Shown here: positions 1 to 64,000 of the stretch, one piece after another
How the letters are laid out: each line of letters opens with the position of its first letter
How positions within the stretch are numbered: the first letter of the stretch is position 1
Assembly: GCF_000184685.1 (NCBI RefSeq)
Contig: NC_014830.1
Location: 434,001 to 498,000 of the forward strand
DNA: 64,000 bases
Source: Intrasporangium calvum DSM 43043
GTDB taxonomy: Bacteria > Actinomycetota > Actinomycetes > Actinomycetales > Dermatophilaceae
Direction: 5' to 3'
The notes under the pieces: model-generated
What the model saw: only the letters and a program-made list of their open reading frames with translations
Databases searched by the model: none
What the model was told of the DNA's origin: nothing
Program-made: the position numbers and the translations under genes

Positions 1-317
1 GGAGCCCTGTGTGCCCCGGGGCGGCTCCGTCAGTTCCGGCAACGCTGACGGTTCGCGCCAGCGGGGAGGGGCCTCGCCTTCTCATGGCGAGGGCCCTGTC
101 TCCTCGGGGTGCTCAGTTCTGGTCCGACGCCGTCGGCGACCCATCCGTCGTCGATGCCCGGGATCGCACTCGGAGCCGGCACGGCCCGAGGCCCTGATTC
201 GGCGTGGGGCGCGCTGGTTCGCGGGCCGTTCGCCGGGCCGTGGGCCTGGTGGCGGTGGACGTGGGAGGAGCGGGGAACGAGCGACCGCCACCACCGCGGG
301 GGGCAGTGTGGACGCCC
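1..317. other. Intergenic start of window, hairpins only
   Basis: No convincing gene is seen in the first 317 bases. Two GC-rich inverted repeats are visible: GGAGCC/GGCTCC enclosing GCCCCGGGGC at 1-28, and a stem around 71-101 (GGCCTCGCC with GGCGAGGGCC, loop TTCTCAT) that could end a transcript entering from the left. Neither is followed by a T-run, so terminator function is only a guess. Confidence 0.4.
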
Positions 318-944
318 TCAGTCAGTGCCCTTGACCGCGGTGGCCAGGAAGACCGAGTAGGTGACGCCGTCCCGCTCGATGTGGGTGCAGTCCGTGATGG
401 TGACGTCGACGAGCCCGGCCTGCTCGAGGCCGGTCCTGAGCTCGCCCCGGTCGAACCCGTGGTGCCCATCGAAGTCGTGGGTGTGGAACGTGCCGTCCTC
501 CCGGTCCAGGTCGGCGATGCAGACGCGGCCACCGTCGACGAGCAGCTCGGCGAACGCGGAGAGCACCACCGGCAGCCTCCGCACGTGGTGCATGAACATC
601 GACGACACGATCAGGTCGAAGCGGTCGGGCGGCGCCGACTGGTCCTCCAGGTCCAGGTCGAGGATGGCGGTGTCGGCGGGGAGGGCGCCGGAGAGGGCCT
701 TCTCGCGCAGCACGGCCCGCATTCCGGGGGAGTTGTCCGCCAGCGTGACCCGGCTGACCGGGCCGACCGAGGCGAGCAGCTCCTCCGTCACGAGAGCCGT
801 TCCGGCGCCGTACTCGAGCAGCCGGGTCCCCTCGCCCACCGGCACCGCCGCTGCGACCGCCCGGGCGACGTCCCGCGCCTGCCTGCGCTTCCCGGGATCG
901 TCGTCCCACGTCGCGGCCTTCTCGTCGAAGTGTTCGGTGTCCAT
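318..944 (-). CDS. Class I SAM-dependent methyltransferase
   Basis: Encodes a 208-aa protein with a Rossmann methyltransferase fold. Motif I is LLEYGAGTAL at about residues 42-51, the acidic post-II residue is in TLADNSPGM, and the VDGGRVCIADLD strand/loop is the usual motif VI region. A FDLIVSSMFMHH segment resembles the UbiE/Methyltransf_11-12 type. It would transfer a methyl group from SAM to an unknown small molecule in the cytosol. The ATG at 944 is preceded by CAGGCT and a 6-nt gap, the leaderless spacing seen repeatedly in this window. It is transcribed divergently from the flavoprotein gene at 1061. Substrate cannot be read from the sequence. Confidence 0.85.
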   Translation of the reverse strand: MDTEHFDEKAATWDDDPGKRRQARDVARAVAAAVPVGEGTRLLEYGAGTALVTEELLASVGPVSRVTLADNSPGMRAVLREKALSGALPADTAILDLDLEDQSAPPDRFDLIVSSMFMHHVRRLPVVLSAFAELLVDGGRVCIADLDREDGTFHTHDFDGHHGFDRGELRTGLEQAGLVDVTITDCTHIERDGVTYSVFLATAVKGTD

Positions 945-1048
945 GTGGCCAGCCTGCCACGGCGGTGGTCCGGTCGGCAGGGTCCCCCTCGCGGTGGGTC
1001 TGGAGCGCTGGGTGAGGCCCGACGACGAGCAGGCGATGGGGCCGGCGC

Positions 1049-1054
1049 TACGTT
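1049..1054 (+). promoter_or_regulatory. -10 box (TACGTT) of leaderless flavoprotein gene
   Basis: TACGTT ends 6 nt before the GTG at 1061. This places the expected transcription start at the start codon, and no Shine-Dalgarno sequence is present. Confidence 0.5.
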
Positions 1055-1060
1055 GTGCTC

Positions 1061-3523
1061 GTGACTGTTGGACTGCCCGATCGGGCGCGCGTCGTCGTCA
1101 TCGGTGGTGGGGTCATCGGCTCCTCCGTGGCCTACCACCTGGCCCACGCAGGCTGGACGGATGTCGTCGTGCTGGAGCGGGACCGGCTGACGTCCGGCAC
1201 GACCTGGCACGCGGCCGGGCTGATGACCTGCTTCGGGTCGACGTCAGAGACGAGCACGGCGATCCGCCTCTACTCCCGGGACCTCTACGCGAGGCTGGAG
1301 GCCGAGACCGGCCAGTCGACCGGCTTCCGCCCCGTCGGCCTCATCGAGGCGGCGGCTGACCGGGACCGCCTGGAGGAGTACCGCCGCGTTGCCGCGTTCC
1401 AGCGCCACCTCGGGCTGGAGGTGCACGAGATCTCGCCGACCGAGATGGCCGAGCGGTTCCCATGGGCGAGGACGGACGACCTGCTCGGGGGCTTCTTCGT
1501 CCCCGGCGATGGCCGGGTCAACCCGGTCGATCTGACGATGGCCCTGGCCAAGGGGGCGCGGGCACTCGGGGTCCGGGTGGTCGAGGGCGTCGCCGTGACC
1601 GACGTGCTGACCTCGGGGGGCGCCGTCACGGGTGTGCGTGCGGCGGGCCAGACGATCGAGTGCGAGTACGTCGTCAACTGCACCGGCATGTGGGCGCGCG
1701 AGCTCGGGGAGCGCAACGGTGTCGTGATCCCCAACCAGGCAGCGGAGCACTACTACCTCATCACCGACACGATCGAGGGGCTCGACCCCAACGCGCCCGT
1801 CTTCGAGGACCCTTCGTCCTACGGCTACTACCGCGAGGAGGGCGGCGGCATGATGGTCGGCCTCTTCGAGCCCGAGGCCGCGGCCTGGCGCGTTGAGGGC
1901 ATCCCGTCCGACTTCTCCTTCGGGACGCTGCCTGCCGACTGGGACCGGATGGCGCCCTTCCTCGAGAAGGCGATGGCGCGGGTGCCGATCACCCAGGAGG
2001 TGGGCATCCGCACCTTCTTCTGCGGTCCGGAGTCCTTCACTCCCGACCTCGCACCCGCCGTCGGCGAGGCACCGGGCATCCGCGGTTACTTCGTCGCGGC
2101 CGGGATGAACTCGGTCGGCATCCTGTCCGCCGGTGGCCTCGGCCGCGTCCTCGCCCACTGGATCACGACGGGGCGGCCCGACGTCGACGTGACGGGCTTC
2201 AACGTCGACCGGTTCCGGGTCGACCAGCTCGAGCCGGCCTATCGGGCCGCCCGCACGGCCGAGGTCCTCGGGACGGTGTATGCCGCTCACACCCCGGGCA
2301 CGCAGCTGACCTCCGCGCGGGGTCGGCTCCTCTCGCCGGTCCACGACCGGCTCGTCGCGCAGGGCGGCTTGCTCCGCGAGGTGTCCGGCTGGGAAGGCGC
2401 CGACTGGTTCGCGGGAGCGGGGCGGACACCGGAAGCCGAGCCGACCTGGGGTCGAGCGCCGTGGTTCGAGCAGTGGGAGCAGGAGCACCGGGCGGTCCGG
2501 GAGGCGGTCGGGCTGATGGACCTGTCCTTCATGGCGAAGTTCCGGGTGCAGGGCCAGGGGGCCGGCTCCCTGCTGGATCGCCTGTCGGCGGCAGCCGTCA
2601 ACGGGGACCCGGGAGTGATCACCTACACCCAGTGGCTCAACGACGACGGACGGATCGAGGCCGACCTCACCGTGACCAAGCTCGACGACGACGACTTCTG
2701 GGTCGTCGCGTCGGACACGGCACACGGCCACGTCCGGGCCTGGCTGCACCGGTTCGTCGACGCGACCGTCTCGATCACCGACGTGACGGTCGACTACGCA
2801 CAGCTCAATGTGCAGGGGCCGCGGTCTCGTGACGTCCTCTCGGAGCTCACCGACGCCGACCTGACCACCGAGGCATTCGGCTTCCGCAGCGCCGGCTGGG
2901 TCGAGCTGGCTGGCACCCGCGTGCTCCTCGCCCGGATCACCTACCTCGGCGAGCTCGGCTACGAGCTCTACGTGCCGGCGGGTGACGCGCTCCGGGTCCA
3001 CGACGCGATCCAGTCCGCCGGCACCACTCACGGCCTGCGCCCAGTGGGGCTCAAGGCGCTCGCCTCCCTCCGGATGGAGAAGGCTTACCGGGACTACGGC
3101 CACGACATCGACAACACGGACTGCCCCCTCGAGGCCGGGCTGGGCTTCGCCCTCGCTCTGGACAAGCCCGCGGACTTCATCGGTCGGGAGGCGGTGCTGG
3201 CCCGGCAGGCAGCCAACGCCGCGGCTGGTGGGATGGCGCGGCGGATGGTCCAGGTCCGCCTGCTGGACCCGGGGCCGCTCCTCTTCCACGCCGAGATCGT
3301 GCTGCGGGACGGTCAGCCGGTCGGGTACGTGCGGGCCGGTTCCTACGGGTGGACCCTCGGCTCGGCCGTGGGGCTGGCCATGGTCGAAGGTGGGGGCCAG
3401 CCGGTGACCTCCGAGTGGCTCGCAAGCGGCAGGTGGGAGATCGACGTCGCAGGGACCCGGTGTGCGGCAGCGGTCTCCGTGCGCCCGATGTATGACCCCA
3501 CCAGCGCCCGCGTCCGACTCTGA
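1061..3523 (+). CDS. FAD oxidoreductase/aminomethyltransferase fusion (dimethylglycine/sarcosine oxidase-like)
   Basis: An 820-aa two-part enzyme. The N-terminal half is a DAO-type flavoprotein (GGGVIGSSVAYHLAHAGW dinucleotide loop near residue 10, then a GTTWHAAGL flavin-contact segment). The C-terminal half, from about residue 430, is a GcvT/aminomethyltransferase module (DRLSAAAVN, YTQWLNDDGRIEADLT, TYLGELGYELY) with its C-terminal barrel. This is the architecture of dimethylglycine oxidase and sarcosine dehydrogenase: oxidative N-demethylation with capture of the methylene group by tetrahydrofolate. The exact substrate is inferred. The GTG at 1061 is preferred over the GTG at 1055 because it matches leaderless spacing from TACGTT. 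The stop codon lies inside a 15-bp tandem repeat, so the last residues (ARVRL) are encoded by repeat DNA. Confidence 0.88.
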   Translation: MTVGLPDRARVVVIGGGVIGSSVAYHLAHAGWTDVVVLERDRLTSGTTWHAAGLMTCFGSTSETSTAIRLYSRDLYARLEAETGQSTGFRPVGLIEAAADRDRLEEYRRVAAFQRHLGLEVHEISPTEMAERFPWARTDDLLGGFFVPGDGRVNPVDLTMALAKGARALGVRVVEGVAVTDVLTSGGAVTGVRAAGQTIECEYVVNCTGMWARELGERNGVVIPNQAAEHYYLITDTIEGLDPNAPVFEDPSSYGYYREEGGGMMVGLFEPEAAAWRVEGIPSDFSFGTLPADWDRMAPFLEKAMARVPITQEVGIRTFFCGPESFTPDLAPAVGEAPGIRGYFVAAGMNSVGILSAGGLGRVLAHWITTGRPDVDVTGFNVDRFRVDQLEPAYRAARTAEVLGTVYAAHTPGTQLTSARGRLLSPVHDRLVAQGGLLREVSGWEGADWFAGAGRTPEAEPTWGRAPWFEQWEQEHRAVREAVGLMDLSFMAKFRVQGQGAGSLLDRLSAAAVNGDPGVITYTQWLNDDGRIEADLTVTKLDDDDFWVVASDTAHGHVRAWLHRFVDATVSITDVTVDYAQLNVQGPRSRDVLSELTDADLTTEAFGFRSAGWVELAGTRVLLARITYLGELGYELYVPAGDALRVHDAIQSAGTTHGLRPVGLKALASLRMEKAYRDYGHDIDNTDCPLEAGLGFALALDKPADFIGREAVLARQAANAAAGGMARRMVQVRLLDPGPLLFHAEIVLRDGQPVGYVRAGSYGWTLGSAVGLAMVEGGGQPVTSEWLASGRWEIDVAGTRCAAAVSVRPMYDPTSARVRL

Positions 3524-3569
3524 CGCGTCCGACTCTGACGCGTCCGACTCCGGGGCGTCCGACTCCGGG
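3510..3569 (+). repeat. 15-bp tandem repeat, four copies
   Basis: Units at 3510, 3525, 3540 and 3555 read GCGTCCGACTCTGAC twice and GCGTCCGACTCCGGG twice. The first copy contains the stop codon of the flavoprotein gene. The remainder lies between that gene and its terminator. Confidence 0.9.
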
Positions 3570-3599
3570 GCATCCCGCTTGGACACACATCACTGAGAC

Positions 3600-3623
3600 G
3601 CCGGCACCTCGTGGGGTGCCGGC
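3600..3623. terminator. Bidirectional hairpin terminator
   Basis: A perfect 9-bp stem GCCGGCACC / GGTGCCGGC with a 6-nt loop sits between the convergent 3' ends of the flavoprotein gene and the secreted-peptide gene. It could serve both strands. A long T-tract is absent, as usual in very GC-rich actinobacteria. Confidence 0.7.
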
Positions 3624-3647
3624 GCCTCAGCTGTGTCAGCCGGGCGG

Positions 3648-3890
3648 TCAGCTGCAACCGGAGACATCGACGGCGCGCCACATGCCGGCGTTGCCCTGGG
3701 GGGCGTCGACGGTCATGGCGTGTCCCATGCCGGCGCCTGAAGGCAGGATCGCCTGCAGCATGTTGCACGCGCCGGTCAGTCCGGTGCCCGGCGCAGGTCC
3801 GGTTGCCGCCGAAGCGGGGATGGCGAGAGCCAGGGGTGCAGCCCCGAGGGTGATGATCAGCGCGGTCCTGGCGAGCCAGTTCTTCCTCAT
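3648..3890 (-). CDS. Small secreted protein
   Basis: An 80-aa product with a clear Sec signal peptide: basic start MRKNWLARTA, hydrophobic core LIITLGAAPLALA, and probable cleavage after ASA near residue 28. The mature peptide of about 50 residues is Gly/Ala-rich with two cysteines (TGACN and VSGCS at the C-terminus) that could form a disulfide. The ATG at 3890 is chosen because AAAGGACA lies just upstream and the signal peptide begins there; the frame stays open upstream but looks non-coding. It follows the 3919-4296 gene by 28 bp, so the two probably form one transcript. Function is unknown. Confidence 0.75.
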   Translation of the reverse strand: MRKNWLARTALIITLGAAPLALAIPASAATGPAPGTGLTGACNMLQAILPSGAGMGHAMTVDAPQGNAGMWRAVDVSGCS

Positions 3891-3918
3891 GGTCGTTGTC
3901 CTTTCGTCGTGTTGCGTC

Positions 3919-4296
3919 TTAGTGCGGGTGGACGGCACTCGGGGGCGCGCCGTCCGGGTCGAGGACTCCTTGCCGGACACCGGTCCTCGTGCCGGCGCGG
4001 TCGGATGTCTCCTCACGGTGGGCTCCGGGCCGCCCTTCCGGGGTGATCAGGACCTGCAAAACGGGTTGCAGGGTCTGGGTCGCGGCTCCCCCCCCGACCA
4101 AGTCGCTGGCTTCAGCTGCGTGGGTGATGGCGTCGAAGGCCCAGCCGTCGAGGACCACCGCTTCGGTCCGTTGGTCGCGGGCAATGGTCACGTGGGTGAC
4201 CCCGAGAGCCGCGAGACGGTCGGCTGTCGTCACGCCCAGGGCGGTGACCTCGCGCTGCCCATCGACCAGCGCGACCAACACGATCAGCATCGGCAT
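3919..4296 (-). CDS. Conserved hypothetical protein (125 aa)
   Basis: A short protein starting MPMLIVLVALVDGQREVTAL, with an N-terminal hydrophobic strand. Alternating beta/alpha character continues to about residue 75 (THVTIARDQRTEAVVLDGWA), and the C-terminus is polar, proline-rich and probably disordered. The start at 4296 is fixed by an excellent Shine-Dalgarno (AGGAGG, about 8 nt upstream). It lies between the LuxR-type regulator (4379-7219) and the secreted-peptide gene, all on the same strand. No recognised domain or catalytic motif is visible, and function is not assigned. Confidence 0.7.
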   Translation of the reverse strand: MPMLIVLVALVDGQREVTALGVTTADRLAALGVTHVTIARDQRTEAVVLDGWAFDAITHAAEASDLVGGGAATQTLQPVLQVLITPEGRPGAHREETSDRAGTRTGVRQGVLDPDGAPPSAVHPH

Positions 4297-4378
4297 CCCG
4301 CTCGCCTCCTGTCGGTCGCCTTGATCGGTACCACCGACGCTAGGGACGGACACGTCCGAAAGGTATCCGGGGATATCC

Positions 4379-7219
4379 CTACTTCTCGGTGCCGTCGGCT
4401 GCGACGTCGAGGTCGTCGGCGTACCGCGACCCGAGCTCCGCTCGGTTGTGCACCCCGAGCTTGGCCAGCACGCGCGAGATGTGCTGCTCGACGGTCTTCG
4501 GCGAGATGAACAGCGTGTGGGCGATGTCGACGTTGCGGGCGCCCGTGACGGCGAGACACGCGACATCGAGCTCGCGACGGGTCAGGGTCGCAACGGGTGA
4601 GGCGTCCGCAGCTGACCGCCGGCTCGGGGCAACTCGTCGCACGCCGATCGCCCGGAGCCGTTGGTCGACGAGCCGCTGCTCGGAGACGGCGCCCAGCTCC
4701 GCGGCCAGTCGTGATGCGGTCGACCACGCCTCGCTCGCCGCGGCCCGGTCCGCTCCGGCGAGCACGCTGCCGAGGTCGATCAGGCCCCACAGCTCTTCCA
4801 GTCTCGTGCCCGCCGCTGTCGCGGAGGCGATGACCTGACGGAGCAGCTCGGGCGCCCTGCTCTCCTCTGCGGCCGCGGCCAGCGCCGCGTCGGCCCGGAG
4901 GCGGTGGAACGCCGCGCGGGCGTTGGGGTCTGGCCACTGGGCGTCCCAGGCCCGAAGCAGGCGTCGGGTCGAGTCCACCTCGCCGACGCGAGCCAGCGCC
5001 TCGGCCCCGATCACGTGGAGGTCGGCGGCGCATCGGACACAACCGGCGGCCCGCGCGTCCGTGTCAGCGGAGTCGAGGAGCCCCACGACGAGCTCTCGCG
5101 AGTCGGCGGGCGCGAACCGTGCGGACCACAGTGCTGCCCGCTGCCGCAGGATGATCCGGTAGTGGGGGTTCTGGTGTCGGTCCGCCTGCTGGCGGAGCGA
5201 GTCGACGGCCGTCCGCCAGTTGGCCGCGGACGCCTCGATCACCTCCCGCAGGCCGCACAGCCAGGTGTCTGCGGCGTCGAACGAGGCGCCGATGCGCTCG
5301 CACAACCGACGCGCGTCCTCGTGCAGCTTCCGAGCCTCAGCCACCCGGCCCAGGTGGTAGACGACGAGAGCCAGCTCGAATCCGGCGTAGGCCTCCATCC
5401 CGGGATGGACCTGCTGGCGAGCGGCCCGCCTGACCTCGACGGCTCGGCTCTCCGCCTCGGGCCACCGGTTGAGGAGCCGCAGGGCCACACTGAGGAACAA
5501 CCGCGCGTCGAGGTGCTGCTCGCCCAGCCCCCTGGTGGCCTCGACGAACTCGTCCGCGACGTCCAGCATCCCCGTCATGTCTCCGGCCATCAGGTACGAG
5601 ACACGTTCTGCGTTGATCGCCTCGACGTAGGCCTGGCGGGCGGCCAGAGGGAGGGACTCGATGGGGCCCGCCCGTGCGAGGAGGTCTCGGGCGGCGTCGA
5701 TCGCTGCTGTCCGGTAGGGCTGCGCCGCGGGGGCGTCGTGCTCCAGCCAGGCCAACCGAGCGAAGTCGAGGGCATCCGCTCCCACGTGGGTCCACGGGTC
5801 GTCCCAGCCGTCGCGTCGGGCCCGTGCCAGCAGGGCAACGGTCTCCGGGACCAGACCGAGCTCGACCGCGTGCCGGGCCGCAGCGAGCGCAGCCGATGCC
5901 CGTTCGGCGCGGCGCGGCAGGGTCTCGCTCAGCTGCTTCAGCCGCCGCAGGGCGAACTCGCTGTCGCCGATCTCCTCAGCGAGGTCAGCCAGCAACCGGT
6001 CGACGGCCAGCCGTTCGGTGCCATCGGGGTTCGGCAGCTCCGCGATGGCTGCCAGCCGGTGCAGTCCGGACTGTCCGAGGACTCGACGCTGGGGTGAACT
6101 GGCGATCTCCGATGCGAGCTCGGTGGACACCGCACCGGCCGCACCTTCGTGCTCGAGGGCCTCCATGAGGACCTGGAGGTCCCCTTCTGCCCGACGTCGA
6201 AGGACTGCTGCGAACTGGCGATGGAGGCGTCGGCTGTGCTCGTGGGGAAGCTGGTTCAGCGCTGCTTCGCGCACCAGGTCGTGGGCGACTCCGAACCACC
6301 CCGCCTCGGCGCTGACGACCCCTCTGTTGACGAGCTCGCTCAACGCAGCGGCCACGCGCGCCTCGGGCCACGCCAGCACCTCTCCGAGCAAGGCGGACTC
6401 GGCGGGCCGCCCGCCGATGACGGCAGCGGCCAAGCACTGGACCGCGTCCGAGCCCAACGCCCGGAGCAACGCGGGAATGGCGGTGGAGCGCACACCCGGG
6501 TCACCGCCGGCACGGATCGCCAGCTCGATCCAGAAGGGTGAACCGGCTGCTGCAGAGGAGATCCGCTGTGCGCTGGCGGAGGAGAGCCCCGGACGCAGAG
6601 CCTGCGCCAGCTCAGCCCCCTCGGCGCCGGCCAACGGCCCCAGCGTGAGCTCCACATAGTGTCCGGAATCGCCGAGCAGGTCCTGGAGGGAGGAGGCGAA
6701 GGCGGCAGACTCCGGTCCGGGTCGCGTCGCGCAGACCATCAGCACGCCGACGCCTTCGTCGAGAGCGGCTCGCACCAGGTAGTGGGCCAGCGCCCGGGAC
6801 AGGCCGTCGAGCCACTGCAGGTCGTCGATGACGAGCGCCGGGTCGGCCACCTCGCAGAGGGCGCGGTGGGCGGCCTCGAACAGCCGGGCCGGCTCCACGC
6901 TGCCCAGCTCTGGGTCGGCAGGGGACAAGAGCGCTTGGAGCTGGCGGCCGGCGCGTCCCAGCGCGCCGATCCGGCGCAGGAACGGGAGGGCCGCGCCCAA
7001 GGGAACCTGCCGCTCCGGCTCGAAGCCGGTCATCCGAAAGACGCGATGGTTGCGCAGCAGGTCCGCGGAGGCCGCGAGCAGACGCGTCTTCCCCATGCCG
7101 GGTTCACCGACCAGGACCGCGGCCGCTGCGCCGCCGGCCTGGGCGCGCACGAGCGCTTGCAGCGTCGACAGCTCTTCGGTCCGACCCACCAGCGCGCCGG
7201 CCCGGGCAACTGGTCCCAT
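4379..7219 (-). CDS. LuxR-family transcriptional regulator with AAA ATPase domain
   Basis: A 946-aa large ATP-binding LuxR-type regulator. A P-loop (GEPGMGKT) at about residues 38-45 and Walker B (LVIDDLQWLD) near residue 130 define the N-terminal NTPase. The long middle part is Ala/Leu/Arg-rich helical repeat, probably TPR-like. The C-terminus holds a LuxR helix-turn-helix (LTRRELDVACLAVTG, NVDIAHTLFISPKTVEQHI, VLAKLGVHNRAEL) at about residues 870-930. Such proteins couple ATP/ligand binding to activation of nearby operons. The small-protein operon 3648-4296 directly downstream, 82 bp away, is a plausible target. The ATG at 7219 starts a typical MGPVARAGALVGRTEEL entry to the ATPase domain. 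Ligand unknown. Confidence 0.92.
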   Translation of the reverse strand: MGPVARAGALVGRTEELSTLQALVRAQAGGAAAAVLVGEPGMGKTRLLAASADLLRNHRVFRMTGFEPERQVPLGAALPFLRRIGALGRAGRQLQALLSPADPELGSVEPARLFEAAHRALCEVADPALVIDDLQWLDGLSRALAHYLVRAALDEGVGVLMVCATRPGPESAAFASSLQDLLGDSGHYVELTLGPLAGAEGAELAQALRPGLSSASAQRISSAAAGSPFWIELAIRAGGDPGVRSTAIPALLRALGSDAVQCLAAAVIGGRPAESALLGEVLAWPEARVAAALSELVNRGVVSAEAGWFGVAHDLVREAALNQLPHEHSRRLHRQFAAVLRRRAEGDLQVLMEALEHEGAAGAVSTELASEIASSPQRRVLGQSGLHRLAAIAELPNPDGTERLAVDRLLADLAEEIGDSEFALRRLKQLSETLPRRAERASAALAAARHAVELGLVPETVALLARARRDGWDDPWTHVGADALDFARLAWLEHDAPAAQPYRTAAIDAARDLLARAGPIESLPLAARQAYVEAINAERVSYLMAGDMTGMLDVADEFVEATRGLGEQHLDARLFLSVALRLLNRWPEAESRAVEVRRAARQQVHPGMEAYAGFELALVVYHLGRVAEARKLHEDARRLCERIGASFDAADTWLCGLREVIEASAANWRTAVDSLRQQADRHQNPHYRIILRQRAALWSARFAPADSRELVVGLLDSADTDARAAGCVRCAADLHVIGAEALARVGEVDSTRRLLRAWDAQWPDPNARAAFHRLRADAALAAAAEESRAPELLRQVIASATAAGTRLEELWGLIDLGSVLAGADRAAASEAWSTASRLAAELGAVSEQRLVDQRLRAIGVRRVAPSRRSAADASPVATLTRRELDVACLAVTGARNVDIAHTLFISPKTVEQHISRVLAKLGVHNRAELGSRYADDLDVAADGTEK

Positions 7220-7668
7220 GGCACTCCCGGTCCGATCGGCAGCGCCGATCCATCCCAGACTAGGCCGAGGTGGCGACCGCGTCCCGGGTATGCCGTCAGC
7301 CTTCGCCGGTGGGTGCGAACGAGGTCAACGCTCGACCGTCTGTCACGGTAGGTGCCGAATGCCGGAAAGGTCAGGGCCACGCCTTCGCCAAAAGGGTGGC
7401 ACTCGGAGGTCTGCGGTTCTACCGTTGAATGAAATCGTTTCTCCGCGTGGGGATTTGGCCGGGATGCGATGAAGTGGGGGGAATGTGACGGGTGCGATCG
7501 CGCCCTGCGCTCCGTCCATCTTGACGTGCCACGGCGGGGAGATCAGCACCATCCGTTCGGGAGGGGGGAGGTGGGGTTCGCGCCTGCGTGGAGCAGGCCT
7601 GACAGTCGTCAGGGGGGAGTGCGTCCATCCGTGGCGCACCGATTCATCACGATCAAGGAAGTGGTCTT
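7220..7668. other. 449-bp intergenic region, divergent promoters expected
   Basis: This gap separates the divergent LuxR-type regulator and the secreted-protein gene. It contains a comparatively AT-rich patch (TTGAATGAAATCGTTT, about 7424-7440) and a good Shine-Dalgarno (AAGGAAG near 7655) for the right-hand gene. No coding frame, RNA gene or clear riboswitch is recognised. The right-hand gene may therefore have a long 5' leader. Confidence 0.5.
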
Positions 7669-8169
7669 ATGCGCAGACTGCTCGCGTTCATCGCGGTCTT
7701 CACCGCCTCGCTGCTCTTCGCCGCCCCGGCGGCGCTGGCAACGAGTCCGCACTTCGTCCGGGCGGCCGGGTCCATCAACGCGGACGGCTCGCTCACGGTG
7801 TCGTTCAAGGAAGCCGGCCTCGGCACCAACCAGAACATCGACTACACGCTCAGCGCGGACGCCTCGGTCACCTACGTCTGTGTCAACAGGGGCGGCGCCA
7901 ACCCGTCCGCCTCGAACAAGACGACCGTCGCCGGTCCGGTGAGCGCCTCCGGCACCTTCGCGTCCGGAAAGAACGGCCAGGTCACTGCCTCACTGACCGT
8001 CAGCCCGCCCTCGCCGGGAGACTTCTCGTGCCCGAAGGGCCAGAGCCTGCAGATCGCCTCGGTCTCCTACACGAACGTCGTCCTCTCCGACACGACGAAC
8101 AACGTCATCGAGCCGCTCGGCACGTTCGACTCGGGCTGCCTGCTCCCGCGCGTGCGCGGGGCCTGCTGA
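7669..8169 (+). CDS. Secreted hypothetical protein
   Basis: A 166-aa exported protein. The signal peptide MRRLLAFIAVFTASLLFAAP ends near the Ala-Leu-Ala-Thr cleavage region at about residue 24. The mature part is beta-rich with many Ser/Thr/Gly residues (GPVSASGTFASGKNGQVTAS) and cysteines in VTYVCVN, GDFSCPKG, SGCLLP and the final GAC, which could form two disulfides. It ends in a perfect 12-bp hairpin terminator, so it is a single-gene transcript. It is divergent from the LuxR-type regulator, which could control it. No enzymatic motif is visible. The start is supported by AAGGAAG about 10 nt upstream. Confidence 0.8.
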   Translation: MRRLLAFIAVFTASLLFAAPAALATSPHFVRAAGSINADGSLTVSFKEAGLGTNQNIDYTLSADASVTYVCVNRGGANPSASNKTTVAGPVSASGTFASGKNGQVTASLTVSPPSPGDFSCPKGQSLQIASVSYTNVVLSDTTNNVIEPLGTFDSGCLLPRVRGAC

Positions 8170-8182
8170 CCGTCCTCCACGG

Positions 8183-8214
8183 AGGTGGTCCCCGGACCCC
8201 TTCGGGGACCACCT
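8183..8214 (+). terminator. Hairpin terminator, 12-bp perfect stem
   Basis: AGGTGGTCCCCG (8183-8194) pairs perfectly with CGGGGACCACCT (8203-8214) around an 8-nt loop, 13 bases after the secreted-protein stop. It also faces the 3' end of arsM and may stop both transcripts. Confidence 0.85.
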
Positions 8215-8253
8215 CGCGTCACACGGGCACGCACCAACGAGGTGGACCAGGGA

Positions 8254-9009
8254 TCAGCCGCGCCGGGCGCGGACGATGGCGGCCCAGGCGTGCCTGTGGA
8301 CCGAATGGGTGCGCGTGATCTCGATGTCCTCGAAACCGGCACCCGCCAGAGCTGCCCGGTAGTCCGCCTCGGTCAACGCGCCGGCGATGCAGCCGGTGAA
8401 CGCCGCCATGTCGCTTCGGGTCGCCTCGTCCATGTCCTCGTCCGCGACGACGTCCGAGACGGCGAACCGGCCACCCGGCCGGAGGACGCGCGCCGCTTCC
8501 GCGAGGACCACCGCCTTGTCGGCGGCGAGGTTGATGACGCAGTTGGAGATCACGACGTCGACGGAGTCCTCGTCGAGCGGGATGTGCTCGAGGTAGCCCT
8601 CGACGAACTCGGCGTTGTCGATGCCGGCCTCTCGCGCGTTCGCGCGGGCGAGCTCGAGCATCTCGGGCGTCATGTCGATCCCGATCGCCTTCCCGCCCGG
8701 GGCGACCCGCTTGGCGGAGATGAGGACGTCGCCCCCGGCTCCGGAGCCGAGGTCGAGGACGGTCTCTCCGGGGTGCAGGTCGGCCACGGCGGTCGGGACC
8801 CCGCAGCCGAGCGAGGCCTCGACCGCCTTCTCCGCTCCCTCGATCTGCTCCGTGTCATAGAGGGCGGCGCCGAACACGACCCGGCCCCTGTCGTCGGTGT
8901 TCAGCTCGACGAAGGTCGTCGTGCCGCAACACGCACCGCTCGAAGCCGAAGCCTCCTTGGCGGCTGCGGCGTACGTTGCGCGAACGGTCTCACGCAGGCT
9001 CTCGGTCAT
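8254..9009 (-). CDS. arsM: Arsenite methyltransferase ArsM
   Basis: A 251-aa SAM-dependent methyltransferase of the ArsM family, which methylates trivalent arsenic using conserved cysteine thiolates. The SAM site is [11 protein letters not shown] near residue 73, with GIDMTPEML and [17 protein letters not shown] following. Cysteines sit where ArsM enzymes keep them: SSGACCG near residue 27, SLGCGVP near 67, SNCVIN, and FTGCIAGA. The ATG at 9009 has GAAGGAAG upstream and overlaps the stop of the 66-aa gene (ATGA), so translation is probably coupled. No arsR, arsC or efflux gene is adjacent, which is unusual. The product may act on arsenic or on a related thiol-bound substrate. Confidence 0.88.
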
Positions 9010-9206
9010 GGCTCTTCCTTCTTCTGGGCCTGGTTCTGTGCGACGGATGTCGTGGCGTCGCTGCTGGTCTGGCTGGTGCAGCACGTGACCACCGGGCCGT
9101 TCATGATCGCGGCGGCGGCCCCGGGCAGAGCGGTCATGCAGGCCGCGTTGACTGAGTAGTAGGTGCTCGTCCCCCGCGGCTCGGCGATGACGACGAACAG
9201 CGTCAC
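9006..9206 (-). CDS. 66-aa cysteine-containing small protein coupled to arsM
   Basis: GTG at 9206 overlaps the stop of the M23 peptidase gene (GTGA) and its own stop overlaps the arsM start (ATGA), so it sits as the middle gene of a tightly coupled operon. Third codon positions are almost all G/C, supporting real coding. The 66 residues contain NAACMTALPGAAAAIMNG followed by VVTCCTSQT and a polar tail [10 protein letters not shown]. There is no signal peptide and no recognised domain. The adjacent Cys-Cys pair suggests metal or arsenic binding, or a modified peptide; both are speculation. Confidence 0.65.
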   Translation of the reverse strand: MTLFVVIAEPRGTSTYYSVNAACMTALPGAAAAIMNGPVVTCCTSQTSSDATTSVAQNQAQKKEEP

Positions 9207-9922
9207 GGGTTCGCTCCGATGAGCGGCTCCACGACCGCTCTCTCCCCGGGCAGACCGGTCGCTCGGAGGACGGGCTCACCTCGCCCGCGGGGCCATTCGC
9301 GGAAGTCCCGGAACGCGATCGGCAGGCCCCGGGCCACGGACAGGTCCGCGCTGTCCATCACCTGCAGATGCACGTGCGGTTCGGTTGAGTTGCCGGAGTT
9401 GCCGCAGCCGGCGAGGTGCTGACCCTCCGTCACCCGATCTCCCACGGCCACTCGGAGCGAGCCCGCCCGGAGGTGCACCATGGCGAGGTATGCCCGGTGC
9501 TCCCGCAGCTCGATGATGACGTGGTTGCCGGCGACGGCGCCGACCCCGGCCCGCAGTCGGGCCCGCTGCGTGAGCGCATAGGGCACGAGCGCCAGCTGGG
9601 ACCGTCGCGCGACGTGGTCGGTCTCGCCGTCATGGACCGCGACGACGACGCCGTCCGCGGGTGCCAGGAGGGGTGTGCCGAAGCCGACGAACCGGTCGGG
9701 CGGTTCCGTCGCGAGCCACGTCCGCCAGTCCCGCCGCGACGCGGTTCGACCCCGCTCGTCGACCGCGACGAAGTCGATGGCGTACGTCTCGCCGAAGACA
9801 TCGACGCCGTGGCTCGGCACCCTGCGAGCCGGGCTGTTCTGGGCCAGCCACCGGCCCTCGAAGGGCAGCCGGAGGACGATCGCCTCGCCGGCGGTCAGGG
9901 GTGGACAGGTTCCGTCAGCCAT
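9203..9922 (-). CDS. M23-type (LytM/peptidase) domain protein
   Basis: A 239-aa protein with the M23 metallopeptidase fold: PADGVVVAVHDGE entry strand, NHVIIELREHRAYLAMVHLR core, VGDRVTEGQHLAGCGNSGNS loop and the HVHLQV motif (HxH) near residue 184. An upstream HGVDVFGETYAIDF segment supplies the other zinc ligands (H and D). No signal peptide is seen, so it may be cytosolic rather than a cell-wall hydrolase, which is atypical. The ATG at 9922 lies 6 nt after TACGGT (9929-9934, minus strand) and is probably leaderless. It is first in the three-gene overlapping operon with the 66-aa gene and arsM. Confidence 0.8.
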   Translation of the reverse strand: MADGTCPPLTAGEAIVLRLPFEGRWLAQNSPARRVPSHGVDVFGETYAIDFVAVDERGRTASRRDWRTWLATEPPDRFVGFGTPLLAPADGVVVAVHDGETDHVARRSQLALVPYALTQRARLRAGVGAVAGNHVIIELREHRAYLAMVHLRAGSLRVAVGDRVTEGQHLAGCGNSGNSTEPHVHLQVMDSADLSVARGLPIAFRDFREWPRGRGEPVLRATGLPGERAVVEPLIGANP

Positions 9923-9928
9923 GTGGCC

Positions 9929-9934
9929 ACCGTA
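9929..9934 (-). promoter_or_regulatory. -10 box (TACGGT) of leaderless M23 operon
   Basis: TACGGT on the minus strand is separated by 6 nt from the ATG at 9922. No Shine-Dalgarno is present. Confidence 0.5.
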
Positions 9935-9991
9935 GGCCGAGCCGCCCGCTAGCCTGCGAGCAGACGCACGCCGAGCCGATGCGGAGCCGCC

Positions 9992-10360
9992 ATGGAGACC
10001 GGCCGGACCCCGGAGGAGTTCTTCACGGGGCACCCCTTCGCGCTCGCTGTCTTCGAGCGGGTCCTCGAGATCTCCCGCGGCGCGGCGCCGGTCGCCGTCA
10101 GGGTCTCCACGAGCCAGGTCGCGCTCCGCGTCCGCCACGGCTTCGCCTCCGTGTGGTTGCCGGGGCAGTACCTCCGCCACCCCGACGCGGAGGTCGTCGT
10201 GTCCATCGCCCTCGGCCGGCACGTGGACTCACCCCGCTTCAAGGAGGTTGTCCACCCCTCCTCGAAGCACTGGATCCACCACCTCGAGGTCCGCGCGCTC
10301 GCCGACCTCGACGACGAGGTCGCCGGGTGGCTGCGCGAGGCCGCCGAACGGGCGGGCTGA
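9992..10360 (+). CDS. DUF5655-like protein
   Basis: A 122-aa cytosolic protein matching the general pattern of the DUF5655 family. It has an N-terminal helix (PFALAVFERVLEI), a strand pair VAVRVSTSQVALRV / GFASVWLPGQYL, and a conserved basic/histidine stretch SKHWIHHLEVRALADLDDEV. The family has no firmly assigned function; some members are fused to nucleases or found near restriction genes. It is divergent from the M23 peptidase gene. The ATG at 9992 is preceded only by a weak CGGAG. It ends 36 bases before the large hairpin repeat. Confidence 0.75.
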   Translation: METGRTPEEFFTGHPFALAVFERVLEISRGAAPVAVRVSTSQVALRVRHGFASVWLPGQYLRHPDAEVVVSIALGRHVDSPRFKEVVHPSSKHWIHHLEVRALADLDDEVAGWLREAAERAG

Positions 10361-10396
10361 GCCCACCGGTCGCGACCCATGCGTGGGCGCGGACCC

Positions 10397-10436
10397 AGCT
10401 CAGCGGCATACGACATCGTCCGTATGCCGCTGGGCT
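10397..10436. repeat. Paired dispersed-repeat hairpin (copy 1, family A)
   Basis: Two monomers head to head: AGCTCAGCGGCATACG (10397-10412) and CGTATGCCGCTGGGCT (10421-10436), loop ACATCGTC. The 16-bp stem has one T-G pair. This is the only paired copy; single monomers occur elsewhere. It lies between convergent genes and may double as their terminator. Confidence 0.9.
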
Positions 10437-10473
10437 CGCTCCCGGGCGCGCGCTCGGTGGTTGGGGGGCGGGG

Positions 10474-11325
10474 TCAGGCGCGGGGGAGGGCCTCGAGCGG
10501 GACGTCGTGGTCGCGGGCCCACTCGACCCACTCGCCCGCGGTCCGGGTGCCGAAGGCGGCCGCCAGGCCCTCGTGGTCGCGAGCCCCGAGCAGCTCCTCG
10601 AGCCGGGCGAGGAAGTGCGGCTCGAGCGCGGCACACGCGACGAAACCGTCCCGCGCCGCGTAGATCGCATACCCCGGCAGGGCTCCCCCGAGGAGGCCGC
10701 CCGGTGCGGTGAGCCCGTGCCGCAAGGGATCGGCCATCGCCTCAGCCGCGGCCGACAGCGCGACCTCATGGTGGGTCGCGGTCCCCGTCCGTTCCCGGGC
10801 GAAGAGCGCGGTCACCGCTGCGGTCGCCGCCCGCTCCGCGCCGGCGAGGTCGGCGATGAGGGTGGCGGGCAGTCGCGGGGTCCCGTCGTCGGCGAAGATC
10901 AGGCCGTTGACGGCCTGGTAGGTCAGGTCATGGCCGGGGACCTCCGCCCCCGCGCCGGGATCGCCGACGATCGCGACGTGGCAGAGCCTGGGGTGCCGGG
11001 CGTGGACCGCCTCCCAGTCGAGACCGAGGCGGGCGAGGGCGGACGGTCGGTGCGAGGTGATGAAGACGTCCGCGGCGGCGAGGAGTGCCTCCAGCGCAAT
11101 GGTGCCCTCCGGCGTCTTGAGATCGAGGGTGACGACCTCCTGGCCCGCGGTGAGCTCTGCGTAGTATCCCGGGGCGACGCGGGTGATGAGGTCGCCCGAC
11201 GGGGGTTCGACCTTCGTCACCGTCGCCCCGAGCGACGTGAGCCGGGCCGCGGCGACGGGCCCCGGGACGTTGGTCGCGATGCTGACGACGGCGATCCCGT
11301 CCAGCGGAGGAGTGGCTTCGCGCAT
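10474..11325 (-). CDS. Family III (CaiB/BaiF-type) CoA-transferase
   Basis: A 283-aa protein whose N-terminus (PLDGIAVVSIATNVPGPVAAARLTSLGATVTKVEPPSGD) is the classical start of formyl-CoA/carnitine-type CoA-transferases. The TLDLKTPEG, VFITSHRP and GHDLTYQAVNGL segments are also present; the Asp in GHDLTY corresponds to the catalytic aspartate. It moves CoA between carboxylic acids. At 283 residues it is about 100 shorter than most family members. The second domain is compressed (PLRHGLTAPGGLLGGALPGYAIY), but compact members of this kind are common in actinobacteria. It follows the HerA-like gene by 6 nt and is presumably cotranscribed. Substrate unknown. Confidence 0.85.
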   Translation of the reverse strand: MREATPPLDGIAVVSIATNVPGPVAAARLTSLGATVTKVEPPSGDLITRVAPGYYAELTAGQEVVTLDLKTPEGTIALEALLAAADVFITSHRPSALARLGLDWEAVHARHPRLCHVAIVGDPGAGAEVPGHDLTYQAVNGLIFADDGTPRLPATLIADLAGAERAATAAVTALFARERTGTATHHEVALSAAAEAMADPLRHGLTAPGGLLGGALPGYAIYAARDGFVACAALEPHFLARLEELLGARDHEGLAAAFGTRTAGEWVEWARDHDVPLEALPRA

Positions 11326-11331
11326 GACGGC

Positions 11332-12888
11332 TCAGCGCCGCCGACGCGAGGTGCCGAAGATGCTGCGGGTGATCTCGCGGCCGATGACCGTCCCCGCCGA
11401 GCGGAGCATCGAGCGGAACACGCCGGACGACACGACCTGCTCGACGACTCCCGGCTCCTCCTTCGGGGGCCGAGCCGGCTGGGCCCGGGTCGGCTCGGGG
11501 TCGGGCTCCTCCGCCGGCGTCGGAGCCGACTCGAGCCGCTTGGCGAGCAGCTCGTAGGCCGACTCGCGGTCCGCGACCTCGGCGTACTTCGCCGTCAGCG
11601 AGGAGCGGGCGATGATCTCGTCGACGGTGGCCTGCGGGGCCGGGTCCATCAGGGAGTTCGGCGCCTTCATGCGGGTCCAGGCCACCGGCGTCGGGACCCC
11701 CTTCTCGGACAGGACGGTGACGACCGCCTCGCCGATGCCGAGCGATGTGAGCAGCTTGGCCATGTCGTACTGCGTGTGCGGATACGTCGCGATGGCCTGC
11801 TTGAGGGCCTTGGCGTCGTCGGGGGTGAAGGCGCGCAGCGCGTGCTGGACCCGGTTGCCGAGCTGGGCGAGGACGTCCGCCGGGACGTCCTTCGGCGACT
11901 GCGTGACGAAGAAGACGCCGACTCCCTTGGAGCGGATGAGGCGGACCGTCTGCTCGATGGCGTTCATGAACGGTTTGCTCGCGTCGTCGAAGAGCAGATG
12001 CGCCTCGTCGAAGAAGAAGACGAGCTTCGGCTGGTCGAGGTCGCCCTCCTCGGGCAGGTCGTGGAAGAGGTCGGCGAGCAGCCACATGAGGAAGGTCGAG
12101 AAGAGCTGCGGGCGGTCCTGCAGCTGGGGCAGCTCGAGGCAGGAGATGATCCCCTTGCCCTCGGCCGTCGTCCGGAGGAAGTCGCTGGTGTCGAACTCCG
12201 GCTCGCCGAAGAAGCGGTCGGCGCCCTGGTCCTCGAAGGTGACGAGGTTGCGCAGGATGACCCCGGCCGTCGCGGAGGACAGCCCGCCGAGCGACTTGAG
12301 GTCCGCCTTGCCCTCGTCGGAGGTGAGGTACGTGATGACCGCCCGGAGGTCCTTGAGGTCGAGCAGGGCCAGGCCGTTCTTGTCGGCGTAGTGGAAGATC
12401 AGCCCCAGGCTGCTCTCCTGGGTCGCGTTGAGCGCGAGCACCTTGGACAGCAGGACCGGGCCGAACGAGGTGATCGTGGCCCGCACCGGGACCCCGCTGC
12501 CCTGGCCGCCGAGCGAGTAGAACTCGGCCGGGTAGCCCCGGCCCTCCCACGGCATGCCGACCGAGGCTGCCCGCTGGGTGATCTTGTCCCCGCCCTCGCC
12601 CGGGCTGGCCAGCCCGGACAGGTCGCCCTTGACGTCGGCGAGGAAGACCGGCACACCGGCGTCGGAGAGCTGCTCGGCCATGAGCTGGAGCGTCTTCGTC
12701 TTGCCGGTGCCGGTGGCCCCTGCGACGAGGCCGTGCCGGTTGAGGACGTTGAGCGGGATCTGGACCGGGGCGTCGGGATGCGCCTCCCCGTCGAGCACCG
12801 CCGCGCCGAGCTTGATGACACCTCCCTCGAAGCTGTATCCGGAGACGATCTCGTCGAGCTGGGTCGCTGCAGCGGCTGGGTCGGTCAC
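11332..12888 (-). CDS. HerA-like helicase / DUF853 ATPase
   Basis: A 518-aa P-loop ATPase of the DUF853 (HerA/VirB4-like) group. Walker A is GATGTGKTKTLQL near residue 42, Walker B is LVFFFDEAHLLF near residue 295, and an arginine-rich tail GREITRSIFGTSRRRR closes the protein. Between them are the family blocks LADVKGDLSGL, FSTFLMWLLADLFHDL and GVGVFFVTQSPKDVP. Such proteins form hexameric DNA translocases; their role in actinobacteria is not established. The GTG at 12888 is chosen because TAGAGT lies 7 nt upstream, making it leaderless. The frame is open further upstream but is non-coding in composition. A proline-rich linker (about residues 455-490) precedes the C-terminal helix. Confidence 0.87.
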   Translation of the reverse strand: MTDPAAAATQLDEIVSGYSFEGGVIKLGAAVLDGEAHPDAPVQIPLNVLNRHGLVAGATGTGKTKTLQLMAEQLSDAGVPVFLADVKGDLSGLASPGEGGDKITQRAASVGMPWEGRGYPAEFYSLGGQGSGVPVRATITSFGPVLLSKVLALNATQESSLGLIFHYADKNGLALLDLKDLRAVITYLTSDEGKADLKSLGGLSSATAGVILRNLVTFEDQGADRFFGEPEFDTSDFLRTTAEGKGIISCLELPQLQDRPQLFSTFLMWLLADLFHDLPEEGDLDQPKLVFFFDEAHLLFDDASKPFMNAIEQTVRLIRSKGVGVFFVTQSPKDVPADVLAQLGNRVQHALRAFTPDDAKALKQAIATYPHTQYDMAKLLTSLGIGEAVVTVLSEKGVPTPVAWTRMKAPNSLMDPAPQATVDEIIARSSLTAKYAEVADRESAYELLAKRLESAPTPAEEPDPEPTRAQPARPPKEEPGVVEQVVSSGVFRSMLRSAGTVIGREITRSIFGTSRRRR

Positions 12889-12942
12889 GACTCGCACTCT
12901 AGCCACGGGACGGGCGGCGTGAAGCCTGCCTATAGTGTCGAA
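12889..12942. promoter_or_regulatory. Divergent leaderless promoters
   Basis: Only 54 bp separate two start codons. TAGAGT (12896-12901, minus strand, 7 nt from GTG 12888) serves the HerA-like operon, and TATAGT (12931-12936, plus strand, 6 nt from GTG 12943) serves the small protein gene. The -35 regions must overlap, so the two directions probably compete. Confidence 0.6.
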
Positions 12943-13239
12943 GTGATTTTCAAGGCCGTCGGCGACACCCGTCCCTATCCCGACCACGGCCTCGTGACGG
13001 CCAAGGACTGGTCCAACGTCCCGCCCCGCGTGGTCCAGCTCGGTGAGCTCATCACCACCAAGAGCACCCTCGACCTTCGGGGGCTGCTCGCCGATGACTC
13101 CACCTTCTTCGGCGACCTCTTCCCGCACTGCGTCGAGTGGGAGGGGCAGCTCTACCTCGAGGACGGCCTGCACCGGGCCCTGCGCGCCGCTCTGCAGCAG
13201 AGGCCTGTTCTCCACGCCCGAGTCCTCGTACTCTCCTGA
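12943..13239 (+). CDS. VapB-like small conserved actinobacterial protein
   Basis: A 98-aa protein starting VIFKAVGDTRPYPDHGL, with core VQLGELITTKSTLDLRGLLADDS and a strongly conserved-looking end GQLYLEDGLHRALRAALQQR. Proteins of this type are frequently labelled VapB-family antitoxin in actinobacterial genomes. I see no ribbon-helix-helix motif and no PIN-domain toxin next to it, so that label is doubtful. It is followed after 63 bp by the LytR_C protein, an arrangement I associate with this family. The GTG at 12943 is leaderless (TATAGT 6 nt upstream). Confidence 0.75.
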   Translation: MIFKAVGDTRPYPDHGLVTAKDWSNVPPRVVQLGELITTKSTLDLRGLLADDSTFFGDLFPHCVEWEGQLYLEDGLHRALRAALQQRPVLHARVLVLS

Positions 13240-13244
13240 CACGG

Positions 13245-13268
13245 GCTCTCCCGACCAGTCGGGGGAGC
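13245..13268 (+). terminator. Hairpin between VapB-like and LytR_C genes
   Basis: GCTCTCCCGA (13245-13254) pairs with TCGGGGGAGC (13259-13268), one T-G pair and loop CCAG. It lies directly after the VapB-like stop and may attenuate readthrough into the next gene. Confidence 0.55.
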
Positions 13269-13302
13269 GTGCTTGTGAGGTGAGTTCGGTGGGAGGAGTG
13301 TC

Positions 13303-13839
13303 ATGAGCCTGGTCGAGGACGCCGAGGCCCTGGAGTTCCGGGCGCGCCGGCGGCGGCGCGCCACCGTGACCCTGGCCGTCCTGCTCCTCGGCCTGGCCGG
13401 TGCCTTCTACTACGCCTCGACCTACTTCCGCGACACGGCTCCGAAGCCGGGACCGTGCACGACCGAGGTGGCCGAGGTCCCCCTGACCCCTGCCGACGTG
13501 ACGATCAACGTCTACAACGCCACGAGCCGTTCGGGTCTGGCGCTGACGACGTCGAGACGCGCCGTCGATCGAGGTTTCAGGATCGCCAAGGTCGCCAACG
13601 ACCCCCTGAAGAAGACGATCAAGGAGTCGGCGAACATCCGTTACGGCGCTGATGGCGAGGAGTCCGCGAGGCTGCTGGCGCAGCACATCAAGGGCGCCAA
13701 GCTCGTCAAGGACAAGCGCAAGGGTGACACGGTCGACCTCGTCCTCGGCAATGCCTGGAAGGGGTTCGGTCCGGCACCGACGCCGACCGCGACCGGGCCG
13801 ACCCTTCCACCGTGTCCCACCGTGACCGTCGCGGGCTGA
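13303..13839 (+). CDS. Membrane-anchored LytR_C domain protein
   Basis: A 178-aa protein with a short basic cytoplasmic start (FRARRRRRATVT), one transmembrane segment (LAVLLLGLAGAFYYAS, about residues 24-40), and an extracytoplasmic domain. The domain carries the LytR_C signature DVTINVYNATSRSGLA near residue 65 and HIKGAKLVKDKRKGDTVDLVLG further on. LytR_C domains accompany LytR-CpsA-Psr cell-wall glycopolymer ligases, but no such catalytic domain is attached here. A Pro/Thr-rich tail closes it. GGGAGGAG 6-7 nt upstream fixes the ATG at 13303. It converges with the ABC permease gene, only 19 bp away. Confidence 0.82.
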   Translation: MSLVEDAEALEFRARRRRRATVTLAVLLLGLAGAFYYASTYFRDTAPKPGPCTTEVAEVPLTPADVTINVYNATSRSGLALTTSRRAVDRGFRIAKVANDPLKKTIKESANIRYGADGEESARLLAQHIKGAKLVKDKRKGDTVDLVLGNAWKGFGPAPTPTATGPTLPPCPTVTVAG

Positions 13840-13858
13840 GCCGACCGGCGGCTGGCCG

Positions 13859-14662
13859 TCAGTCGCGGACCGCGCCCTCGAGCATCCCGGCGATGAAGTG
13901 CCTCTGGAGAAAAAGGTAGAGCACGACCACGGGCAGGGCGACGATGACGGCACCTGCGGCGAGCAGCGCGAAACCCTGGGTGTACTGGCCCGAGAAGAAC
14001 CCGAGGCCGAGCGGTGCGGTGCGCAGCGACTCGTTGGTCGGCACCATGACGAGGGGGATGAGGAACTCGTTCCACGTCCACATGAAGGTGAGGACGACGA
14101 GGGTGACGAGGGCCGGCCGGGCGAGCGGCACGAGCACCTGCCAGAGGATCCGCCACGTCGAGGCGCCGTCGAGGCGGGCGGCCTCGATGATCGACCGGTT
14201 GCTCGACCGGAAGAAGGCCCGCAACCAGAAGGTCCCGAACGCGACGGACTGGGCGACCTGCGGGAGGGCGAGCGCCCAGAAGGTGTCCGTCAGGCCGATC
14301 GCCCGGAGGTCGAAGAAGAGCGGCACGACGATCGCCTCGGCGGGCACCATGATGCCGACGAGCATGACGTAGAACAGGGCCTCGCTGCCGCGGAACCGCA
14401 TGGTGCCGAAGGCGAAGCCGGCGAGGATCGACAGGACGGTGCTCACGCCCACGACGAAGATCGACACGAGGGCGCTGGCCCGGAGGTAGGAGCCGAACCG
14501 CCCGATGTCCCACGCCTGCTGGAAGTTGGGCAGCCCACCCGGAGCCTGGGTGTCAGGCTGCAGGGCAGCGGTGACGATGCCGATCAACGGGTAGAGCGCG
14601 AAGACGGCGAAGGCCATCAGGATCGCGTAGTTGGCGAGGCGCTCGGGGCGGGAGACCTGCAT
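13859..14662 (-). CDS. Carbohydrate ABC transporter permease (MalG-type)
   Basis: A 267-aa inner-membrane protein with about six hydrophobic segments starting at LANYAILMAFAVFALYPLIG. It has the EAA loop EAARLDGASTWRILWQVLVPLARP (about residues 160-185) that docks onto the ATPase, as in MalG/type-I sugar importers. The ATG at 14662 overlaps the stop of the upstream permease by one base (TGATG), indicating coupled translation. It is the last gene of the PfkB kinase - binding protein - permease - permease operon. No ATPase is encoded nearby; such systems commonly share a MsmK/MsiK-type ATPase encoded elsewhere. Confidence 0.93.
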   Translation of the reverse strand: MQVSRPERLANYAILMAFAVFALYPLIGIVTAALQPDTQAPGGLPNFQQAWDIGRFGSYLRASALVSIFVVGVSTVLSILAGFAFGTMRFRGSEALFYVMLVGIMVPAEAIVVPLFFDLRAIGLTDTFWALALPQVAQSVAFGTFWLRAFFRSSNRSIIEAARLDGASTWRILWQVLVPLARPALVTLVVLTFMWTWNEFLIPLVMVPTNESLRTAPLGLGFFSGQYTQGFALLAAGAVIVALPVVVLYLFLQRHFIAGMLEGAVRD

Positions 14663-15570
14663 CAGTCCGTCACCCGGTCGCCGATGCGGGTGATGACGAA
14701 GGAGATCGCGAAGATGATCACCGTGAGGATCACGCCGATGGTGCTCGCCAGGCCCACCTGCCCGATCTCGAACGCCTGCCGGTAGACCTCGTACGAGGGG
14801 ACGGTCGTCGAGTGGCCGGGGCCGCCGGCGGTCGTGAGGTAGATGAGGTCGAACGTCTTGAGGGCGGCGATGACGGTCAGGGTCAGGGCCACGGCGATCT
14901 CGGCGCGGATGGACGGCAGGGTCACCCCGAGGAACTCCCGGATCGGGCCGGCCCCGTCGAGTCGGGCCGCCTCGTAGAGCTCCTTGGGGATGCGGGACAT
15001 CCCGGCGAGGAGCAGGACGGTGACGAGCCCGCTCTCGAGCCACGTCCCGACGACGCCCACGGCGGGCAGGGCGAAGGTGTAGTCGCCGAGCCAGCCCCGC
15101 GTCCATGACTCGAGTCCCACCGCGCCGAGCAGGCTGTTGAGCGACCCGCCGGGAGCGTAGATTCGCCGCCAGGCGACGGCGATGACCACCATCGCCACGA
15201 CTTGGGGAAGGAAGACGACGGTGCGGAAGAACCCCAGCCCGCGGACCTGAGACCGGTGGAGGACCGCGGCGAGCACCAGCCCGACGAGGAGCGGCAGGAC
15301 CGCGAAGAACACCATGAGGACGAGGGCGTGCCCGAAGGCACCTCGGAGCCGGTCGTCGCCGAGCACGTCCGCATAGTTGGAGAGGCCGGCCCAGGTCGCC
15401 AGGGTCAGCCCGTCCCAGTTCCACAGCGAGAGGTAGACGGCCTTGAGCAGCGGGTACAGGGCGAAGGCCGCGTACACCGCGAAGGCGGGCAGCACGAAGA
15501 GGTAGCCGATCCGCCGCGGCTCGCCCGGCGGACCGACCTGCCTCCTCGCGCGACCCGGGGCCGGGCTCAC
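14662..15570 (-). CDS. Carbohydrate ABC transporter permease (MalF-type)
   Basis: A 302-aa membrane protein. A cytoplasmic Arg/Pro-rich start is followed by GYLFVLPAFAVYAAFALYPLL and five further hydrophobic segments. The EAA loop is ELYEAARLDGAGPIREFLGV, near residue 195. It pairs with the downstream permease to form the translocation pore of a sugar importer. Start GTG at 15570 overlaps the stop of the binding-protein gene (GTGA). The sugar is unknown; context suggests a beta-glucoside, a sugar released by the sialidase, or another hexose. Confidence 0.93.
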   Translation of the reverse strand: MSPAPGRARRQVGPPGEPRRIGYLFVLPAFAVYAAFALYPLLKAVYLSLWNWDGLTLATWAGLSNYADVLGDDRLRGAFGHALVLMVFFAVLPLLVGLVLAAVLHRSQVRGLGFFRTVVFLPQVVAMVVIAVAWRRIYAPGGSLNSLLGAVGLESWTRGWLGDYTFALPAVGVVGTWLESGLVTVLLLAGMSRIPKELYEAARLDGAGPIREFLGVTLPSIRAEIAVALTLTVIAALKTFDLIYLTTAGGPGHSTTVPSYEVYRQAFEIGQVGLASTIGVILTVIIFAISFVITRIGDRVTD

Positions 15571-16928
15571 TTCGACGTGAACTCCGAGTAGTCCTCCTGG
15601 AGTCGAGCCAGGGCGTCAGCGGGACTCAGCTTCTTGGCGAGCAGGTCCTGGAGCGTAGCCCCGAGCGTGTCACCCATGGTGGGGGTCGCCCAGTCGAGGT
15701 AGGGGACGAGCCCGTCCGCGCGGGAGACCGCGTCGAACGCCGCGAAGACGTCCTTGCCGAGCGCGTCCGGTGCGGCCTGCTGTGAGGTCTCGACGACGGG
15801 CAGGTTGCCGTTCTCGGCGAGCACCTTCATCGCCTCCGGGCTGGTGATGAAGTTGATGTAGGCCGCGGCCGCGTCCTTGTTCACGGCCTTGTCCGTGATG
15901 GCGAAGGGCAGCCCGGTGCCTCCGGTGGTGACGGCGGTGCCGCCTGCCTCGGAGGGCGGGGGAAGCATGAAGCCGACATCGTCCTTCATCGCGGCTGACA
16001 GGTCGGCCTGCAGCCACGAGCCGGCGATGAGGAAGACGCCCTCGCCCTTGGTGAAGGACTGCCAGGCGGGGTCGTAGTCCTGGCCGTTGAAACCGGAGTT
16101 GAAGTAGCCCCGGTCGACCCAGTCGACCAACGTCTGTGCGGCCTTGACGTTCTCGGGCGAGGTCCAGTCGCCGCCCGGCTGGCCGAAGCCGAGGGCCCGG
16201 ATCTGGTCGGCTGGGACATAACGGCCCTGGACGACCCCGAACACGTGACCGGCCGGCCACTTCTCGAGGTTCCCGAGCACGAGCGGGACCTCGCCCTTGT
16301 CCTTGGCGGCGGCCAGGGCCGCGTCGAGCTCCGCCCACGTCGTGGGCGGCTGGAGCCCGAGGGACTCGAGCTTGCTGCGGCTGTAGTAGATCCCCACGAC
16401 CTCACCGACCTGGGGGAGTCCGAAGAGGCTTCCGGAGCCGAACGTCTTGCCGTCCGGGGAGTACGACGACACCGCTCGCACGGAGGCGGGGTAGCGCTGG
16501 TCCCAGCCGTACGCCTTGGCCCAGGGGTCGAGGTTGACCAGCTCCCCGGCCGTGACGAACGCGCCCATCTGGGAACGCGTGTTGTTCGCCTGGACGACGT
16601 CGGGGGCGTCCTTGCCGCTCAGGGCGAGGCGGAGGGTCTTGGTGAGGTCGTCGAAGGACCGCGAGACCCGGTCGACCTTGATGTTGGGGTACTTCTGCTG
16701 GAACTGGGAGACCAGCGTCGACATCTGCTTCTCCTGGCCGCCGCGGACCTCCTGGTCCCACACGGTGAGCGTGACCTCCCCGAGCGACGTGGCGTCCGTC
16801 GTCACGGACGCGTTCGGTGCCGGCTCGCTCGGGCCGGCGGTGCCGCCGGAACCGGGCGTGCACGCGGTCAGGCCCAGCGCACCGGTCAGGCCCGCGAGGG
16901 CGATGGTCCGAAGAACCCTGCGACTCAT
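15567..16928 (-). CDS. Sugar-binding lipoprotein of ABC transporter (extracellular solute-binding family 1)
   Basis: A 453-aa lipoprotein: signal peptide MSRRVLRTIALAGLTGALGL with lipobox LTAC (lipidated Cys at about residue 23), then a Ser/Thr/Pro linker. The family-1 carbohydrate-binding fold follows (VTLTVWDQEVRGGQEKQM, FQQKYPNIKVDRV, DAPDVVQANNTRSQM). Aromatic residues expected in a sugar pocket are plentiful (GDWTSPENV, YDPAWQSF, GSWLQADL). It captures sugar outside the membrane and delivers it to the two permeases. The ATG at 16928 starts the signal peptide. The 5' neighbour, 20 bp away, is the PfkB kinase gene, so the kinase comes first in the transcript. Confidence 0.93.
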   Translation of the reverse strand: MSRRVLRTIALAGLTGALGLTACTPGSGGTAGPSEPAPNASVTTDATSLGEVTLTVWDQEVRGGQEKQMSTLVSQFQQKYPNIKVDRVSRSFDDLTKTLRLALSGKDAPDVVQANNTRSQMGAFVTAGELVNLDPWAKAYGWDQRYPASVRAVSSYSPDGKTFGSGSLFGLPQVGEVVGIYYSRSKLESLGLQPPTTWAELDAALAAAKDKGEVPLVLGNLEKWPAGHVFGVVQGRYVPADQIRALGFGQPGGDWTSPENVKAAQTLVDWVDRGYFNSGFNGQDYDPAWQSFTKGEGVFLIAGSWLQADLSAAMKDDVGFMLPPPSEAGGTAVTTGGTGLPFAITDKAVNKDAAAAYINFITSPEAMKVLAENGNLPVVETSQQAAPDALGKDVFAAFDAVSRADGLVPYLDWATPTMGDTLGATLQDLLAKKLSPADALARLQEDYSEFTSK

Positions 16929-16948
16929 GGTGACTCCTTGGTTGTCGT

Positions 16949-18151
16949 TCACAGCGAAGCTCCTGGTGGTGTGCCCGCGGGTGGGCCGGGGAGGTCGCTG
17001 AGGTGGGCCAGCGTCGCCTCGGCCCGTCGCGTGGTCGCGATCGGCCCGATCGGGATGACGTCGTCGAGGAAGGCGAAGCGGCGCAGCAGCGACTGCTCGT
17101 AGGCGGTGGCCCCGGCGACAGCACGCAGGTCTCGCCACCAGTCGGCGATGTCGCCCCAGCCGGGCGCGGCGAGGGACCCGCCGAAGTGCTGCACGGCGAG
17201 CGCGGCGCACAGGCTGGCGAACGAGATGCGCTCGAGGAGCGGCCAGCCGCCCAGGGTGCCGACGACGAGCGCGGCGCCGAAGACGTCACCCGCTCCGGTC
17301 GGGTCGAGCGCATGGGTGCGCAGGGCCGGGACGGCCACCTCCTCACCAGTCCCGGCGTCGAGGGCGAGAGCCCCCTGCGCGCCGTTCGTCACGATGGCGA
17401 GGGGCACGAGGTCCGCGATGGCGTAGAGCGCCTCCTGGGGCGTCGTGGTCCGCGTGTAGGCCATTGCCTCGACCGCGTTGGGCATGAACGCATGGCAGTG
17501 CAGCAGCCGGTCGAGCACGCCGCGGTCCCAGGCCCCCGTGGGGTCGAAGCCGAGGTCGGCGAACACCAACGTCCCCTGGCGGTGGGCCCGCTCGACCCAG
17601 GTGGCGGTGCCAGCGGGACCGGACGCTCCGCCGCCGGGCCCGAGGTCGACGATGGCGGCAGCGGAGCGCGGTGGCTCGCCGATCATCTCGCCGAGGTCGA
17701 CCGGTGGAGGGTGGCCGTGCGTCACCATGCCCCGGTCGGTCGCATCGGCCATCGAGACGGTGACCGGGGTGTGCCAGCGGGGGAAGCGCCGGGACCGGGA
17801 CAGGTCCACGCCCTCCTGCTCGGCCAGGGTGGACCAGCAGAAGTCGCCGTAGGCATCGTCCCCGAACGCGGCGGCGAGGCCGGTGCGGAGCCCGAGCCGG
17901 CTCGCCGCGACGGCGAGGTTCGCGATGCCGCCCGGCGCGGACCCCATACCCGTCGACCAGACCTCCTCGCCGCCTGCGGGGCGGTGCTCGAGTCCCGTGA
18001 AGACGATGTCGAGGAAGACCGTGCCCGACATGAAGACGTCGAGGTCGGTGTCGCCGGGCTGCCCAGCCCGGCGCGCGGCGTGGGGCCGGTCTCGGGGCGG
18101 CCGCGGCGGGACGTGGTCGGACGTGCGCGAACCTCCCGTCCTCACGTCCAT
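16949..18151 (-). CDS. PfkB-family carbohydrate kinase
   Basis: A 400-aa ribokinase-type sugar kinase. The substrate-binding start is VFMSGTVFLDIVFTGL with GGIANLAVAASRLGL, and the PfkB signature 2 DPTGAGDVFGAALVVG carries the catalytic Asp and the GAGD anion hole. It would phosphorylate an imported sugar with ATP in the cytosol. It is longer than most PfkB proteins (about 300-340 aa): a 30-residue Pro/Arg-rich N-terminus and a C-terminal helical extension (YEQSLLRRFAFLDDVIPIG) are extra. The ATG at 18151 has AAGGAT 8 nt upstream. It is first in the importer operon and divergent from the GH4 gene, with 159 bp between. Confidence 0.88.
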   Translation of the reverse strand: MDVRTGGSRTSDHVPPRPPRDRPHAARRAGQPGDTDLDVFMSGTVFLDIVFTGLEHRPAGGEEVWSTGMGSAPGGIANLAVAASRLGLRTGLAAAFGDDAYGDFCWSTLAEQEGVDLSRSRRFPRWHTPVTVSMADATDRGMVTHGHPPPVDLGEMIGEPPRSAAAIVDLGPGGGASGPAGTATWVERAHRQGTLVFADLGFDPTGAWDRGVLDRLLHCHAFMPNAVEAMAYTRTTTPQEALYAIADLVPLAIVTNGAQGALALDAGTGEEVAVPALRTHALDPTGAGDVFGAALVVGTLGGWPLLERISFASLCAALAVQHFGGSLAAPGWGDIADWWRDLRAVAGATAYEQSLLRRFAFLDDVIPIGPIATTRRAEATLAHLSDLPGPPAGTPPGASL

Positions 18152-18310
18152 GCTCGCGATCCTTGCAGCGTCTGCGGGAGCGGGGCAACCAGATCCACGC
18201 ACCTGGCCGCCACCGGGGCGCCCTCCAGGGGCGCTCCCTGCCGGTGGTTGCTACGTTGAGCAGGTGCGACACGAGCGGCTCCGCCACGGCGGCCCGGAGG
18301 TGACCGAGGC
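18152..18310. promoter_or_regulatory. Divergent control region of the sugar locus
   Basis: The 159 bp between the importer operon and the GH4 gene hold an imperfect direct repeat of GGGGCGCYC (about 18216-18236). An outer inverted pair CCACCGG / CCGGTGG (18210-18216, 18241-18247) and a plausible plus-strand -10 TACGTT (18252-18257) are also present. No clear LacI-type palindrome is found. Confidence 0.4.
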
Positions 18311-19660
18311 GTGAAGCTGGCGATCCTCGGCGGCGGCGGGTTCCGCACGCCCCTCGTGTACGGGGCGCTCCTCGGCGACCGGAGCGAGCGCCGCATCACC
18401 GAGGTCTGGTTGCACGACGTCGACGAGGATCGCCTCGACACGATCACGGCGGTCCTGCACTCGATGGCCGGGGCCGTGGACCACCCGCCGCGCGTGCGGA
18501 CCGGCACCGACCTCGACGCGGCTCTCGAGGGGGCCGACTTCGTCTTCTTCGCCGTCCGCACGGGGGGCCTGGCTGGGCGCACGGCGGACGAGCGGGTCGC
18601 GCTCGAGCTCGGTCTGCTCGGCCAGGAGACGGTGGGCCCCGGTGGCATCTCCTACGGGCTGCGCACCGTCCCGGTGGCCCTGCACGTCGCCCACCGCGTC
18701 GCCGCCGTGGCGCCACAGGCCTGGGTCATCAACTTCACCAACCCGGCCGGCCTGGTCACGGAGGCGATGTCGGCCGTGCTCGGCCACCGGGTGGTCGGCA
18801 TCTGCGACAGCCCGATCGCCATGGCGCGCAAGGCGGTTCGTCTCCTCGGGCTGGAGGGGTCCGAGGCGCGTCTCGACTATGTCGGGCTCAACCACCTCGG
18901 CTGGCTCCGTGCCGTGACGGTGGGGGGAGAGGACCGTCTCCCCGAGCTGCTCGGCGACGAGGCCCGCCTGGCCAGGATGGAGGAGGGGCGGCTCTTCGGC
19001 ACGGAGTGGCTCCGCTCGCTCGGGGCGATCCCCAACGAGTACCTCTACTACTACTACTTCACGCGAGAGGCCGTGGCGCAGGCACTCGCCGCAGAGCAGA
19101 CCCGCGGTGAGTACCTCGTCGCCCAGCAGGCCGCCTTCTACGCCCGGGTCCGTCGGTCGCCCACCGACCCGGTCGGTGCCCCCTTCGCCGAGTGGGAGCG
19201 CGTCCGTCTCGACCGCAACGCGACGTACATGCGCGAGGCGCGCGCCGAGGGGGAGGAGCGCGACGAGGAGGACGCGCAGGGCGGTGGCTACGAGGGGGTG
19301 GCGCTCGCCCTGATGGCGGCGATCGCCCGCGACGAGCCGGCGGAGCTGATCCTCAACGTGCGCAACGGCTCCACGGTGCCGGGGCTCCCCGCGGACGCCG
19401 TGGTCGAGGTCCCGTGCCGTGTCGACCACAACGGGCCCGCCCCCCACCGGGCGGCGGCCCTCGAAGGCCACCAGCTCGGGCTGGTGCAGCAGGTCAAGGC
19501 CGTCGACCGGCTCGTCATCGAGGCGGCGGTCACGGGTGACGCCGCCGTGGCGGTCAAGGCGTTCGCGCTGCACCCGCTCGTGGACTCGGTCACCGTGGCG
19601 CGCGAGCTGCTCGCCGGGTACCGGGCCAGGGTCCCCGAGGTGGGCCGGCTCTTCCGCTGA
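18311..19660 (+). CDS. Glycoside hydrolase family 4 (6-phospho-beta-glucosidase type)
   Basis: A 449-aa NAD- and metal-dependent GH4 enzyme. It has the N-terminal GGGGFRTP dinucleotide loop and a LHDVDEDRL acidic loop. The metal site is formed by the Cys in VGICDSPIA and the His in GLNHLGWLRAV, and the INFTNPAG and VEVPCRVDHNG blocks are typical of the LicH/CelF/BglT group. GH4 enzymes hydrolyse (phospho)glycosides by redox-elimination. Start GTG at 18311 has GGAGGTGA 8 nt upstream. The divergent operon carries an ABC importer and a kinase instead of a PTS. The substrate is therefore either phosphorylated after uptake or not phosphorylated at all. Confidence 0.9.
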   Translation: MKLAILGGGGFRTPLVYGALLGDRSERRITEVWLHDVDEDRLDTITAVLHSMAGAVDHPPRVRTGTDLDAALEGADFVFFAVRTGGLAGRTADERVALELGLLGQETVGPGGISYGLRTVPVALHVAHRVAAVAPQAWVINFTNPAGLVTEAMSAVLGHRVVGICDSPIAMARKAVRLLGLEGSEARLDYVGLNHLGWLRAVTVGGEDRLPELLGDEARLARMEEGRLFGTEWLRSLGAIPNEYLYYYYFTREAVAQALAAEQTRGEYLVAQQAAFYARVRRSPTDPVGAPFAEWERVRLDRNATYMREARAEGEERDEEDAQGGGYEGVALALMAAIARDEPAELILNVRNGSTVPGLPADAVVEVPCRVDHNGPAPHRAAALEGHQLGLVQQVKAVDRLVIEAAVTGDAAVAVKAFALHPLVDSVTVARELLAGYRARVPEVGRLFR

Positions 19661-19685
19661 GTCCCGAGCCCTCCAGGTCGGCGGC

Positions 19686-19703
19686 CGTATGCCGCTGGGC
19701 TCG
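19686..19703 (-). repeat. Dispersed repeat monomer (family A)
   Basis: CGTATGCCGCTGGGCTCG, an exact 18-nt match to the right arm of the paired copy at 10421-10438. It is intergenic, 26 bases after the GH4 stop and upstream of the sialidase promoter. Confidence 0.85.
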
Positions 19704-19730
19704 GTCGCGAATCAACGCGCGGTCCTGCTC

Positions 19731-19759
19731 TTGCCGGGTGTGAGATGGGGCACTAGTGT
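19731..19759 (+). promoter_or_regulatory. Sialidase promoter
   Basis: TTGCCG (-35, 19731-19736), 17-bp spacer, TAGTGT (-10, 19754-19759). This is the best housekeeping-type promoter in the window, and its -10 abuts the palindromic operator. Confidence 0.65.
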
Positions 19760-19784
19760 CATCGGACATCGTATGTCGGATGAC
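19758..19784. promoter_or_regulatory. Palindromic operator over the sialidase transcription start
   Basis: GTCATCGGACAT (19758-19769) and ATGTCGGATGAC (19773-19784) form a 12+12 inverted repeat with a CGT centre and one mismatch. It covers the -10 edge and predicted start, a position suited to repression. The shape resembles GntR-type sites, but no regulator gene is adjacent. Confidence 0.7.
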
Positions 19785-19822
19785 CGTATTGCCCGAATTC
19801 TTCAACGAGGAGGAGTTACCTG

Positions 19823-22300
19823 ATGCACACCCGACGCGCGGCCCTCGCGGGCCTCGCCCTCACCGTGTCCATCCCCCTGACCGTCCCCTTGAGCGTCCCC
19901 GTGGCGATGGCCGGGGCAGCCGCCGCCACCGCCGCGGACCAAACTGGCATCACCCGCACCGACCTCGACCACACCGGCGACGGCTACCCCGTCTACCGCA
20001 TTCCCGCGCTGACGAAGACGACCGACGGGACGCTCGTGGCGGCTTATGACGGCCGCCCCAGCTATGGAGACGTCCCGAACAACATCGCGCTCGTCGTTCG
20101 TCGCAGCACCGACGACGGCTCGACGTGGGAGGACCGGCAGGTGGTTCGCTACGAGGCCGGCAAGCCGGGCTTCGGTGACCCCAGCCTCGTCACCGACCGG
20201 GTGACGGGCCGGATCTGGCTGTTCCACGCCGCCTCCGTCAACCAGGGCTACTTCGGGTCCACGACCGGCACCGACGACGCCGACCCCAATGTGCTCCACG
20301 CCGACGTCAGCTGGTCCGACGACGACGGCCTGACGTGGCAGCACCGGCGGCTCACGAGCGAGGTCAAGGACCCGCAGTGGGGCGGCCTCTTCGCCGCCTC
20401 CGGCGAGGGCATCCAGATCCGGCGCGGCCCGCACCAGGGGCGACTCGTCCAGCAGTACGCCATCCGGTACCAGGGCGGCAACTGGGCGGCCAGCCTCATC
20501 AGTGACGACCACGGCGAGACGTGGCGCTTCGGGGACCTGCTCGGCCCCGGCATGGACGAGAACAAGGTGGTCGAGCTCTCGGACGGGCGGCTCATGCTCA
20601 ACTCTCGGGCGCCCGGCGGATACCGCAAGGTCGCCTACTCGAGCGACGGCGGCGAGACGTGGTCGGGGCTGCACGCCGACGACGAGCTGGTCGACCCGCA
20701 GAACAACGGGTCGATCATCCGCTACGACGCGGACGCGGCCCCGAGCTCACCGGACGCCGCCAAGCTCCTCTTCAGCAACACGGCGACGCAGAGCGGCCGC
20801 CGCAACCTGACGATCCGACAGTCGTGCGACAACGGGGAGACCTGGCCGATCCGCAAGGTCGTCGAGCCGGGCGCCGCCGAGTACTCCACCCTCACGCCCT
20901 TGGGAGACCAGCAGTTCGGCCTGCTCTACGAGCGGGGTGGCTACCAGCACATCAGCTTCGCGCGGTTCGGTGGCGACTGGCTCGACGGCGTCTGCGCGCC
21001 GCTCACGAGCCGCACGGTCACGGCGGGCTCCCCGGGCGGAACCGCCGAGGTCGAGGTGAAGGTGACGAGCCAGGAGACCGGTGCCATCGACGGAGGCAGG
21101 GTGGCCCTCGACCTGCCGTCGGGCTTCACCGCGCCCGAGGTCCCGGTCGCGAAGCTGAGCCGCGGGGCCACGGCGACGGTGCGGATCCCGGTCCGGATGC
21201 CCGAGGGAGCGGTGACCAACGCCTACCCGTACACCGCCCGGTTCCTCAGCGACAAGGGTTCCTCCCAGAGCGGCGGGAGCATCGTGGTCAAGGGCGGCAA
21301 CGTCGTCCTCAGCGACTCGACCGAGCGCAGCTACGACGGAGCGACGATCACGGACCTCACCGACCGGGTCGACGCGGTGAAGGACCTCACCGGCGGCGCC
21401 GTGACCGTGCGCTTCAGCACGACGGCCCGCCCCGCCGTGGGCACGCTCCTGTCCCTGGCCGACCCCATCAGCGCCGTCCGTGACGTCATCGTCTCGCTCA
21501 ACGGTGGGCGGCCCTACGTCGAGGTGCGCACCGCGACGAGCACCTACCCGATCCGGCTGCAGAGCAGTGTCGACGTCGCCGACGGCAAGGTTCACGAGCT
21601 CATCGCGGCGAGCAACGCCGGGGTCACCTCGCTGATCCTCGACGATGCCGTCATCGCCCAGGTCGACGGTCAGGGGTTCTTCGCCGACGTCACGGCCCTG
21701 ACCCGCCCGCACACCCTCAACCCGAGCGGCAAGCCGAACCTCACCCTCGGCATGAACCGCGGTCACTTCTCCGTCAACGGCGGCCCCGCTGCGCCGAACA
21801 GCCGCTGGGGCTTCGTCGGCACGATCCACAGCGTCGAGGTCTCCGACGACCTGCGGACCGGCGAGGAGCTGGTCCCGGCCGCCGGACTCTCGATCGCCTC
21901 GGTCTCCAGCGAGGAGACCGCCGGTGAGGACGGTCGCGCCGCCAACGCCGTCGACGGCAACCCAGCGACGATCTGGCACTCGAAGTGGACCGGCACCGCG
22001 GCCGAGTACCCGCACCAGATCACCGTGGACCTCGGCCAGGCGCAGCCCCTCACCGCGCTGCGCTACCTGCGGCGCGCCGTCGGGACGAACGGCGACATCG
22101 CCGACCACGTCGTCTCGGTGAGCGACGACAACGTCTCGTGGACCCAGGTTGCGACGGGCACGTTCGCCGCGACGAAGGGTGAGGAGGAGGTCCGCTTCGC
22201 ACCCCAAACGGCGCGCTACGTGCGGCTCGAGGCGCTCAGTGCCGTCAACGGACTGCAGTTCGCCGCGGCCGCCGAGCTCCGCCCCGTCCGCACCAGCTGA
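19823..22300 (+). CDS. Secreted multidomain sialidase (GH33)
   Basis: An 825-aa exported exo-alpha-sialidase. The signal peptide is long with twin arginines (MHTRRAALAGLAL), possibly Tat. The catalytic propeller holds the arginine motif YRIPAL at residue ~55 and five Asp-box repeats (STDDGSTW, SDDDGLTW, SDDHGETW, SSDGGETW, SCDNGETW). After residue ~395 come an NEW3-like Ig domain, a concanavalin/laminin-G-like domain (about 500-680) and a C-terminal discoidin (F5/8 type C) domain beginning AVDGNPATIWHSKW. It would release terminal sialic acids from glycoconjugates outside the cell. Strong Shine-Dalgarno GGAGGAG; palindromic operator upstream. No sialic-acid catabolic genes (nanA/nanE) lie in this window. 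Confidence 0.93.
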   Translation: MHTRRAALAGLALTVSIPLTVPLSVPVAMAGAAAATAADQTGITRTDLDHTGDGYPVYRIPALTKTTDGTLVAAYDGRPSYGDVPNNIALVVRRSTDDGSTWEDRQVVRYEAGKPGFGDPSLVTDRVTGRIWLFHAASVNQGYFGSTTGTDDADPNVLHADVSWSDDDGLTWQHRRLTSEVKDPQWGGLFAASGEGIQIRRGPHQGRLVQQYAIRYQGGNWAASLISDDHGETWRFGDLLGPGMDENKVVELSDGRLMLNSRAPGGYRKVAYSSDGGETWSGLHADDELVDPQNNGSIIRYDADAAPSSPDAAKLLFSNTATQSGRRNLTIRQSCDNGETWPIRKVVEPGAAEYSTLTPLGDQQFGLLYERGGYQHISFARFGGDWLDGVCAPLTSRTVTAGSPGGTAEVEVKVTSQETGAIDGGRVALDLPSGFTAPEVPVAKLSRGATATVRIPVRMPEGAVTNAYPYTARFLSDKGSSQSGGSIVVKGGNVVLSDSTERSYDGATITDLTDRVDAVKDLTGGAVTVRFSTTARPAVGTLLSLADPISAVRDVIVSLNGGRPYVEVRTATSTYPIRLQSSVDVADGKVHELIAASNAGVTSLILDDAVIAQVDGQGFFADVTALTRPHTLNPSGKPNLTLGMNRGHFSVNGGPAAPNSRWGFVGTIHSVEVSDDLRTGEELVPAAGLSIASVSSEETAGEDGRAANAVDGNPATIWHSKWTGTAAEYPHQITVDLGQAQPLTALRYLRRAVGTNGDIADHVVSVSDDNVSWTQVATGTFAATKGEEEVRFAPQTARYVRLEALSAVNGLQFAAAAELRPVRTS

Positions 22301-22312
22301 GCCACCGTCCCG

Positions 22313-22486
22313 CATCGAAAGAGCAGTTCGTCCACATCGAAAGAGCAGTTCGTCCGCACCCCAGGGCTCAGCTGGGCATCGAAAGAGCAGTTCGTCCGCG
22401 CGAGCGCGCAGTTCCCAGCCATCCTTGCCACGTGCGGACGAACTGCTCTTTTCGATGTCGGTGGGGGACGAACTGCTCTTTCGATG
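22313..22486. repeat. Family B repeat cluster: three direct and two inverted 21-bp copies
   Basis: Core CATCGAAAGAGCAGTTCGTC at 22313-22333, 22335-22355 and 22377-22397 (plus). Inverted copies lie at 22436-22457 (one extra T) and 22466-22486. The cluster fills the gap between convergent sialidase and ornithine carbamoyltransferase genes; opposing copies can form a 21-bp stem. Confidence 0.92.
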
Positions 22487-22489
22487 TCG

Positions 22490-23497
22490 TCAGGGGCGCG
22501 CGAGGGTGGCGACGAGGAGCGCCTTGATGGTGTGCATCCGGTTCTCCGCCTGGTCGAAGACGATCGACGCCTCGGACTCGAAGACGTCGTCGGTCACCTC
22601 CAGCTCCTTGCGTCCGAACTCCGCGTGGACGTCCCGGCCGACCTTCGTCTCCAGGTCGTGGAACGCGGGCAGGCAGTGCATGAACCGCACGTCTCGGTTG
22701 CCGGTGAGCTGGAGCAGCTCGGCGTTGACCTGGTAGGGGGTGAGGAGCCGGATCCGTTCGGCCCATACGTCCTTCGCCTCCCCCATGGACACCCACACGT
22801 CGGTGTGCACGAAGTCGACACCGGCGATCCCCTCAGCCACGTCCTCGGTGAGCGTGACCCGGGAACCGGACTCAGCGGCATACGACTTCGCTTGGGCGAC
22901 AACAGCCTCCGACGGCCACAAGGAGCGCGGCGCGGCGATGCGGACGTCCATCCCGAGCATCGCCCCCATCACGAGGAGCGAGTTGCCCATGTTGAAGCGG
23001 GCGTCGCCGACGTAGGCGAAGGCGATCTCGGAATCCGGCTTCGCCGCGTGCTCGCGCATCGTCAGGGCGTCACAGAGCGACTGCGTCGGGTGCCAGTCGT
23101 CCGTCAGGCCGTTCCACACGGGGACACCGGCCCACGCCCCCAGCGTCTCGACGACGTCGTGCCCTGCGCCGCGGTACTCGATGCCGTCGTAGTAGCGGCC
23201 GAGCACACGGGCGGTGTCCTTGATCGACTCCTTGTGGCCCATCTGCGAGCCGGCCGGATCGAGGTAGGTCGTGCTCGCGCCCTGGTCCGCGGCAGCGACC
23301 TCGAAGGCGCACCGCGTGCGGGTCGAGGTCTTCTCGAAGAGCAGCGCGATGTTGAGCCCGGCGAGGCGACGCTGCTCACGGCGCTCACGCTTGGCCGCCT
23401 TGAGATCCGCCGCGAGGTCGAGCAGGGCGCGGAACTCGTCGGGGGTGAGGTCGGACTCCTTGAGGACGTTCCGGCCGAAGAGGGATGCCACGGTCAT
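22490..23497 (-). CDS. argF: Ornithine carbamoyltransferase
   Basis: A 335-aa enzyme that makes citrulline from ornithine and carbamoyl phosphate, or runs in reverse in arginine fermentation. It has the carbamoyl-phosphate loop [13 protein letters not shown], the [11 protein letters not shown] motif, the ornithine-site SMGEA loop and the MHCLPAFHD catalytic cysteine motif. The long form ([19 protein letters not shown] insert, 335 aa) resembles catabolic ArcB-type enzymes and E. coli ArgF more than the roughly 310-aa anabolic actinobacterial ArgF. Neither arg nor arc genes are adjacent, so its direction is open. The ATG at 23497 has no clear Shine-Dalgarno. A family A-like 16-mer lies within the gene (22871-22886). 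Confidence 0.93.
22871..22886 (+). repeat. Family A-like 16-mer inside argF
   Basis: CTCAGCGGCATACGAC matches the family A monomer exactly over 16 nt. On the coding (minus) strand it gives the residues SYAAES in a region where OTC sequences naturally vary. It could be a true insertion or convergence. Confidence 0.5.
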
Positions 23498-23531
23498 GCC
23501 CCATCGTTGCAAGAGCCCGGCCGGGACGTGC

Positions 23532-23565
23532 AGAGGGCCCCGAGTACTGAGACTCGGAGCCCTCT
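23532..23565 (-). terminator. Terminator of tRNA-Ser
   Basis: AGAGGGC...CGAGT pairs with ACTCGG.GCCCTCT around a short loop, directly after the 3' end of the minus-strand tRNA. Confidence 0.75.
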
Positions 23566-23569
23566 CCAG

Positions 23570-23657
23570 TGGCGGAGGATGGGGGATTTGAACCCCCGAG
23601 GGTTTTATCCCAACACGATTTCCAATCGTGCGCACTAGGCCACTATGCGAATCCTCC
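23570..23657 (-). tRNA. tRNA-Ser (GGA anticodon)
   Basis: An 88-nt class II tRNA with encoded CCA. Acceptor GGAGGAT / ATCCTCC is perfect, the anticodon arm CACGATTGGAAATCGTG places GGA at the anticodon, a long variable arm follows, and the T arm has GGTTCAAATC. It decodes UCC/UCU. It sits 72 bases upstream of the argF start on the same strand, with its own terminator. Confidence 0.97.
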
Positions 23658-23753
23658 GTCGGGCAGGCTACCGGAGAGCGGGGGCTTGGATGAAATCCCA
23701 GCGGCGGCTGGTGCGCCCGCCCGGTGAGGCGACCCACCCCCTGCACCCCTCGC

Positions 23754-23849
23754 CTACGTCACTGACCCACCTGGGGGTCAGTGGTACCCACTGACTCGGC
23801 TGGGGGGTCAGTGGTACCCACTGACTCGGCTGGGGGGTCAGTGACGTAG
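23754..23849. repeat. Family E cruciform repeat
   Basis: Outer perfect 15-bp inverted repeat CTACGTCACTGACCC (23754-23768) / GGGTCAGTGACGTAG (23835-23849) encloses two direct 30-bp-spaced copies of the palindrome GTCAGTGGTACCCACTGAC (23777-23795 and 23807-23825). It is intergenic between tRNA-Ser and the MFS gene. Confidence 0.9.
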
Positions 23850-23935
23850 TGGCGAAGCCTGAGGTCGCCGGGCCGTCGGTGCCAGCACGGAAATCCGGAC
23901 GACGCGCGTCGGTGGCGACCGGCAGACTGGCGTGA

Positions 23936-25246
23936 GTGTCCACGCATTCAACGGCCCGTCCCACCCTGTCCTCGTTCTGGCAGGACCTGCCACGCGACGG
24001 CAAGCTGCTCATCTCGACCGTCGTCTTCCAGTCGATCGGCACGGGGCTGGTCCTGCCGTTCATGGTCGTCTACCTCAACGAGGTGCGCGGCATCGCCCTG
24101 GAGACGGTCGGGCTGCTCCTCGCGCTCCAGGCGGGGGTCGGTATCGCCGTCGTGACACCGGTCGGCGCCCTCATCGACCGGGTGGGCCCGCGACGCGTCT
24201 ACGCCAGCAGCCTCGTCGCGCTCATCCTCGCTGACATCCTCCTCGCGCGGGCCACCACGGTGAACCAGGCGTCCGTCGCGCTGCTGCTGCTCGGGTACGG
24301 CTTCGGAGTCGTCTGGCCCGCCTCGAGCGCCCTCATCGGCAACCTGATCCCGAGCGAGCTGCGCCAACGGTACTTCGGCGTCAACTTCACCCTGCTCAAC
24401 CTCGGCATCGGGATCGGCGGCATCATCGGCGGCCGGTTCGTCGACGTGACCCGACCGGACACCTTCGTCGCGGTCTACCTGCTCGACGCCCTGAGCTACA
24501 TCCCGGGACTCGTCATCCTGCTCGGACCACTGCGCCACGCCCGCGACCGGGTCGAGCGCGCCGCCGACGCCGCCTCCGTGCGGGTCTCCTACCGGGCACT
24601 GCTCCGCGACCCAGACCTGCGCGCCCTCCTGTCCCTGGTCGCAGTGGCCGCCCTCGTCAGCTACCCCCAGCTCAACGCCGGCCTGCCTGCCTACGCGCGG
24701 GCGGAGGGCCAGATCTCGACCCAGGGCCTCGGCTACGCCTTCGCGGTCAACACCCTCGTCATCGTGCTGCTCCAGCTCTTCGTGCTCCAGCGGATCGAGG
24801 GCAAGCGGCGCACCCGCGTCGCCGTCGTCATGGCCGGCACGTGGGCCGTCGCGTGGTCGCTCCTCGGGGCGACGTCGATCGTTCCCGGAACCATCGTCGC
24901 CACCGTGCTCCTGGCGGCCTGCACCGGCATCTTCGGGCTGGGCGAGACGATGCTCCAGCCGACCACGGCCGCGATGGTCAACGACCTGGCCCCCGACCAC
25001 CTGCGCGGTCGCTACAACGCACTCAGCTCCCTGATGTTCTCCATCGCGTTCGTCGTCGGCCCGGTCATCGCGAGCTTCCTCATCGGCCATGATCTGGGCG
25101 GTGGCTACATCGCCTTCCTCGTCGGCGGGTGCGCCCTCCTCGTCATCATGGCGCTCGCCGCCGAGCGTCGGCTGCCGGCGCACGTCAACGGCCTGCGCCC
25201 CGCGCCGGGTGGGTCCGTCACCGCGCCAGCCCCCATTTCGGGTTGA
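23936..25246 (+). CDS. MFS transporter (drug/proton antiporter type)
   Basis: A 436-aa membrane protein with twelve predicted hydrophobic segments. MFS motif A-like loop GALIDRVGPRRVYASS lies between TM2 and TM3, and motif C-like IGIGGIIGGRFVD lies in TM5. The central loop after residue ~200 is charged (ARDRVERAADAASVRVSYRALL). It probably exports a small hydrophobic compound. The GTG at 23936 is only 7 nt after a CAGACT box and has no Shine-Dalgarno, again suggesting a leaderless mRNA. It stands alone between a repeat element and the SRP RNA gene. Confidence 0.88.
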   Translation: MSTHSTARPTLSSFWQDLPRDGKLLISTVVFQSIGTGLVLPFMVVYLNEVRGIALETVGLLLALQAGVGIAVVTPVGALIDRVGPRRVYASSLVALILADILLARATTVNQASVALLLLGYGFGVVWPASSALIGNLIPSELRQRYFGVNFTLLNLGIGIGGIIGGRFVDVTRPDTFVAVYLLDALSYIPGLVILLGPLRHARDRVERAADAASVRVSYRALLRDPDLRALLSLVAVAALVSYPQLNAGLPAYARAEGQISTQGLGYAFAVNTLVIVLLQLFVLQRIEGKRRTRVAVVMAGTWAVAWSLLGATSIVPGTIVATVLLAACTGIFGLGETMLQPTTAAMVNDLAPDHLRGRYNALSSLMFSIAFVVGPVIASFLIGHDLGGGYIAFLVGGCALLVIMALAAERRLPAHVNGLRPAPGGSVTAPAPISG

Positions 25247-25273
25247 GGAGCGCTGCGGCATACACTGACCGTC

Positions 25274-25362
25274 GGCACCCCGCGTGGTGGTACCTCCCCG
25301 AACTCCCCCAGGGCAGGAATGCAGCAAGGGTAGGAGAGCTCTTCCAGGTACGCGGGGTGTCC
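25274..25362 (+). ncRNA. ffs: Small signal recognition particle RNA (4.5S)
   Basis: About 89 nt. The ends pair (GGCACCCCGCG with CGCGGGGTGTCC). The apical core carries the universally conserved bulges and tetraloop: CAGGGCAGGAATGCAGCAAG with the GGAA loop and AGCAA side, followed by GGGTAGGAG. It binds Ffh to direct membrane-protein insertion. TACACT at 25261-25266 is a fitting -10, starting transcription at about 25273. Confidence 0.93.
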
Positions 25363-25510
25363 CTCGTTCCCCAGCGCGCCGTTTCCCAGCGGCATCCCCA
25401 GCGCCATACCCCAGCAGGGTCCGCGTGCGGTCCAGGGGGTGGGGGAGCCGCGCGATGGAGCGCCCCCCCACCTCGGACCATCTGACGCGCTCCCCTGAGA
25501 GGCTTGCCCC

Positions 25511-26722
25511 ATGTCCGCGATCGCACCGTCGGTTCCGGTCGTCCGCACCGCACGCAACGCCGTCTTCACCGCCTTCGCCATCAACGGTGCGGCCTTCGCG
25601 GCGTTCGCCTCCCGCGTCCCCGACCTCAAGCACCAGCTCGTCCTGACCGCCGGTGAGCTCGGCCTCACGCTCCTCGCGCTGTCCCTCGGGGCCGTCATCG
25701 GTCTGCCGCTGTCCGGCTGGTTCGTCCACCGCTTCGGGGCGGGGCGGTCGACCTTGGGGGCGGCAGCGGTCCAGAGCCTCGGTCTGGTCGGTGTGGGACT
25801 GGCCGTCACGGCCATGGAGAGCCGCGCGCTCGCCATGGCCGCCCTGGTGCTGGTCGGTGTCGGCACCGGGGTCTTCGACGTCTCGATGAACCTCGAGGGC
25901 GCCGCCGTCGAACGGCTGCTCGGCCGGTCGATCATGCCCCACTTCCACGCCGCCTTCAGTGCGGGCACGGTGGTCTCCGCCCTCGTGGGCGCCGGCCTGT
26001 CCTTCCTCCACGTCTCCGTCCTCGCCCACCTGGTCGGCGTGGCCGTCCTGCTCCTCGCCGTGACGCCCTGGTTCCTGCGGGCCTTCCTGCCGCGCGAAGT
26101 CGAGGACGACCCGACCGACGAGACCCGTGATCCTGCCGCGGGAGGTCGTGGTCGGGCCGGCCTCGGTGCCGCCTGGCGCGAGCCACGCACCCTGCTCATC
26201 GGCGTCGTCGTCTTCGCGGCCGCGTTCACCGAGGGCACGGCCAACGACTGGATCGGCGTGGCGCTCTCGGACGGGTACGACCTGCCGCGCTGGGCCGGTG
26301 TCCTCGGCTTCGCGGTCTTCCTCACGGCGATGACGGCGGGGCGGGTCCTCGGCACCCGGCTCCTCGATGCGCGGGGACGCCTGCCAGTGCTGCGCGTCCT
26401 CTTCGTGGCCGCAGTGGCCGGCAGCCTGCTCGTCGTCTTCGGCGGACCCGTGCTCGCGTTCGTCGGCGCGGCCGTGTGGGGGGTCGGAGCGAGCCTGGGC
26501 TTCCCGGTGGGGATGAGCGCCGCTGCGGACGAACCGCGTCGCGCCGCCGCCCGGATGAGCGTCGTGTCGACGATCGGTTACACGGCCTTCATCGCCGGCC
26601 CACCGCTGCTCGGCTTCCTCGGCGACCACGTCGGTGTGCTCCGGTCCCTCCTCGTCGTCGGGGCGATGGCGGGCCTCGCGGTCGCGGCGCTCCCGGCCGT
26701 CCGCGAGGCCGACCGCCGCTGA
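25511..26722 (+). CDS. MFS transporter (YbjJ/fucose-permease-like)
   Basis: A 403-aa, twelve-helix MFS protein. The start AVFTAFAINGAAFAAFASRVPDLK with GELGLTLLALSLGAVIGLPLSGW resembles the YbjJ group, whose first helices end in the SRxP motif. A second-half motif GTANDWIGVALSDGYDLPRWAGVLGF fits the same subgroup. Substrate is unknown for the group. The ATG at 25511 follows a weak GAGAGGCTTG. It lies downstream of the SRP RNA and converges with the Eis-like gene, leaving only 15 bp between the stops. Confidence 0.88.
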   Translation: MSAIAPSVPVVRTARNAVFTAFAINGAAFAAFASRVPDLKHQLVLTAGELGLTLLALSLGAVIGLPLSGWFVHRFGAGRSTLGAAAVQSLGLVGVGLAVTAMESRALAMAALVLVGVGTGVFDVSMNLEGAAVERLLGRSIMPHFHAAFSAGTVVSALVGAGLSFLHVSVLAHLVGVAVLLLAVTPWFLRAFLPREVEDDPTDETRDPAAGGRGRAGLGAAWREPRTLLIGVVVFAAAFTEGTANDWIGVALSDGYDLPRWAGVLGFAVFLTAMTAGRVLGTRLLDARGRLPVLRVLFVAAVAGSLLVVFGGPVLAFVGAAVWGVGASLGFPVGMSAAADEPRRAAARMSVVSTIGYTAFIAGPPLLGFLGDHVGVLRSLLVVGAMAGLAVAALPAVREADRR

Positions 26723-26737
26723 CCGGCGCGGGCGCCG

Positions 26738-27967
26738 TCAGAAGTACTCGGTCAGGTGCGGGCTCCCCGCGAAGACCGCGTCGAGGGCGCGGTCGGTCTC
26801 GGGCCGGCCACCGCGGACCAGCCCGGCGACCCGCAGCCGCGACATGGTCCACCCGCACCAGAGGGCCGAGAGCCCGCGCGGTCCCAGCCGGGCCGGTTCA
26901 CCCTCGAGGCCGTATGCCGCTGGGCTCGCCCCCGCTCCACCGGTCCCGTCGGTCGGGTCGGCTGGGTCCGCCCGCCCGGCGCCGGACTCGACGGTGAGCG
27001 TCCAGCGCCCCGAGCCGGCGGGCACCAGCGGGTCGTCGACGACCACGTCGACCGAGGCCGTCACGTGTGGTGCGAAGCCCCGCGCCGCCATGGCGCCGGG
27101 CAGGTCCAGGACGCGGAGCATCCAGAGGTGCTCGCGCACGTCGAGCTCGGGCACCGCGCCGAGGAGGAGGCGAGCGGGGTCCCGGGGGTCGAGGTGCGCC
27201 CGCACCGTGGGAGCCGCTGAGGAGCCGGACCCCACGACGGCCCAGAGCGCGGCCGTGGCCTCGGCGGACTCGGCGGCGATCTCCTCCACGGTGAGGACCT
27301 CGTCAGCGAGCGAGTAGGAGACGAACCCGCGGCCGTCCTCCTCGTCGAGGACGTAGTTGATCAGTCCGTCATCCGCGAGGTACTCCCGCCACTTCTCGAC
27401 GGTGGGCAGCATCGGTCCGCTCAGGGCGTGCCGCTCCTGGTGCGCCCGCAGCAGGGAGTGGACGAGCGCTGCGTCCTCCGGCCCAGCGGGTCTGGGACGC
27501 AGCCCCCCACCCCGGGAACGGACGGCGCGGACGTCGTGAGCGGCATACGAGCAGCGGGGTTGGACGCCGCCGACCTCGTAGCCGACGGCGCGGTACAGCT
27601 CGGGGGCCGTGGGGAAGAGGCAGGAGACGACGTCGCCGAGCTCGACCATGCGCTCGACCAGGGCGCGCCCGAGCAGCGTCCCCACGCCGCGGCCACGGGC
27701 GCTCGGCTCGACGTAGACACCGGCGACGCCACCCATCCGTAGGTGCCGACCGCCCCAGACCTGCTCGAACGGCAGTGCCCGGCCCGTCGCCAGCATCGTG
27801 TCCGACTCGTCGACGACGGCGAGCATCCGCCCCGGGAGGACCTCGGCGGCGAGGCCGTCCCACCAGGACTGCTCACTGCCGCGGAGGGGGCCGAACGACC
27901 GGGTGCGGATCTGAAGGGCCGCGGGGAGGTCGGCTTCGGTGACGTCTCGGACGCGCAGGTCGCTCAC
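26738..27967 (-). CDS. Eis-like GNAT N-acetyltransferase
   Basis: A 409-aa member of the Eis/enhanced-intracellular-survival family: two GNAT domains and a C-terminal sterol-carrier-like domain. The acetyl-CoA loop is GVYVEPSARGRGVGTLLGRAL near residue 85. The C-terminal block PHVTASVDVVVDDPLVPAGSG...RWTLTVESG belongs to the SCP2-like part. It acetylates amines (lysines, aminoglycosides or polyamines). The GTG at 27967 is leaderless (TAGAGT, 7-nt gap). An insertion of about 25 residues within the C-terminal domain (ADPADPTDGTGGAGASPAAYG) carries a family A repeat copy. The recQ reading frame overlaps its start (GTGA), though that reflects a recQ frameshift. Confidence 0.88.
   Translation of the reverse strand: MSDLRVRDVTEADLPAALQIRTRSFGPLRGSEQSWWDGLAAEVLPGRMLAVVDESDTMLATGRALPFEQVWGGRHLRMGGVAGVYVEPSARGRGVGTLLGRALVERMVELGDVVSCLFPTAPELYRAVGYEVGGVQPRCSYAAHDVRAVRSRGGGLRPRPAGPEDAALVHSLLRAHQERHALSGPMLPTVEKWREYLADDGLINYVLDEEDGRGFVSYSLADEVLTVEEIAAESAEATAALWAVVGSGSSAAPTVRAHLDPRDPARLLLGAVPELDVREHLWMLRVLDLPGAMAARGFAPHVTASVDVVVDDPLVPAGSGRWTLTVESGAGRADPADPTDGTGGAGASPAAYGLEGEPARLGPRGLSALWCGWTMSRLRVAGLVRGGRPETDRALDAVFAGSPHLTEYF
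26911..26928 (-). repeat. Family A monomer inside the Eis-like gene
   Basis: Exact 18-nt CGTATGCCGCTGGGCTCG. On the coding strand it is read in frame as (A)SPAAYG, within a low-complexity loop that interrupts the C-terminal domain. Confidence 0.85.
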
Positions 27968-29658
27968 CCACCGGACTCTAGGGCTCCCCGTGGGGACGCT
28001 CGATTCCTTTTCGGCTGCGGACCGGCCCACGGTGGGGTGTCACGCCGGCTCGAGGAGGTCGTGTTCGTCGATGACCGTCGTGGACAGGGTGCGCAGCCGA
28101 CCTCCTCGAAGATCACGGTGATCCGGTCCCCGTGGACGTCGGTCACCATCCCCTCGCCGAACTCCCCGTGGCGCACCCGGTCCCCCATCGAGTACCCGCC
28201 CTGGTCGCCCACGGGGCAGGGCGGGCCGTCCAGGCCCGCCCGACAGCAGTCACAGTGACCGCACGGCTCGAGCGCCTGCTCGCCGAAGTAGGCCAGCAGG
28301 AACTCCGCCCGGCAACGGGCGGTCTCGGCGTAGCCGCGCATCATGTCCACCCGCGACTCGTCGAGGGAACGCCTCGCCCGCGCCCGGTCGATCGCGGCGT
28401 CAACCAGCTCTCGACGCTGGTCGCCGGCTCCGGTCTGGCGGGCCAGCTCGAGGAGGTTGAGGAGGCGGCCGGTCTTCCTCGCGCCGAACGGGCTGTGCTC
28501 GGTCACGGCGGACGGTTCCGTGCTCCCCGCGTCGCCGACAGCGTCGAGGACTGCTGCGAGGTCGGCCCGCTCAGGGACGGGAGCAGCGAAGAAGCGGCCC
28601 AGGGACAGGTCCTCCGGACGGTAGACGAGCACGGCCCGGGCCGGTTCGCCGTCGCGACCGGCCCGGCCGACTTCCTGGTAGTACGTGTCCGGGGACTCCG
28701 GGACGTCCGCGTGGACGACGAAGCGCACGTCCGGCTTGTCGATCCCCATCCCGAAGGCGGACGTCGCGACGATCACGTCGGCCGATCCGTCCATGAACGC
28801 CCGGTGCGCCTCGTCCCGCCTCCGCTGCGACAGGCCGGCGTGGTAGGTCACGGGACGGTGGCCCCGCTCGGTGAGGGCAGCGGCATACCGCTCGGCGCCC
28901 TTGCGGGTCCGGCAGTAGACGATCCCGGACCCGGCTGACGCCGCTGCGTCGTCCACGGTGTCGAGCACCGTCTCGAACTGCGCGTCGCCGGTCACGCACC
29001 GGACCACCTCGAGGGCGATGTTGTCCCGCTCGAAGCCGGTGACGATGGTGCGCGGCTCGGCGAGGCCCAGCCGCGCCACGATGTCGCGGCGCACGGGGCG
29101 AGCGGCCGTGGCGGTCATCGCCACGACCCGCGCCGGCCCGATCCGGGCGATGAGCTCGCCGAGCCGGAAGTAGTCCGGGCGGAAGTCGTGCCCCCAGACG
29201 GAGACGCAGTGCGCCTCGTCGACGGCCCACAACGTCGGGGCGACCGCCGTGAGCGCCTCGGCGACGGCCGGGTTGGCCAGCTGCTCGGGTGACAGGAAGA
29301 GGAAGTCGAGGTCTCCGGCGGCGGCCCGCTCGAGCACGGCCGTGCGCTCCGCGTCGCTCTCCGCGGAGCTGAGCCGGGCGGCGCTGAGGCCCCGCGCGCC
29401 CTCGGCCAGCCCGTCGATCTGGTCCTGCTGCAGCGCGAGGAGCGGCGAGACGACGACGGTGCAGCCGCCGAGAAGGGTGCCGGCCAGCTGGTAGGTGAGG
29501 GACTTGCCCGACCCCGTCGGTGCCACGAGGAGCACGTCGTGTCCCTGGAGGAGCGCGAGCGTTCCCTCCTCCTGCCCGGGAAGGAGGAGGTCGTGCCCGA
29601 AGACGCGCCGGGCCGTGGTTCGGATGCGACGCCGGTCGCGGGCGAGGCCAGAGGTCAT
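27964..29658 (-). CDS. recQ: RecQ-type ATP-dependent DNA helicase with frameshifted 3' end
   Basis: A 564-aa superfamily 2 helicase. It has Walker A APTGSGKS, DEAH box AVDEAHCVSVWGHDFRPDY, motif III VAMTATAARP, motif VI QEVGRAGRDGEPA and the zinc-binding CRAEFLL...CGHCDCCRAG segment that defines RecQ. It unwinds DNA during repair. The expected C-terminal tail is broken. After ITVIFEEVG (about 28098) the reading frame turns into low-quality sequence running to 27964, while a shifted frame reads RTLSTTVIDEHDLLEPA and stops at 28040, which is the normal family ending. A single missing base near 28091-28098 explains this. Only about 17 terminal residues are affected, so activity may persist; a sequencing error is possible. 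ATG 29658 lies 17 bp after the DUF6297 gene. Confidence 0.87.
   Translation of the reverse strand: MTSGLARDRRRIRTTARRVFGHDLLLPGQEEGTLALLQGHDVLLVAPTGSGKSLTYQLAGTLLGGCTVVVSPLLALQQDQIDGLAEGARGLSAARLSSAESDAERTAVLERAAAGDLDFLFLSPEQLANPAVAEALTAVAPTLWAVDEAHCVSVWGHDFRPDYFRLGELIARIGPARVVAMTATAARPVRRDIVARLGLAEPRTIVTGFERDNIALEVVRCVTGDAQFETVLDTVDDAAASAGSGIVYCRTRKGAERYAAALTERGHRPVTYHAGLSQRRRDEAHRAFMDGSADVIVATSAFGMGIDKPDVRFVVHADVPESPDTYYQEVGRAGRDGEPARAVLVYRPEDLSLGRFFAAPVPERADLAAVLDAVGDAGSTEPSAVTEHSPFGARKTGRLLNLLELARQTGAGDQRRELVDAAIDRARARRSLDESRVDMMRGYAETARCRAEFLLAYFGEQALEPCGHCDCCRAGLDGPPCPVGDQGGYSMGDRVRHGEFGEGMVTDVHGDRITVIFEEVGCAPCPRRSSTNTTSSSRRDTPPWAGPQPKRNRASPRGALESGG
27975..27980 (-). promoter_or_regulatory. 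-10 box (TAGAGT) of leaderless Eis-like gene
   Basis: TAGAGT on the minus strand lies 7 nt before GTG 27967. It is located inside the spurious recQ extension, supporting that the extension is not native coding sequence. Confidence 0.55.
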
Positions 29659-29675
29659 GCGAACGCTGTACCCGC

Positions 29676-31085
29676 CTACGTCGCCCCGAACGCCCGGTGC
29701 AGGTGCGTGAGCCGGCGCACCGTGGCCAACCCCCAGGCCACCACGAGGCAGATCGCCAGCGTCGCGGTGACGGACCCCACGCCGTGGCCCCCTCGCAGGG
29801 CGTAGGAGGTGACGCCGCCGAGCACGACGACGACCAGGCCGGGGCGCAGGTACCACAGGACCACGCCCTGCGGTCCCGACACGGTGGGCGGCGCCCCACG
29901 GAAGGCCGCGAGGAGGTGGCCGCCGCAGAGGAGGGCGACGGACGGGACCACCGCGGCCAGGACACCGAGCGCGACCGGGGGCAGCCCCGTCGTCAGGGCC
30001 GCCAGTCCCGCGGCGCCGCCGAGCACCCCTGACGTCAGGACGGCCGGAACGACGAGATGGGCGACCGCCTCGGGCACGGCCGCGACCCCGATGAGCGACG
30101 GCGTGCCGACGTTGTCGGCCTGGAGCCGCAGGCCCTCGGCCCAGGCGCCGAAGCCGAGGTAGAGCGGCAGCATCCCGACCCCGAGCGCCACCGCCGGAGC
30201 CGCCGGCTGGGTGAGACCCCACACCAGCACGAGGGCACCGATGGTCGAGAGGCCCGCCCCCGCGAGCACGGTGGCCGGCTGGCGACGCAGTCCGAGCACA
30301 TCGCGCCTCACCAGCACCCGGATCGGACGGCCCGCGCGCAGGCGAGCCGTGCGTCCCCTTCGGACCGGCCGGGCGAACGCGAGCCGTGCCGTGCGGAGGT
30401 TGCCGGTCAGTGCCGAGCCGGCGAGGGTCGACGTGTTGGCCGAGTGGGCTCGCAGCGACTCGGCGTGGAGTGCGCGCAGGGCGTCGGGCACGCGCCACAG
30501 GACGGAGACTCCACGGTCCGCGCCGGGCCAGGACCGGACCTGTCCCCAGAGCCACAGCCGCGCGCCGAGGACCCCGAGCGCGGCGCCCGCGAGGGTCGCC
30601 ACCGCGATGGCAGCGACCCCGGTGACCTCCGCGAACGCGAGCCCGCTGCCGAGGACGAGCCCCACCACCGCACCGACGAAGACCGTCGCCACGACGGCGA
30701 AGCGCCACCATCGCCGCACGGCCAGCGCCCGGTCGACCGGAGCGGTCACGACGAGGTCGATCCAGGGCAGGGGTGGCACGACCGGGCCCCGGAACCGGCC
30801 GGCCCAGAGCCCCGCGCCGAGGATCGCGGCGACCGAGCCGGCGAGGACCAGGACCCCACCAGCGGAAGCGAGCTGCTCCCGGAGCCAGATGCGGTCGGAC
30901 GTCCGGAAGAGCGCCTGGACCAACGGGAAGCCGTAGACCGCCGCGAAGAGCACCAGCACGTAGCCGGCGTAGATCCCCTGCTTGCGGGCCGCGCGGGCCG
31001 CCTGGCCGCCGACGATCCAGTCAGCCTGTCCCAGCCAGTCCTCGTCGTCGACCTCGAGAGCGGACACGTCGACCGGGCCCGTCAC
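29676..31085 (-). CDS. DUF6297 family integral membrane protein (ABC permease partner)
   Basis: A 469-aa membrane protein with about ten hydrophobic helices (GYVLVLFAAVYGFPLVQAL, VVATVFVGAVVGLVLGSGLAF, LATVLAGAGLSTIGALVLVW-like segments) and an arginine-rich middle loop (PVRRGRTARLRAGRPIRVLVRRDVLG). It fits the DUF6297 family, which is regularly encoded next to an ABC ATPase. It starts with GTG at 31085, overlapping the ATPase stop (GTGA), so it is probably the permease of a two-gene exporter. Substrate unknown. Confidence 0.8.
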   Translation of the reverse strand: MTGPVDVSALEVDDEDWLGQADWIVGGQAARAARKQGIYAGYVLVLFAAVYGFPLVQALFRTSDRIWLREQLASAGGVLVLAGSVAAILGAGLWAGRFRGPVVPPLPWIDLVVTAPVDRALAVRRWWRFAVVATVFVGAVVGLVLGSGLAFAEVTGVAAIAVATLAGAALGVLGARLWLWGQVRSWPGADRGVSVLWRVPDALRALHAESLRAHSANTSTLAGSALTGNLRTARLAFARPVRRGRTARLRAGRPIRVLVRRDVLGLRRQPATVLAGAGLSTIGALVLVWGLTQPAAPAVALGVGMLPLYLGFGAWAEGLRLQADNVGTPSLIGVAAVPEAVAHLVVPAVLTSGVLGGAAGLAALTTGLPPVALGVLAAVVPSVALLCGGHLLAAFRGAPPTVSGPQGVVLWYLRPGLVVVVLGGVTSYALRGGHGVGSVTATLAICLVVAWGLATVRRLTHLHRAFGAT

Positions 31086-31738
31086 CGCGCCGGCGCGAGG
31101 TCGACCACCCGGGTGGCCAGGGCGGCGGTCAGCTCCGGGTCGTGGCAGGCCATGACGAGCGTCGCGCCCTCGTCGACCCGTGCTCGCAGCAGGCCGGCGA
31201 CGACCTGGCGCTTCGTCGTGTCGAGGCGCTGCTCGGGCTCGTCCAGGAGCAGCACCCTCGAGGGTCGCGTCAGGGTCAGCGCCAGGCGGAAGAGCTGCTC
31301 CTGGCCCGACGACAGCTCGTGGGGGAAGCGATCGTCCAGGTCACCGATGCCGAGCGACTCCAGCAGCTGCAGGCCCCGCTGGTCGGATGTGCCGGGGTCA
31401 TGGCCCCAGGTGGAGTCGACGAGGACGAGGTGGTCGACCAGGGTCAGGTCGCGGTAGGTCGTCGGGGTGCCGATGAGGGCGGCGACCGCCGCGCGGACTG
31501 CCGGGTCGCGCTCGTCAGCGGGTCTCCCGCCGACGGAGGCGGTGCCGGTCGTCGGCTCGAGCAGGCCGCCGATGATGCGCAGGAGGGTCGTCTTGCCCGA
31601 GCCGTTCGGGCCGCGGAGGACGACGCCTTCGCCGGGGTCGGCGGTGAGGTCCGTCGGCTCGAGGAGGGTGGTCGTGGCGATCGACTTGCTGACCGCGACG
31701 GCGCGGACCTCACCGGTGAGCACCGCCACCCTGCTCAT
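31082..31738 (-). CDS. ABC transporter ATP-binding protein
   Basis: A 218-aa ATPase. Walker A is GPNGSGKTTLLRIIGGLL near residue 42, signature is HELSSGQEQLFRLAL, Walker B is VLLLDEPEQRLD and the switch histidine is in MACHDPEL. It energises the DUF6297 membrane protein encoded immediately downstream with a GTGA overlap. The ATG at 31738 has GAGGGGG upstream. It is the first gene of the leftward cluster that continues to recQ. Confidence 0.92.
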   Translation of the reverse strand: MSRVAVLTGEVRAVAVSKSIATTTLLEPTDLTADPGEGVVLRGPNGSGKTTLLRIIGGLLEPTTGTASVGGRPADERDPAVRAAVAALIGTPTTYRDLTLVDHLVLVDSTWGHDPGTSDQRGLQLLESLGIGDLDDRFPHELSSGQEQLFRLALTLTRPSRVLLLDEPEQRLDTTKRQVVAGLLRARVDEGATLVMACHDPELTAALATRVVDLAPAR

Positions 31739-31884
31739 CTGACCCCCTCGACGCCGCCGGTCCGGACCGTCGACACTCTACGGCGCCCGGTCCTCGAGCC
31801 GGGGCGGCGCGGCGCCGGGGTCAGCCCGCGCTGCCGACCGGAGGCCCGACGACGAGGGCCACCCCCGCGAGCGCGAGCCCCCAT

Positions 31885-31966
31885 CCTCGGCAACACACCC
31901 GCCCATCGACAAATCCCCCCGGCTGCAGTACGGGCCGGCAGACGGTGAGCGGGTGTGTTGCGGAGG
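31885..31966. repeat. 18-bp inverted repeat with 46-nt spacer
   Basis: CCTCGGCAACACACCCGC (31885-31902) and GCGGGTGTGTTGCGGAGG (31949-31966) are reverse complements with one mismatch. Confidence 0.85.
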
Positions 31967-32002
31967 GTGTCCCGCTGTGTGTCCCGAGGTGTGTCGCGAG
32001 GT
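31967..32002 (+). repeat. 12-bp tandem repeat, three copies
   Basis: GTGTCCCGCTGT, GTGTCCCGAGGT, GTGTCGCGAGGT follow each other directly after the inverted repeat. Confidence 0.8.
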
Positions 32003-32048
32003 GCGGCCCAGGGCGGGAGGGCTGGGAGCGAGCGTGCGTCCACGAGCG

Positions 32049-32072
32049 AGCTCAGCGGCATACGACATCGTC
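32049..32072 (+). repeat. Family A monomer upstream of dnaX
   Basis: The 24 nt here, starting AGCTCAGCGGCATACGACAT, are identical to left arm plus loop of the paired copy (10397-10420). The ACGACA at 32062-32067 lies exactly 17 bp before the dnaX -10 box, so the copy may supply a -35 element. Confidence 0.88.
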
Positions 32073-32084
32073 TGCACCGACGGT

Positions 32085-32090
32085 TAGGGT
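32085..32090 (+). promoter_or_regulatory. -10 box (TAGGGT) of leaderless dnaX
   Basis: TAGGGT lies 6 nt before the ATG at 32097, and there is no Shine-Dalgarno. Confidence 0.55.
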
Positions 32091-32096
32091 TCGTGC

Positions 32097-34436
32097 ATGG
32101 CCACCGCCCTGTACCGCCGCTACCGGCCGGAGAGCTTCGCCGAGGTCATCGGGCAGGAGCACGTCACCGAGCCGCTGATGCAGGCGCTGCGCACGGGCCG
32201 GGTGGGGCACGCCTACCTCTTCAGCGGGCCCCGGGGCTGCGGCAAGACCACCAGCGCGCGGATCCTCGCCCGGTGCCTCAACTGCGAGGAGGGCCCGACG
32301 CCCACTCCCTGCGGTGTCTGCCAGTCCTGCGTCGCGCTCGCCCGCGGAGGCCCCGGCAGCGTCGACGTCATCGAGATCGACGCCGCCAGCCACGGAGGCG
32401 TCGACGACGCGCGTGACCTGCGCGAACGGGCCTCGTACGGGCCCGCCCAGAGCCGCTTCAAGATCTACATCATCGACGAGGCGCACATGGTCACGCCGCA
32501 GGGCTTCAACGCCCTGCTCAAGATCGTCGAGGAGCCGCCCGAGCACGTGAAGTTCGTCTTCGCGACGACCGAGCCGGAGAAGGTCATCGGGACCATTCGC
32601 TCCCGCACCCACCACTACCCGTTCCGGCTCGTGCCGCCGGCCAAGCTGTCCAGCTACATGGAGAGCCTGCTCGAGCAGGAGCACGTGGCGGTCGCCCCCG
32701 GCGTCCTGTCCTTCGTCGTGCGGGCCGGCGGCGGGTCGGTCCGCGACTCGCTCTCGGTGCTCGACCAGCTCATCGCCGGCTCCGGGCCCGAGGGGCTGAC
32801 CTACGAGAGCGCGGTGTCGCTGCTCGGGTTCACCGACGGGGAGCTGCTCGACGCCACGGTCGACGCGCTCGCGGCGGCGGACGGGGCCGCGACGTTCCGC
32901 CAGATCGACCGGGTGATCGAGTCCGGCCTCGACCCGCGGCGGTTCATCGAGGACCTGCTCGAGCGGCTCCGTGACCTCATCATCGTGGCCGCGGTGCCCG
33001 AGGCCGGGCAGGTGCTGCGCGGCGTGCCGGAGGACCAGCTGGAGCGGATGCGCGTCCAGCAGGCCGCCTTCGGCCCCGGGGCGCTCTCCCGGGCGGCTGA
33101 CATCGCCAACTCCGGGCTCACCGAGATGACCGGCGCGACGGCACCGCGGATGCAGCTCGAGCTCATCTGCGCCCGGATCCTCCTCCCCGCGTCGTCCGGC
33201 GAGGCCGGTTACGGCGCCCGGCTCGACCGGCTGGAACGCCGTCTCGAGGTCGGCGGGGTTCCGAGCCAGGCGTCCTCCCCAGACCACCAACCGAGCCGTA
33301 TGCCGCTGGGCTCGCCTCCGCCCGTCCCCCCGGTCCCAGCGCCGCAGCCTCCCCCGTCGAGTGTGCAGGACGTGTCGCCGCCGCCCCCGGCCCTGCGTGC
33401 GTCGAGTGTGCAGGACGTGCCGCCCCCGCCGGCGTCGAGTGTGCAGGACGTGCCGGCCCCCGGCGCAGGCAGAGCGCCGTCGAGGGGGCCGCAGTCGTCG
33501 ACGGGTGGTCAGCAGGAACCGCCCCCCGCCCCCGCCGACCCGGCACCCGCGTCCGCCCCGGCCTCGGCTGGGGGCATGGACACCGACGCGATCCGCCGCG
33601 CCTGGCCCGACGTCCTCGGTCGTATCTTCTCCCGCCGCCGCATCACGTGGACGTTCGTCTCCCAGCATGCCCAGGTCATCGGGTATGACGGCACGACGCT
33701 GACCCTGGGCATCGCCACGGCGGGGCTGACGAACACCTTCCGGTCCGGCAACCACGCCGAGATCGTCCGCCAGGCACTCATCGACGAGCTCGGCGTCGAT
33801 GCCGTCGTCGACGGGATCCACGCTTCGGAGGTCGCCCCCTCGGAGGTCGCAGGCTCCGGCCACCCCACGCCCGCGACGACCGCGACGGACGCGCCCGGTC
33901 CGATCACGCCCGGTTCGCACGAAGGCGGCCCGAGCGGTTCGCCTGGCCCGCAGCGTCCTTCGGGGCCCGGGGGAGGGGGCGGCGCTGCCGGTGATCTCCG
34001 CAACGCGGGCGGGTCAGCAGGGGCGGCCCGCGCGGGCGCTTCGACGCTGGGGGTTTCCCCCGGTGCGCCACCGACCACCGGTCGCTCCTTGGAGACCAAC
34101 GCGGGGTGGGGCAGCGTCAGCGCCGCCGCCCCGGACTGGGCGACGCGGCCCGCCGGTGCGGCGCAGACCGATCTGCCGACCGCGCCCCCGAGCGGGTCCG
34201 CGCGGGTTGCGACGACGGGCGCGACCTCTGGGGCGAGCGCCGTGCGCGAGTCGCTGGGCGCGGCTCGGCGTGGTGCGCACCAGCCAGAGGGGGAGCCGCG
34301 CGCCCCGCAGCGCCCGGTGACCGACGACGCCGCGGTCAGCGACGACGACGAGGACATCGAGATCTCCGGCGATGTCGGACGTGCCGTGATCGAGAAGGTC
34401 CTCGGCGGACGAGTCATCTCCGAGCTCGACGACTGA
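32097..34436 (+). CDS. dnaX: DNA polymerase III subunit gamma/tau
   Basis: A 779-aa clamp-loader ATPase. Walker A is SGPRGCGKTTSARILARCL near residue 45, four zinc cysteines lie in CLNCEEGPTPTPCGVCQSC, Walker B is IYIIDEAHMVTPQGFN, and sensor 1 is VFATTEPEKVIGTI. Domain III (about residues 240-370) is followed by a very long Pro/Ser/Gly-rich tau-like region. That linker contains a family A monomer in frame (RMPLGS) and three 19-bp repeats coding SSVQDV, so part of its length comes from repeat DNA. A short conserved-looking domain (IRRAWPDVLGRIFSRRRITW, residues ~500-570) follows, then more disorder and a DDDEDIEISGDVGRAVIEKV tail. The ATG at 32097 is leaderless. Confidence 0.95.
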   Translation: MATALYRRYRPESFAEVIGQEHVTEPLMQALRTGRVGHAYLFSGPRGCGKTTSARILARCLNCEEGPTPTPCGVCQSCVALARGGPGSVDVIEIDAASHGGVDDARDLRERASYGPAQSRFKIYIIDEAHMVTPQGFNALLKIVEEPPEHVKFVFATTEPEKVIGTIRSRTHHYPFRLVPPAKLSSYMESLLEQEHVAVAPGVLSFVVRAGGGSVRDSLSVLDQLIAGSGPEGLTYESAVSLLGFTDGELLDATVDALAAADGAATFRQIDRVIESGLDPRRFIEDLLERLRDLIIVAAVPEAGQVLRGVPEDQLERMRVQQAAFGPGALSRAADIANSGLTEMTGATAPRMQLELICARILLPASSGEAGYGARLDRLERRLEVGGVPSQASSPDHQPSRMPLGSPPPVPPVPAPQPPPSSVQDVSPPPPALRASSVQDVPPPPASSVQDVPAPGAGRAPSRGPQSSTGGQQEPPPAPADPAPASAPASAGGMDTDAIRRAWPDVLGRIFSRRRITWTFVSQHAQVIGYDGTTLTLGIATAGLTNTFRSGNHAEIVRQALIDELGVDAVVDGIHASEVAPSEVAGSGHPTPATTATDAPGPITPGSHEGGPSGSPGPQRPSGPGGGGGAAGDLRNAGGSAGAARAGASTLGVSPGAPPTTGRSLETNAGWGSVSAAAPDWATRPAGAAQTDLPTAPPSGSARVATTGATSGASAVRESLGAARRGAHQPEGEPRAPQRPVTDDAAVSDDDEDIEISGDVGRAVIEKVLGGRVISELDD
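33297..33314 (-). repeat. Family A monomer inside dnaX
   Basis: Exact CGTATGCCGCTGGGCTCG. Read in frame on the plus strand as (S)RMPLGS in the disordered linker of DnaX. Confidence 0.88.
33356..33452 (+). repeat. Family C 19-bp repeat, three copies inside dnaX
   Basis: GTCGAGTGTGCAGGACGTG at 33356-33374, 33401-33419 and 33434-33452, all in frame as SSVQDV with Pro-rich spacers of 26 and 14 bp. Confidence 0.92.
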
Positions 34437-34470
34437 CGCTGGAGCGGTCCCGACGAAGGCCCGCGCGAAA

Positions 34471-34496
34471 GCCTCCGGCGGCGTACCGTCGGAGGC
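34471..34496. promoter_or_regulatory. Leaderless promoter within an inverted repeat
   Basis: TACCGT (34484-34489) lies 7 nt before ATG 34497. It sits between GCCTCCG (34471-34477) and CGGAGGC (34490-34496), which could pair. The hairpin could end dnaX transcription or bind a regulator. Confidence 0.5.
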
Positions 34497-35252
34497 ATGT
34501 TCCAGGTGGCGGCTGACGCGTACGGGCGCTTCATGGGCCGCTATTCCGAGCCTCTCGCGGAGCAGTTCGTCGACTGGGTCGGGGTCCGACCGGGAGAGCG
34601 CGCGCTGGACGTCGGCAGCGGTCCCGGAGCGCTGGCGGCCCGGCTCGTCGACCGGATCGGCCTCACCGCGGTCTCTGCGATCGACCCGTCGCTGCCCTTC
34701 GTGAGCGCGCTTCGGGCCCGGTTGCCCGGCCTCGACGTCCAGTCCGCCGGCGCCGAGCGGCTGCCCTTCCCGGACGACTTCTTCGACCATGCGCTGGCGC
34801 AGCTCGTCGTCCACTTCATGCAGGACCCGGCCACCGGTATCGCCGAGATGGCCCGGGTGACGAGGCCGGGCGGGTCCGTGTCGTCCTGCGTCTGGGACTT
34901 CGCCGGAGGTCGGGCCCCCCTGTCGACCTTCTGGCAGGCGGTCACGGACCTCGACCCGGGTGCGCGCACGGAGGAGGACCTGCCCGGGGCCCGCGCCGGT
35001 GACCTCGAGGGCCTGTTGGAGGCAGCGGGCCTCACGGAGATCCGGTCCGGAGAGCTCGTCGTCGTGGTCGCGCAGCGGAGCTTCGAGGAGTGGTGGGAGC
35101 CGTACACCTTCGGTGTCGGACCCGCCGGAGAGCACGTCGCGTCCCTCACCGACAACGCTCGAGATGCCCTCCGGGACCACTGCCGGGGGCTGTTGCAGGA
35201 CGCGCCGTTCGATGTCGAGGCCACCGCGTGGGCCGCGAGCGGAACCGTCTGA
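34497..35252 (+). CDS. Class I SAM-dependent methyltransferase
   Basis: A 251-aa Methyltransf_11-type enzyme. Motif I is ALDVGSGPGALAARL near residue 38, the acidic loop AIDPSLPFVSALR follows, then AERLPFPDDFFDHALAQLVVHF (motif II region) and VTRPGGSVSSCVWD (motif III region). The C-terminal part RSFEEWWEPYTFGVGPAGEHV looks like a substrate lid. The acceptor is unknown. Leaderless ATG at 34497. It sits where ybaB is usually found, between dnaX and recR. Confidence 0.86.
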   Translation: MFQVAADAYGRFMGRYSEPLAEQFVDWVGVRPGERALDVGSGPGALAARLVDRIGLTAVSAIDPSLPFVSALRARLPGLDVQSAGAERLPFPDDFFDHALAQLVVHFMQDPATGIAEMARVTRPGGSVSSCVWDFAGGRAPLSTFWQAVTDLDPGARTEEDLPGARAGDLEGLLEAAGLTEIRSGELVVVVAQRSFEEWWEPYTFGVGPAGEHVASLTDNARDALRDHCRGLLQDAPFDVEATAWAASGTV

Positions 35253-35285
35253 TGGGCACGATCGGCACCGGTCGGGTGCGCCCCC

Positions 35286-35291
35286 TAGAGT
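35286..35291 (+). promoter_or_regulatory. -10 box (TAGAGT) of leaderless acyltransferase gene
   Basis: TAGAGT, 7-nt gap, ATG at 35299; no Shine-Dalgarno. Confidence 0.55.
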
Positions 35292-35298
35292 GAGCGCC

Positions 35299-35973
35299 AT
35301 GTTCTACAGCCTCGGTCGAGGGGTGCTCGTGCCGCTCAGTCACGCGCTCTACCGCCCGACCATCGAAGGCCGGGAGAACGTCCCCCGCTCCGGCGGCGTC
35401 ATCCTCGCGAGCAACCACCTGTCGTTCATCGACTCGTTCGCCATCCCGCTGGTGTCTCCGCGCAGGGTCCGGTTCCTCGCGAAGGAGGAGTACTGGACCG
35501 GCGAGGGCCTCAAGGGCCTGCTGCAGAAGGGGTTCTTCACGGCCGTCGGCATGGTGCCCGTCAACCGGCACTCGCCCACCGCAGCGCAGGAGAGCCTCGA
35601 CACGGGCCTCGAGGTGCTCCGGGCCGGGGACGCTTTCGGCATCTACCCGGAGGGCACCCGCTCGCGCGACGGGCGGCTCTATCGTGGCCGCACCGGCGTG
35701 GCGTGGCTCGCGCTCAACGCGCAGGTTCCGGTCGTTCCCGTCGGACTCATCGGCACCCAGAACATCCAGCCCGTCGGGGCGAGCTTCCCCAAGCTCGCCA
35801 AGGTGACGGTCCGCTTCGGGCCCCCCATCGGCGTCGAGCGCTACCAGGGGATACCGGCAGGGCGAGCGCGGCGACAGCTGACCGACGACGTCATGGCGGC
35901 CATCGCGGCTCTCACGGGGCAGGAGCAGGTCGATGCGTACAACGAGGTGCCGGTCGGCGCGGCCGACGAGTGA
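35299..35973 (+). CDS. 1-acyl-sn-glycerol-3-phosphate acyltransferase family protein
   Basis: A 224-aa membrane-associated acyltransferase of the PlsC family. The catalytic HxxxxD motif is NHLSFIDSF near residue 40. The glycerol-phosphate-binding block is FGIYPEGTRSRDGRLYRGRTG near residue 120, and VPVVPVGLIGT follows as block IV. It transfers an acyl chain to lysophosphatidate or a related lysolipid during phospholipid synthesis. The start at 35299 is set by the leaderless spacing; the short N-terminal stretch (MFYSLGRGVLVPLSHALY) is mildly hydrophobic. It stands between the methyltransferase and recR genes with its own promoter. Confidence 0.9.
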   Translation: MFYSLGRGVLVPLSHALYRPTIEGRENVPRSGGVILASNHLSFIDSFAIPLVSPRRVRFLAKEEYWTGEGLKGLLQKGFFTAVGMVPVNRHSPTAAQESLDTGLEVLRAGDAFGIYPEGTRSRDGRLYRGRTGVAWLALNAQVPVVPVGLIGTQNIQPVGASFPKLAKVTVRFGPPIGVERYQGIPAGRARRQLTDDVMAAIAALTGQEQVDAYNEVPVGAADE

Positions 35974-36024
35974 GCGCTCTGCGCGGCGGCCCCCGAGGTG
36001 CACGGCGGTGTCGGGTCCGGGGCT

Positions 36025-36030
36025 TAGGCT
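36025..36030 (+). promoter_or_regulatory. -10 box (TAGGCT) of leaderless recR
   Basis: TAGGCT, 6-nt gap (GCAGGG), GTG at 36037. Confidence 0.55.
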
Positions 36031-36036
36031 GCAGGG

Positions 36037-36636
36037 GTGTACGAAGGCGCGGTCCAGGACCTGATCGATGAGCTCGGCCGACTCCCCGGCGTGGGTCCCA
36101 AGGGCGCGCAGCGCATCGCCTTCCACCTGCTTCAGGCCGACTCCGATGACGTCTCCCGTCTCGTCACGGCCCTCACCGAGGTCAAGGCGAGAGTGCGGTT
36201 CTGTGAGGTCTGCGGAAACGTGGCCGAGGCCGAGCGCTGCCGGATCTGCGCCGACTCCCGCCGGGACCACACGGCGATCTGCGTCGTGGAGGAGCCCAAG
36301 GACATCGTGGCGATCGAGCGCACGCGAGAGTTCCGCGGCACCTACCACGTCCTGGGCGGCGCGATCAGCCCGATCGACGGCATCGGCCCGGACGACCTGC
36401 GGGTGCGTGAGCTCATGCAGCGCCTCGCCTCGGGGGAGGTGCAGGAGGTCATCATCGCCACCGATCCCAACCTCGAGGGTGAGGCGACCGCGACCTACCT
36501 GTCACGCCTGTTGCGCGACGTCGGCCTGACCGTCACCCGCCTCGCTTCCGGCCTGCCAGTGGGCGGCGACCTCGAGTACGCGGACGAGGTCACGCTCGGG
36601 CGCGCCTTCGAGGGCCGCAGGCGGGTCGACGCCTGA
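36037..36636 (+). CDS. recR: Recombination protein RecR
   Basis: A 199-aa, full-length RecR. It has the N-terminal helix-hairpin-helix [21 protein letters not shown], the zinc finger [18 protein letters not shown] (four Cys), and the Toprim domain [14 protein letters not shown] with [19 protein letters not shown]. The C-terminal Walker-B-like [23 protein letters not shown] closes it. It works with RecF and RecO to load RecA at gaps. Start GTG at 36037 ([13 protein letters not shown]) matches the normal family N-terminus and is leaderless. Confidence 0.96.
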
Positions 36637-36674
36637 CCCGGCACCCGGCAGACTGGACCCGCCGAGCGAGACCC

Positions 36675-36693
36675 AGCTCAGCGGCATACGACA
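36675..36693 (+). repeat. Family A monomer between recR and DUF5063 gene
   Basis: AGCTCAGCGGCATACGACA, extended to 24 identical nt (from GACCC) with the left arm at 10397. It lies in the 81-bp gap and could form the recR 3' end. Confidence 0.88.
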
Positions 36694-36717
36694 CGCCACA
36701 CCGGCAGGGGGCTGACC

Positions 36718-37368
36718 ATGACCACCGACGACACCACGCGTGATGACGCGGTGCCCGACGACGTCGCTACGGACTCAGACAGCGACACCACGGCCATCGA
36801 GGACGGGAGTGCCGCCGCCGACGAGCTGAGCAGCCTCGCGGACCTGACCGCGCAGGAGGCGAGCGCCTTCCTCACCGCCATCACGGAAGTCGCTTCCGGC
36901 AACTCGCCGGACACGGCCATCCCCTTGCTCACCCTCGCGCTGTCCCAGATCCTCGTGGCCGGGGCGCGGCTCGGAGCCATCCAGGATGTCGTCCTCCTGG
37001 AACGCTATGAGGCGGACCCGGGTCCTGACGACGACCCCGACCCCTTGCGTGACGGACTCGCGAACCTGCTCACCGGCATCGACGACTACGTCTATGTGGT
37101 GGACCCGGTGACCTCCCCCGAGCGGGTCGGCGGCTCGATCACGAACGACCTGGCCGACATCGCCTTGGCTCTCACTCACGGGCTCAAGCACTACGCGAAC
37201 GGACGGACCGTGGAGGCGCTCTGGTGGTGGCAGTTCAGCTACCTGTCGTCCTGGGGCGACCGCGCGCTGGCGTCGATGCGGGCACTGCACTCGATCCTGT
37301 CCCATCTGCGCCTGGACGCCGATGACGAGCGGGTGGCTGAGGCGGAGTTCGACGCCCTGCACCCCTGA
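36718..37368 (+). CDS. DUF5063 domain-containing protein
   Basis: A 216-aa cytosolic protein. The first 45 residues are very acidic and low-complexity (TTDDTTRDDAVPDDVATDSD). The rest is helical with the DUF5063 blocks LGAIQDVVLLERYEADPGPD, SITNDLADIALALTHGLKHY and VEALWWWQFSYLSSWGDRAL. This family is found next to recR across actinobacteria; its function is unknown. A GCAGGGGG Shine-Dalgarno precedes the ATG at 36718. Confidence 0.88.
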   Translation: MTTDDTTRDDAVPDDVATDSDSDTTAIEDGSAAADELSSLADLTAQEASAFLTAITEVASGNSPDTAIPLLTLALSQILVAGARLGAIQDVVLLERYEADPGPDDDPDPLRDGLANLLTGIDDYVYVVDPVTSPERVGGSITNDLADIALALTHGLKHYANGRTVEALWWWQFSYLSSWGDRALASMRALHSILSHLRLDADDERVAEAEFDALHP

Positions 37369-37575
37369 GCCCTCGATCGTGTGGGAGGAGGCTCGGAGGC
37401 TCACGCACTGACCCGTCCAGCGGGTCAGTGCGGCTTGCTGTTCACAGTGCGCTCGCAGTGGGGGCCGCGCAGGCTCACGCACTGACCTGTCCAGCGGGTC
37501 AGTGCGTGAGGGTTCGGTGTCGAGGGGTGTCGGCGGTTGCTGACAAGGTTGTTCCGGGGCAGAGAAGGGTGAACC
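37369..37575. repeat. Family D repeat: two large hairpins
   Basis: Hairpin 1: GCACTGACCCG (37405-37415) / CGGGTCAGTGC (37421-37431), loop TCCAG. Hairpin 2: CTCACGCACTGACC (37474-37487) / GGTCAGTGCGTGAG (37497-37510). Both share the flank AGGCTCACGCACTGACC. The GACCC...GGGTCAGTG core recalls family E. The rest of the gap shows no gene. Confidence 0.88.
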
Positions 37576-38330
37576 ATGCCATCTGCCAGTGTTTCTCGCC
37601 ATCAGCCCGAGCCCCTCGGACCCCTCGGACCCCTCGAGTCCCCGGACCCTCCGGCGGCGACGGACCTGAGCCGCGTCTCCGAGGTGAGCGGCCTCATCGT
37701 GCGTGCGCGTCGTCGAGGTGACCTCAGCCAACGGGACCTCGCCACCGCCGTCGGAGTGTCTCAGTCGACGATCGCCGCCCTGGAGACGGGCGATCGCGAA
37801 CCCGCGTTGGCGCTCTTCCTCCGGATCCTCGCCGAGGGTGGGCTACGTCTCGCTGTCGTCGACTCATCGGGGAAGGAGGTGCGCCCGGTCGCCTCGGACA
37901 CCGTCCGGGACAACGCGGGGAGGAGGCTGCCCGCGCACCTCGACGCCGACCCGCCGGACCGCAAGCCGTGGTACCGCCTGCGTGAGGAACGCGACCGGGT
38001 CCGCGCCGGTGCGGCGCAGGATCCCCGCCTTCTCCCCGACCACCCGACGCATGCCGAGCTCGAGGCGCGTCGCAGGCAACAGCTGTACGGCGCGCGGCCG
38101 CCCGCCCCTGGGTCGGACCGGGACGCCGGGTACCTCGAGTGCGAGTGCGAGACCGAGTGCTGGCTCGGGACCGCCTGCCCACCGCAATGCCTGTGCCAGT
38201 GCGAGACGACTCCCCGCCTCGACCCCTGCCAGGGTCGAATCCGCGTGTCTCACGATTCCGACGCCATCGGGGGAAGCCCGACCAGCGCAATAGACTGCGA
38301 GCTCCGCACTCCAGGATCCCGGGAGCCACA

Positions 38331-38334
<4 letters not shown>
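37576..38334 (+). CDS. XRE-type HTH protein with C-terminal cysteine cluster
   Basis: A 252-aa protein. After a Pro/Leu-rich start encoded by 9-bp repeats ([10 protein letters not shown]), residues ~38-95 form an XRE helix-turn-helix ([38 protein letters not shown]). The middle is polar ([16 protein letters not shown]). A striking cysteine cluster follows at about residues 190-220: eight Cys spaced C-x-C-x3-C-x5-C-x3-C-x-C-x-C-x8-C. The cluster could bind zinc or an iron-sulfur centre and make this a redox- or metal-responsive regulator; that is inference. The last ~25 codons overlap the lysC promoter region and end in a GTGA overlap with lysC, so the true end is less certain. Confidence 0.75.
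38291..38296 (+). promoter_or_regulatory. Possible -10 box (TAGACT) for lysC
   Basis: TAGACT lies 35 bp upstream of the lysC GTG, giving a short leader with a GGGAG Shine-Dalgarno. It overlaps the 3' coding end of the HTH gene. Confidence 0.4.
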
Positions 38335-39602
<1,268 letters not shown>

Positions 39603-39686
39603 AGATCCCGTTCCCCGACCGGCTTCCGCCCGGCGGACGGGAACCGCGCCGGGTGACCTCGGCCGGTCGCTGGGTAGGTGATGCCC

Positions 39687-39953
39687 ATGACCCCCGACGA
39701 ACCGAAGCTCCTTCCCGACGGTCGCGTCTTCCCGCCGGTGACGCCGGACCCGCCGCCACCTCCCGGCCAGGAGGAGATCATCGTTCCCGACCTCGACTTC
39801 GGGTCCGCCGCCGAGGCCGCGGTCGGCTCAGCAGCCGAGGCCGCGAAGGAGCCGGGGGACGAGCCGCGGGACGAAGCGCCCCACACGGCGCCCGACACGG
39901 CGCCCGACCCCCAGGACGGGTCAGAGCCCCCCGCGGGTGAGCCGACGGCGTGA
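39687..39953 (+). CDS. Short Pro/acidic-rich hypothetical protein
   Basis: An 88-aa protein starting MTPDEPKLLPDGRVFPP, with poly-proline (DPPPPPGQEEIIVPDLDF) and a duplicated GSAAEAA motif, then an acidic, proline-rich tail. It is probably disordered. The ATG at 39687 is preferred over starts at 39678/39681 because TAGGTG sits 6 nt upstream. The 3' end overlaps the next gene (GTGA), which supports real translation. Function unknown. Confidence 0.6.
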   Translation: MTPDEPKLLPDGRVFPPVTPDPPPPPGQEEIIVPDLDFGSAAEAAVGSAAEAAKEPGDEPRDEAPHTAPDTAPDPQDGSEPPAGEPTA

Positions 39954-40420
39954 GCACTTCGCCACCGCGCCGCCGGCGTACCTTGTGCCGAGGAGGCCGG
40001 ATGCCGCTGAGCCGGGTCGCCGGGCTCGTGGTCCTGGCGCCCCTGGTGTTAGGGACCGCCGGCTGCGGTTCCCCCGAGGCGGCCACCGCCACGTCGGCTG
40101 CCTCCCGGTTCGTGCGCCTGGCCTCGGATGACGTCGCGGCTGCGTGCGACCTGCTGGCACCGGCGACGCGCAGCAAGGTGACAGAGGACGGCGGCGGCGA
40201 CTGCGCGGCCGGGCTTCGCTCCGCAGACCTGCCAGCCGGCTCGGCCACCGGACCGGACGTGGATCCCGAGATCGCGGGCCACACCGCCATGGTGACGACC
40301 GGCGGTCAGACGCTCTTCCTCGCCCTCTTCGACGACGGCTGGAAAGTCATCGCGGCGGGGTGCACCCGCACCTCTGCGGACCTCGCGACGCCGTACGACT
40401 GCGCAGTGAGGGGAGAGTGA
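39950..40420 (+). CDS. Lipoprotein, unknown function
   Basis: A 156-aa product. After an Arg-rich start the signal peptide MPLSRVAGLVVLAPLVLGTA leads to the lipobox LGTAGC. The mature domain (SRFVRLASDDVAAACDLLAP, GWKVIAAGCTRTSADLATPY) has four cysteines and resembles small NTF2-like/DUF-type lipoproteins. The GTG at 39950 overlaps the previous stop, but an ATG at 40001 would begin exactly at the signal peptide and may be the true start. The DNA at that ATG (GATGCCGCTGAGC) is a diverged match to the family A repeat. Confidence 0.75.
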   Translation: MSTSPPRRRRTLCRGGRMPLSRVAGLVVLAPLVLGTAGCGSPEAATATSAASRFVRLASDDVAAACDLLAPATRSKVTEDGGGDCAAGLRSADLPAGSATGPDVDPEIAGHTAMVTTGGQTLFLALFDDGWKVIAAGCTRTSADLATPYDCAVRGE

Positions 40421-40421
40421 C

Positions 40422-40505
40422 ATGCGAGTGATGTTCTGGGTCCTCGTCGCGTTCATCGCCGCGGGCCTCTGCTTCCAGGTCGCGATGGGGTTGGTGCAGC
40501 GATGA
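40422..40505 (+). CDS. 27-aa membrane microprotein
   Basis: MRVMFWVLVAFIAAGLCFQV and seven more residues form one hydrophobic helix with a basic end. A strong Shine-Dalgarno (GAGGGGAGAG) precedes the ATG, and the stop overlaps the next start (ATGA). It probably works with, or sets translation of, the DUF6766 membrane protein. Confidence 0.7.
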   Translation: MRVMFWVLVAFIAAGLCFQVAMGLVQR

Positions 40506-41191
40506 CGGGGCAGAGACAGCGAGAATTCCTCAAGGACAACGCCCTGTCCCTGGCCTTTCTCCTCCTTCTCCTGCTCAGCCTGGCGGGTCAGGCGCTGTCG
40601 GGCGTCGCTGAGTACAACGACCAGGCCCGCACGGCGCAGCTGCAGGAGATCTCGGTGTGGCGGTACGTCACATCGTCCCGCTTCGCGGTGGACACCGCGG
40701 AGAACTGGCAGTCGGAGTACCTCCAGTTCGCAGTCTTCATCTTCCTGACGATCTGGCTCGTCCAGCGGGGCTCCTCCGAGTCGAAGAAGCCCGGCGAAGA
40801 GGGCCGGGAGTCCGACAAGAAGCAGCTGCTGGGGCGCTATGTCCGGGACGACTCGCCCCCGTGGGCGCGAGCGGGAGGGTGGCGCACCGCGCTCTACTCC
40901 CACTCGCTGCTCGTCATCATGACGACGATCTTCGTGCTCTCGTGGACGGCCCAGGCCATCGCCGGTCGAGTCGCCTCCAACGAGGAGCGGATGCGCGAGC
41001 TCCTCGAGCCGCAGACGCTCGGGCAGTACGTGACCTCACCGGACTTCTGGAGCAGGACGTTCCAGAACTGGCAGTCCGAGATGCTGGCCATTGCGAGCAT
41101 GGCGATCCTGTCGATCTACCTGCGCGAGCGGGGGTCCCCCGAGTCGAAGCCGGTCGGCATGCCGCACGACGAGACGTCCGCCGACGACTGA
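40502..41191 (+). CDS. DUF6766 family membrane protein
   Basis: A 229-aa membrane protein with four hydrophobic helices in two repeated halves. SLAFLLLLLLSLAGQALSG with ENWQSEYLQFAVFIFLTIWL matches SLLVIMTTIFVLSWTAQAIAG with QNWQSEMLAIASMAILSIYL, and each half ends in RGSxESKxxG. The (E/Q)NWQSE signature fits DUF6766. It is often found among actinobacterial and alphaproteobacterial stress genes; the function is unknown. Translation is coupled to the upstream 27-aa gene. Confidence 0.83.
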   Translation: MTGQRQREFLKDNALSLAFLLLLLLSLAGQALSGVAEYNDQARTAQLQEISVWRYVTSSRFAVDTAENWQSEYLQFAVFIFLTIWLVQRGSSESKKPGEEGRESDKKQLLGRYVRDDSPPWARAGGWRTALYSHSLLVIMTTIFVLSWTAQAIAGRVASNEERMRELLEPQTLGQYVTSPDFWSRTFQNWQSEMLAIASMAILSIYLRERGSPESKPVGMPHDETSADD

Positions 41192-41255
41192 GCCGTCGGC
41201 GAGTGACCGGTCGACGAGTGACCCGCGGTGGGACCCGGTCCCCGGCTGGTCCCGG
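41192..41255. terminator. Convergent terminator region
   Basis: The 64-bp gap between convergent genes contains GGGACC (41231-41236) and GGTCCC (41249-41254) as a 6-bp stem, plus two near-direct repeats CGGCGAGTGACCG / CGACGAGTGACCC. Confidence 0.45.
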
Positions 41256-44200
41256 TCAGTCGGCCTCGTCCGGCTCCGCCCCGGTCTCGATGACTCGCGA
41301 GGCGATCTCGCGCAGCTTGATGTTCCGGGCCTGGGAGGCCTGCTTGAGCCTCGTGAACGCCTCGGCGGGAGTCACCCGGTGACGTTCGATGAGGATGCCG
41401 ATGGCCTGGCCGATCATCCGGTGACTCTCGATGGCCCGGGACAGGTGCGACTCCCGGTCAGCGAAGGCCGTCGCCGCCACGACCCGGTCCACGGCGAGCG
41501 CGAAAGCCTGACCGAGCAGGTCGCCGACGATCCGCTCGTCGGTCGCGACCCGGCGGGGGCGCCGGAACTGCACCCAGACCCGGCACTCGGAAGAGGGGTG
41601 GTTCTGCGGGCTGATCAACAGCCCGGGGACGCGGTCGCTCGGCGCCGGCACCTCTGGCTCGATGGCCGTGAGCAGCTCCCACAGCGTGTCGTCCAGGTCG
41701 GCGCGACGCACCGGGCCCGCCGCCGTGAACACGTGCTCCTCCGGCCCGGCGAGGGCGCGGACCGTGGAGTCGCCGTCGAACAGGTCGGCGAAGCCGGTCA
41801 CCGCGGCCTCGAGCACCTGCTCGAGGTCCTCGGCGCGCCCGAACTCGGCGGACAGGGCCGCGGCGGCCTGGCGGCGCGCTCGAGCGGCATGCTCCCGGGT
41901 GACGTCCTGGAGTGACATCACGACGTAGTTGGGCTGGCCGCCGACGCTCTCGACCTCGCGCGTGCTCAGCCGCACCCAGACGTCCCGGTGATCCTTGGTG
42001 ACGAGCCGGCACTCGCGCCCGGTGATGGTCGCCCCCTGCAGCGCCTGCGCCAGGAGCTGTTCGACGTTCGCGCGGTCCGTCGGCGGCACATCGACCGCGT
42101 CGACCTCCGCAACCCCGGTCGGGGTCTGCACCGCCGGCCACCACGGGTGCGGAACGGAGAACGGCCCGTCGTCGGCGGAGAAGCCGAGCAGCTGGGTGAA
42201 GGCATCGTTGACCTCGACGACCTCACCTTCGGCATCCGTGATGAGCAGGGCGTCCTGGAACGACTCCATCACGGCCCGGCGCCACGCCGCGTCCCGCAAC
42301 CGGGCCCGGGACCGCTCGAGGTTGCTCGCGAGCCGGGCCTTCAGGTCGCCGACCGAGAACGGCTTGGAGACGTAGTCGTCGGCACCGGAGGTGAGGCCTT
42401 CGGTGGTGTCGCTCTCCGCTGCCCGCGCCGACAGGATGATGACGGGGACATCGCGCACGGCGGCGTTCATCCGGATCGCCCTCGTCAGCGCGAAGCCGTC
42501 GAGCCCGGGCATCATCGCGTCGGCCAGGACGATGTCGGGGCGCGAGGCGACGGCCCGCTGGAGCGCGGTCGTGCCGTCGGGCACCATCTCCACGTCGTAG
42601 TCCGACTCGAGCGCGCCGCGCAGATAGGTCCGCATGTCGCGGTTGTCCTCCGCCACGAGCAGCCGGGGCCGGGCCGCAGCGCCGTCCGGCACACTGCCGG
42701 CGGGTGACCCCGCCACAGCGGGAGGTCGGGAGGTTCGGGGAGCGGGCTCAGCGGCATACGGCTCATACCAGCCCTCCGCCTCGGCGAGGAAGGCGTCGGC
42801 GTTGCGCGGGGTGATGGAACGGCCGTCGGCCGGCTCGGCGGACTCGACGGGCGGGGTGCCCCAGGGCAGGCGGATGGTGAAGGTCGACCCGCGGCCGAGG
42901 GTGGACTCCACGTCGACGGAGCCGCCCATCAGCTCGGTCAGCTGCTTCACCATGGCGAGGCCGATCCCGGCGCCCCCCTGGAAGCGGGCCCTGCCGCGCC
43001 GGGGCAGCTGCTCGAAACGCTCGAAGATCCGGGCGAGGTCGCGACGGCGGATGCCGATGCCCGTGTCGGCGACCGATACGGCGAAACCGTCGGCGCTGCA
43101 CTCGAGCCGCAGCCGGACGCTGCCGGCGGGGGTGTACTTCAGGGCGTTGCTCAACAGGTTGAGCACGACCCGCTCGTACATGTCCCGGTCGAGGTGGGCG
43201 GTCCGCGGAGCGTGGTCGCAGTCGACGACGAAGTCCAGCCCGGCGCGGTCGAAGGCCTGCGTGAAGGAGTCGGCCATCGTCCGGGTCTGGAGCGCCACGT
43301 CGAGCGGCTCCGGCAGGGGCTGGAGCTTGTTGGCCGCCATCCGACCGAAGTCGAGCATGGCGTCGACCATGCGGGTCAGCCGAACGGTGTTGCGCTGGAC
43401 GAGGTCGAGGCGCTCGCGCTGCTCCGGGGTCAGACCGGGGTCGCCGAGCGCCTCGGCGACGGGGCCGGCGATGAGCGTGAGCGGGGTCCGCAGCTCGTGG
43501 CTGACGTTGGTGAAGAAGGAGCTCTTGGCGGCGTCGAGCACCTCGAGGGTCTCGGCCCGCTGACGTTCGGTGTCGAGCGTGCGGATCGCGCTCAGCGCCG
43601 TGCCCAGGTGCGTGACGCAAAGGGCCAGGTAGGTCGCGAGGGCGGGCTCCCAGGTGCGCTGGGAGGAGCGGCCGACGACGAGGACCTCGGACAGCTCCTC
43701 GTCACCGGGGAGGGCGATCGGCAGGGCGTGGAGCCCGGCCACCGACAGGCCGCTGTCGTGCAGGTGGACGGGGCTCGGCAGGTCGTGGTGGACCTGGTGC
43801 TGGAGCGTGGCCGCCTGGGTCGCCGCGGCGAGCACGTCCGCGCGCAGCTCCTCCGGGACGTCGAGGTCGCGGGGGTCGTCGGGCAGCGCCGCAGCGTCGA
43901 CCATGGCGACGACGGGGTGGTCCTGGGGGTTCGACAGGAGCACCTCGGCCGCGAGGCGCCGCACGTGCTCGGCGTCGGTCGCCTCACCGAGCCGCCTCGC
44001 GAGGACCCCGAGGGTGCCGAGGCGCCGCTCACTCAGCACGTGGTCGGTCGTCTCGGTGACTGCGGTGAAGACCCCGCCGACCTCGCCGGCCTCGCTGGTG
44101 ATGGGGCTGTACGAGAAGGTGAAGTAGCACTCCTCGGGGTAACCGTTGCGCTCGAGGATGAGCTTCTGGTCGCGGGACCACGTCGCGACCCCCGTCTCCA

Positions 44201-44528
44201 TGACCCGGTCGAGCATCGGCCCGATGGTGGCCCAGATCTCCGGCCAGACCTCCTTGCCGGCGCTGCCCAACGCGGCAGGGTGCTTCAGCCTGCCGAGCAT
44301 GGGGCGGTAGCCGTCGTTGTAGATCATGACGTACTGCGGTCCCCACCAGACGAGCATCGGGAACCTGGAGGTGAGGCAGATGCTCACGGCCCCGCGCAGC
44401 TCCGTCGGCCATTCGGAGATCGGGCCCAGCGGCGTGTGCGACCAGTCGATGGTGGCAAACCTGGCGCCGAGCTCTCCGGGATGGTCAGGAGCGATCTCGC
44501 GTCCAGGCACGCGAGGTGCTGCGGTCAT
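41256..44528 (-). CDS. Hybrid histidine kinase with REC, PAS, GAF and ANTAR modules
   Basis: A 1090-aa cytosolic sensor. Order: PAS-like domain (residues ~50-160), GAF-like domain (~180-320), HisKA with SHELRTPLTLIAGP (phospho-His ~341), HATPase (NLLSNALKYTP, VADTGIGIRRRDL, GGAGIGLAMVKQL), and a Pro-rich linker holding a family A repeat (~590). Then come a receiver (LLVAEDNRDMRTYL, phospho-Asp in LADAMMPGLDG ~669), a second PAS (~745-870), a second GAF (~900-1010) and a terminal ANTAR domain (HRMIGQAIGILIERHRVTPAEAF). ANTAR binds paired hairpins in RNA to stop termination. The protein could thus join histidine phosphorelay and RNA antitermination in one chain. The ATG at 44528 has GAAGG ~10 nt upstream. 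Confidence 0.9.
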   Translation of the reverse strand: MTAAPRVPGREIAPDHPGELGARFATIDWSHTPLGPISEWPTELRGAVSICLTSRFPMLVWWGPQYVMIYNDGYRPMLGRLKHPAALGSAGKEVWPEIWATIGPMLDRVMETGVATWSRDQKLILERNGYPEECYFTFSYSPITSEAGEVGGVFTAVTETTDHVLSERRLGTLGVLARRLGEATDAEHVRRLAAEVLLSNPQDHPVVAMVDAAALPDDPRDLDVPEELRADVLAAATQAATLQHQVHHDLPSPVHLHDSGLSVAGLHALPIALPGDEELSEVLVVGRSSQRTWEPALATYLALCVTHLGTALSAIRTLDTERQRAETLEVLDAAKSSFFTNVSHELRTPLTLIAGPVAEALGDPGLTPEQRERLDLVQRNTVRLTRMVDAMLDFGRMAANKLQPLPEPLDVALQTRTMADSFTQAFDRAGLDFVVDCDHAPRTAHLDRDMYERVVLNLLSNALKYTPAGSVRLRLECSADGFAVSVADTGIGIRRRDLARIFERFEQLPRRGRARFQGGAGIGLAMVKQLTELMGGSVDVESTLGRGSTFTIRLPWGTPPVESAEPADGRSITPRNADAFLAEAEGWYEPYAAEPAPRTSRPPAVAGSPAGSVPDGAAARPRLLVAEDNRDMRTYLRGALESDYDVEMVPDGTTALQRAVASRPDIVLADAMMPGLDGFALTRAIRMNAAVRDVPVIILSARAAESDTTEGLTSGADDYVSKPFSVGDLKARLASNLERSRARLRDAAWRRAVMESFQDALLITDAEGEVVEVNDAFTQLLGFSADDGPFSVPHPWWPAVQTPTGVAEVDAVDVPPTDRANVEQLLAQALQGATITGRECRLVTKDHRDVWVRLSTREVESVGGQPNYVVMSLQDVTREHAARARRQAAAALSAEFGRAEDLEQVLEAAVTGFADLFDGDSTVRALAGPEEHVFTAAGPVRRADLDDTLWELLTAIEPEVPAPSDRVPGLLISPQNHPSSECRVWVQFRRPRRVATDERIVGDLLGQAFALAVDRVVAATAFADRESHLSRAIESHRMIGQAIGILIERHRVTPAEAFTRLKQASQARNIKLREIASRVIETGAEPDEAD
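42746..42760 (+). repeat. Family A monomer inside the hybrid kinase gene
   Basis: GCTCAGCGGCATACG, 15 nt identical to the left arm at 10398. On the coding strand it is read as (P)YAAE in the linker between the ATPase and receiver domains. Confidence 0.75.
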
Positions 44529-44647
44529 GTGTCTTTGCCTTCGCTCTCGGCGACATGTCAGCGTCGTTCTCCACTGGGTTCGCCCTTCTTGCGAACACTG
44601 ACACGGACCTGTGGCCGTGGCAAGCCCAGTATCTCACCCGCCGATCG
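44529..44647. other. Gap between hybrid kinase and hemerythrin genes
   Basis: The 119-bp gap holds a 6-bp hairpin GTTCGC / GCGAAC (44578-44596) that could end the hemerythrin transcript. No sigma-B-like box is seen for the kinase. Confidence 0.35.
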
Positions 44648-45211
44648 TCAGCGAAGTCGGAAGACGGCGTCGAACGCCTCGAGGCTGCGACGGTGCAACT
44701 CGCTGAAGCCGACGTCCCTGGGACCCGGCCGCAGTGGCATGCTCGCCACCGAGCCGCCGATGAGGCGGGCGGCGGGATCCATCCACACGTCGACCAGCCC
44801 GATCCCGCGCGCCATGTGTTCCAGCTCGTGGTCCGGGACGGCGCCGAGCACGCGGGCCTCCACGTTCTCCTCCGCGCGGGTGTGGCCGCTCATGGCCTCC
44901 TCGAGGAGGCCGAAGTAGATCATGAAGTCCATCGAGGCGGGGTCCAGGCCCTCGAGACGCGTGATGACCGCTTCGATCTCGCGTTCCTCGACGACCCGAC
45001 CCTGGACCGCCGCCACGTCTCCCACGGACTTGAGCGCAACCGGGTGCATGAAGGTCTGCTCGGCGGACTCGTGGAGGGCGACGTACTGGAGCAGGTCGGC
45101 GACCGCCCCGTGTCGAGCGGTGCCGGAGGAGTCACCCACCCTGGAAAGCAGCATGCCGATGTGCGCGTGCTGGCGCTGCAGCACGCTGAGGAGGCTGTGC
45201 AGCGAGGACAT
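44648..45211 (-). CDS. Hemerythrin HHE domain protein
   Basis: A 187-aa helical protein with hemerythrin-like metal ligands: HAHIGMLLSRV near residue 15, HESAEQTFMHPV near residue 47, EEREIEAVITRLEGLD, and HTRAEENVEARV near residue 108. It probably binds a di-iron centre for oxygen/NO sensing or damage control. The C-terminal third (GLVDVWMDPAARLIGGS onward) is an extension beyond the four-helix bundle. A sigma-B-like promoter (GTTA-N14-GGGTAC) lies 35-60 bp upstream on the same strand. It is divergent from topoisomerase IB. Confidence 0.85.
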   Translation of the reverse strand: MSSLHSLLSVLQRQHAHIGMLLSRVGDSSGTARHGAVADLLQYVALHESAEQTFMHPVALKSVGDVAAVQGRVVEEREIEAVITRLEGLDPASMDFMIYFGLLEEAMSGHTRAEENVEARVLGAVPDHELEHMARGIGLVDVWMDPAARLIGGSVASMPLRPGPRDVGFSELHRRSLEAFDAVFRLR

Positions 45212-45245
45212 GAGTTCCTAGTGGTCGAGTGAGGACAGGGGAAAG

Positions 45246-45269
45246 GTACCCAGCCCCGGATTGGGTAAC
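45246..45269 (-). promoter_or_regulatory. Sigma-B-like promoter for hemerythrin gene
   Basis: Minus strand GTTA (45266-45269), 14-bp spacer, GGGTAC (45246-45251), about 35 bp upstream of the ATG at 45211. Fits the actinobacterial sigma-B-type pattern GNNT-N14-16-GGGTAC/T. Confidence 0.6.
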
Positions 45270-45305
45270 CGTGTCCGTGCGGGCGCGAGCCGGAGGAGGG
45301 CAGGG

Positions 45306-46343
45306 ATGCGGCTGAGGAGGAGTGATCCGGGCAAGCCCGGACTGAGGCGGGTGCGCCGCGGCAAGGGTTTCGTCGTCGTCGACACTGAGGGACGCCGCGT
45401 CGACGCGGACACGATGGCTCGGGTCAAGGCGCTGGTCATCCCGCCCGCGTGGGAGGACGTCTGGGTGTGCCCGTGGCCCAACGGTCACATCCAGGCCGTG
45501 GGGACCGACGCAGCCGGGCGGAGGCAGTACCTCTACCACCCGGCTTGGCACGAGACGCGGGACCGGGTCAAGCACGAGCGTGTCGTCACGTTGGCGCGAC
45601 GCCTCCCGGAGGCGCGGGCCGAGATCAGCCGGCGGTTGCGGCGACCCGGGCTGGGGAGGGAGCGGGTCGGCGCCGTCGCGCTCCGCCTCCTCGACGCGGG
45701 GCTCTTCCGGACCGGGGGCGAGGAGTACGAGACCGAGAACGGCAGCCACGGCGTCGCCACGCTGCGCAAGGACCATGTCAGCGTCCGGGGGGACGTCGTG
45801 TCGTTCTGCTTCCCCGCGAAGTCCGGGGTCGAGCGGGAGGCCGAGGTCCGCGACCCGGCGCTCGCCAAGGCCGTCGCGTCCCTCAAGCGCAGCCGTGGGC
45901 CGAGCGAGCGGCTGCTCCAGTACCGGACCGAGGGCGGCGCGTGGTGCGAGCTGACCTCGACGGAGATCAACAGGGACTTCAAGGAGCTGGTCGGTGACGA
46001 CTACACCGTCAAGGACCTCCGCACGTGGGCGGGCACGGTGCTCGCGGCTGCGGCCTTCGCCGAGCGGGCCGACCACGGTCCGCCGGCGTCCGAGCGGGTC
46101 CGCAAGAAGGTCGAGCGCGAGGTGATGACGTTGGTGTCCGAGCACCTCGGCAACACGCCCGCCGTCGCACGCCGGTCCTACGTCGACAGCAGAGTCCCCG
46201 ATGAGTATGCCGCTGGGCGCACGATCGCTCGGGCGCTCGCTCGGGCCTCGGCTGCAGATCGCAGACGGTTGCGTCGTGGAGACCTCGCGGAGGTCACCGA
46301 CCGGGCCGCCCTGGAGCGGGCGCTCGTGCGCCTGCTGTCCTGA
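45306..46343 (+). CDS. DNA topoisomerase IB
   Basis: A 345-aa eukaryote-like/poxvirus-type topoisomerase IB, which relaxes supercoils by a 3'-phosphotyrosyl intermediate. Family blocks are RRVRRGKGFVVVDTEGRRVD, ALVIPPAWEDVWVCPWPNGHIQA, RQYLYHPAWHETRDRVKHER, the catalytic-core ETENGSHGVATLRKDHV, YTVKDLRTWAGTVLAA (Arg of the active site) and RRSYVDSRVPDEY carrying the nucleophilic Tyr. ATG at 45306 has GGAGGAGG 6-13 nt upstream and is preferred over the TTG at 45261. It is divergent from a hemerythrin gene. Bacterial copies are often part of general stress regulons. Confidence 0.93.
   Translation: MRLRRSDPGKPGLRRVRRGKGFVVVDTEGRRVDADTMARVKALVIPPAWEDVWVCPWPNGHIQAVGTDAAGRRQYLYHPAWHETRDRVKHERVVTLARRLPEARAEISRRLRRPGLGRERVGAVALRLLDAGLFRTGGEEYETENGSHGVATLRKDHVSVRGDVVSFCFPAKSGVEREAEVRDPALAKAVASLKRSRGPSERLLQYRTEGGAWCELTSTEINRDFKELVGDDYTVKDLRTWAGTVLAAAAFAERADHGPPASERVRKKVEREVMTLVSEHLGNTPAVARRSYVDSRVPDEYAAGRTIARALARASAADRRRLRRGDLAEVTDRAALERALVRLLS
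46205..46218 (-). repeat. Family A-like 14-mer inside topoisomerase IB
   Basis: GTATGCCGCTGGGC, exact over 14 nt, coding for (E)YAAG. The protein family naturally varies here, so this may be chance or a retained insertion. Confidence 0.4.
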
Positions 46344-46345
46344 TG

Positions 46346-46369
46346 GTTAGCGAGCGGTCGGTGGGGTAG
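46346..46369 (+). promoter_or_regulatory. Sigma-B-like promoter upstream of the Pro-rich gene
   Basis: GTTA (46346-46349), 14-bp spacer, GGGTAG (46364-46369). The predicted start is just before ATG 46379, so the transcript would be near leaderless. Confidence 0.6.
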
Positions 46370-46378
46370 GCGCCGCTC

Positions 46379-46654
46379 ATGACCAGCACCCGCCTCCCGA
46401 TGTCCTCCTTGCCGCCTGCGGCGGCGCCGCGGCGCCTGGACACGATCCCGGAGCCACCGGAGCGGCCCATGCCGCCCCCGGAGCCGGGGCCCTCCCCGGG
46501 CCCGCAGCCACCGTCGCCGGGCCCGCCCGGCCCGTTCCCCGGACCCGATCCGACCCCCGGCCCGCCGCCGTTCCCCGAGCCGTATCCCACGCCGAGCCCG
46601 CCGAACCCGAGCCCACCGAACCCCGACCCACCCGGGTTCGAGCGCCACCGGTGA
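46379..46654 (+). CDS. Proline-rich small protein
   Basis: 91 residues; after MTSTRLPMSSLPPAAAPRRL it is almost entirely P/G/S/E (PGPSPGPQPPSPGPPGPFPG and PTPSPPNPSPPNPDPPG repeats), hence unstructured. It lies 10 bases after a sigma-B-like promoter. Its stop overlaps the oxidoreductase start (GTGA), so it is likely translated, possibly as a leader gene. Confidence 0.6.
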   Translation: MTSTRLPMSSLPPAAAPRRLDTIPEPPERPMPPPEPGPSPGPQPPSPGPPGPFPGPDPTPGPPPFPEPYPTPSPPNPSPPNPDPPGFERHR

Positions 46655-48312
46655 CCCCGGACCGAGGGCCCGGCACTCGTGGTGGCCCGGGCGACCCGGA
46701 CGCCGTCGTGGTCGGCAGCGGTCCGAACGGGCTCGTCGCCGCCAACCTTCTCGCCGATGCCGGTTGGAGGGTCGTCGTCCTCGAGGCGCAGGACGAGCCG
46801 GGCGGAGCGGTGAAGAGCGCCGAGGACGTGCGACCCGGCTGGGTGCACGACACGTTCAGCTCGTTCTACCCGCTGGCCGCGGCGTCCCCGACGATCCAGG
46901 GGCTGGGTCTCGAGCGCCATGGGCTGGAGTGGGTCCGAGCGCCCGCGTCCGTGGGGCATCCGCTGCCGGGAGGCCGGTGGGCGGTGGTCCATCCGCGGCC
47001 CGAGGACACCGCCGCCGCCCTCGACCGGCTGCACCCCGGCGACGGGGAGGCGTGGTTGCGGGTCTGCGCCCTCTGGGACCGGGTCGGCGCTGACCTCGTC
47101 GGTGCGCTGCTGACACCGTTCCCGCCGCTGCGGGCCGGGCTCCGCCTCGGCGCGAAGGTCCCGCGACTGGGGGGTCTCGCTTTCGCGCGAGAGCTGCTGT
47201 TGCCGGTGCGGCGCCTCGGCGACGAGTGGTTCGGCGGCGAGGGGCCGAAGCTGCTGCTGGCCGGCAACGCCGCACACGCCGACATCGCGATGGACGCCCC
47301 CGGGTCGGGTCTGCTGGGCCTGCTGCTCGCGATGCTCGGCCAGAGCCACGGCTTCCCGGTCCCGCGCGGCGGCGCCGGACGACTCACTGCAGCCCTCGTC
47401 GCCAGGTTCGAGTCGTTGGGCGGGGAGATCCGGACCGGTGTTCGCGTCAACCAGGTGGAGGTCCGGTCCGGTCGGGCAGTCGGGGTGCGGTTGGGCGACG
47501 GCGAGCACATCCGTGCCACTCGGGCGGTCGTCGCTGACGTCAGCGCCCCGGCTCTCTTCGGCGGGCTCGTCCCCTGGTCGCAGCTGCCGGACCGACTCCG
47601 GCGACGGATGCGGTCGTTCGAGTGGGACGCCGGGACCGTCAAGATCGACTGGGCTCTGAGCGGGCCGGTCCCGTGGGCCAGCGCCCCGGAGCTCACCCCC
47701 GGCACCGTCCACCTCGCCGACAGCGTCGGCGACCTCGCCATCGCCGGTGCTCAGCTCGCGTCGGGTCGCGTCCCCGATCGGGGCCTGGTGATCCTCGGCC
47801 AGATGGCCGCGACCGACCCGACTCGAGCGCCACGGGGAAGTGAGTCCCTCTGGGCGTACCTCCACGTCCCGCAGCGCCGGTCCCGCGCCGACCAGGCCCA
47901 CCCCGAGCCGGTCGACGAGCCGCGTGCCGAGCTGGTGGCCCACCAGGTCGAGGAGCGGATCGAGGAGTATGCCCCGGGCTTCCGGGACCGGGTCCTCGAC
48001 CGACGGGTGCTGGGACCGGCCGAGCTGGAGCGCCGCAACGAGAACCTCGTCGGAGGTGCGGTCAACGGCGGCACGGCGGCGATCCACCAACAGCTCTTCT
48101 GGCGGCCCGTGCCCGGCTGGGGCCGCCCGGAGACGCCGGTCCAAGGGCTCTATCTGGCCTCGGCCTCCGCCCACCCGGGGGGTGGCGTGCACGGAGCGTG
48201 CGGGTCGAACGCGGCGCGCGCCGCCCTCGCCCATGACCGTCTCGAGCGGCTCACCGCCCGTCGCATCCGCCCGGTGGGTCCGGGCCCCCGGCTGGGTAGG
48301 AGACAACCATGA
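46651..48312 (+). CDS. Phytoene-desaturase-like FAD oxidoreductase
   Basis: A 553-aa NAD(P)/FAD oxidoreductase of the CrtI/amine-oxidase superfamily. The N-terminal dinucleotide loop VVGSGPNGLVAANLLADAGW and VVVLEAQDEPGGAVKSAE are classical. GGAGRLTAALVARFESLGGE is the second FAD block, and the C-terminal LASASAHPGGGVHGACGSNA closes the flavin site. Proteins of this subgroup are often called phytoene dehydrogenase-like though no carotenoid genes are near; substrate unknown. Second gene of the sigma-B-like operon, followed by the SRPBCC gene with an ATGA overlap. Confidence 0.88.
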   Translation: MTPDRGPGTRGGPGDPDAVVVGSGPNGLVAANLLADAGWRVVVLEAQDEPGGAVKSAEDVRPGWVHDTFSSFYPLAAASPTIQGLGLERHGLEWVRAPASVGHPLPGGRWAVVHPRPEDTAAALDRLHPGDGEAWLRVCALWDRVGADLVGALLTPFPPLRAGLRLGAKVPRLGGLAFARELLLPVRRLGDEWFGGEGPKLLLAGNAAHADIAMDAPGSGLLGLLLAMLGQSHGFPVPRGGAGRLTAALVARFESLGGEIRTGVRVNQVEVRSGRAVGVRLGDGEHIRATRAVVADVSAPALFGGLVPWSQLPDRLRRRMRSFEWDAGTVKIDWALSGPVPWASAPELTPGTVHLADSVGDLAIAGAQLASGRVPDRGLVILGQMAATDPTRAPRGSESLWAYLHVPQRRSRADQAHPEPVDEPRAELVAHQVEERIEEYAPGFRDRVLDRRVLGPAELERRNENLVGGAVNGGTAAIHQQLFWRPVPGWGRPETPVQGLYLASASAHPGGGVHGACGSNAARAALAHDRLERLTARRIRPVGPGPRLGRRQP

Positions 48313-48779
48313 GCCGCACGACCCGCCTCATGAGCTGCAGTCCGGACGACGTCTTCGAGATCCTTGCTGACGGCTGGAGCTTCGCGTCCTGGGTCGTCGG
48401 GGCAGCGCGGATCCGCGAGGTCGACGCCACCTGGCCGCAGTCGGGCAGTCGGATCCACCACTCGGTCGGCCTCTGGCCGGCCCTCATCGACGACACGACG
48501 TCGGTGCTCCATCTGGACCGACCGCACGCGCTCGAGCTCAAGGTCCGCGCCTGGCCGACGGGCGAGGGCAAGGTGCGCCTCGAGTGCGTTCCCGAGGAGG
48601 GTGGCACCCGCGTCATCATGACCGAGGACGCGACGAAGGGGCCCGCCACCCTGGTGCCCCGCCTCGTCCGGGACCCGGTGCTCGACGCCCGCAACACCGA
48701 GGCGCTCCGACGGCTCGCCTACCTCGCTGAACGCAAGGCCGCCGAGTCCCGGCCCGCGAAGCGGGTAGAGAAGTCGTAA
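48309..48779 (+). CDS. SRPBCC (START-like) family protein
   Basis: A 156-aa polyketide-cyclase/START-like protein. The N-terminal strand-helix SRTTRLMSCSPDDVFEILAD, GWSFASWVVGAARIREVD and the C-terminal long helix ARNTEALRRLAYLAERKAAE are typical of the helix-grip fold, which binds hydrophobic ligands. ATG 48309 overlaps the oxidoreductase stop, which suggests a shared lipid-like substrate. A GGGTAG close to the start might add an internal promoter. Confidence 0.85.
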   Translation: MSRTTRLMSCSPDDVFEILADGWSFASWVVGAARIREVDATWPQSGSRIHHSVGLWPALIDDTTSVLHLDRPHALELKVRAWPTGEGKVRLECVPEEGGTRVIMTEDATKGPATLVPRLVRDPVLDARNTEALRRLAYLAERKAAESRPAKRVEKS

Positions 48780-48861
48780 CGAGGGTGCGCGCGAAGCGCA
48801 CTCTGAACGTCTCTCCGCAGTCCAGACCAGTTCGACTCGAACAACCGAAGGGAACCCACCG

Positions 48862-49326
48862 ATGTCCGGTGTCATCACGCTGATCAAGGAAGACCACCAG
48901 AAGCTCGAGTCCGTCTTCAAGAAGCTCGAGAAGGCGGAGCCGCAGGAGATCCCGGGCCTGCTCCGACAGGTGCAGGAGCTGCTCGTCCCGCACTCCAAGG
49001 CAGAGGAGAAGGTGGTCTACCCGGCGATCAGGTCGACCGTTCCGGACGAGTCGTCCGACATCGAGGACGGCCTCGAGGAGCACCACCACGTCGAGGAGAC
49101 GCTCGAGCAGCTGCTCGCCTCCGACCCGGAGGCTCCCGGCGTCGACGGCCTCATCGCCGCGATGATCGGCGAGGTCCGTCACCACGTGGAGGAGGAGGAG
49201 GAGCAGATCCTTCCCGCCTTCGGTGACGCGGCGAGCAACCAGCAGCTGAGCGACCTCGGCGAGCAGTTCACCGCCGCCAAGGAAGAGGAGCTGCGGGCCC
49301 TCAAGGCGGGCTCCGCGGGCGCGTGA
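48862..49326 (+). CDS. Hemerythrin HHE domain protein
   Basis: A 154-aa four-helix protein: IKEDHQKLESVFKKLE (first His), LLVPHSKAEEKVVYPAI (His-x3-Glu), LEEHHHVEETLEQLL and EVRHHVEEEEEQILPAF supply the usual di-iron ligands. It is a typical stand-alone bacterial hemerythrin of the stress-linked type. GAAGGGAAC lies about 8 nt upstream of the ATG at 48862. A possible sigma-B box (GAGT-N15-GGGTAG) falls in the end of the SRPBCC gene. A strong hairpin terminates it at 49385. Confidence 0.9.
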   Translation: MSGVITLIKEDHQKLESVFKKLEKAEPQEIPGLLRQVQELLVPHSKAEEKVVYPAIRSTVPDESSDIEDGLEEHHHVEETLEQLLASDPEAPGVDGLIAAMIGEVRHHVEEEEEQILPAFGDAASNQQLSDLGEQFTAAKEEELRALKAGSAGA

Positions 49327-49384
49327 TCGCGTAGTCGGTGGCGCCTCACGGCGCCGGAAGCCCCCTCATCGCACGGAGGGTCCT

Positions 49385-49415
49385 GAACGCCCTGTTCCCA
49401 GCGGACAGGGCGTTC
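49385..49415 (+). terminator. Hairpin terminator
   Basis: GAACGCCCTG (49385-49394) and CAGGGCGTTC (49406-49415) form a perfect 10-bp stem with an 11-nt loop, followed by AGTCT. It ends the hemerythrin transcript. Confidence 0.82.
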
Positions 49416-49469
49416 AGTCTGCCCGCGGTGGGCCTCGAGGGCCCCCACCCGCTGACGCCGGGGCGCGCG

Positions 49470-49494
49470 GTTCCGGTCCCGGCTGCGTGGGTAG
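49470..49494 (+). promoter_or_regulatory. Sigma-B-like promoter for the Rho_N-NRAMP operon
   Basis: GTTC (49470-49473), 15-bp spacer, GGGTAG (49489-49494), 43 bp upstream of ATG 49538. Confidence 0.6.
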
Positions 49495-49537
49495 GGGAGT
49501 GACGTCGCCGACCTGTAGATCCGAGAAAGGAAAGATC

Positions 49538-49810
49538 ATGCCGCGCCGTCGTGATCCGGGTCCGTCAGTCAAGGACAAGAAGCTCTACGAGTCGCTCCGT
49601 GACGAGGGGGCGAGCAAGGAGAAGGCCGCCCGCATCGCCAACGCGGCCGCCAAGACCTCCCGCAGCGCCGTCGGACGCAAGGGCGGCTCGTCGGGAGACT
49701 ACGAGGACTGGACGAAGGACCGGCTGCTGAAGCGGGCCCGCGAGATCGGCATCGAGGGCCGCTCGAAGATGGACAAGGGAGAGCTCGTCAAGGCCCTGCG
49801 GAACCACTGA
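49538..49810 (+). CDS. Rho_N/SAP-like small basic protein (DUF7218-type)
   Basis: A 90-aa basic protein. The N-terminal half is a helical DUF7218-like segment (VKDKKLYESLRDEGASKEKA, RIANAAAKTSRSAVG). The C-terminal part DWTKDRLLKRAREIGIEGRS with MDKGELVKALRNH is a Rho N-terminal/SAP-like helix-extended-loop-helix motif, which binds nucleic acid. GAAAGGAAAG before ATG 49538 is a good ribosome site. It heads the five-gene run to the NRAMP and PRC-barrel genes, behind a sigma-B-like promoter. Confidence 0.87.
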   Translation: MPRRRDPGPSVKDKKLYESLRDEGASKEKAARIANAAAKTSRSAVGRKGGSSGDYEDWTKDRLLKRAREIGIEGRSKMDKGELVKALRNH

Positions 49811-49821
49811 CGGGGCCGGCG

Positions 49822-49920
49822 ATGCTGATGACCGAGGGCCTCGCGCTCGGGGCCGGCTGGCTCGTCTTCCTCGGGCTCGTGGGGTTTCTCGCCCACATGC
49901 TCCTCGGCCGGCGTCGATGA
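49822..49920 (+). CDS. 32-aa membrane microprotein
   Basis: MLMTEGLALGAGWLVFLGLV plus 12 residues ending LLGRRR: one transmembrane helix with a positively charged C-terminus. It starts 12 nt after the Rho_N gene and ends in an ATGA overlap with the lipoprotein gene. High GC3 supports coding. Confidence 0.65.
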   Translation: MLMTEGLALGAGWLVFLGLVGFLAHMLLGRRR

Positions 49921-50354
49921 GGGCGGCGCGGTGGCCGCTCGCAGCGTGCCTGGTGCTCGCCGGCTGCGTCGCCCCGGCGGCCGACACCGGTGCCTTCGAG
50001 CACAACGCCCTGGGCGCGCTCGAGTCCGCCGTCTCGACCGCTCGGGTGGCGGCCGTGGCGCTGGACGCCCGCGCGAGGGACCGCGTCACGTTCGCCTACG
50101 CCAACACGGTCGTCACCGAGGCGGAGGACGCGATCGACCCGATCGTGGCGAGCTTCGGAGTCGTCGACCCACCTGACCGCAGCGTCGACCCCTTGCGGAG
50201 GGAGGTGCTCGACCACCTCGGCGAGACCGGTGACCTGCTGGCCGAAGCGCGGATCGCCGTGCGGCGCGGTGACGTCCGCGCCATGACCGACCTCGCCGCC
50301 GGGCTCCGGCGGGTCGCCGACGGCATGGATCAGCAGGCCGAGGAGCTCTCGTGA
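49917..50354 (+). CDS. Lipoprotein, unknown function
   Basis: A 145-aa lipoprotein: signal peptide MRAARWPLAACLVLAGC with lipobox LAGC. The mature domain is a mostly helical, Ala/Val/Asp-rich bundle (GALESAVSTARVAAVALDAR, EVLDHLGETGDLLAEARIAV). It is coupled to its neighbours on both sides (ATGA with the 32-aa gene, GTGA with the NRAMP gene). This suggests a cell-surface partner of the transporter; no motif gives a function. Confidence 0.78.
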   Translation: MRAARWPLAACLVLAGCVAPAADTGAFEHNALGALESAVSTARVAAVALDARARDRVTFAYANTVVTEAEDAIDPIVASFGVVDPPDRSVDPLRREVLDHLGETGDLLAEARIAVRRGDVRAMTDLAAGLRRVADGMDQQAEELS

Positions 50355-51580
50355 AGAAGCTCTTCGCCATCGCGCTGGGGATCCTCACGGCCATCGGTGG
50401 CTTCGTCGACATCGGGGACCTCGTTGCCAACGGGCTCGTCGGCGCCCGCTTCGGGATGTCGCTCGCGTGGGTCGTCGTCGTCGGCATCGTGGGGATCTGT
50501 GTCTTCGCCGAGATGAGCGGGAGGGTGGCGGCCGTCAGCGGGCGCGCGACCTTCGACCTCATCCGGGAGCGCCTCGGGCCCCGGGTCGGGCTGCTCAACC
50601 TCGCTGCCTCGATGGCGGTCACGCTGTTGACCTACACGGCGGAGATCGGTGGTGTGGCGCTCGCCCTGGAGCTGGCGACCAGCGTCAACCCGTACCTCTG
50701 GATCCCCGTGGTCGGAGCGGCGGTCTGGCTCGTCCTCTGGCGGGTGCGCTTCTCGTTGCTGGAGAACGCCTTCGGCCTCGCCGGCCTCGCCCTCATCGTC
50801 TTCGCCGTCGCGCTCTGGCAGCTCGGCCCGGACTGGTCGGCGCTCTGGGAGTCGGCGAGCCGACCCGCGCTGCCGGAGGGCGAGAGCCGGGCCGTCTACT
50901 TCTACTACGCCATCGCCCTGTTCGGGGCGGCGATGACCCCCTACGAGGTGTTCTTCTTCTCGAGCGGGGGCGTCGAGGAGGGCTGGACCGAGAAGGATCT
51001 CGGCGTCATGCGGGCCAACGTCTTCATCGGCTTCCCGCTGGGTGGCCTGCTGTCGCTCGCCATCGCCGCGACCGCTGCGGTCACCTTCCTCCCGCAGGGG
51101 ATCCAGGTGGACAGCCTGAGCCAGATCGGCCTGCCCGTCGGGCTCGCCCTGGGCAAGCTCGGCCTGGCCTTCCTGCTCCTCGGCTTCTTCGCCGCCACGT
51201 TCGGGGCCGCGTGCGAGACCGGCCTCTCCGTCGGCTACAGCATCTCGCAGTACTTCGGCTGGCAGTGGGGGAAGTTCGTCGAGCCGCTCCGCGCAGCCCG
51301 CTTCCACACCGTGGTGCTGCTCAGCACCATCATCGGGGTGGGCGTCCTCCTCACGACCGTGGACCCGATCATGCTGACCGAGTACTCCATCGTCTTCAGT
51401 GCCGTGGCGCTGCCACTCACCTACTTCCCCATCCTCGTCGTCGCGAACGACCGGACCTACATGGGGAACCACACGAACGGGCGGCTCGCCAACACCCTCG
51501 GCACGATCTACCTGTTCATCGTGGGCGTGGCCGCCGTCGCGGCGATCCCGCTCATGGTCCTGACGAGAGCGGGGCAGTGA
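50351..51580 (+). CDS. NRAMP-family divalent metal transporter with altered site motifs
   Basis: A 409-aa, roughly eleven-helix protein of the NRAMP/LeuT fold. The helix-1 motif normally DPGN reads DIGD (GGFVDIGDLVANG, residue ~19). The helix-6 motif normally MPH reads TPY (FGAAMTPYEVFFFS, residue ~195). Classic Mn/Fe NRAMPs need the Asn, Met and His of these motifs; loss of the Met is reported in NRAMP-related magnesium transporters. This protein therefore probably carries a harder ion such as Mg2+, or another substrate. GTG at 50351 overlaps the lipoprotein stop. A PRC-barrel gene follows one base later. Confidence 0.85.
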   Translation: MKKLFAIALGILTAIGGFVDIGDLVANGLVGARFGMSLAWVVVVGIVGICVFAEMSGRVAAVSGRATFDLIRERLGPRVGLLNLAASMAVTLLTYTAEIGGVALALELATSVNPYLWIPVVGAAVWLVLWRVRFSLLENAFGLAGLALIVFAVALWQLGPDWSALWESASRPALPEGESRAVYFYYAIALFGAAMTPYEVFFFSSGGVEEGWTEKDLGVMRANVFIGFPLGGLLSLAIAATAAVTFLPQGIQVDSLSQIGLPVGLALGKLGLAFLLLGFFAATFGAACETGLSVGYSISQYFGWQWGKFVEPLRAARFHTVVLLSTIIGVGVLLTTVDPIMLTEYSIVFSAVALPLTYFPILVVANDRTYMGNHTNGRLANTLGTIYLFIVGVAAVAAIPLMVLTRAGQ

Positions 51581-51581
51581 C

Positions 51582-52397
51582 GTGGCCGACGACCACCTGG
51601 ACCTCGTCCTTCGCGTGCTGGACCACCAGATCCTCGGCCCGGACCGGGAGCTGGTCGGCAAGGTCGACGACCTGGAGCTCACCCCCACGGAGTCGGGACT
51701 GGCCGTGACCGGTGTCGTCGTCGGACCGGGAGGGCTCAGCCAGCGGCTGCCCGGGCGGCTCGGTGACTGGGTCGCCGCCGTGTGGCGACGACTGTCGAGC
51801 AGCTCGGACCCCCAGCCGGTCGTCGTGCCGATCGTCCACGTCGCCGACCTCGGGTCGGGCGTCGTGCTGACCGGCCGCGCCGCGACAGCGCTCCAGCGCT
51901 CGTTCGGCCTCGAGCAGTGGCTGCGTCAGTACGTCGTCTCCCGGATTCCCGGTGCCAAGGGCGGCGAGGAGGACCGGGCACCGGACTCGGATGAGTCACC
52001 AAGCCGGGACGAGCCCCTCGTCAACCTCACCGACCCGCCGACCCGCCCGCCCGGCCCGCACACCCGGTGGCTCAGCCAGCTGCTCGGAGCCCCGGTGGTG
52101 GACGAGTCGGGCCGCCACCTCGGCAGCCTCATCGAGCTGCACTGCGGCATCGGCAACGAGCGCTGGACGGTGACCCACCTGCAGGTCACCCGTTCTCCGC
52201 TCGGCACTGAGCTGGGCTACCACGCCGACCCCGACCAGGGCCCGGTGGTGCTCCAGCGGGCGTTCCGCCGCCTCCAGCGCCACGACCTGCTCATCGCCGT
52301 GGGCGAGGTCCGAGAGATCGACACCGAGCCGCCGAGGGTCGTCGTGGAGACCCGGGACGACCGGCGACACCCCCACCACGACGCGGCGGCTCCCTGA
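51582..52397 (+). CDS. PRC-barrel-like protein (two halves)
   Basis: A 271-aa cytosolic protein with two PRC-barrel-like segments: LDHQILGPDRELVGKVDDLELT at residues ~14-35 and LLGAPVVDESGRHLGSLIEL near ~165-185. They are joined by a polar Pro/Asp-rich linker. PRC-barrels in this setting often regulate membrane partners. It starts (GTG 51582) one base after the NRAMP stop and probably controls that transporter, or reports its substrate level. C-terminal HPHHD residues could bind metal. Confidence 0.75.
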   Translation: MADDHLDLVLRVLDHQILGPDRELVGKVDDLELTPTESGLAVTGVVVGPGGLSQRLPGRLGDWVAAVWRRLSSSSDPQPVVVPIVHVADLGSGVVLTGRAATALQRSFGLEQWLRQYVVSRIPGAKGGEEDRAPDSDESPSRDEPLVNLTDPPTRPPGPHTRWLSQLLGAPVVDESGRHLGSLIELHCGIGNERWTVTHLQVTRSPLGTELGYHADPDQGPVVLQRAFRRLQRHDLLIAVGEVREIDTEPPRVVVETRDDRRHPHHDAAAP

Positions 52398-52406
52398 CCC
52401 GGGGAC

Positions 52407-52429
52407 CGAGCCCAGCGGCATACGACATC
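52407..52429 (+). repeat. Family A monomer between PRC-barrel and FAD-Rieske genes
   Basis: CGAGCCCAGCGGCATACGAC plus ATC, the most complete single copy. It lies 10 bases after the PRC-barrel stop. Confidence 0.88.
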
Positions 52430-52453
52430 ACGGCCCCTTGGAAAGGCAGCGAC

Positions 52454-53875
52454 ATGAGCACCCACGAAGGCACCCACGGCAGCGTCTGGCTCGACGACCC
52501 CGGCCGGCGGCGGCAACCGGCATCCCCCCTGGTCGGGGACGCCGAGGCGGACGTGGTCGTCGTCGGCGCCGGCATCACGGGGCTCACCACGGCCCTGCTC
52601 GCGGCGCGCGACGGCAACCGGGTCGTCGTCCTCGAGGCCCGCCGGGTCGGCGACGGCACGACCGGCTACACGACGGGCAAGGTCACCGCCCAGCACTCCC
52701 TCATCTACGCGCACCTCGTCGAGTGGGCGGGCGCGGACCGCGCGCGACAGTACGCCGACGCGAACCGGGCCGGCATCGACCTCGTCGCGCAGCTCGTCGA
52801 GGAGCTCCGGATCGACTGCTCGCTGACCCGCGCCGACGCCCTCGTCTACACGACCTCCGAGGACTCCCACAAGATCCGGGCCATGGAGGACGAGGCGGTG
52901 GCGGCACGGCGGCTCGGCCTGCCGGCCTCGCTCGTCGGCGAGTCCGGCCTGCCCTTCCCGATCACCGCGGGGGTCAGCTTCACCGACCAGCTGCACCTGC
53001 ACCCGCGCCGCTACCTCGACGGGCTCGCCGACGCCGTCGTCGCGGCCGGAGGGGTCATCCACGAGCAGACGCGCGTCACCGGCGTGACCGAGGAGCGCGG
53101 CCACGTCGTCGTGGAGGCCGACGGCGGAAAGGTCACGGCCACGAGCGCCGTCATCGCGACGCTCCTGCCGTTCGGCCTCGTCGGTGGCTACTTCGCCCGG
53201 ACCCGCCCGACCATGTCCTACGGCCTCGCGGTGCGACTGCGCGGCGCGGCCCCCGCGGCCATGACGATCTCCGTCGACGACCCCACGCGGTCGACGCGGC
53301 CCTGGCCGGACGGAGGGCCCGGTGGCCTCATCGTCGTCGGGGGCGGCCACGAGGTCGGAGCGGACGTCGACACCGAGGGCCGGTACGCGGAGCTCGAGGC
53401 GTGGGCCCGGGCGACCTTCGACGTGGCCGAGCTGTCCCACCGGTGGAGTGCCCACGACTACACCACGCCCGACCGGGTGCCCTACATCGGGCGACCACCC
53501 CTGCACCGGAACGTCTACGTTGCAACCGGGTTCGGCAAGTGGGGGCTGGCCAACGGCAGTGCCGCCGGCCTCGCCATCAGCCACCTCATCGCCGGCCACG
53601 ACACCCCGTGGCTGCCGATCTTCGATGCGGGCCGCATCGAGGGCGTGCGGTCCGTGCCCACGCTCGTCGGTGGCAACGTCAAGGTGGCCGCCGAGCTCGT
53701 CACGGGGGAGCTGCGGCGCGAGGCGCCCCGGTGCTCCCACATGGGGTGCCGCCTCCGGTGGAACGACGCCGAGGAGACCTGGGACTGCCACTGCCACGGC
53801 TCACGCTTCGCCTCGGACGGTCAGGTCCTCGCGGGCCCGGCGGTCACGCCGGTCGACGTCGGTGCGGACGGGTAG
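52454..53875 (+). CDS. FAD-dependent oxidoreductase with C-terminal Rieske domain
   Basis: A 473-aa protein. The N-terminal DAO-type flavoprotein has VVVVGAGITGLTTALLAARDG and VVVLEARRVGDGTTGYTTGK. The C-terminal [2Fe-2S] Rieske motif is CSHMGC...CHCHGSRF (C-x-H and C-x2-H ligands). Similar fusions run about 510-520 residues. Here only about seven residues separate the flavoprotein end (VKVAAELVTGEL) from CSHMGC, so the first strands of the Rieske fold seem shortened or lost. It probably passes electrons from an amine/hydroxy-acid substrate to the cluster. The GGAAAGG site supports ATG 52454; the GH13 gene follows in 9 bp. Confidence 0.87.
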   Translation: MSTHEGTHGSVWLDDPGRRRQPASPLVGDAEADVVVVGAGITGLTTALLAARDGNRVVVLEARRVGDGTTGYTTGKVTAQHSLIYAHLVEWAGADRARQYADANRAGIDLVAQLVEELRIDCSLTRADALVYTTSEDSHKIRAMEDEAVAARRLGLPASLVGESGLPFPITAGVSFTDQLHLHPRRYLDGLADAVVAAGGVIHEQTRVTGVTEERGHVVVEADGGKVTATSAVIATLLPFGLVGGYFARTRPTMSYGLAVRLRGAAPAAMTISVDDPTRSTRPWPDGGPGGLIVVGGGHEVGADVDTEGRYAELEAWARATFDVAELSHRWSAHDYTTPDRVPYIGRPPLHRNVYVATGFGKWGLANGSAAGLAISHLIAGHDTPWLPIFDAGRIEGVRSVPTLVGGNVKVAAELVTGELRREAPRCSHMGCRLRWNDAEETWDCHCHGSRFASDGQVLAGPAVTPVDVGADG

Positions 53876-53884
53876 GGCTTCCCG

Positions 53885-55540
53885 GTGACCGCACGGTGGT
53901 ATCGCAGCGGAGTCATCTACAGCCTCGACGTCCGCCTCTTCCAGGACTCGAACGGCGACGGGATCGGTGACCTCGCGGGTCTGACGAGCCGGCTCGACCA
54001 CCTCAGCCGGCTCGGCGTCAGCATCCTCTGGCTCAACCCGATCCACCCGACGCCGTTCAAGGACGGGGGCTACGACGTCGCTGACTACTACGACGTCGAT
54101 CCCGCGCTCGGCAACCTGGGCGACTTCGCGGAGTTCATGGCCGAGTGCGACGAGCGGGGCATCCGGGTCATGCTCGACCTCGTCCTCAACCACACGAGCG
54201 ACGAGCACCCGTGGTTCCAGGCGGCCCGGTCGGACCCCGACTCGCCCTACCGGGACTGGTACGTCTGGTCCGAGGAGGAACCGCCCGACCGCGACCAGGG
54301 GATGGTCTTCCCCGGGGTCCAGGAGTCGACCTGGAGCTACGACGAGACCGCAGGCGCCTGGTACCACCACCGGTTCTACGCCTTCCAGCCCGACCTCAAC
54401 GTGCTCAACCCGCAGGTGCGCTCCGAGATGAAGAAGATCGTCACCTTCTGGGAGCGCCTCGGGGTGAGCGGGTTCCGGCTCGACGGCGCCCCCTTCCTCA
54501 TCGAGAAGACGACGGCGGAAGGCGGCGCGGGCCGGGACCACGGGTTCCTCGTCGAGCTGCGGGACCGGCTGTCGTGGCTGCGGGGCGACGCGGTGTTCCT
54601 CGCCGAGGCCCACGTCCCGAACGACCAGCTGCTCGAGTTCTTCGGGGACGCCGACGGCGCGGCCAGCCGGGTCCAGATGCTCTTCGCCTTCCGCCTAAAC
54701 GAGGCGCTGATGCTCTCCTTGGCCCGCCAGGCGGCCGGCGCCATCGAGGATGCCCTGACGGGGCTGCCCCCGCTGCCACGGAACGCCGCGTGGGCCACCT
54801 TCCTGCGCAACCACGACGAGGTCGACCTGTCCCAGCTCACCGGGGAGGAGCGGGCTGACGTGTTCGCCGCGTTCGGCCCCGAGCCGGACCACCAGCTCTA
54901 CGAGCGGGGCATTCGCCGCCGGCTCGCGCCGATGCTCGGGGGTGACGAGGCCCGGCTGCGCCTCGCCTACAGCCTGCAGTTCACGATGCCCGGCACCCCG
55001 GTGCTGCGCTACGGCGACGAGATCGGGATGGGGGAGAATCTCGACCTGCCGGAGCGGGACGCGATCCGGACGCCGATGCAGTGGTCGGGCACCGAGAACG
55101 GCGGTTTCTCGACCGCGCGGCAGGACCGGCTCATCCGTCCCGTCGTCGACCTCCCGCCCTTCGGCTTCAAGGAGGTCAACGTCACCGACCAGCGGCTCGA
55201 GCCGAACTCGCTGCTGACGTGGTTCGAGCGGATGCTCCACACCCTCCGGGAGTGCGAGGAGATCGGCGCCGGCACGCATCGGATCATCGGCGGCCCGCCG
55301 CCCGCGGTCCTCGTGCACGTGGCGGAGGGGCCGACGGGGGTCGTCATGTTCGTCCACAACCTGGGTGACACGCCGCAGCACCTCGAGCTCGACGATGTCC
55401 CGCTGGGGGAGCAGCCACCCGTCGAGGTGTTCTCCGACCATCCCTACGAGGGCGAGCTCGACCCCACCCGGCTCGACGTCGCGCCCTACGGCTTCCGATG
55501 GCTCCGCCTCCGCCGCTCCCACGGTCCCGCTCCCGGCTGA
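53885..55540 (+). CDS. GH13 alpha-amylase family enzyme (trehalose-synthase-like)
   Basis: A 551-aa (beta/alpha)8 glycosidase. Region I is MLDLVLNHTSDEHPWF, region II GFRLDGAPFL (nucleophile Asp), region III VFLAEAHVPN (acid/base Glu) and region IV FLRNHDEVDL. The YDVADYYDVDPALGNLGDF and RIRTPMQWS-like (DAIRTPMQWSG) blocks point to the GH13_16 trehalose synthase / oligo-glucosidase group. It would isomerise or hydrolyse alpha-glucosides in the cytosol. Start GTG 53885 follows TAGGGC by 6 nt. A second, more standard GH13_16 protein lies at the right end of the window. Exact activity cannot be read. Confidence 0.88.
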   Translation: MTARWYRSGVIYSLDVRLFQDSNGDGIGDLAGLTSRLDHLSRLGVSILWLNPIHPTPFKDGGYDVADYYDVDPALGNLGDFAEFMAECDERGIRVMLDLVLNHTSDEHPWFQAARSDPDSPYRDWYVWSEEEPPDRDQGMVFPGVQESTWSYDETAGAWYHHRFYAFQPDLNVLNPQVRSEMKKIVTFWERLGVSGFRLDGAPFLIEKTTAEGGAGRDHGFLVELRDRLSWLRGDAVFLAEAHVPNDQLLEFFGDADGAASRVQMLFAFRLNEALMLSLARQAAGAIEDALTGLPPLPRNAAWATFLRNHDEVDLSQLTGEERADVFAAFGPEPDHQLYERGIRRRLAPMLGGDEARLRLAYSLQFTMPGTPVLRYGDEIGMGENLDLPERDAIRTPMQWSGTENGGFSTARQDRLIRPVVDLPPFGFKEVNVTDQRLEPNSLLTWFERMLHTLRECEEIGAGTHRIIGGPPPAVLVHVAEGPTGVVMFVHNLGDTPQHLELDDVPLGEQPPVEVFSDHPYEGELDPTRLDVAPYGFRWLRLRRSHGPAPG

Positions 55541-55563
55541 CCACGGCCGCAAGGTGGTTCAGC

Positions 55564-55584
55564 CGTATGCCGCTGGGCTCGCTC
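55564..55584 (-). repeat. Family A monomer between convergent GH13 and GH31 genes
   Basis: CGTATGCCGCTGGGCTCGCT plus C, 21 nt identical to 10421-10441, 23 bases after the GH13 stop. Confidence 0.88.
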
Positions 55585-55629
55585 GGCGGGTCGGGTGCCC
55601 GCCCGATCCGGCGGGCAGCGGAGGACGGG

Positions 55630-58047
55630 TCAGACGGCGAGCTCGACGCGGAAGTCGGTGCCGTCGTCGGTGAGCACGAAGCCGCCGTCGGTGGGGGAGA
55701 CCTCGGTGCCGTCGTGTCGGACGGTCGACGGGGTCGCGCCGTGGACGACGAGCCGGAAGGCAGTGCGCCGGAGCTCCGGGTAGCCGCCGCCGGTCACCGA
55801 GGCGAGGAGGGTCACCTCGTCGCCCTCTCGGGTCACGGTGAACGTGGTGGTGCGGTGCGCGCCGTCCCGGGAGGCGAAGGTCAGCCCGTCGTCCTCGACG
55901 AGCCGTGACTCGTAGCGACCCTCGCCGAGTGGGACGAAGAGGTGCAGGTCGATGGAGGCGGGGTGGTACCCGTCGGTCGACGGTGGGGCCTCGGGCCACA
56001 TCGGGACGACCGAGCCGGCGCGCGCGTACAGCGGGATCCGGTCCATCGGGGTGGGGGCGATGACGTAGCTGCGCCCGACGTGCGGCTCGTCGGTGAACCA
56101 GTCGTACCACCCGCCCGCGGGGAGGTAGACCTGTCGGGCGGTCATGCCCGGCTCGTCGACCGGGGCGACGAGCAGGTCCCGGCCGAACAGGTACTCGTCG
56201 TCGATGTCCGCGGCCGCAGACTCGTACTGGAAGTCGAGGACGAGGGGGCGCTGCACCGGCTCGCCGGTCTCCGAGGCGCGGACGAAGGCGGCGTAGATGT
56301 AGGGCATCAGCCGGTAGCGGAGTCGGACCGCGTCGCGGACCAGGTCGTGGACGACCTCACCGAAGGCCCAGGCGTACTGGTCGATGTACCCCGTCTCGGA
56401 GTGGTTGCGGCAGAACGGCGTCAGGGCGCCGTACTGCATCCAGCGGAGGAGGAGCTCGGCGTTCGCGTTGCCCTGGAACCCGCCGATGTCGGCCCCGACG
56501 AAGGGCTGCCCGGAGACACCGAAGCCGCAGCCCATCGTGATGCTCAGCCACAGGTGGTCCCACCGGGACTGGTTGTCGCCCATCCAGTTCGCCGCGTAGC
56601 GCTGGATCCCGGCGAAGCCGGCGCGGGAGAGGATGAAGGTGCGCCGGTCGGGCATGGCCTCGAGGAGCCCCTCCGTCGTTCCCATCGCCATGAGCAGGGC
56701 GTACTGGTTGTGGAACCGCTCGTGCGGGTGCTCGCCGTGGCCGAAGCGCATCGGCTTCGAGGAGATGACCCCGGTCGCCGGCTCGTTCATGTCGTTCCAG
56801 ATGCCGGCGAGCCCGGACTGGACGTGCGCGGCGTTGAGCTCGCCCCACCACGCCCGCGCCTCCTCCGTGGCGAAGTCGGGGAAGGCCGTGTTGCCCGGCC
56901 AGACCTGCCCGATGTAGACGTCGCCGCCCTCGGTGCGACAGAAGAGGTCGCGCTCGAGGCCCTGGTCGAAGACCCAGTAGCCAGGTTCGAGCTTCACCCC
57001 GGGGTCGATGATGGTGATGACCCGGAACCCCTGCTCGCCGAGGCGCTTGACCATGCCAGGGCCGTCCGGGAAGGACTCCGTGTCCCACGTGAACACCCGG
57101 TAGCCGTCCATGTAGTCGATGTCGAGCCAGAGGGCGTCGCAGGGGAAGTCGTCGTCGCGGTGCCGCTGGCCGAGGGCCTCCACCGCAGCCTGGTCGTACT
57201 TGTGCCAGCGGCACTGGTGGTAGCCGAGCGCCCAGATCGGTGGGAGCGACATCCGGCCGGTCAGATCGGTGTAGGCGCGGACGATCGCGGGCATGTGCGG
57301 ACCGGCGAAGACGTACTCGGTGTACTGGCCGCCCTCGAAGGTGATGCGGTACTCGTTCGCCGGCGCGAACTCGTAGTGGCCGCGGTAGCCGTTGTCGACG
57401 AACGACCCGCTCATCTGACCGTGCGGGTAGAGCTGGTGGTAGAAGAACGGCACGGAGACGTAGTACGGGTCGAACTCCGTGCTCGTGCGGTCGCCGCGGG
57501 GGTCGCCGGGCGCCTTGCCGGACGTGAACTCCTGGGAGCCGACCTCGCTAAGGACGTCGTTGTTCCACAGGGTGAAGTCGCGGCCCTTCCGGTCGTTGCG
57601 CCCGCCCTTCTCGCCGAGCCCGAAGATCCGGTCCGCGCCGCCGCACCGACGCCGGAGGGTGAACGTGTCGTTGAGCGTGGCGTAGGCCCAGTAGCGACCG
57701 TCCTCGTCGGCGGCGGTCTCGACCACAGGTGTGCCGTCGGTGCGGTGGACGTCGACGCGGAACGGGTCGAGCCAGAGGGAGACGACCAAGGCCGAGGTGA
57801 CGAGCCGGACCCGGTCGTCGTCCTCCTCGAGCTCGAAGCGGACCGGTTCGGCGAGGGGGTCGACGCAGACGGCGTGGGTCGGCTCCTCGTCGAAGGTCCC
57901 GCCTCGGCTGATCTTGAGGCGCACGACGTCCTCGCGCACGAGGTCGATCCGCAGCTGTTCGGTGTGCACCTGCGCCACCAGGCCGTGAGCGGTCCGCTCG
58001 GTCGAGCTGACCTGCTCGAAACGGATGAAGTGGTCGGTCTGCAGCAT
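55630..58047 (-). CDS. Glycoside hydrolase family 31 (alpha-glucosidase/alpha-xylosidase)
   Basis: An 805-aa GH31 enzyme. The N-terminal beta domain (FDEEPTHAVCV, IFGLGEKGGRNDRKG) precedes the catalytic barrel with PIWALGYHQCRW, LDIDYMDGYRVFTWD, nucleophile region GIWNDMNEPA (Asp), DNQSRWDHLWLSI and FVGADIGGFQGNA. RDLLVAPVDEPG and beta-sandwich domains with VYLPAGGWYDWFTDE follow. It releases glucose (or xylose) from non-reducing ends. The ATG at 58047 is fixed by AGGAGG 6 nt upstream. No signal peptide, so it acts on imported oligosaccharides. It converges with the GH13 gene. Confidence 0.93.
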   Translation of the reverse strand: MLQTDHFIRFEQVSSTERTAHGLVAQVHTEQLRIDLVREDVVRLKISRGGTFDEEPTHAVCVDPLAEPVRFELEEDDDRVRLVTSALVVSLWLDPFRVDVHRTDGTPVVETAADEDGRYWAYATLNDTFTLRRRCGGADRIFGLGEKGGRNDRKGRDFTLWNNDVLSEVGSQEFTSGKAPGDPRGDRTSTEFDPYYVSVPFFYHQLYPHGQMSGSFVDNGYRGHYEFAPANEYRITFEGGQYTEYVFAGPHMPAIVRAYTDLTGRMSLPPIWALGYHQCRWHKYDQAAVEALGQRHRDDDFPCDALWLDIDYMDGYRVFTWDTESFPDGPGMVKRLGEQGFRVITIIDPGVKLEPGYWVFDQGLERDLFCRTEGGDVYIGQVWPGNTAFPDFATEEARAWWGELNAAHVQSGLAGIWNDMNEPATGVISSKPMRFGHGEHPHERFHNQYALLMAMGTTEGLLEAMPDRRTFILSRAGFAGIQRYAANWMGDNQSRWDHLWLSITMGCGFGVSGQPFVGADIGGFQGNANAELLLRWMQYGALTPFCRNHSETGYIDQYAWAFGEVVHDLVRDAVRLRYRLMPYIYAAFVRASETGEPVQRPLVLDFQYESAAADIDDEYLFGRDLLVAPVDEPGMTARQVYLPAGGWYDWFTDEPHVGRSYVIAPTPMDRIPLYARAGSVVPMWPEAPPSTDGYHPASIDLHLFVPLGEGRYESRLVEDDGLTFASRDGAHRTTTFTVTREGDEVTLLASVTGGGYPELRRTAFRLVVHGATPSTVRHDGTEVSPTDGGFVLTDDGTDFRVELAV

Positions 58048-58135
58048 GTGGTCCTCCTGGGCCCGCCGGGGGCCGGTAGGGGTCGGAGTCTGCCGTTCCA
58101 ACGTATCCCGGTCACTCCTCCGTCGCCGACCGGAG

Positions 58136-58177
58136 TCGATGTGATCGATCGGCCTGCACCTCGATCGATCACATCGA
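58136..58177. promoter_or_regulatory. Perfect 16-bp inverted repeat upstream of GH31
   Basis: TCGATGTGATCGATCG (58136-58151) and CGATCGATCACATCGA (58162-58177), loop of 10. It lies about 90 bp upstream of GH31 and just after the DUF6098 stop. It may terminate the DUF6098 transcript or bind a GH31 regulator. Confidence 0.7.
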
Positions 58178-58216
58178 ACGCCGGGGTCAGCGGGTCAGGC
58201 TCGGGTCAGGCTCGGG

Positions 58217-58648
58217 TCAGGCCGGCTTCGGCTCGCTCAGGCCGGAGCCGTGGAAGCGGGTGCGATAGACCTCCGCCGCCGTCTCGAGCGCCTCGGGCCC
58301 GACCCAGCCGAGCGCTTCGACCGCCCCGATCAGGGGCTCATGGCTGGGCCCGGAGCCGACGACGACGCCGGTCAGCAGCCACAGCCGTTCGTCGGAGTCC
58401 GGACCGCGCTGTTCGACGTGGTCGAGGCAGCTGCACAGCCGCCGGGCGACCCAGTCCTCGTCCGGACGGGTCCACCAGGGCTCCGGGGTCAGGCCGCTCG
58501 CGGGAAGGCCGGGCAGTGCGACCTCCGCCTCGATGTCCAGGGCGGGATGCTCGGCGTCCGGGCCGGGTCCGGCGGAATGGCGCACGTAGAGGGGCGCCCG
58601 GAGCCGGGCCAGCTCGACCACCTCGTCGAAGGTCGCAATGGTGTCCAC
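58217..58648 (-). CDS. DUF6098 family protein
   Basis: A 143-aa cytosolic protein: VDTIATFDEVVELARLRAPL, YVRHSAGPGPDAEHPALDIE, the block TPEPWWTRPDEDWVARRLC, and WLLTGVVVGSGPSHEPLIG. It matches the DUF6098 pattern; function unknown. GTG at 58648 is chosen because AAGGAG lies 5 nt upstream and the family begins here; the upstream in-frame ATG falls in repeat-flanked non-coding DNA. Monocistronic between the giant ABC gene and GH31. Confidence 0.8.
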   Translation of the reverse strand: MDTIATFDEVVELARLRAPLYVRHSAGPGPDAEHPALDIEAEVALPGLPASGLTPEPWWTRPDEDWVARRLCSCLDHVEQRGPDSDERLWLLTGVVVGSGPSHEPLIGAVEALGWVGPEALETAAEVYRTRFHGSGLSEPKPA

Positions 58649-58716
58649 GTTCTCCTTGTACCCCGCGGGCGCCGCGGCTCGCTGCCTCCGGCCGGAGAAA
58701 CTGGAATGCCGCTGCC

Positions 58717-58766
58717 GGCCCTCACCGGCCCTCACCGGCCCTCACCGGCCCTCACCGGCCCTCACC
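58717..58766 (+). repeat. 10-bp tandem repeat, five copies
   Basis: GGCCCTCACC repeated five times exactly, between DUF6098 and the giant ABC gene. Probably a variable-number locus. Confidence 0.93.
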
Positions 58767-58783
58767 CCGGTCCTCGATCGGTC

Positions 58784-61700
58784 TTACCCGGCGAGGTGGG
58801 CCCACCTCTGCGAGAGCTCGCGCCAGGGACCGACCTCGACGACCCGGCCCGCGTCGAGGAGGACGACTCGGTCGGCCTGGGCCAGGGCGGCCGCCTTGCT
58901 CGTCGCGCCGATCACCGTCGCACCGCCGGACCGGAGTGCCGCCCAGAGCTCGATCTCGGTGGCCGCGTCGAGCGCTGAGGACACGTCGTCGGCCAGCAGC
59001 AGGTCGGCTTCGCAGGCGAGGGCGCGCGCGAGGGCCAGGCGTTGGACCTGGCCGCCGGAGAGCCGGACCCCTCGGTGGCCGACGAGCGCGTCGGGCCCGC
59101 CCGCCTCGGCGACGTCGCGCTCCATCCGGGCGGTCGCGAGGGCCGGCTCGACGCGGCGGCGGGCATGGTCGAGGGCCACGTTGTCCGTGAACGTCCCGGA
59201 CAGCACCCGGGGCACCTGGGCGATGTGTGAGACCCGGGCGGGTCGCAGCTCCACCTGCGCGTCGCCCACGGGCCGGCCGTTCCAGAGGACCTGGCCGGTG
59301 TGGGCCGTCAGACCCACCAGGGCGGAGAGCAGGCTGGACTTGCCCGAGCCGACCTGGCCCAGCAGGAGCACGAGCTCGCCCGCCTCGACCGTGAGGTCGA
59401 CGTCCTGGACGCCGATGGTGCCGTCGTCGTGGACCGCGGTCAGCCGGTGCAGGGTGAGGGTGCGCAGTGGATCGCGCGGGCCGGGCTCGGGCTCGGCAGC
59501 GGTGCCGTGCACCAGGTCGAGGCCCGGGGGCAGGTCCATCAGGTCGCCGCCGCCGGCCAGGTCGCTCGTGGCCCGCATCCAGGCGCGCACGCCGGGTGCC
59601 TCGGTGACGACCGACCCGGCGACCCGGCCGAACCAGTCGAAGCCGCTGACGGCGTTCGCGACGAGCAGCGCGATCGCCAGCGGCCACGTGCCGTGGAGCA
59701 GGCCCGCCCACGCTGCCACGACACCGCACTGGACCATGACGATCGGCACTCCGTCGAGCAGCGCCTGGACCCGGTGCTCGCGGACGGCCGCATCGACCCG
59801 GCCGCCGTCCACCTGGCGCAGGTGCTGGTGCACCTGCGGGGTCGCGGCGGCGAGCTTGACGGTGCGGATCGACTCGAGGGCCGAGACCAGCGACCGACCG
59901 AAGCTGGCCCGGGCCGTCGAGGCGGCCGCGGCGGAGCGTCCGGCGACCGGTCGGCCCAGGGTCGAGGCCAGCGCGGAGACGACCATGACCACGAGCAGGA
60001 CCGCGCCGGCCAGCCACGTGCGGGCGATGAGGGCCGTCATCGAGGCGACGATCAGCCCGTTGACGAAGTCGACCCAGCGGTCGGTGTAGCGCGCGAGGCG
60101 GTCCGCGTCCATGGTGCGGGCGACCACCTCACCGGGCGGGGTCCGGACGAGCCGGCGCTGCGCCGTCTGGCCGGCGAGCACCGCGGCGCGCACCCGGAGC
60201 CGGACCTCCACCCACCAGTGCGGATAGGTGCGGAACGCCTGCGACAGGACGAGCGGGCCCATCACGAGCGAGACGACGAGCGCACCGAGCCGCCAACCCG
60301 GCTGACGTCCGGACTGCAGGTCGGTGACGACGAGACCCCAGACCCAGCCGGTCACCGCGCCGAACGCCCCGGTCAGCGAGGCGATGAGGAAGAACCCAGC
60401 GCCGAGCAGGCCCCACTGCGGCTGGATGCTCACCGTGTGAAGGACCTGCCTGGCCAGGCCCGGGCTCGGAGCCAGCTCCGGGGGCGGTGGCGGGGTGGTG
60501 CTCCGGCGGACCGAGCCGATGGAGGCGTCGTCGTGGTGGTGCTCCTCCACGGCGACCTCGTGGGCGGCCGCCTCGAGGAGCCGGCGGAACGGCCCCTCGG
60601 CGGCGGCCAGCCGGTCGCGGGGGCCCTGCTGGACCACCCGACCCGACTCGAGGACCGCGACCTGCTCGGCGCGCTCCGTCGTCGACAGGCGGTGGGCGAC
60701 GAGGATGCCGGTGCGCCCCGAGATGAGCCGGTCCGCGGCCCGGACCACCCGCGCCTCGGTCACCGGGTCCATCCGGGCGGTGGCCTCGTCGAGGACGACG
60801 ACCCGCACGTCCCGGACGAGCAGCCGGGCGAAGGCGACGAGCTGCTCCTCGCCGGCCGAGAGCGTGGTGCCGCCGGGGCCGAGCATCGTGTCGAGGCCGT
60901 CGGAGAGCCCGGCGACCCACTCGGTGAGACCGAGCTCGGCGACGGCGGCCTCGACCCTGGCCCGGGGCACGTCGCCGAAGAGCGTCATGTTCTCGGCGAG
61001 GGTGCCGGCGAGCACCTCGGTGCGCTGGGTGACGACGCCGACCGCTGCGCGCAGCTGCTGCAGGTCGAGGTCCCGCACGTCGACCCCGCCCAGCAGCACC
61101 GTCCCACGCGGCGGCTCGACGGCGCGGGACAGCAGTGACGCGAGCGTGGACTTGCCGGAGCCGGTGCGTCCGACGAGCGCGCAGGTGTGCCCTGCCGGGA
61201 CGAGGAGGTTGACGTCGCGAAGCGCGAACGTGCCCGTGTCGTAGCTGAACTCGAGCCCGCGGAACTCCACGCCGAGCGACCCCTCAGGGAGAGGCCGCCC
61301 TCCGGTGGGCTCGGCGGGCGACGCGAGCATGGCCCGCAGCCGGAGGACCGCGCCGAAGCCTTCCTGCAGGTCAGGCAGGTGACGCGCGAGCATGTCGACG
61401 CCGCCGACGAACATCGTCGTGACGAGGAAGAGGGTGACGAGCCGGGCGGTCGAGAGGTCGCCGGCGAGCACCAGGGCGGCGCCGACGACCGCGACGGCGG
61501 CGAGCGCGCCGTGGAGCAGCCCGCCGCTGCGCCGGGTGATCCGGGCCTCGACCTGGAGGACCCGCTCGAGAGCCGCGTGCACGCGTGCGGCCATCCGTGC
61601 GTTGCGGCGCAGCACGTGCGCCTGGCCCAGTGCGGTGCGCAGGTCGTCGCGGGCGGCGATGCCTTCCTCGGTGGAGGCCGCGTGGTCCGTCCAGGCCGCC

Positions 61701-62302
61701 TCCTCGATCACCTTCCGCTCGGCCACCTGGGGGAGCAGCCGCCGGACGACCCAGTAGGTCGCGAGCCCCGTCAGGGGGAAGAGGATCGCGGCCGGCCACC
61801 AGGCGATGCTGGCGACGACCCAGAGCGGGCCGGAGGCGAGCAGGGTGCGCACGGCCTGCCACACGCCCCAGCGCATCAGCTGGCCGACCTCCCAGGTGTC
61901 GTCGTCGATGCGGTCGAGGACCTCGCCCACGGCCTGCTCGGACAGCTCCGACAGCGGCTGGGCCATCGCGGCGTCGAGCAGGTCGGCGCGCAACCGGCCC
62001 TCGGCGCGGTCGCACACCACCGCCCAGATGACCTTGGCGACGGTGTCGATGACGGCACCGCCGACGACGCAGAGCGCGAGGAGCAGGACGAGGGTCGACG
62101 TGGCGTGCTCCGCCAGCCGGCCGGCGACCATCGACCCCAGGGATGCCGAGACGGCGCCGAGCAGGGACATCGAGAAGCAGACGACCGTGAGGGGCCGGTG
62201 GACGCGGCGCCAGTCCACGGGCACCCGCCCCGTCGGAGGGCGGGCATCCCACCGAGCGCCCAGCTCGGTCGCCTGCGGCTCGTCCTGCTCCACCCTCGTC
62301 AT
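58784..62302 (-). CDS. Fused double ABC exporter (TMD-NBD-TMD-NBD)
   Basis: A 1172-aa type IV ABC exporter in one chain. Half 1: membrane helices (VCFSMSLLGAVSASLGSMVA onward), NBD with Walker A GRTGSGKSTLASL (~385), signature TTLSAGEEQLVAFARLLV (non-canonical, LSAGE for LSGGQ), Walker B VVVLDEATARMDP and DEAT glutamate. Half 2: helices from ~620, NBD with GQVGSGKSSLLSAL (~1005), signature VRLSGGQVQRLALARAL and Walker B DLLLADDVSSALD, where Asp replaces the catalytic Glu. One ATP site is therefore probably degenerate, as in asymmetric exporters. An ATG at 62302 is preferred; GTG at 62314 is also in frame. Exported substrate unknown. Confidence 0.9.
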   Translation of the reverse strand: MTRVEQDEPQATELGARWDARPPTGRVPVDWRRVHRPLTVVCFSMSLLGAVSASLGSMVAGRLAEHATSTLVLLLALCVVGGAVIDTVAKVIWAVVCDRAEGRLRADLLDAAMAQPLSELSEQAVGEVLDRIDDDTWEVGQLMRWGVWQAVRTLLASGPLWVVASIAWWPAAILFPLTGLATYWVVRRLLPQVAERKVIEEAAWTDHAASTEEGIAARDDLRTALGQAHVLRRNARMAARVHAALERVLQVEARITRRSGGLLHGALAAVAVVGAALVLAGDLSTARLVTLFLVTTMFVGGVDMLARHLPDLQEGFGAVLRLRAMLASPAEPTGGRPLPEGSLGVEFRGLEFSYDTGTFALRDVNLLVPAGHTCALVGRTGSGKSTLASLLSRAVEPPRGTVLLGGVDVRDLDLQQLRAAVGVVTQRTEVLAGTLAENMTLFGDVPRARVEAAVAELGLTEWVAGLSDGLDTMLGPGGTTLSAGEEQLVAFARLLVRDVRVVVLDEATARMDPVTEARVVRAADRLISGRTGILVAHRLSTTERAEQVAVLESGRVVQQGPRDRLAAAEGPFRRLLEAAAHEVAVEEHHHDDASIGSVRRSTTPPPPPELAPSPGLARQVLHTVSIQPQWGLLGAGFFLIASLTGAFGAVTGWVWGLVVTDLQSGRQPGWRLGALVVSLVMGPLVLSQAFRTYPHWWVEVRLRVRAAVLAGQTAQRRLVRTPPGEVVARTMDADRLARYTDRWVDFVNGLIVASMTALIARTWLAGAVLLVVMVVSALASTLGRPVAGRSAAAASTARASFGRSLVSALESIRTVKLAAATPQVHQHLRQVDGGRVDAAVREHRVQALLDGVPIVMVQCGVVAAWAGLLHGTWPLAIALLVANAVSGFDWFGRVAGSVVTEAPGVRAWMRATSDLAGGGDLMDLPPGLDLVHGTAAEPEPGPRDPLRTLTLHRLTAVHDDGTIGVQDVDLTVEAGELVLLLGQVGSGKSSLLSALVGLTAHTGQVLWNGRPVGDAQVELRPARVSHIAQVPRVLSGTFTDNVALDHARRRVEPALATARMERDVAEAGGPDALVGHRGVRLSGGQVQRLALARALACEADLLLADDVSSALDAATEIELWAALRSGGATVIGATSKAAALAQADRVVLLDAGRVVEVGPWRELSQRWAHLAG

Positions 62303-62370
62303 CGTCACAATCACTGAACGCTACCGACCGCAGCCGACAGCCCGCCTCCGGTTTTCCCCTCCGGGCCAGC

Positions 62371-62388
62371 GTCCGTATGCCGCTGGGT
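62371..62388 (-). repeat. Family A monomer upstream of the ABC exporter gene
   Basis: GTCCGTATGCCGCTGGG (17 nt exact, 62371-62387) then T. It lies between the GH13 3' end and the ABC exporter start. Confidence 0.85.
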
Positions 62389-62434
62389 CAGGTCGCGCTC
62401 GCGGGTCCCGTCCGGTCCCGGGGCCGTTTCGGGG

Positions 62435-64000
62435 TCACTTCGGCGGGCGGTCGCCCGGACGGTGCAGCAGGAGCCACCGGTAGCCGTAGCCCTCGACCTC
62501 GAGCTCGATGCTCCCGTCCGCGGCGACGGGGTGCTCGCGGCGGTCGCCCAGCAGGTCGACGAGCACGGAGCCGGGTGGCACCTCGCCGAGCGAGACGTCG
62601 ACGAGAGTGCTCTCCGGGGCGAGGTTGTGCAGCGCCAGCATGGTCCAGCCGTCCTCCTCCCGGGCCAGGTGTGCGAGGACGCTCCGGGGCTTGGTGCGAG
62701 GCACCTCCACGGTCGACCAGCCGATCTGGGGGTACTGCCGCCGGAGCCGGATCAGGGTGCGGATGAACCACCACAGGGAGTCGTGGTCGTGGCGCTGGCT
62801 CGCGACGTTGACCCGCTCGGCCGAGTAGAGCCCGTCGGGCATCGGCCGGGTCAGCTTGCGGGGCGGGGCGTCGCTGAAGCCCCCGCTCGGGTCGTCGCCC
62901 CACTGCATCGGCGTCCGGACCGAGAGACGACCGGGCACGTCGAGGTTCTCGGCCATGCCGATCTCCTCGCCGTAGAAGAGCACCGGTGTCCCGGGCAGGG
63001 AGAACATGATCGAGTAGACGAGGCGGAGGCGTCGGCCGTCACCGCCGAGCATCGACGGCAGCCGTCGGCGCAGGCCCCGGCCGAAGAGCTGCATCCCCGG
63101 ATCGGGTCCGAACGCGTCGAAGACGTCCTGTCGCTCCTCGTCCGTCAGCTGGTCGAGAGTCAGCTCGTCGTGGTTGCGGACGAAGTTGGCCCACTGGCTG
63201 GTCACGTCGAGGGCCGGGCGCCGGCGCAGGGCTCCCTCGATCGGGCGCGCGTCCTCGCGGGCGAGAGCCAGGTAGAGGGCCTGCATCGCCGCGAAGTCGA
63301 ACTGCATGTTGAGCCCGTCGCCGTCCGCACCGCCGAAGTACGTCTTCTGGTCCTTGTAGGGCAGGTTGACCTCCCCGAGGAGCAGCGCGTCGCCGACCCG
63401 TCGGGTCACGTACTTGCGGACGTCCGCGAGGTAGCGCTTCGGGTCGAAGGAGACCTGGTGGTGGTCGGCCGGCACCGTGTCCGGCGTCATGAGGAACGGC
63501 ACGGCGTCCACCCGGAACCCGGACACCCCGAGCTCGAGCCAGAAGCCGATCGTCCGGGCGATCTCCTCCTGCACCGCCGGGTTGACCACGTTGAGGTCCG
63601 GCTGGTGCTTGTAGAAGTGGTGCAGGTAGTACTCCCCGGTCTTCGGCTCCAGCTCCCAGAGGCTGTCCTCCTGGTCGGGGAAGACGATGTCCTTCGGGTT
63701 CGTCTTCGGCTTCGTCGGGCTCCACACGAAGTAGTCCCGGTAGGGGTCGTCCGTGCTGCGCCGCGCCGACCTGAACCACGGGTGCTGGTCGGACGTGTGG
63801 TTCATGACGAAGTCGAGGATGACGCGGATGCCGTGGGCTCGCGCGGTCCGCACGAGCTCGACGAAGTCACCGTGCGTCCCGAGGCGGCGTTCGACCCCGT
63901 AGAAGTCGGTGATGTCGTAGCCGTCGTCCTTCGACGGGGTGGGGTAGATCGGCATGAGCCACAGGCAGGTGATGCCGAGGTCGGCGAGGTACTCGATCTG
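62435..64000 (-). CDS. GH13 trehalose-synthase-like enzyme, 5' end outside window
   Basis: Partial: 521 residues from QIEYLADLGITCLWLMPIYP to the stop. Region I is VILDFVMNHTSDQHPWF, region II GFRVDAVPFL (nucleophile Asp), region III LLGEVNLPYKD (acid/base Glu), region IV FVRNHDELTLDQL. DITDFYGVERRLGTHGDF and VRTPMQWGDDPSGGF fit GH13_16 (trehalose synthase/alpha-glucosyl enzymes). The C-terminal beta domain ends GYGYRWLLLHRPGD. About 35-45 N-terminal residues should lie beyond base 64000. It is a paralogue of the 53885-55540 enzyme; here the substrate loops are closer to the usual family sequence. Confidence 0.9.
   Translation of the reverse strand, partial: QIEYLADLGITCLWLMPIYPTPSKDDGYDITDFYGVERRLGTHGDFVELVRTARAHGIRVILDFVMNHTSDQHPWFRSARRSTDDPYRDYFVWSPTKPKTNPKDIVFPDQEDSLWELEPKTGEYYLHHFYKHQPDLNVVNPAVQEEIARTIGFWLELGVSGFRVDAVPFLMTPDTVPADHHQVSFDPKRYLADVRKYVTRRVGDALLLGEVNLPYKDQKTYFGGADGDGLNMQFDFAAMQALYLALAREDARPIEGALRRRPALDVTSQWANFVRNHDELTLDQLTDEERQDVFDAFGPDPGMQLFGRGLRRRLPSMLGGDGRRLRLVYSIMFSLPGTPVLFYGEEIGMAENLDVPGRLSVRTPMQWGDDPSGGFSDAPPRKLTRPMPDGLYSAERVNVASQRHDHDSLWWFIRTLIRLRRQYPQIGWSTVEVPRTKPRSVLAHLAREEDGWTMLALHNLAPESTLVDVSLGEVPPGSVLVDLLGDRREHPVAADGSIELEVEGYGYRWLLLHRPGDRPPK

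Follow-up and report, generated by a model that had tools for sequence, protein, structure and literature searches.

Can a histidine kinase, its receiver and an ANTAR output work as one signal-to-RNA device within a single polypeptide chain? The question is raised by a gene of Intrasporangium calvum DSM 43043, which lies in the window, i.e., the 64,000-nucleotide stretch of DNA analysed here (positions 434001–498000 of the complete 4,024,382-base genome), whereas in known phosphorelay control of ANTAR proteins the kinase and the regulator are separate. The gene is an open reading frame with an ATG start and a GC3 of 0.93, and its product, P0001, is ordered PAS-GAF-HisKA-HATPase-REC-PAS-GAF-ANTAR, as follows.

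41256–44528, minus strand: hybrid histidine kinase with ANTAR output, 1090 amino acids (aa), with orthologues of identical order
44034–44366, minus strand: N-terminal PAS (aa ~55–165), the second PAS_4 stretch in P0001; model strands 58–159
43539–44036, minus strand: probable GAF-like domain 1 (aa ~165–330), from the helix/strand order of the model; no Pfam score in P0001
43335–43529, minus strand: HisKA dimerisation/phosphoacceptor domain (aa 334–398; Pfam PF00512, 7.8e-15), with H344 at 43497–43499
42864–43190, minus strand: HATPase_c catalytic domain (aa 447–555; Pfam PF02518, 3e-28)
42330–42659, minus strand: receiver (aa 624–733; Pfam PF00072, 3.2e-24), with the phospho-Asp D670 at 42519–42521
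41889–42278, minus strand: second PAS (aa 751–880; Pfam PAS_4/PAS, 2e-14), with fold matches to PAS/LOV chains at Z ~13
41529–41882, minus strand: probable GAF-like domain 2 (aa ~883–1000), from the model and a PAS-GAF match to DosP; no Pfam match
41379–41543, minus strand: single continuous helix from GAF2 to ANTAR helix 1 (aa 996–1050), predicted by AlphaFold models
41289–41447, minus strand: ANTAR (aa 1028–1080; Pfam PF03861, 4e-17)

The initial annotation had proposed this very order, and it holds: Pfam scores every domain except the two GAFs, whose assignment comes from structure models, the receiver Asp is present, and the ANTAR domain reaches 62.2 bits against a gathering cut-off of 27.3. 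The ANTAR forms three helices in the model and, in a phmmer comparison with structures, matches Rv1626 (2.8e-6), EutV (0.01) and PAL (0.054). AlphaFold models based on 24 and 37 homologues (mean pLDDT 81.8 and 87.4) show helix/strand orders like those of GAF domains in two places, one after PAS1 and ahead of HisKA, the other after PAS2 and ahead of the ANTAR. Over 242 residues, the model of the C-terminus can be superposed on the PAS-GAF region of DosP (Z 13.1, rmsd 7.4), and a Foldseek search with the full model returned mostly kinase matches that carry little information on the GAFs. In the homologue L017 the segment matching GAF1 scores as GAF_2, and the best PAS_4 stretch of the orthologue L022 covers aa 73–177, which supports the N-terminal PAS of the window protein. 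Since Pfam is silent and the basis is structure models, both GAF assignments are probable, not certain. An assembly artefact or a chance fusion can be dismissed, because the identical order is kept in other genera. At the level of sequence, the parts, their order, their intact catalytic residues and their conservation are thus evident.

The architecture is rare but not unique. Within the family, a sample of 60 genomes includes at least 7 that carry it. A strict profile search of 247 other genomes from the taxonomic order found no further case (1/248 with the window genome), and at E 1e-100 no other genome with this architecture appeared among 296 genomes of the phylum; those relatives there whose domains were scanned have a SpoIIE phosphatase or a second kinase block at their end. 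Scanning ~85 thousand species genomes with the C-terminal block yielded 35 clear relatives, many of them from metagenome assemblies: 23 combine kinase, receiver, PAS2-GAF2 and ANTAR (two without PAS1), one is interrupted by a contig end and 11 are without a kinase. The relatives belong to the Intrasporangiaceae (Intrasporangium, Terrabacter, Terracoccus, Humibacillus) and to the Propionibacteriales (Propionicimonas, Micropruina, Tessaracoccus); the closest named one is I. calvum PheN6, with a protein 84% identical, and no plasmid copies were found. With 23 further loci of the same order, the window protein therefore is no one-off, and the order PAS-GAF-HK-REC-PAS-GAF-ANTAR is common to some two dozen actinobacteria. 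None of the papers searched describes this order or links ANTAR domains to HspR or hybrid kinases; they include the accessible part of a 2012 catalogue of 17 ANTAR architectures (PMC3369931). Every part is already known, and the joined order and its linkage to a chaperone locus are undescribed in these papers.

Measured against known systems, the protein combines features of several classes. EutV (kinase EutW) and PdtaR/Rv1626 (kinase PdtaS) likewise employ His-Asp phosphotransfer to an ANTAR output, but there the kinase is separate and the receiver is linked to the ANTAR by a coiled coil, whereas the window protein holds kinase, receiver and ANTAR in one chain and inserts a PAS-GAF pair between receiver and ANTAR. 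One-component proteins such as NasR, PAL and the GAF-ANTAR proteins share with it a sensor that adjoins the ANTAR (in the window protein, a GAF-like domain and helix according to the model), yet lack both kinase and receiver; isolated PAS-GAF-ANTAR relatives of the hybrid are of this kind. The supposedly unusual placement of the ANTAR therefore needs qualification: it directly follows a GAF-like domain, as is usual, and what is unusual is the kinase-receiver block fused upstream. Two further chains, L076 from Tessaracoccus lapidicaptus and L024, also unite kinase, receiver and ANTAR, but have no PAS-GAF between receiver and ANTAR, and L076 in addition is without N-terminal sensors. As a side observation, these chains (L076:4723-6234 and L024:7576-10332) resemble an EutW-EutV or PdtaS-PdtaR pair fused. 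A parallel upstream of the output is offered by L028–L031, hybrid kinases of presumably Streptomyces-like and other actinobacterial genomes, ordered PAS-GAF-HK-REC-PAS-SpoIIE-HATPase_c_2. They are 36–38% identical to the window protein from PAS1 through PAS2, with alignments reaching aa 932–1033, and share its domain order up to PAS2, but end in a SpoIIE-type phosphatase and a second ATPase domain instead of an ANTAR; the SpoIIE domain is present in L028–L031, L040 and L017 and absent in P0001. Given the shared PAS1-PAS2 core and the SpoIIE end in relatives, the ANTAR hybrids are most readily understood as this sensor core with a swapped output.

The genomic context of the hybrids points to stress physiology. 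In 13 of 13 loci of the Terrabacter group (L052, L055, L056, L058–L063, L068, L071–L073; e.g., L055:1-10889), the hybrid gene lies between hspR and clpB, on the same strand and beside dnaK, in the order dnaK-grpE-dnaJ-hspR-hybrid-(second ANTAR protein, 9/13)-RraB-like-clpB; no RraB was detected in the chaperone locus of L061. The 13 hybrids form one clade (99/92). Inverted repeats resembling HspR operators (TTGAGT-N7-ACTCAA, no more than one mismatch) occur before clpB in all 13 loci, and before dnaK wherever that region is covered. The second ANTAR protein (L055:7084-7938 and eight other loci) stands alone directly 3' of the hybrid and is ~40% identical to its C-terminus. I. calvum, PheN6 and I. 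chromatireducens carry a dnaK-hspR cluster without an ANTAR gene. In the window, the hybrid gene converges on a DUF6766 gene and is preceded by one neighbour.

44648–45211, minus strand: hemerythrin-domain gene, upstream of the hybrid gene and co-directional with it, at a 119-nt gap; same order in PheN6

The hemerythrin gene is a possible operon partner of the hybrid. DUF6766 and FAD-oxidoreductase neighbours are common to the window locus and to a kinase-less PAS-GAF-ANTAR locus (L069:7035-7691 and 2008-3555). In the Propionibacteriales, a sigma-70 family factor and/or CsbD is found near the ANTAR protein; loci with the sigma factor, often along with CsbD, are L047 (7103-7996), L050, L044, L048, L057, L064, L070 and L075. 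Comparison thus supports stress physiology as the common thread of the hybrid neighbourhoods, as an association and not as a function. With the hybrid placed in the chaperone cluster of 13 loci, stress signals are likely to act through it on RNA, not DNA.

Taken together, we read the window protein as a soluble, stress-signalling hybrid histidine kinase with an ANTAR output that probably binds RNA, and assign this reading a probability of roughly 0.55. PAS1-GAF1 would respond to a cytoplasmic signal by regulating autophosphorylation at H344, from where the phosphate would pass to D670 of the same protein or of the dimer partner. The phosphorylated receiver, together with PAS2-GAF2 as a second input, would then rearrange the dimer along the 55-residue GAF2-ANTAR helix, whereupon the paired ANTAR domains would attach to stem-loops of target transcripts and change their antitermination or translation. 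The steps up to phosphotransfer are supported by residue conservation and by the joint loss of kinase and receiver, whereas those after it are modelled on EutV and PAL; the input signal, the change in the dimer, the binding of RNA and the target transcripts are what we infer. Several findings count against this reading: the residues by which EutV contacts RNA are changed, canonical target hairpins were not found, the I. calvum hybrid is not near its own dnaK operon, the 64,000-nt window contains no HspR-operator-like site, and relatives without a kinase exist, so that the kinase is dispensable for the role of the ANTAR in some lineages. A bolder proposal for the whole family, which we hold only tentatively, is that a cis His-Asp relay and the second PAS-GAF jointly control RNA binding, and that the Terrabacter group recruited the hybrid into the DnaK/HspR/ClpB locus as a post-transcriptional arm of the heat-shock/proteotoxic response. 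The linkage to the chaperone locus makes RNA-level control in the actinobacterial stress response a testable guess.

How far the kinase matters is the first point on which another explanation can be built: PAS2-GAF2-ANTAR might be the real, one-component switch, and the attached kinase-receiver part a minor modulator or phosphate sink. The relatives indeed form a natural deletion series. The 11 kinase-less proteins keep PAS2-GAF2-ANTAR (one of them GAF2-ANTAR by search); L057, L065, L067, L069 and L070 consist of these three domains, L053 is a GAF1-PAS2-GAF2-ANTAR protein with HK-REC missing between GAF1 and PAS2, L048 keeps only the ATPase end and a degenerate receiver upstream of the C-terminal block, and L064, L066 and L074 carry pseudo-receivers. 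In a tree of the C-terminal block, which is unrooted and includes several long rows, the kinase-less proteins are nested among hybrids within the Propionibacteriales, and HK-REC therefore was probably lost several times in this order. The ANTAR directly following GAF2 in the model fits a one-component switch as well.

The catalytic parts tell against it. The window protein has the sequence features of a hybrid kinase, a phosphoacceptor His, N/G1/G2 boxes and a complete receiver after the kinase, and it keeps H344, N457, the G1 and G2 boxes, E627/D628, D670, S700, Y719 and K722. Kinase and receiver catalytic residues are intact in 24/24 aligned hybrids, including the switch Tyr Y719; H344, the N/G1/G2 residues, D628, D670, Y719 and K722 are invariant in this 24-row alignment, and the acidic pair, Asp, S/T, Tyr and Lys of the receiver are found in all 24 as well as in L076 and L024. 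The Intrasporangiaceae preserve every catalytic residue of HK-REC over a long divergence (~46% identity), and L076 is an HK-REC-ANTAR protein that retains this part without N-terminal sensors and without PAS2-GAF2 (L024, PAS-HK-REC-ANTAR). Conversely, all four kinase-less relatives with a receiver (L048, L064, L066, L074) have lost essential receiver residues, and in the other kinase-less proteins the receiver is absent. The receiver is intact along with the kinase and degenerate or lost without it, a pattern that favours phosphotransfer from kinase to receiver inside the protein and gives the strongest evidence that the kinase of the same chain serves the receiver. A purely one-component switch hence seems unlikely, and the comparison supports two separable inputs. 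Since kinase and ANTAR share a chain and relatives miss either half, the joint control of RNA binding by phosphorylation and ligand sensing could be dissected in this family.

The output domain itself bears on a further alternative, according to which RNA binding by the ANTAR is lost or altered and the domain serves for dimerisation or protein docking, with the hybrid acting via another partner. EutV contacts its hexaloops via R142, K143, K147, K149, E160, Y164 and M172, and the dimeric protein uses its coiled coil for stable RNA binding (PMC8934654). The continuous helix that leads into the ANTAR of the window protein offers a parallel to this coiled coil and speaks for the main reading. In an ungapped alignment the first four positions correspond to H1036, R1037, Q1041 and I1043 of the window protein, and the last three to P1054, F1058 and Q1066. 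Across the hybrids, Arg142 is replaced by His/Gln, Lys147 by Gln/His and Met172 by Gln/Leu, which are non-conservative changes, and at the position of Lys149, the residue in contact with loop G4, 24/24 have Ile or Val; the exchanges of K143 for R and of Y164 for F are conservative. These substitutions favour a docking role, as does the failure to find a target RNA in the window or genome-wide. The same lysine is missing in 9/22 aligned ANTARs, a small sample of 20 hand-picked from the family and two others of I. calvum, which places the hybrid ANTAR in a common divergent subclass and draws attention to ANTARs without this key RNA-contact residue. The I. calvum genome encodes three ANTAR proteins: the window hybrid and, classed by ANTAR sequence only, a PdtaR-like and a shorter sensor-type protein. 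Against a docking role, no module of the hybrid C-terminus is as well conserved as the ANTAR (G1040, A1042, G1044, E1048–H1050, F1058, S1065, N1069), and the aromatic residue that stacks on G4 is Phe in 24/24 hybrids, as in PAL, a protein reported to bind RNA that also has Q at the K147 position and keeps the lysine. We therefore find a mere docking module doubtful, and RNA binding by the hybrid ANTAR plausible by analogy.

The suggestion that the protein acts on transcripts in this genome was not borne out by the target search. A descriptor for paired hexaloops (two stems, each of 4 bp or more, A..G.. loops with A1 and G4, linker 2–25) retrieved 6 sites in the window against an expectation of ~3, none of them in a credible position for a leader, and one non-conserved site in the 13 chaperone loci. 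A covariance model, built from 14 artificial descriptor sequences and not from real RNAs, had its best genome-wide match at E 0.6 inside a long open reading frame, which is therefore put down to chance. Rfam returned only an SRP RNA and tRNA in the window, and nothing in the chaperone loci; the former is a bacterial small SRP RNA at 25271–25369 on the plus strand (62.5 bits). A hairpin upstream of the window hybrid gene was rejected, as it lacks conservation in PheN6 and is no more stably folded than shuffled sequences.

Finally, hybrid-kinase receivers are commonly intermediary (PMC9981736), but passage of the phosphate via an Hpt or HisKA protein to another response regulator, with the ANTAR as a side output, is highly improbable here, since no Hpt domain was found in the I. 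calvum genome by a search positive in 8/14 control genomes, an output domain comes after the receiver, the switch residues Y719 and S700 are kept, and a FATGUY motif was not seen by eye. Without Hpt an onward multi-step relay is unlikely, and the receiver of the window protein is probably terminal. The self-contained switch envisaged by the initial annotation gains indirect support from the absent Hpt and from receiver integrity that tracks the kinase in relatives, while its action on transcripts in this genome is without support.

According to a survey of actinobacteria, most species have one to three ANTAR RNAs per genome, often at the ribosome-binding site (PMC8164766). The leader between hspR and the hybrid gene (L055:3793-3965 and nine aligned loci, alignment A5) is 71% conserved and can fold two small hexaloop hairpins, TGCC[GCCGGA]GGCA and, over the Shine-Dalgarno/start, GGT[CGTGTG]ACC. 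Their loops have G at position 4, not A at position 1, and display no covariation; the two hairpins are a weak candidate for autoregulation.
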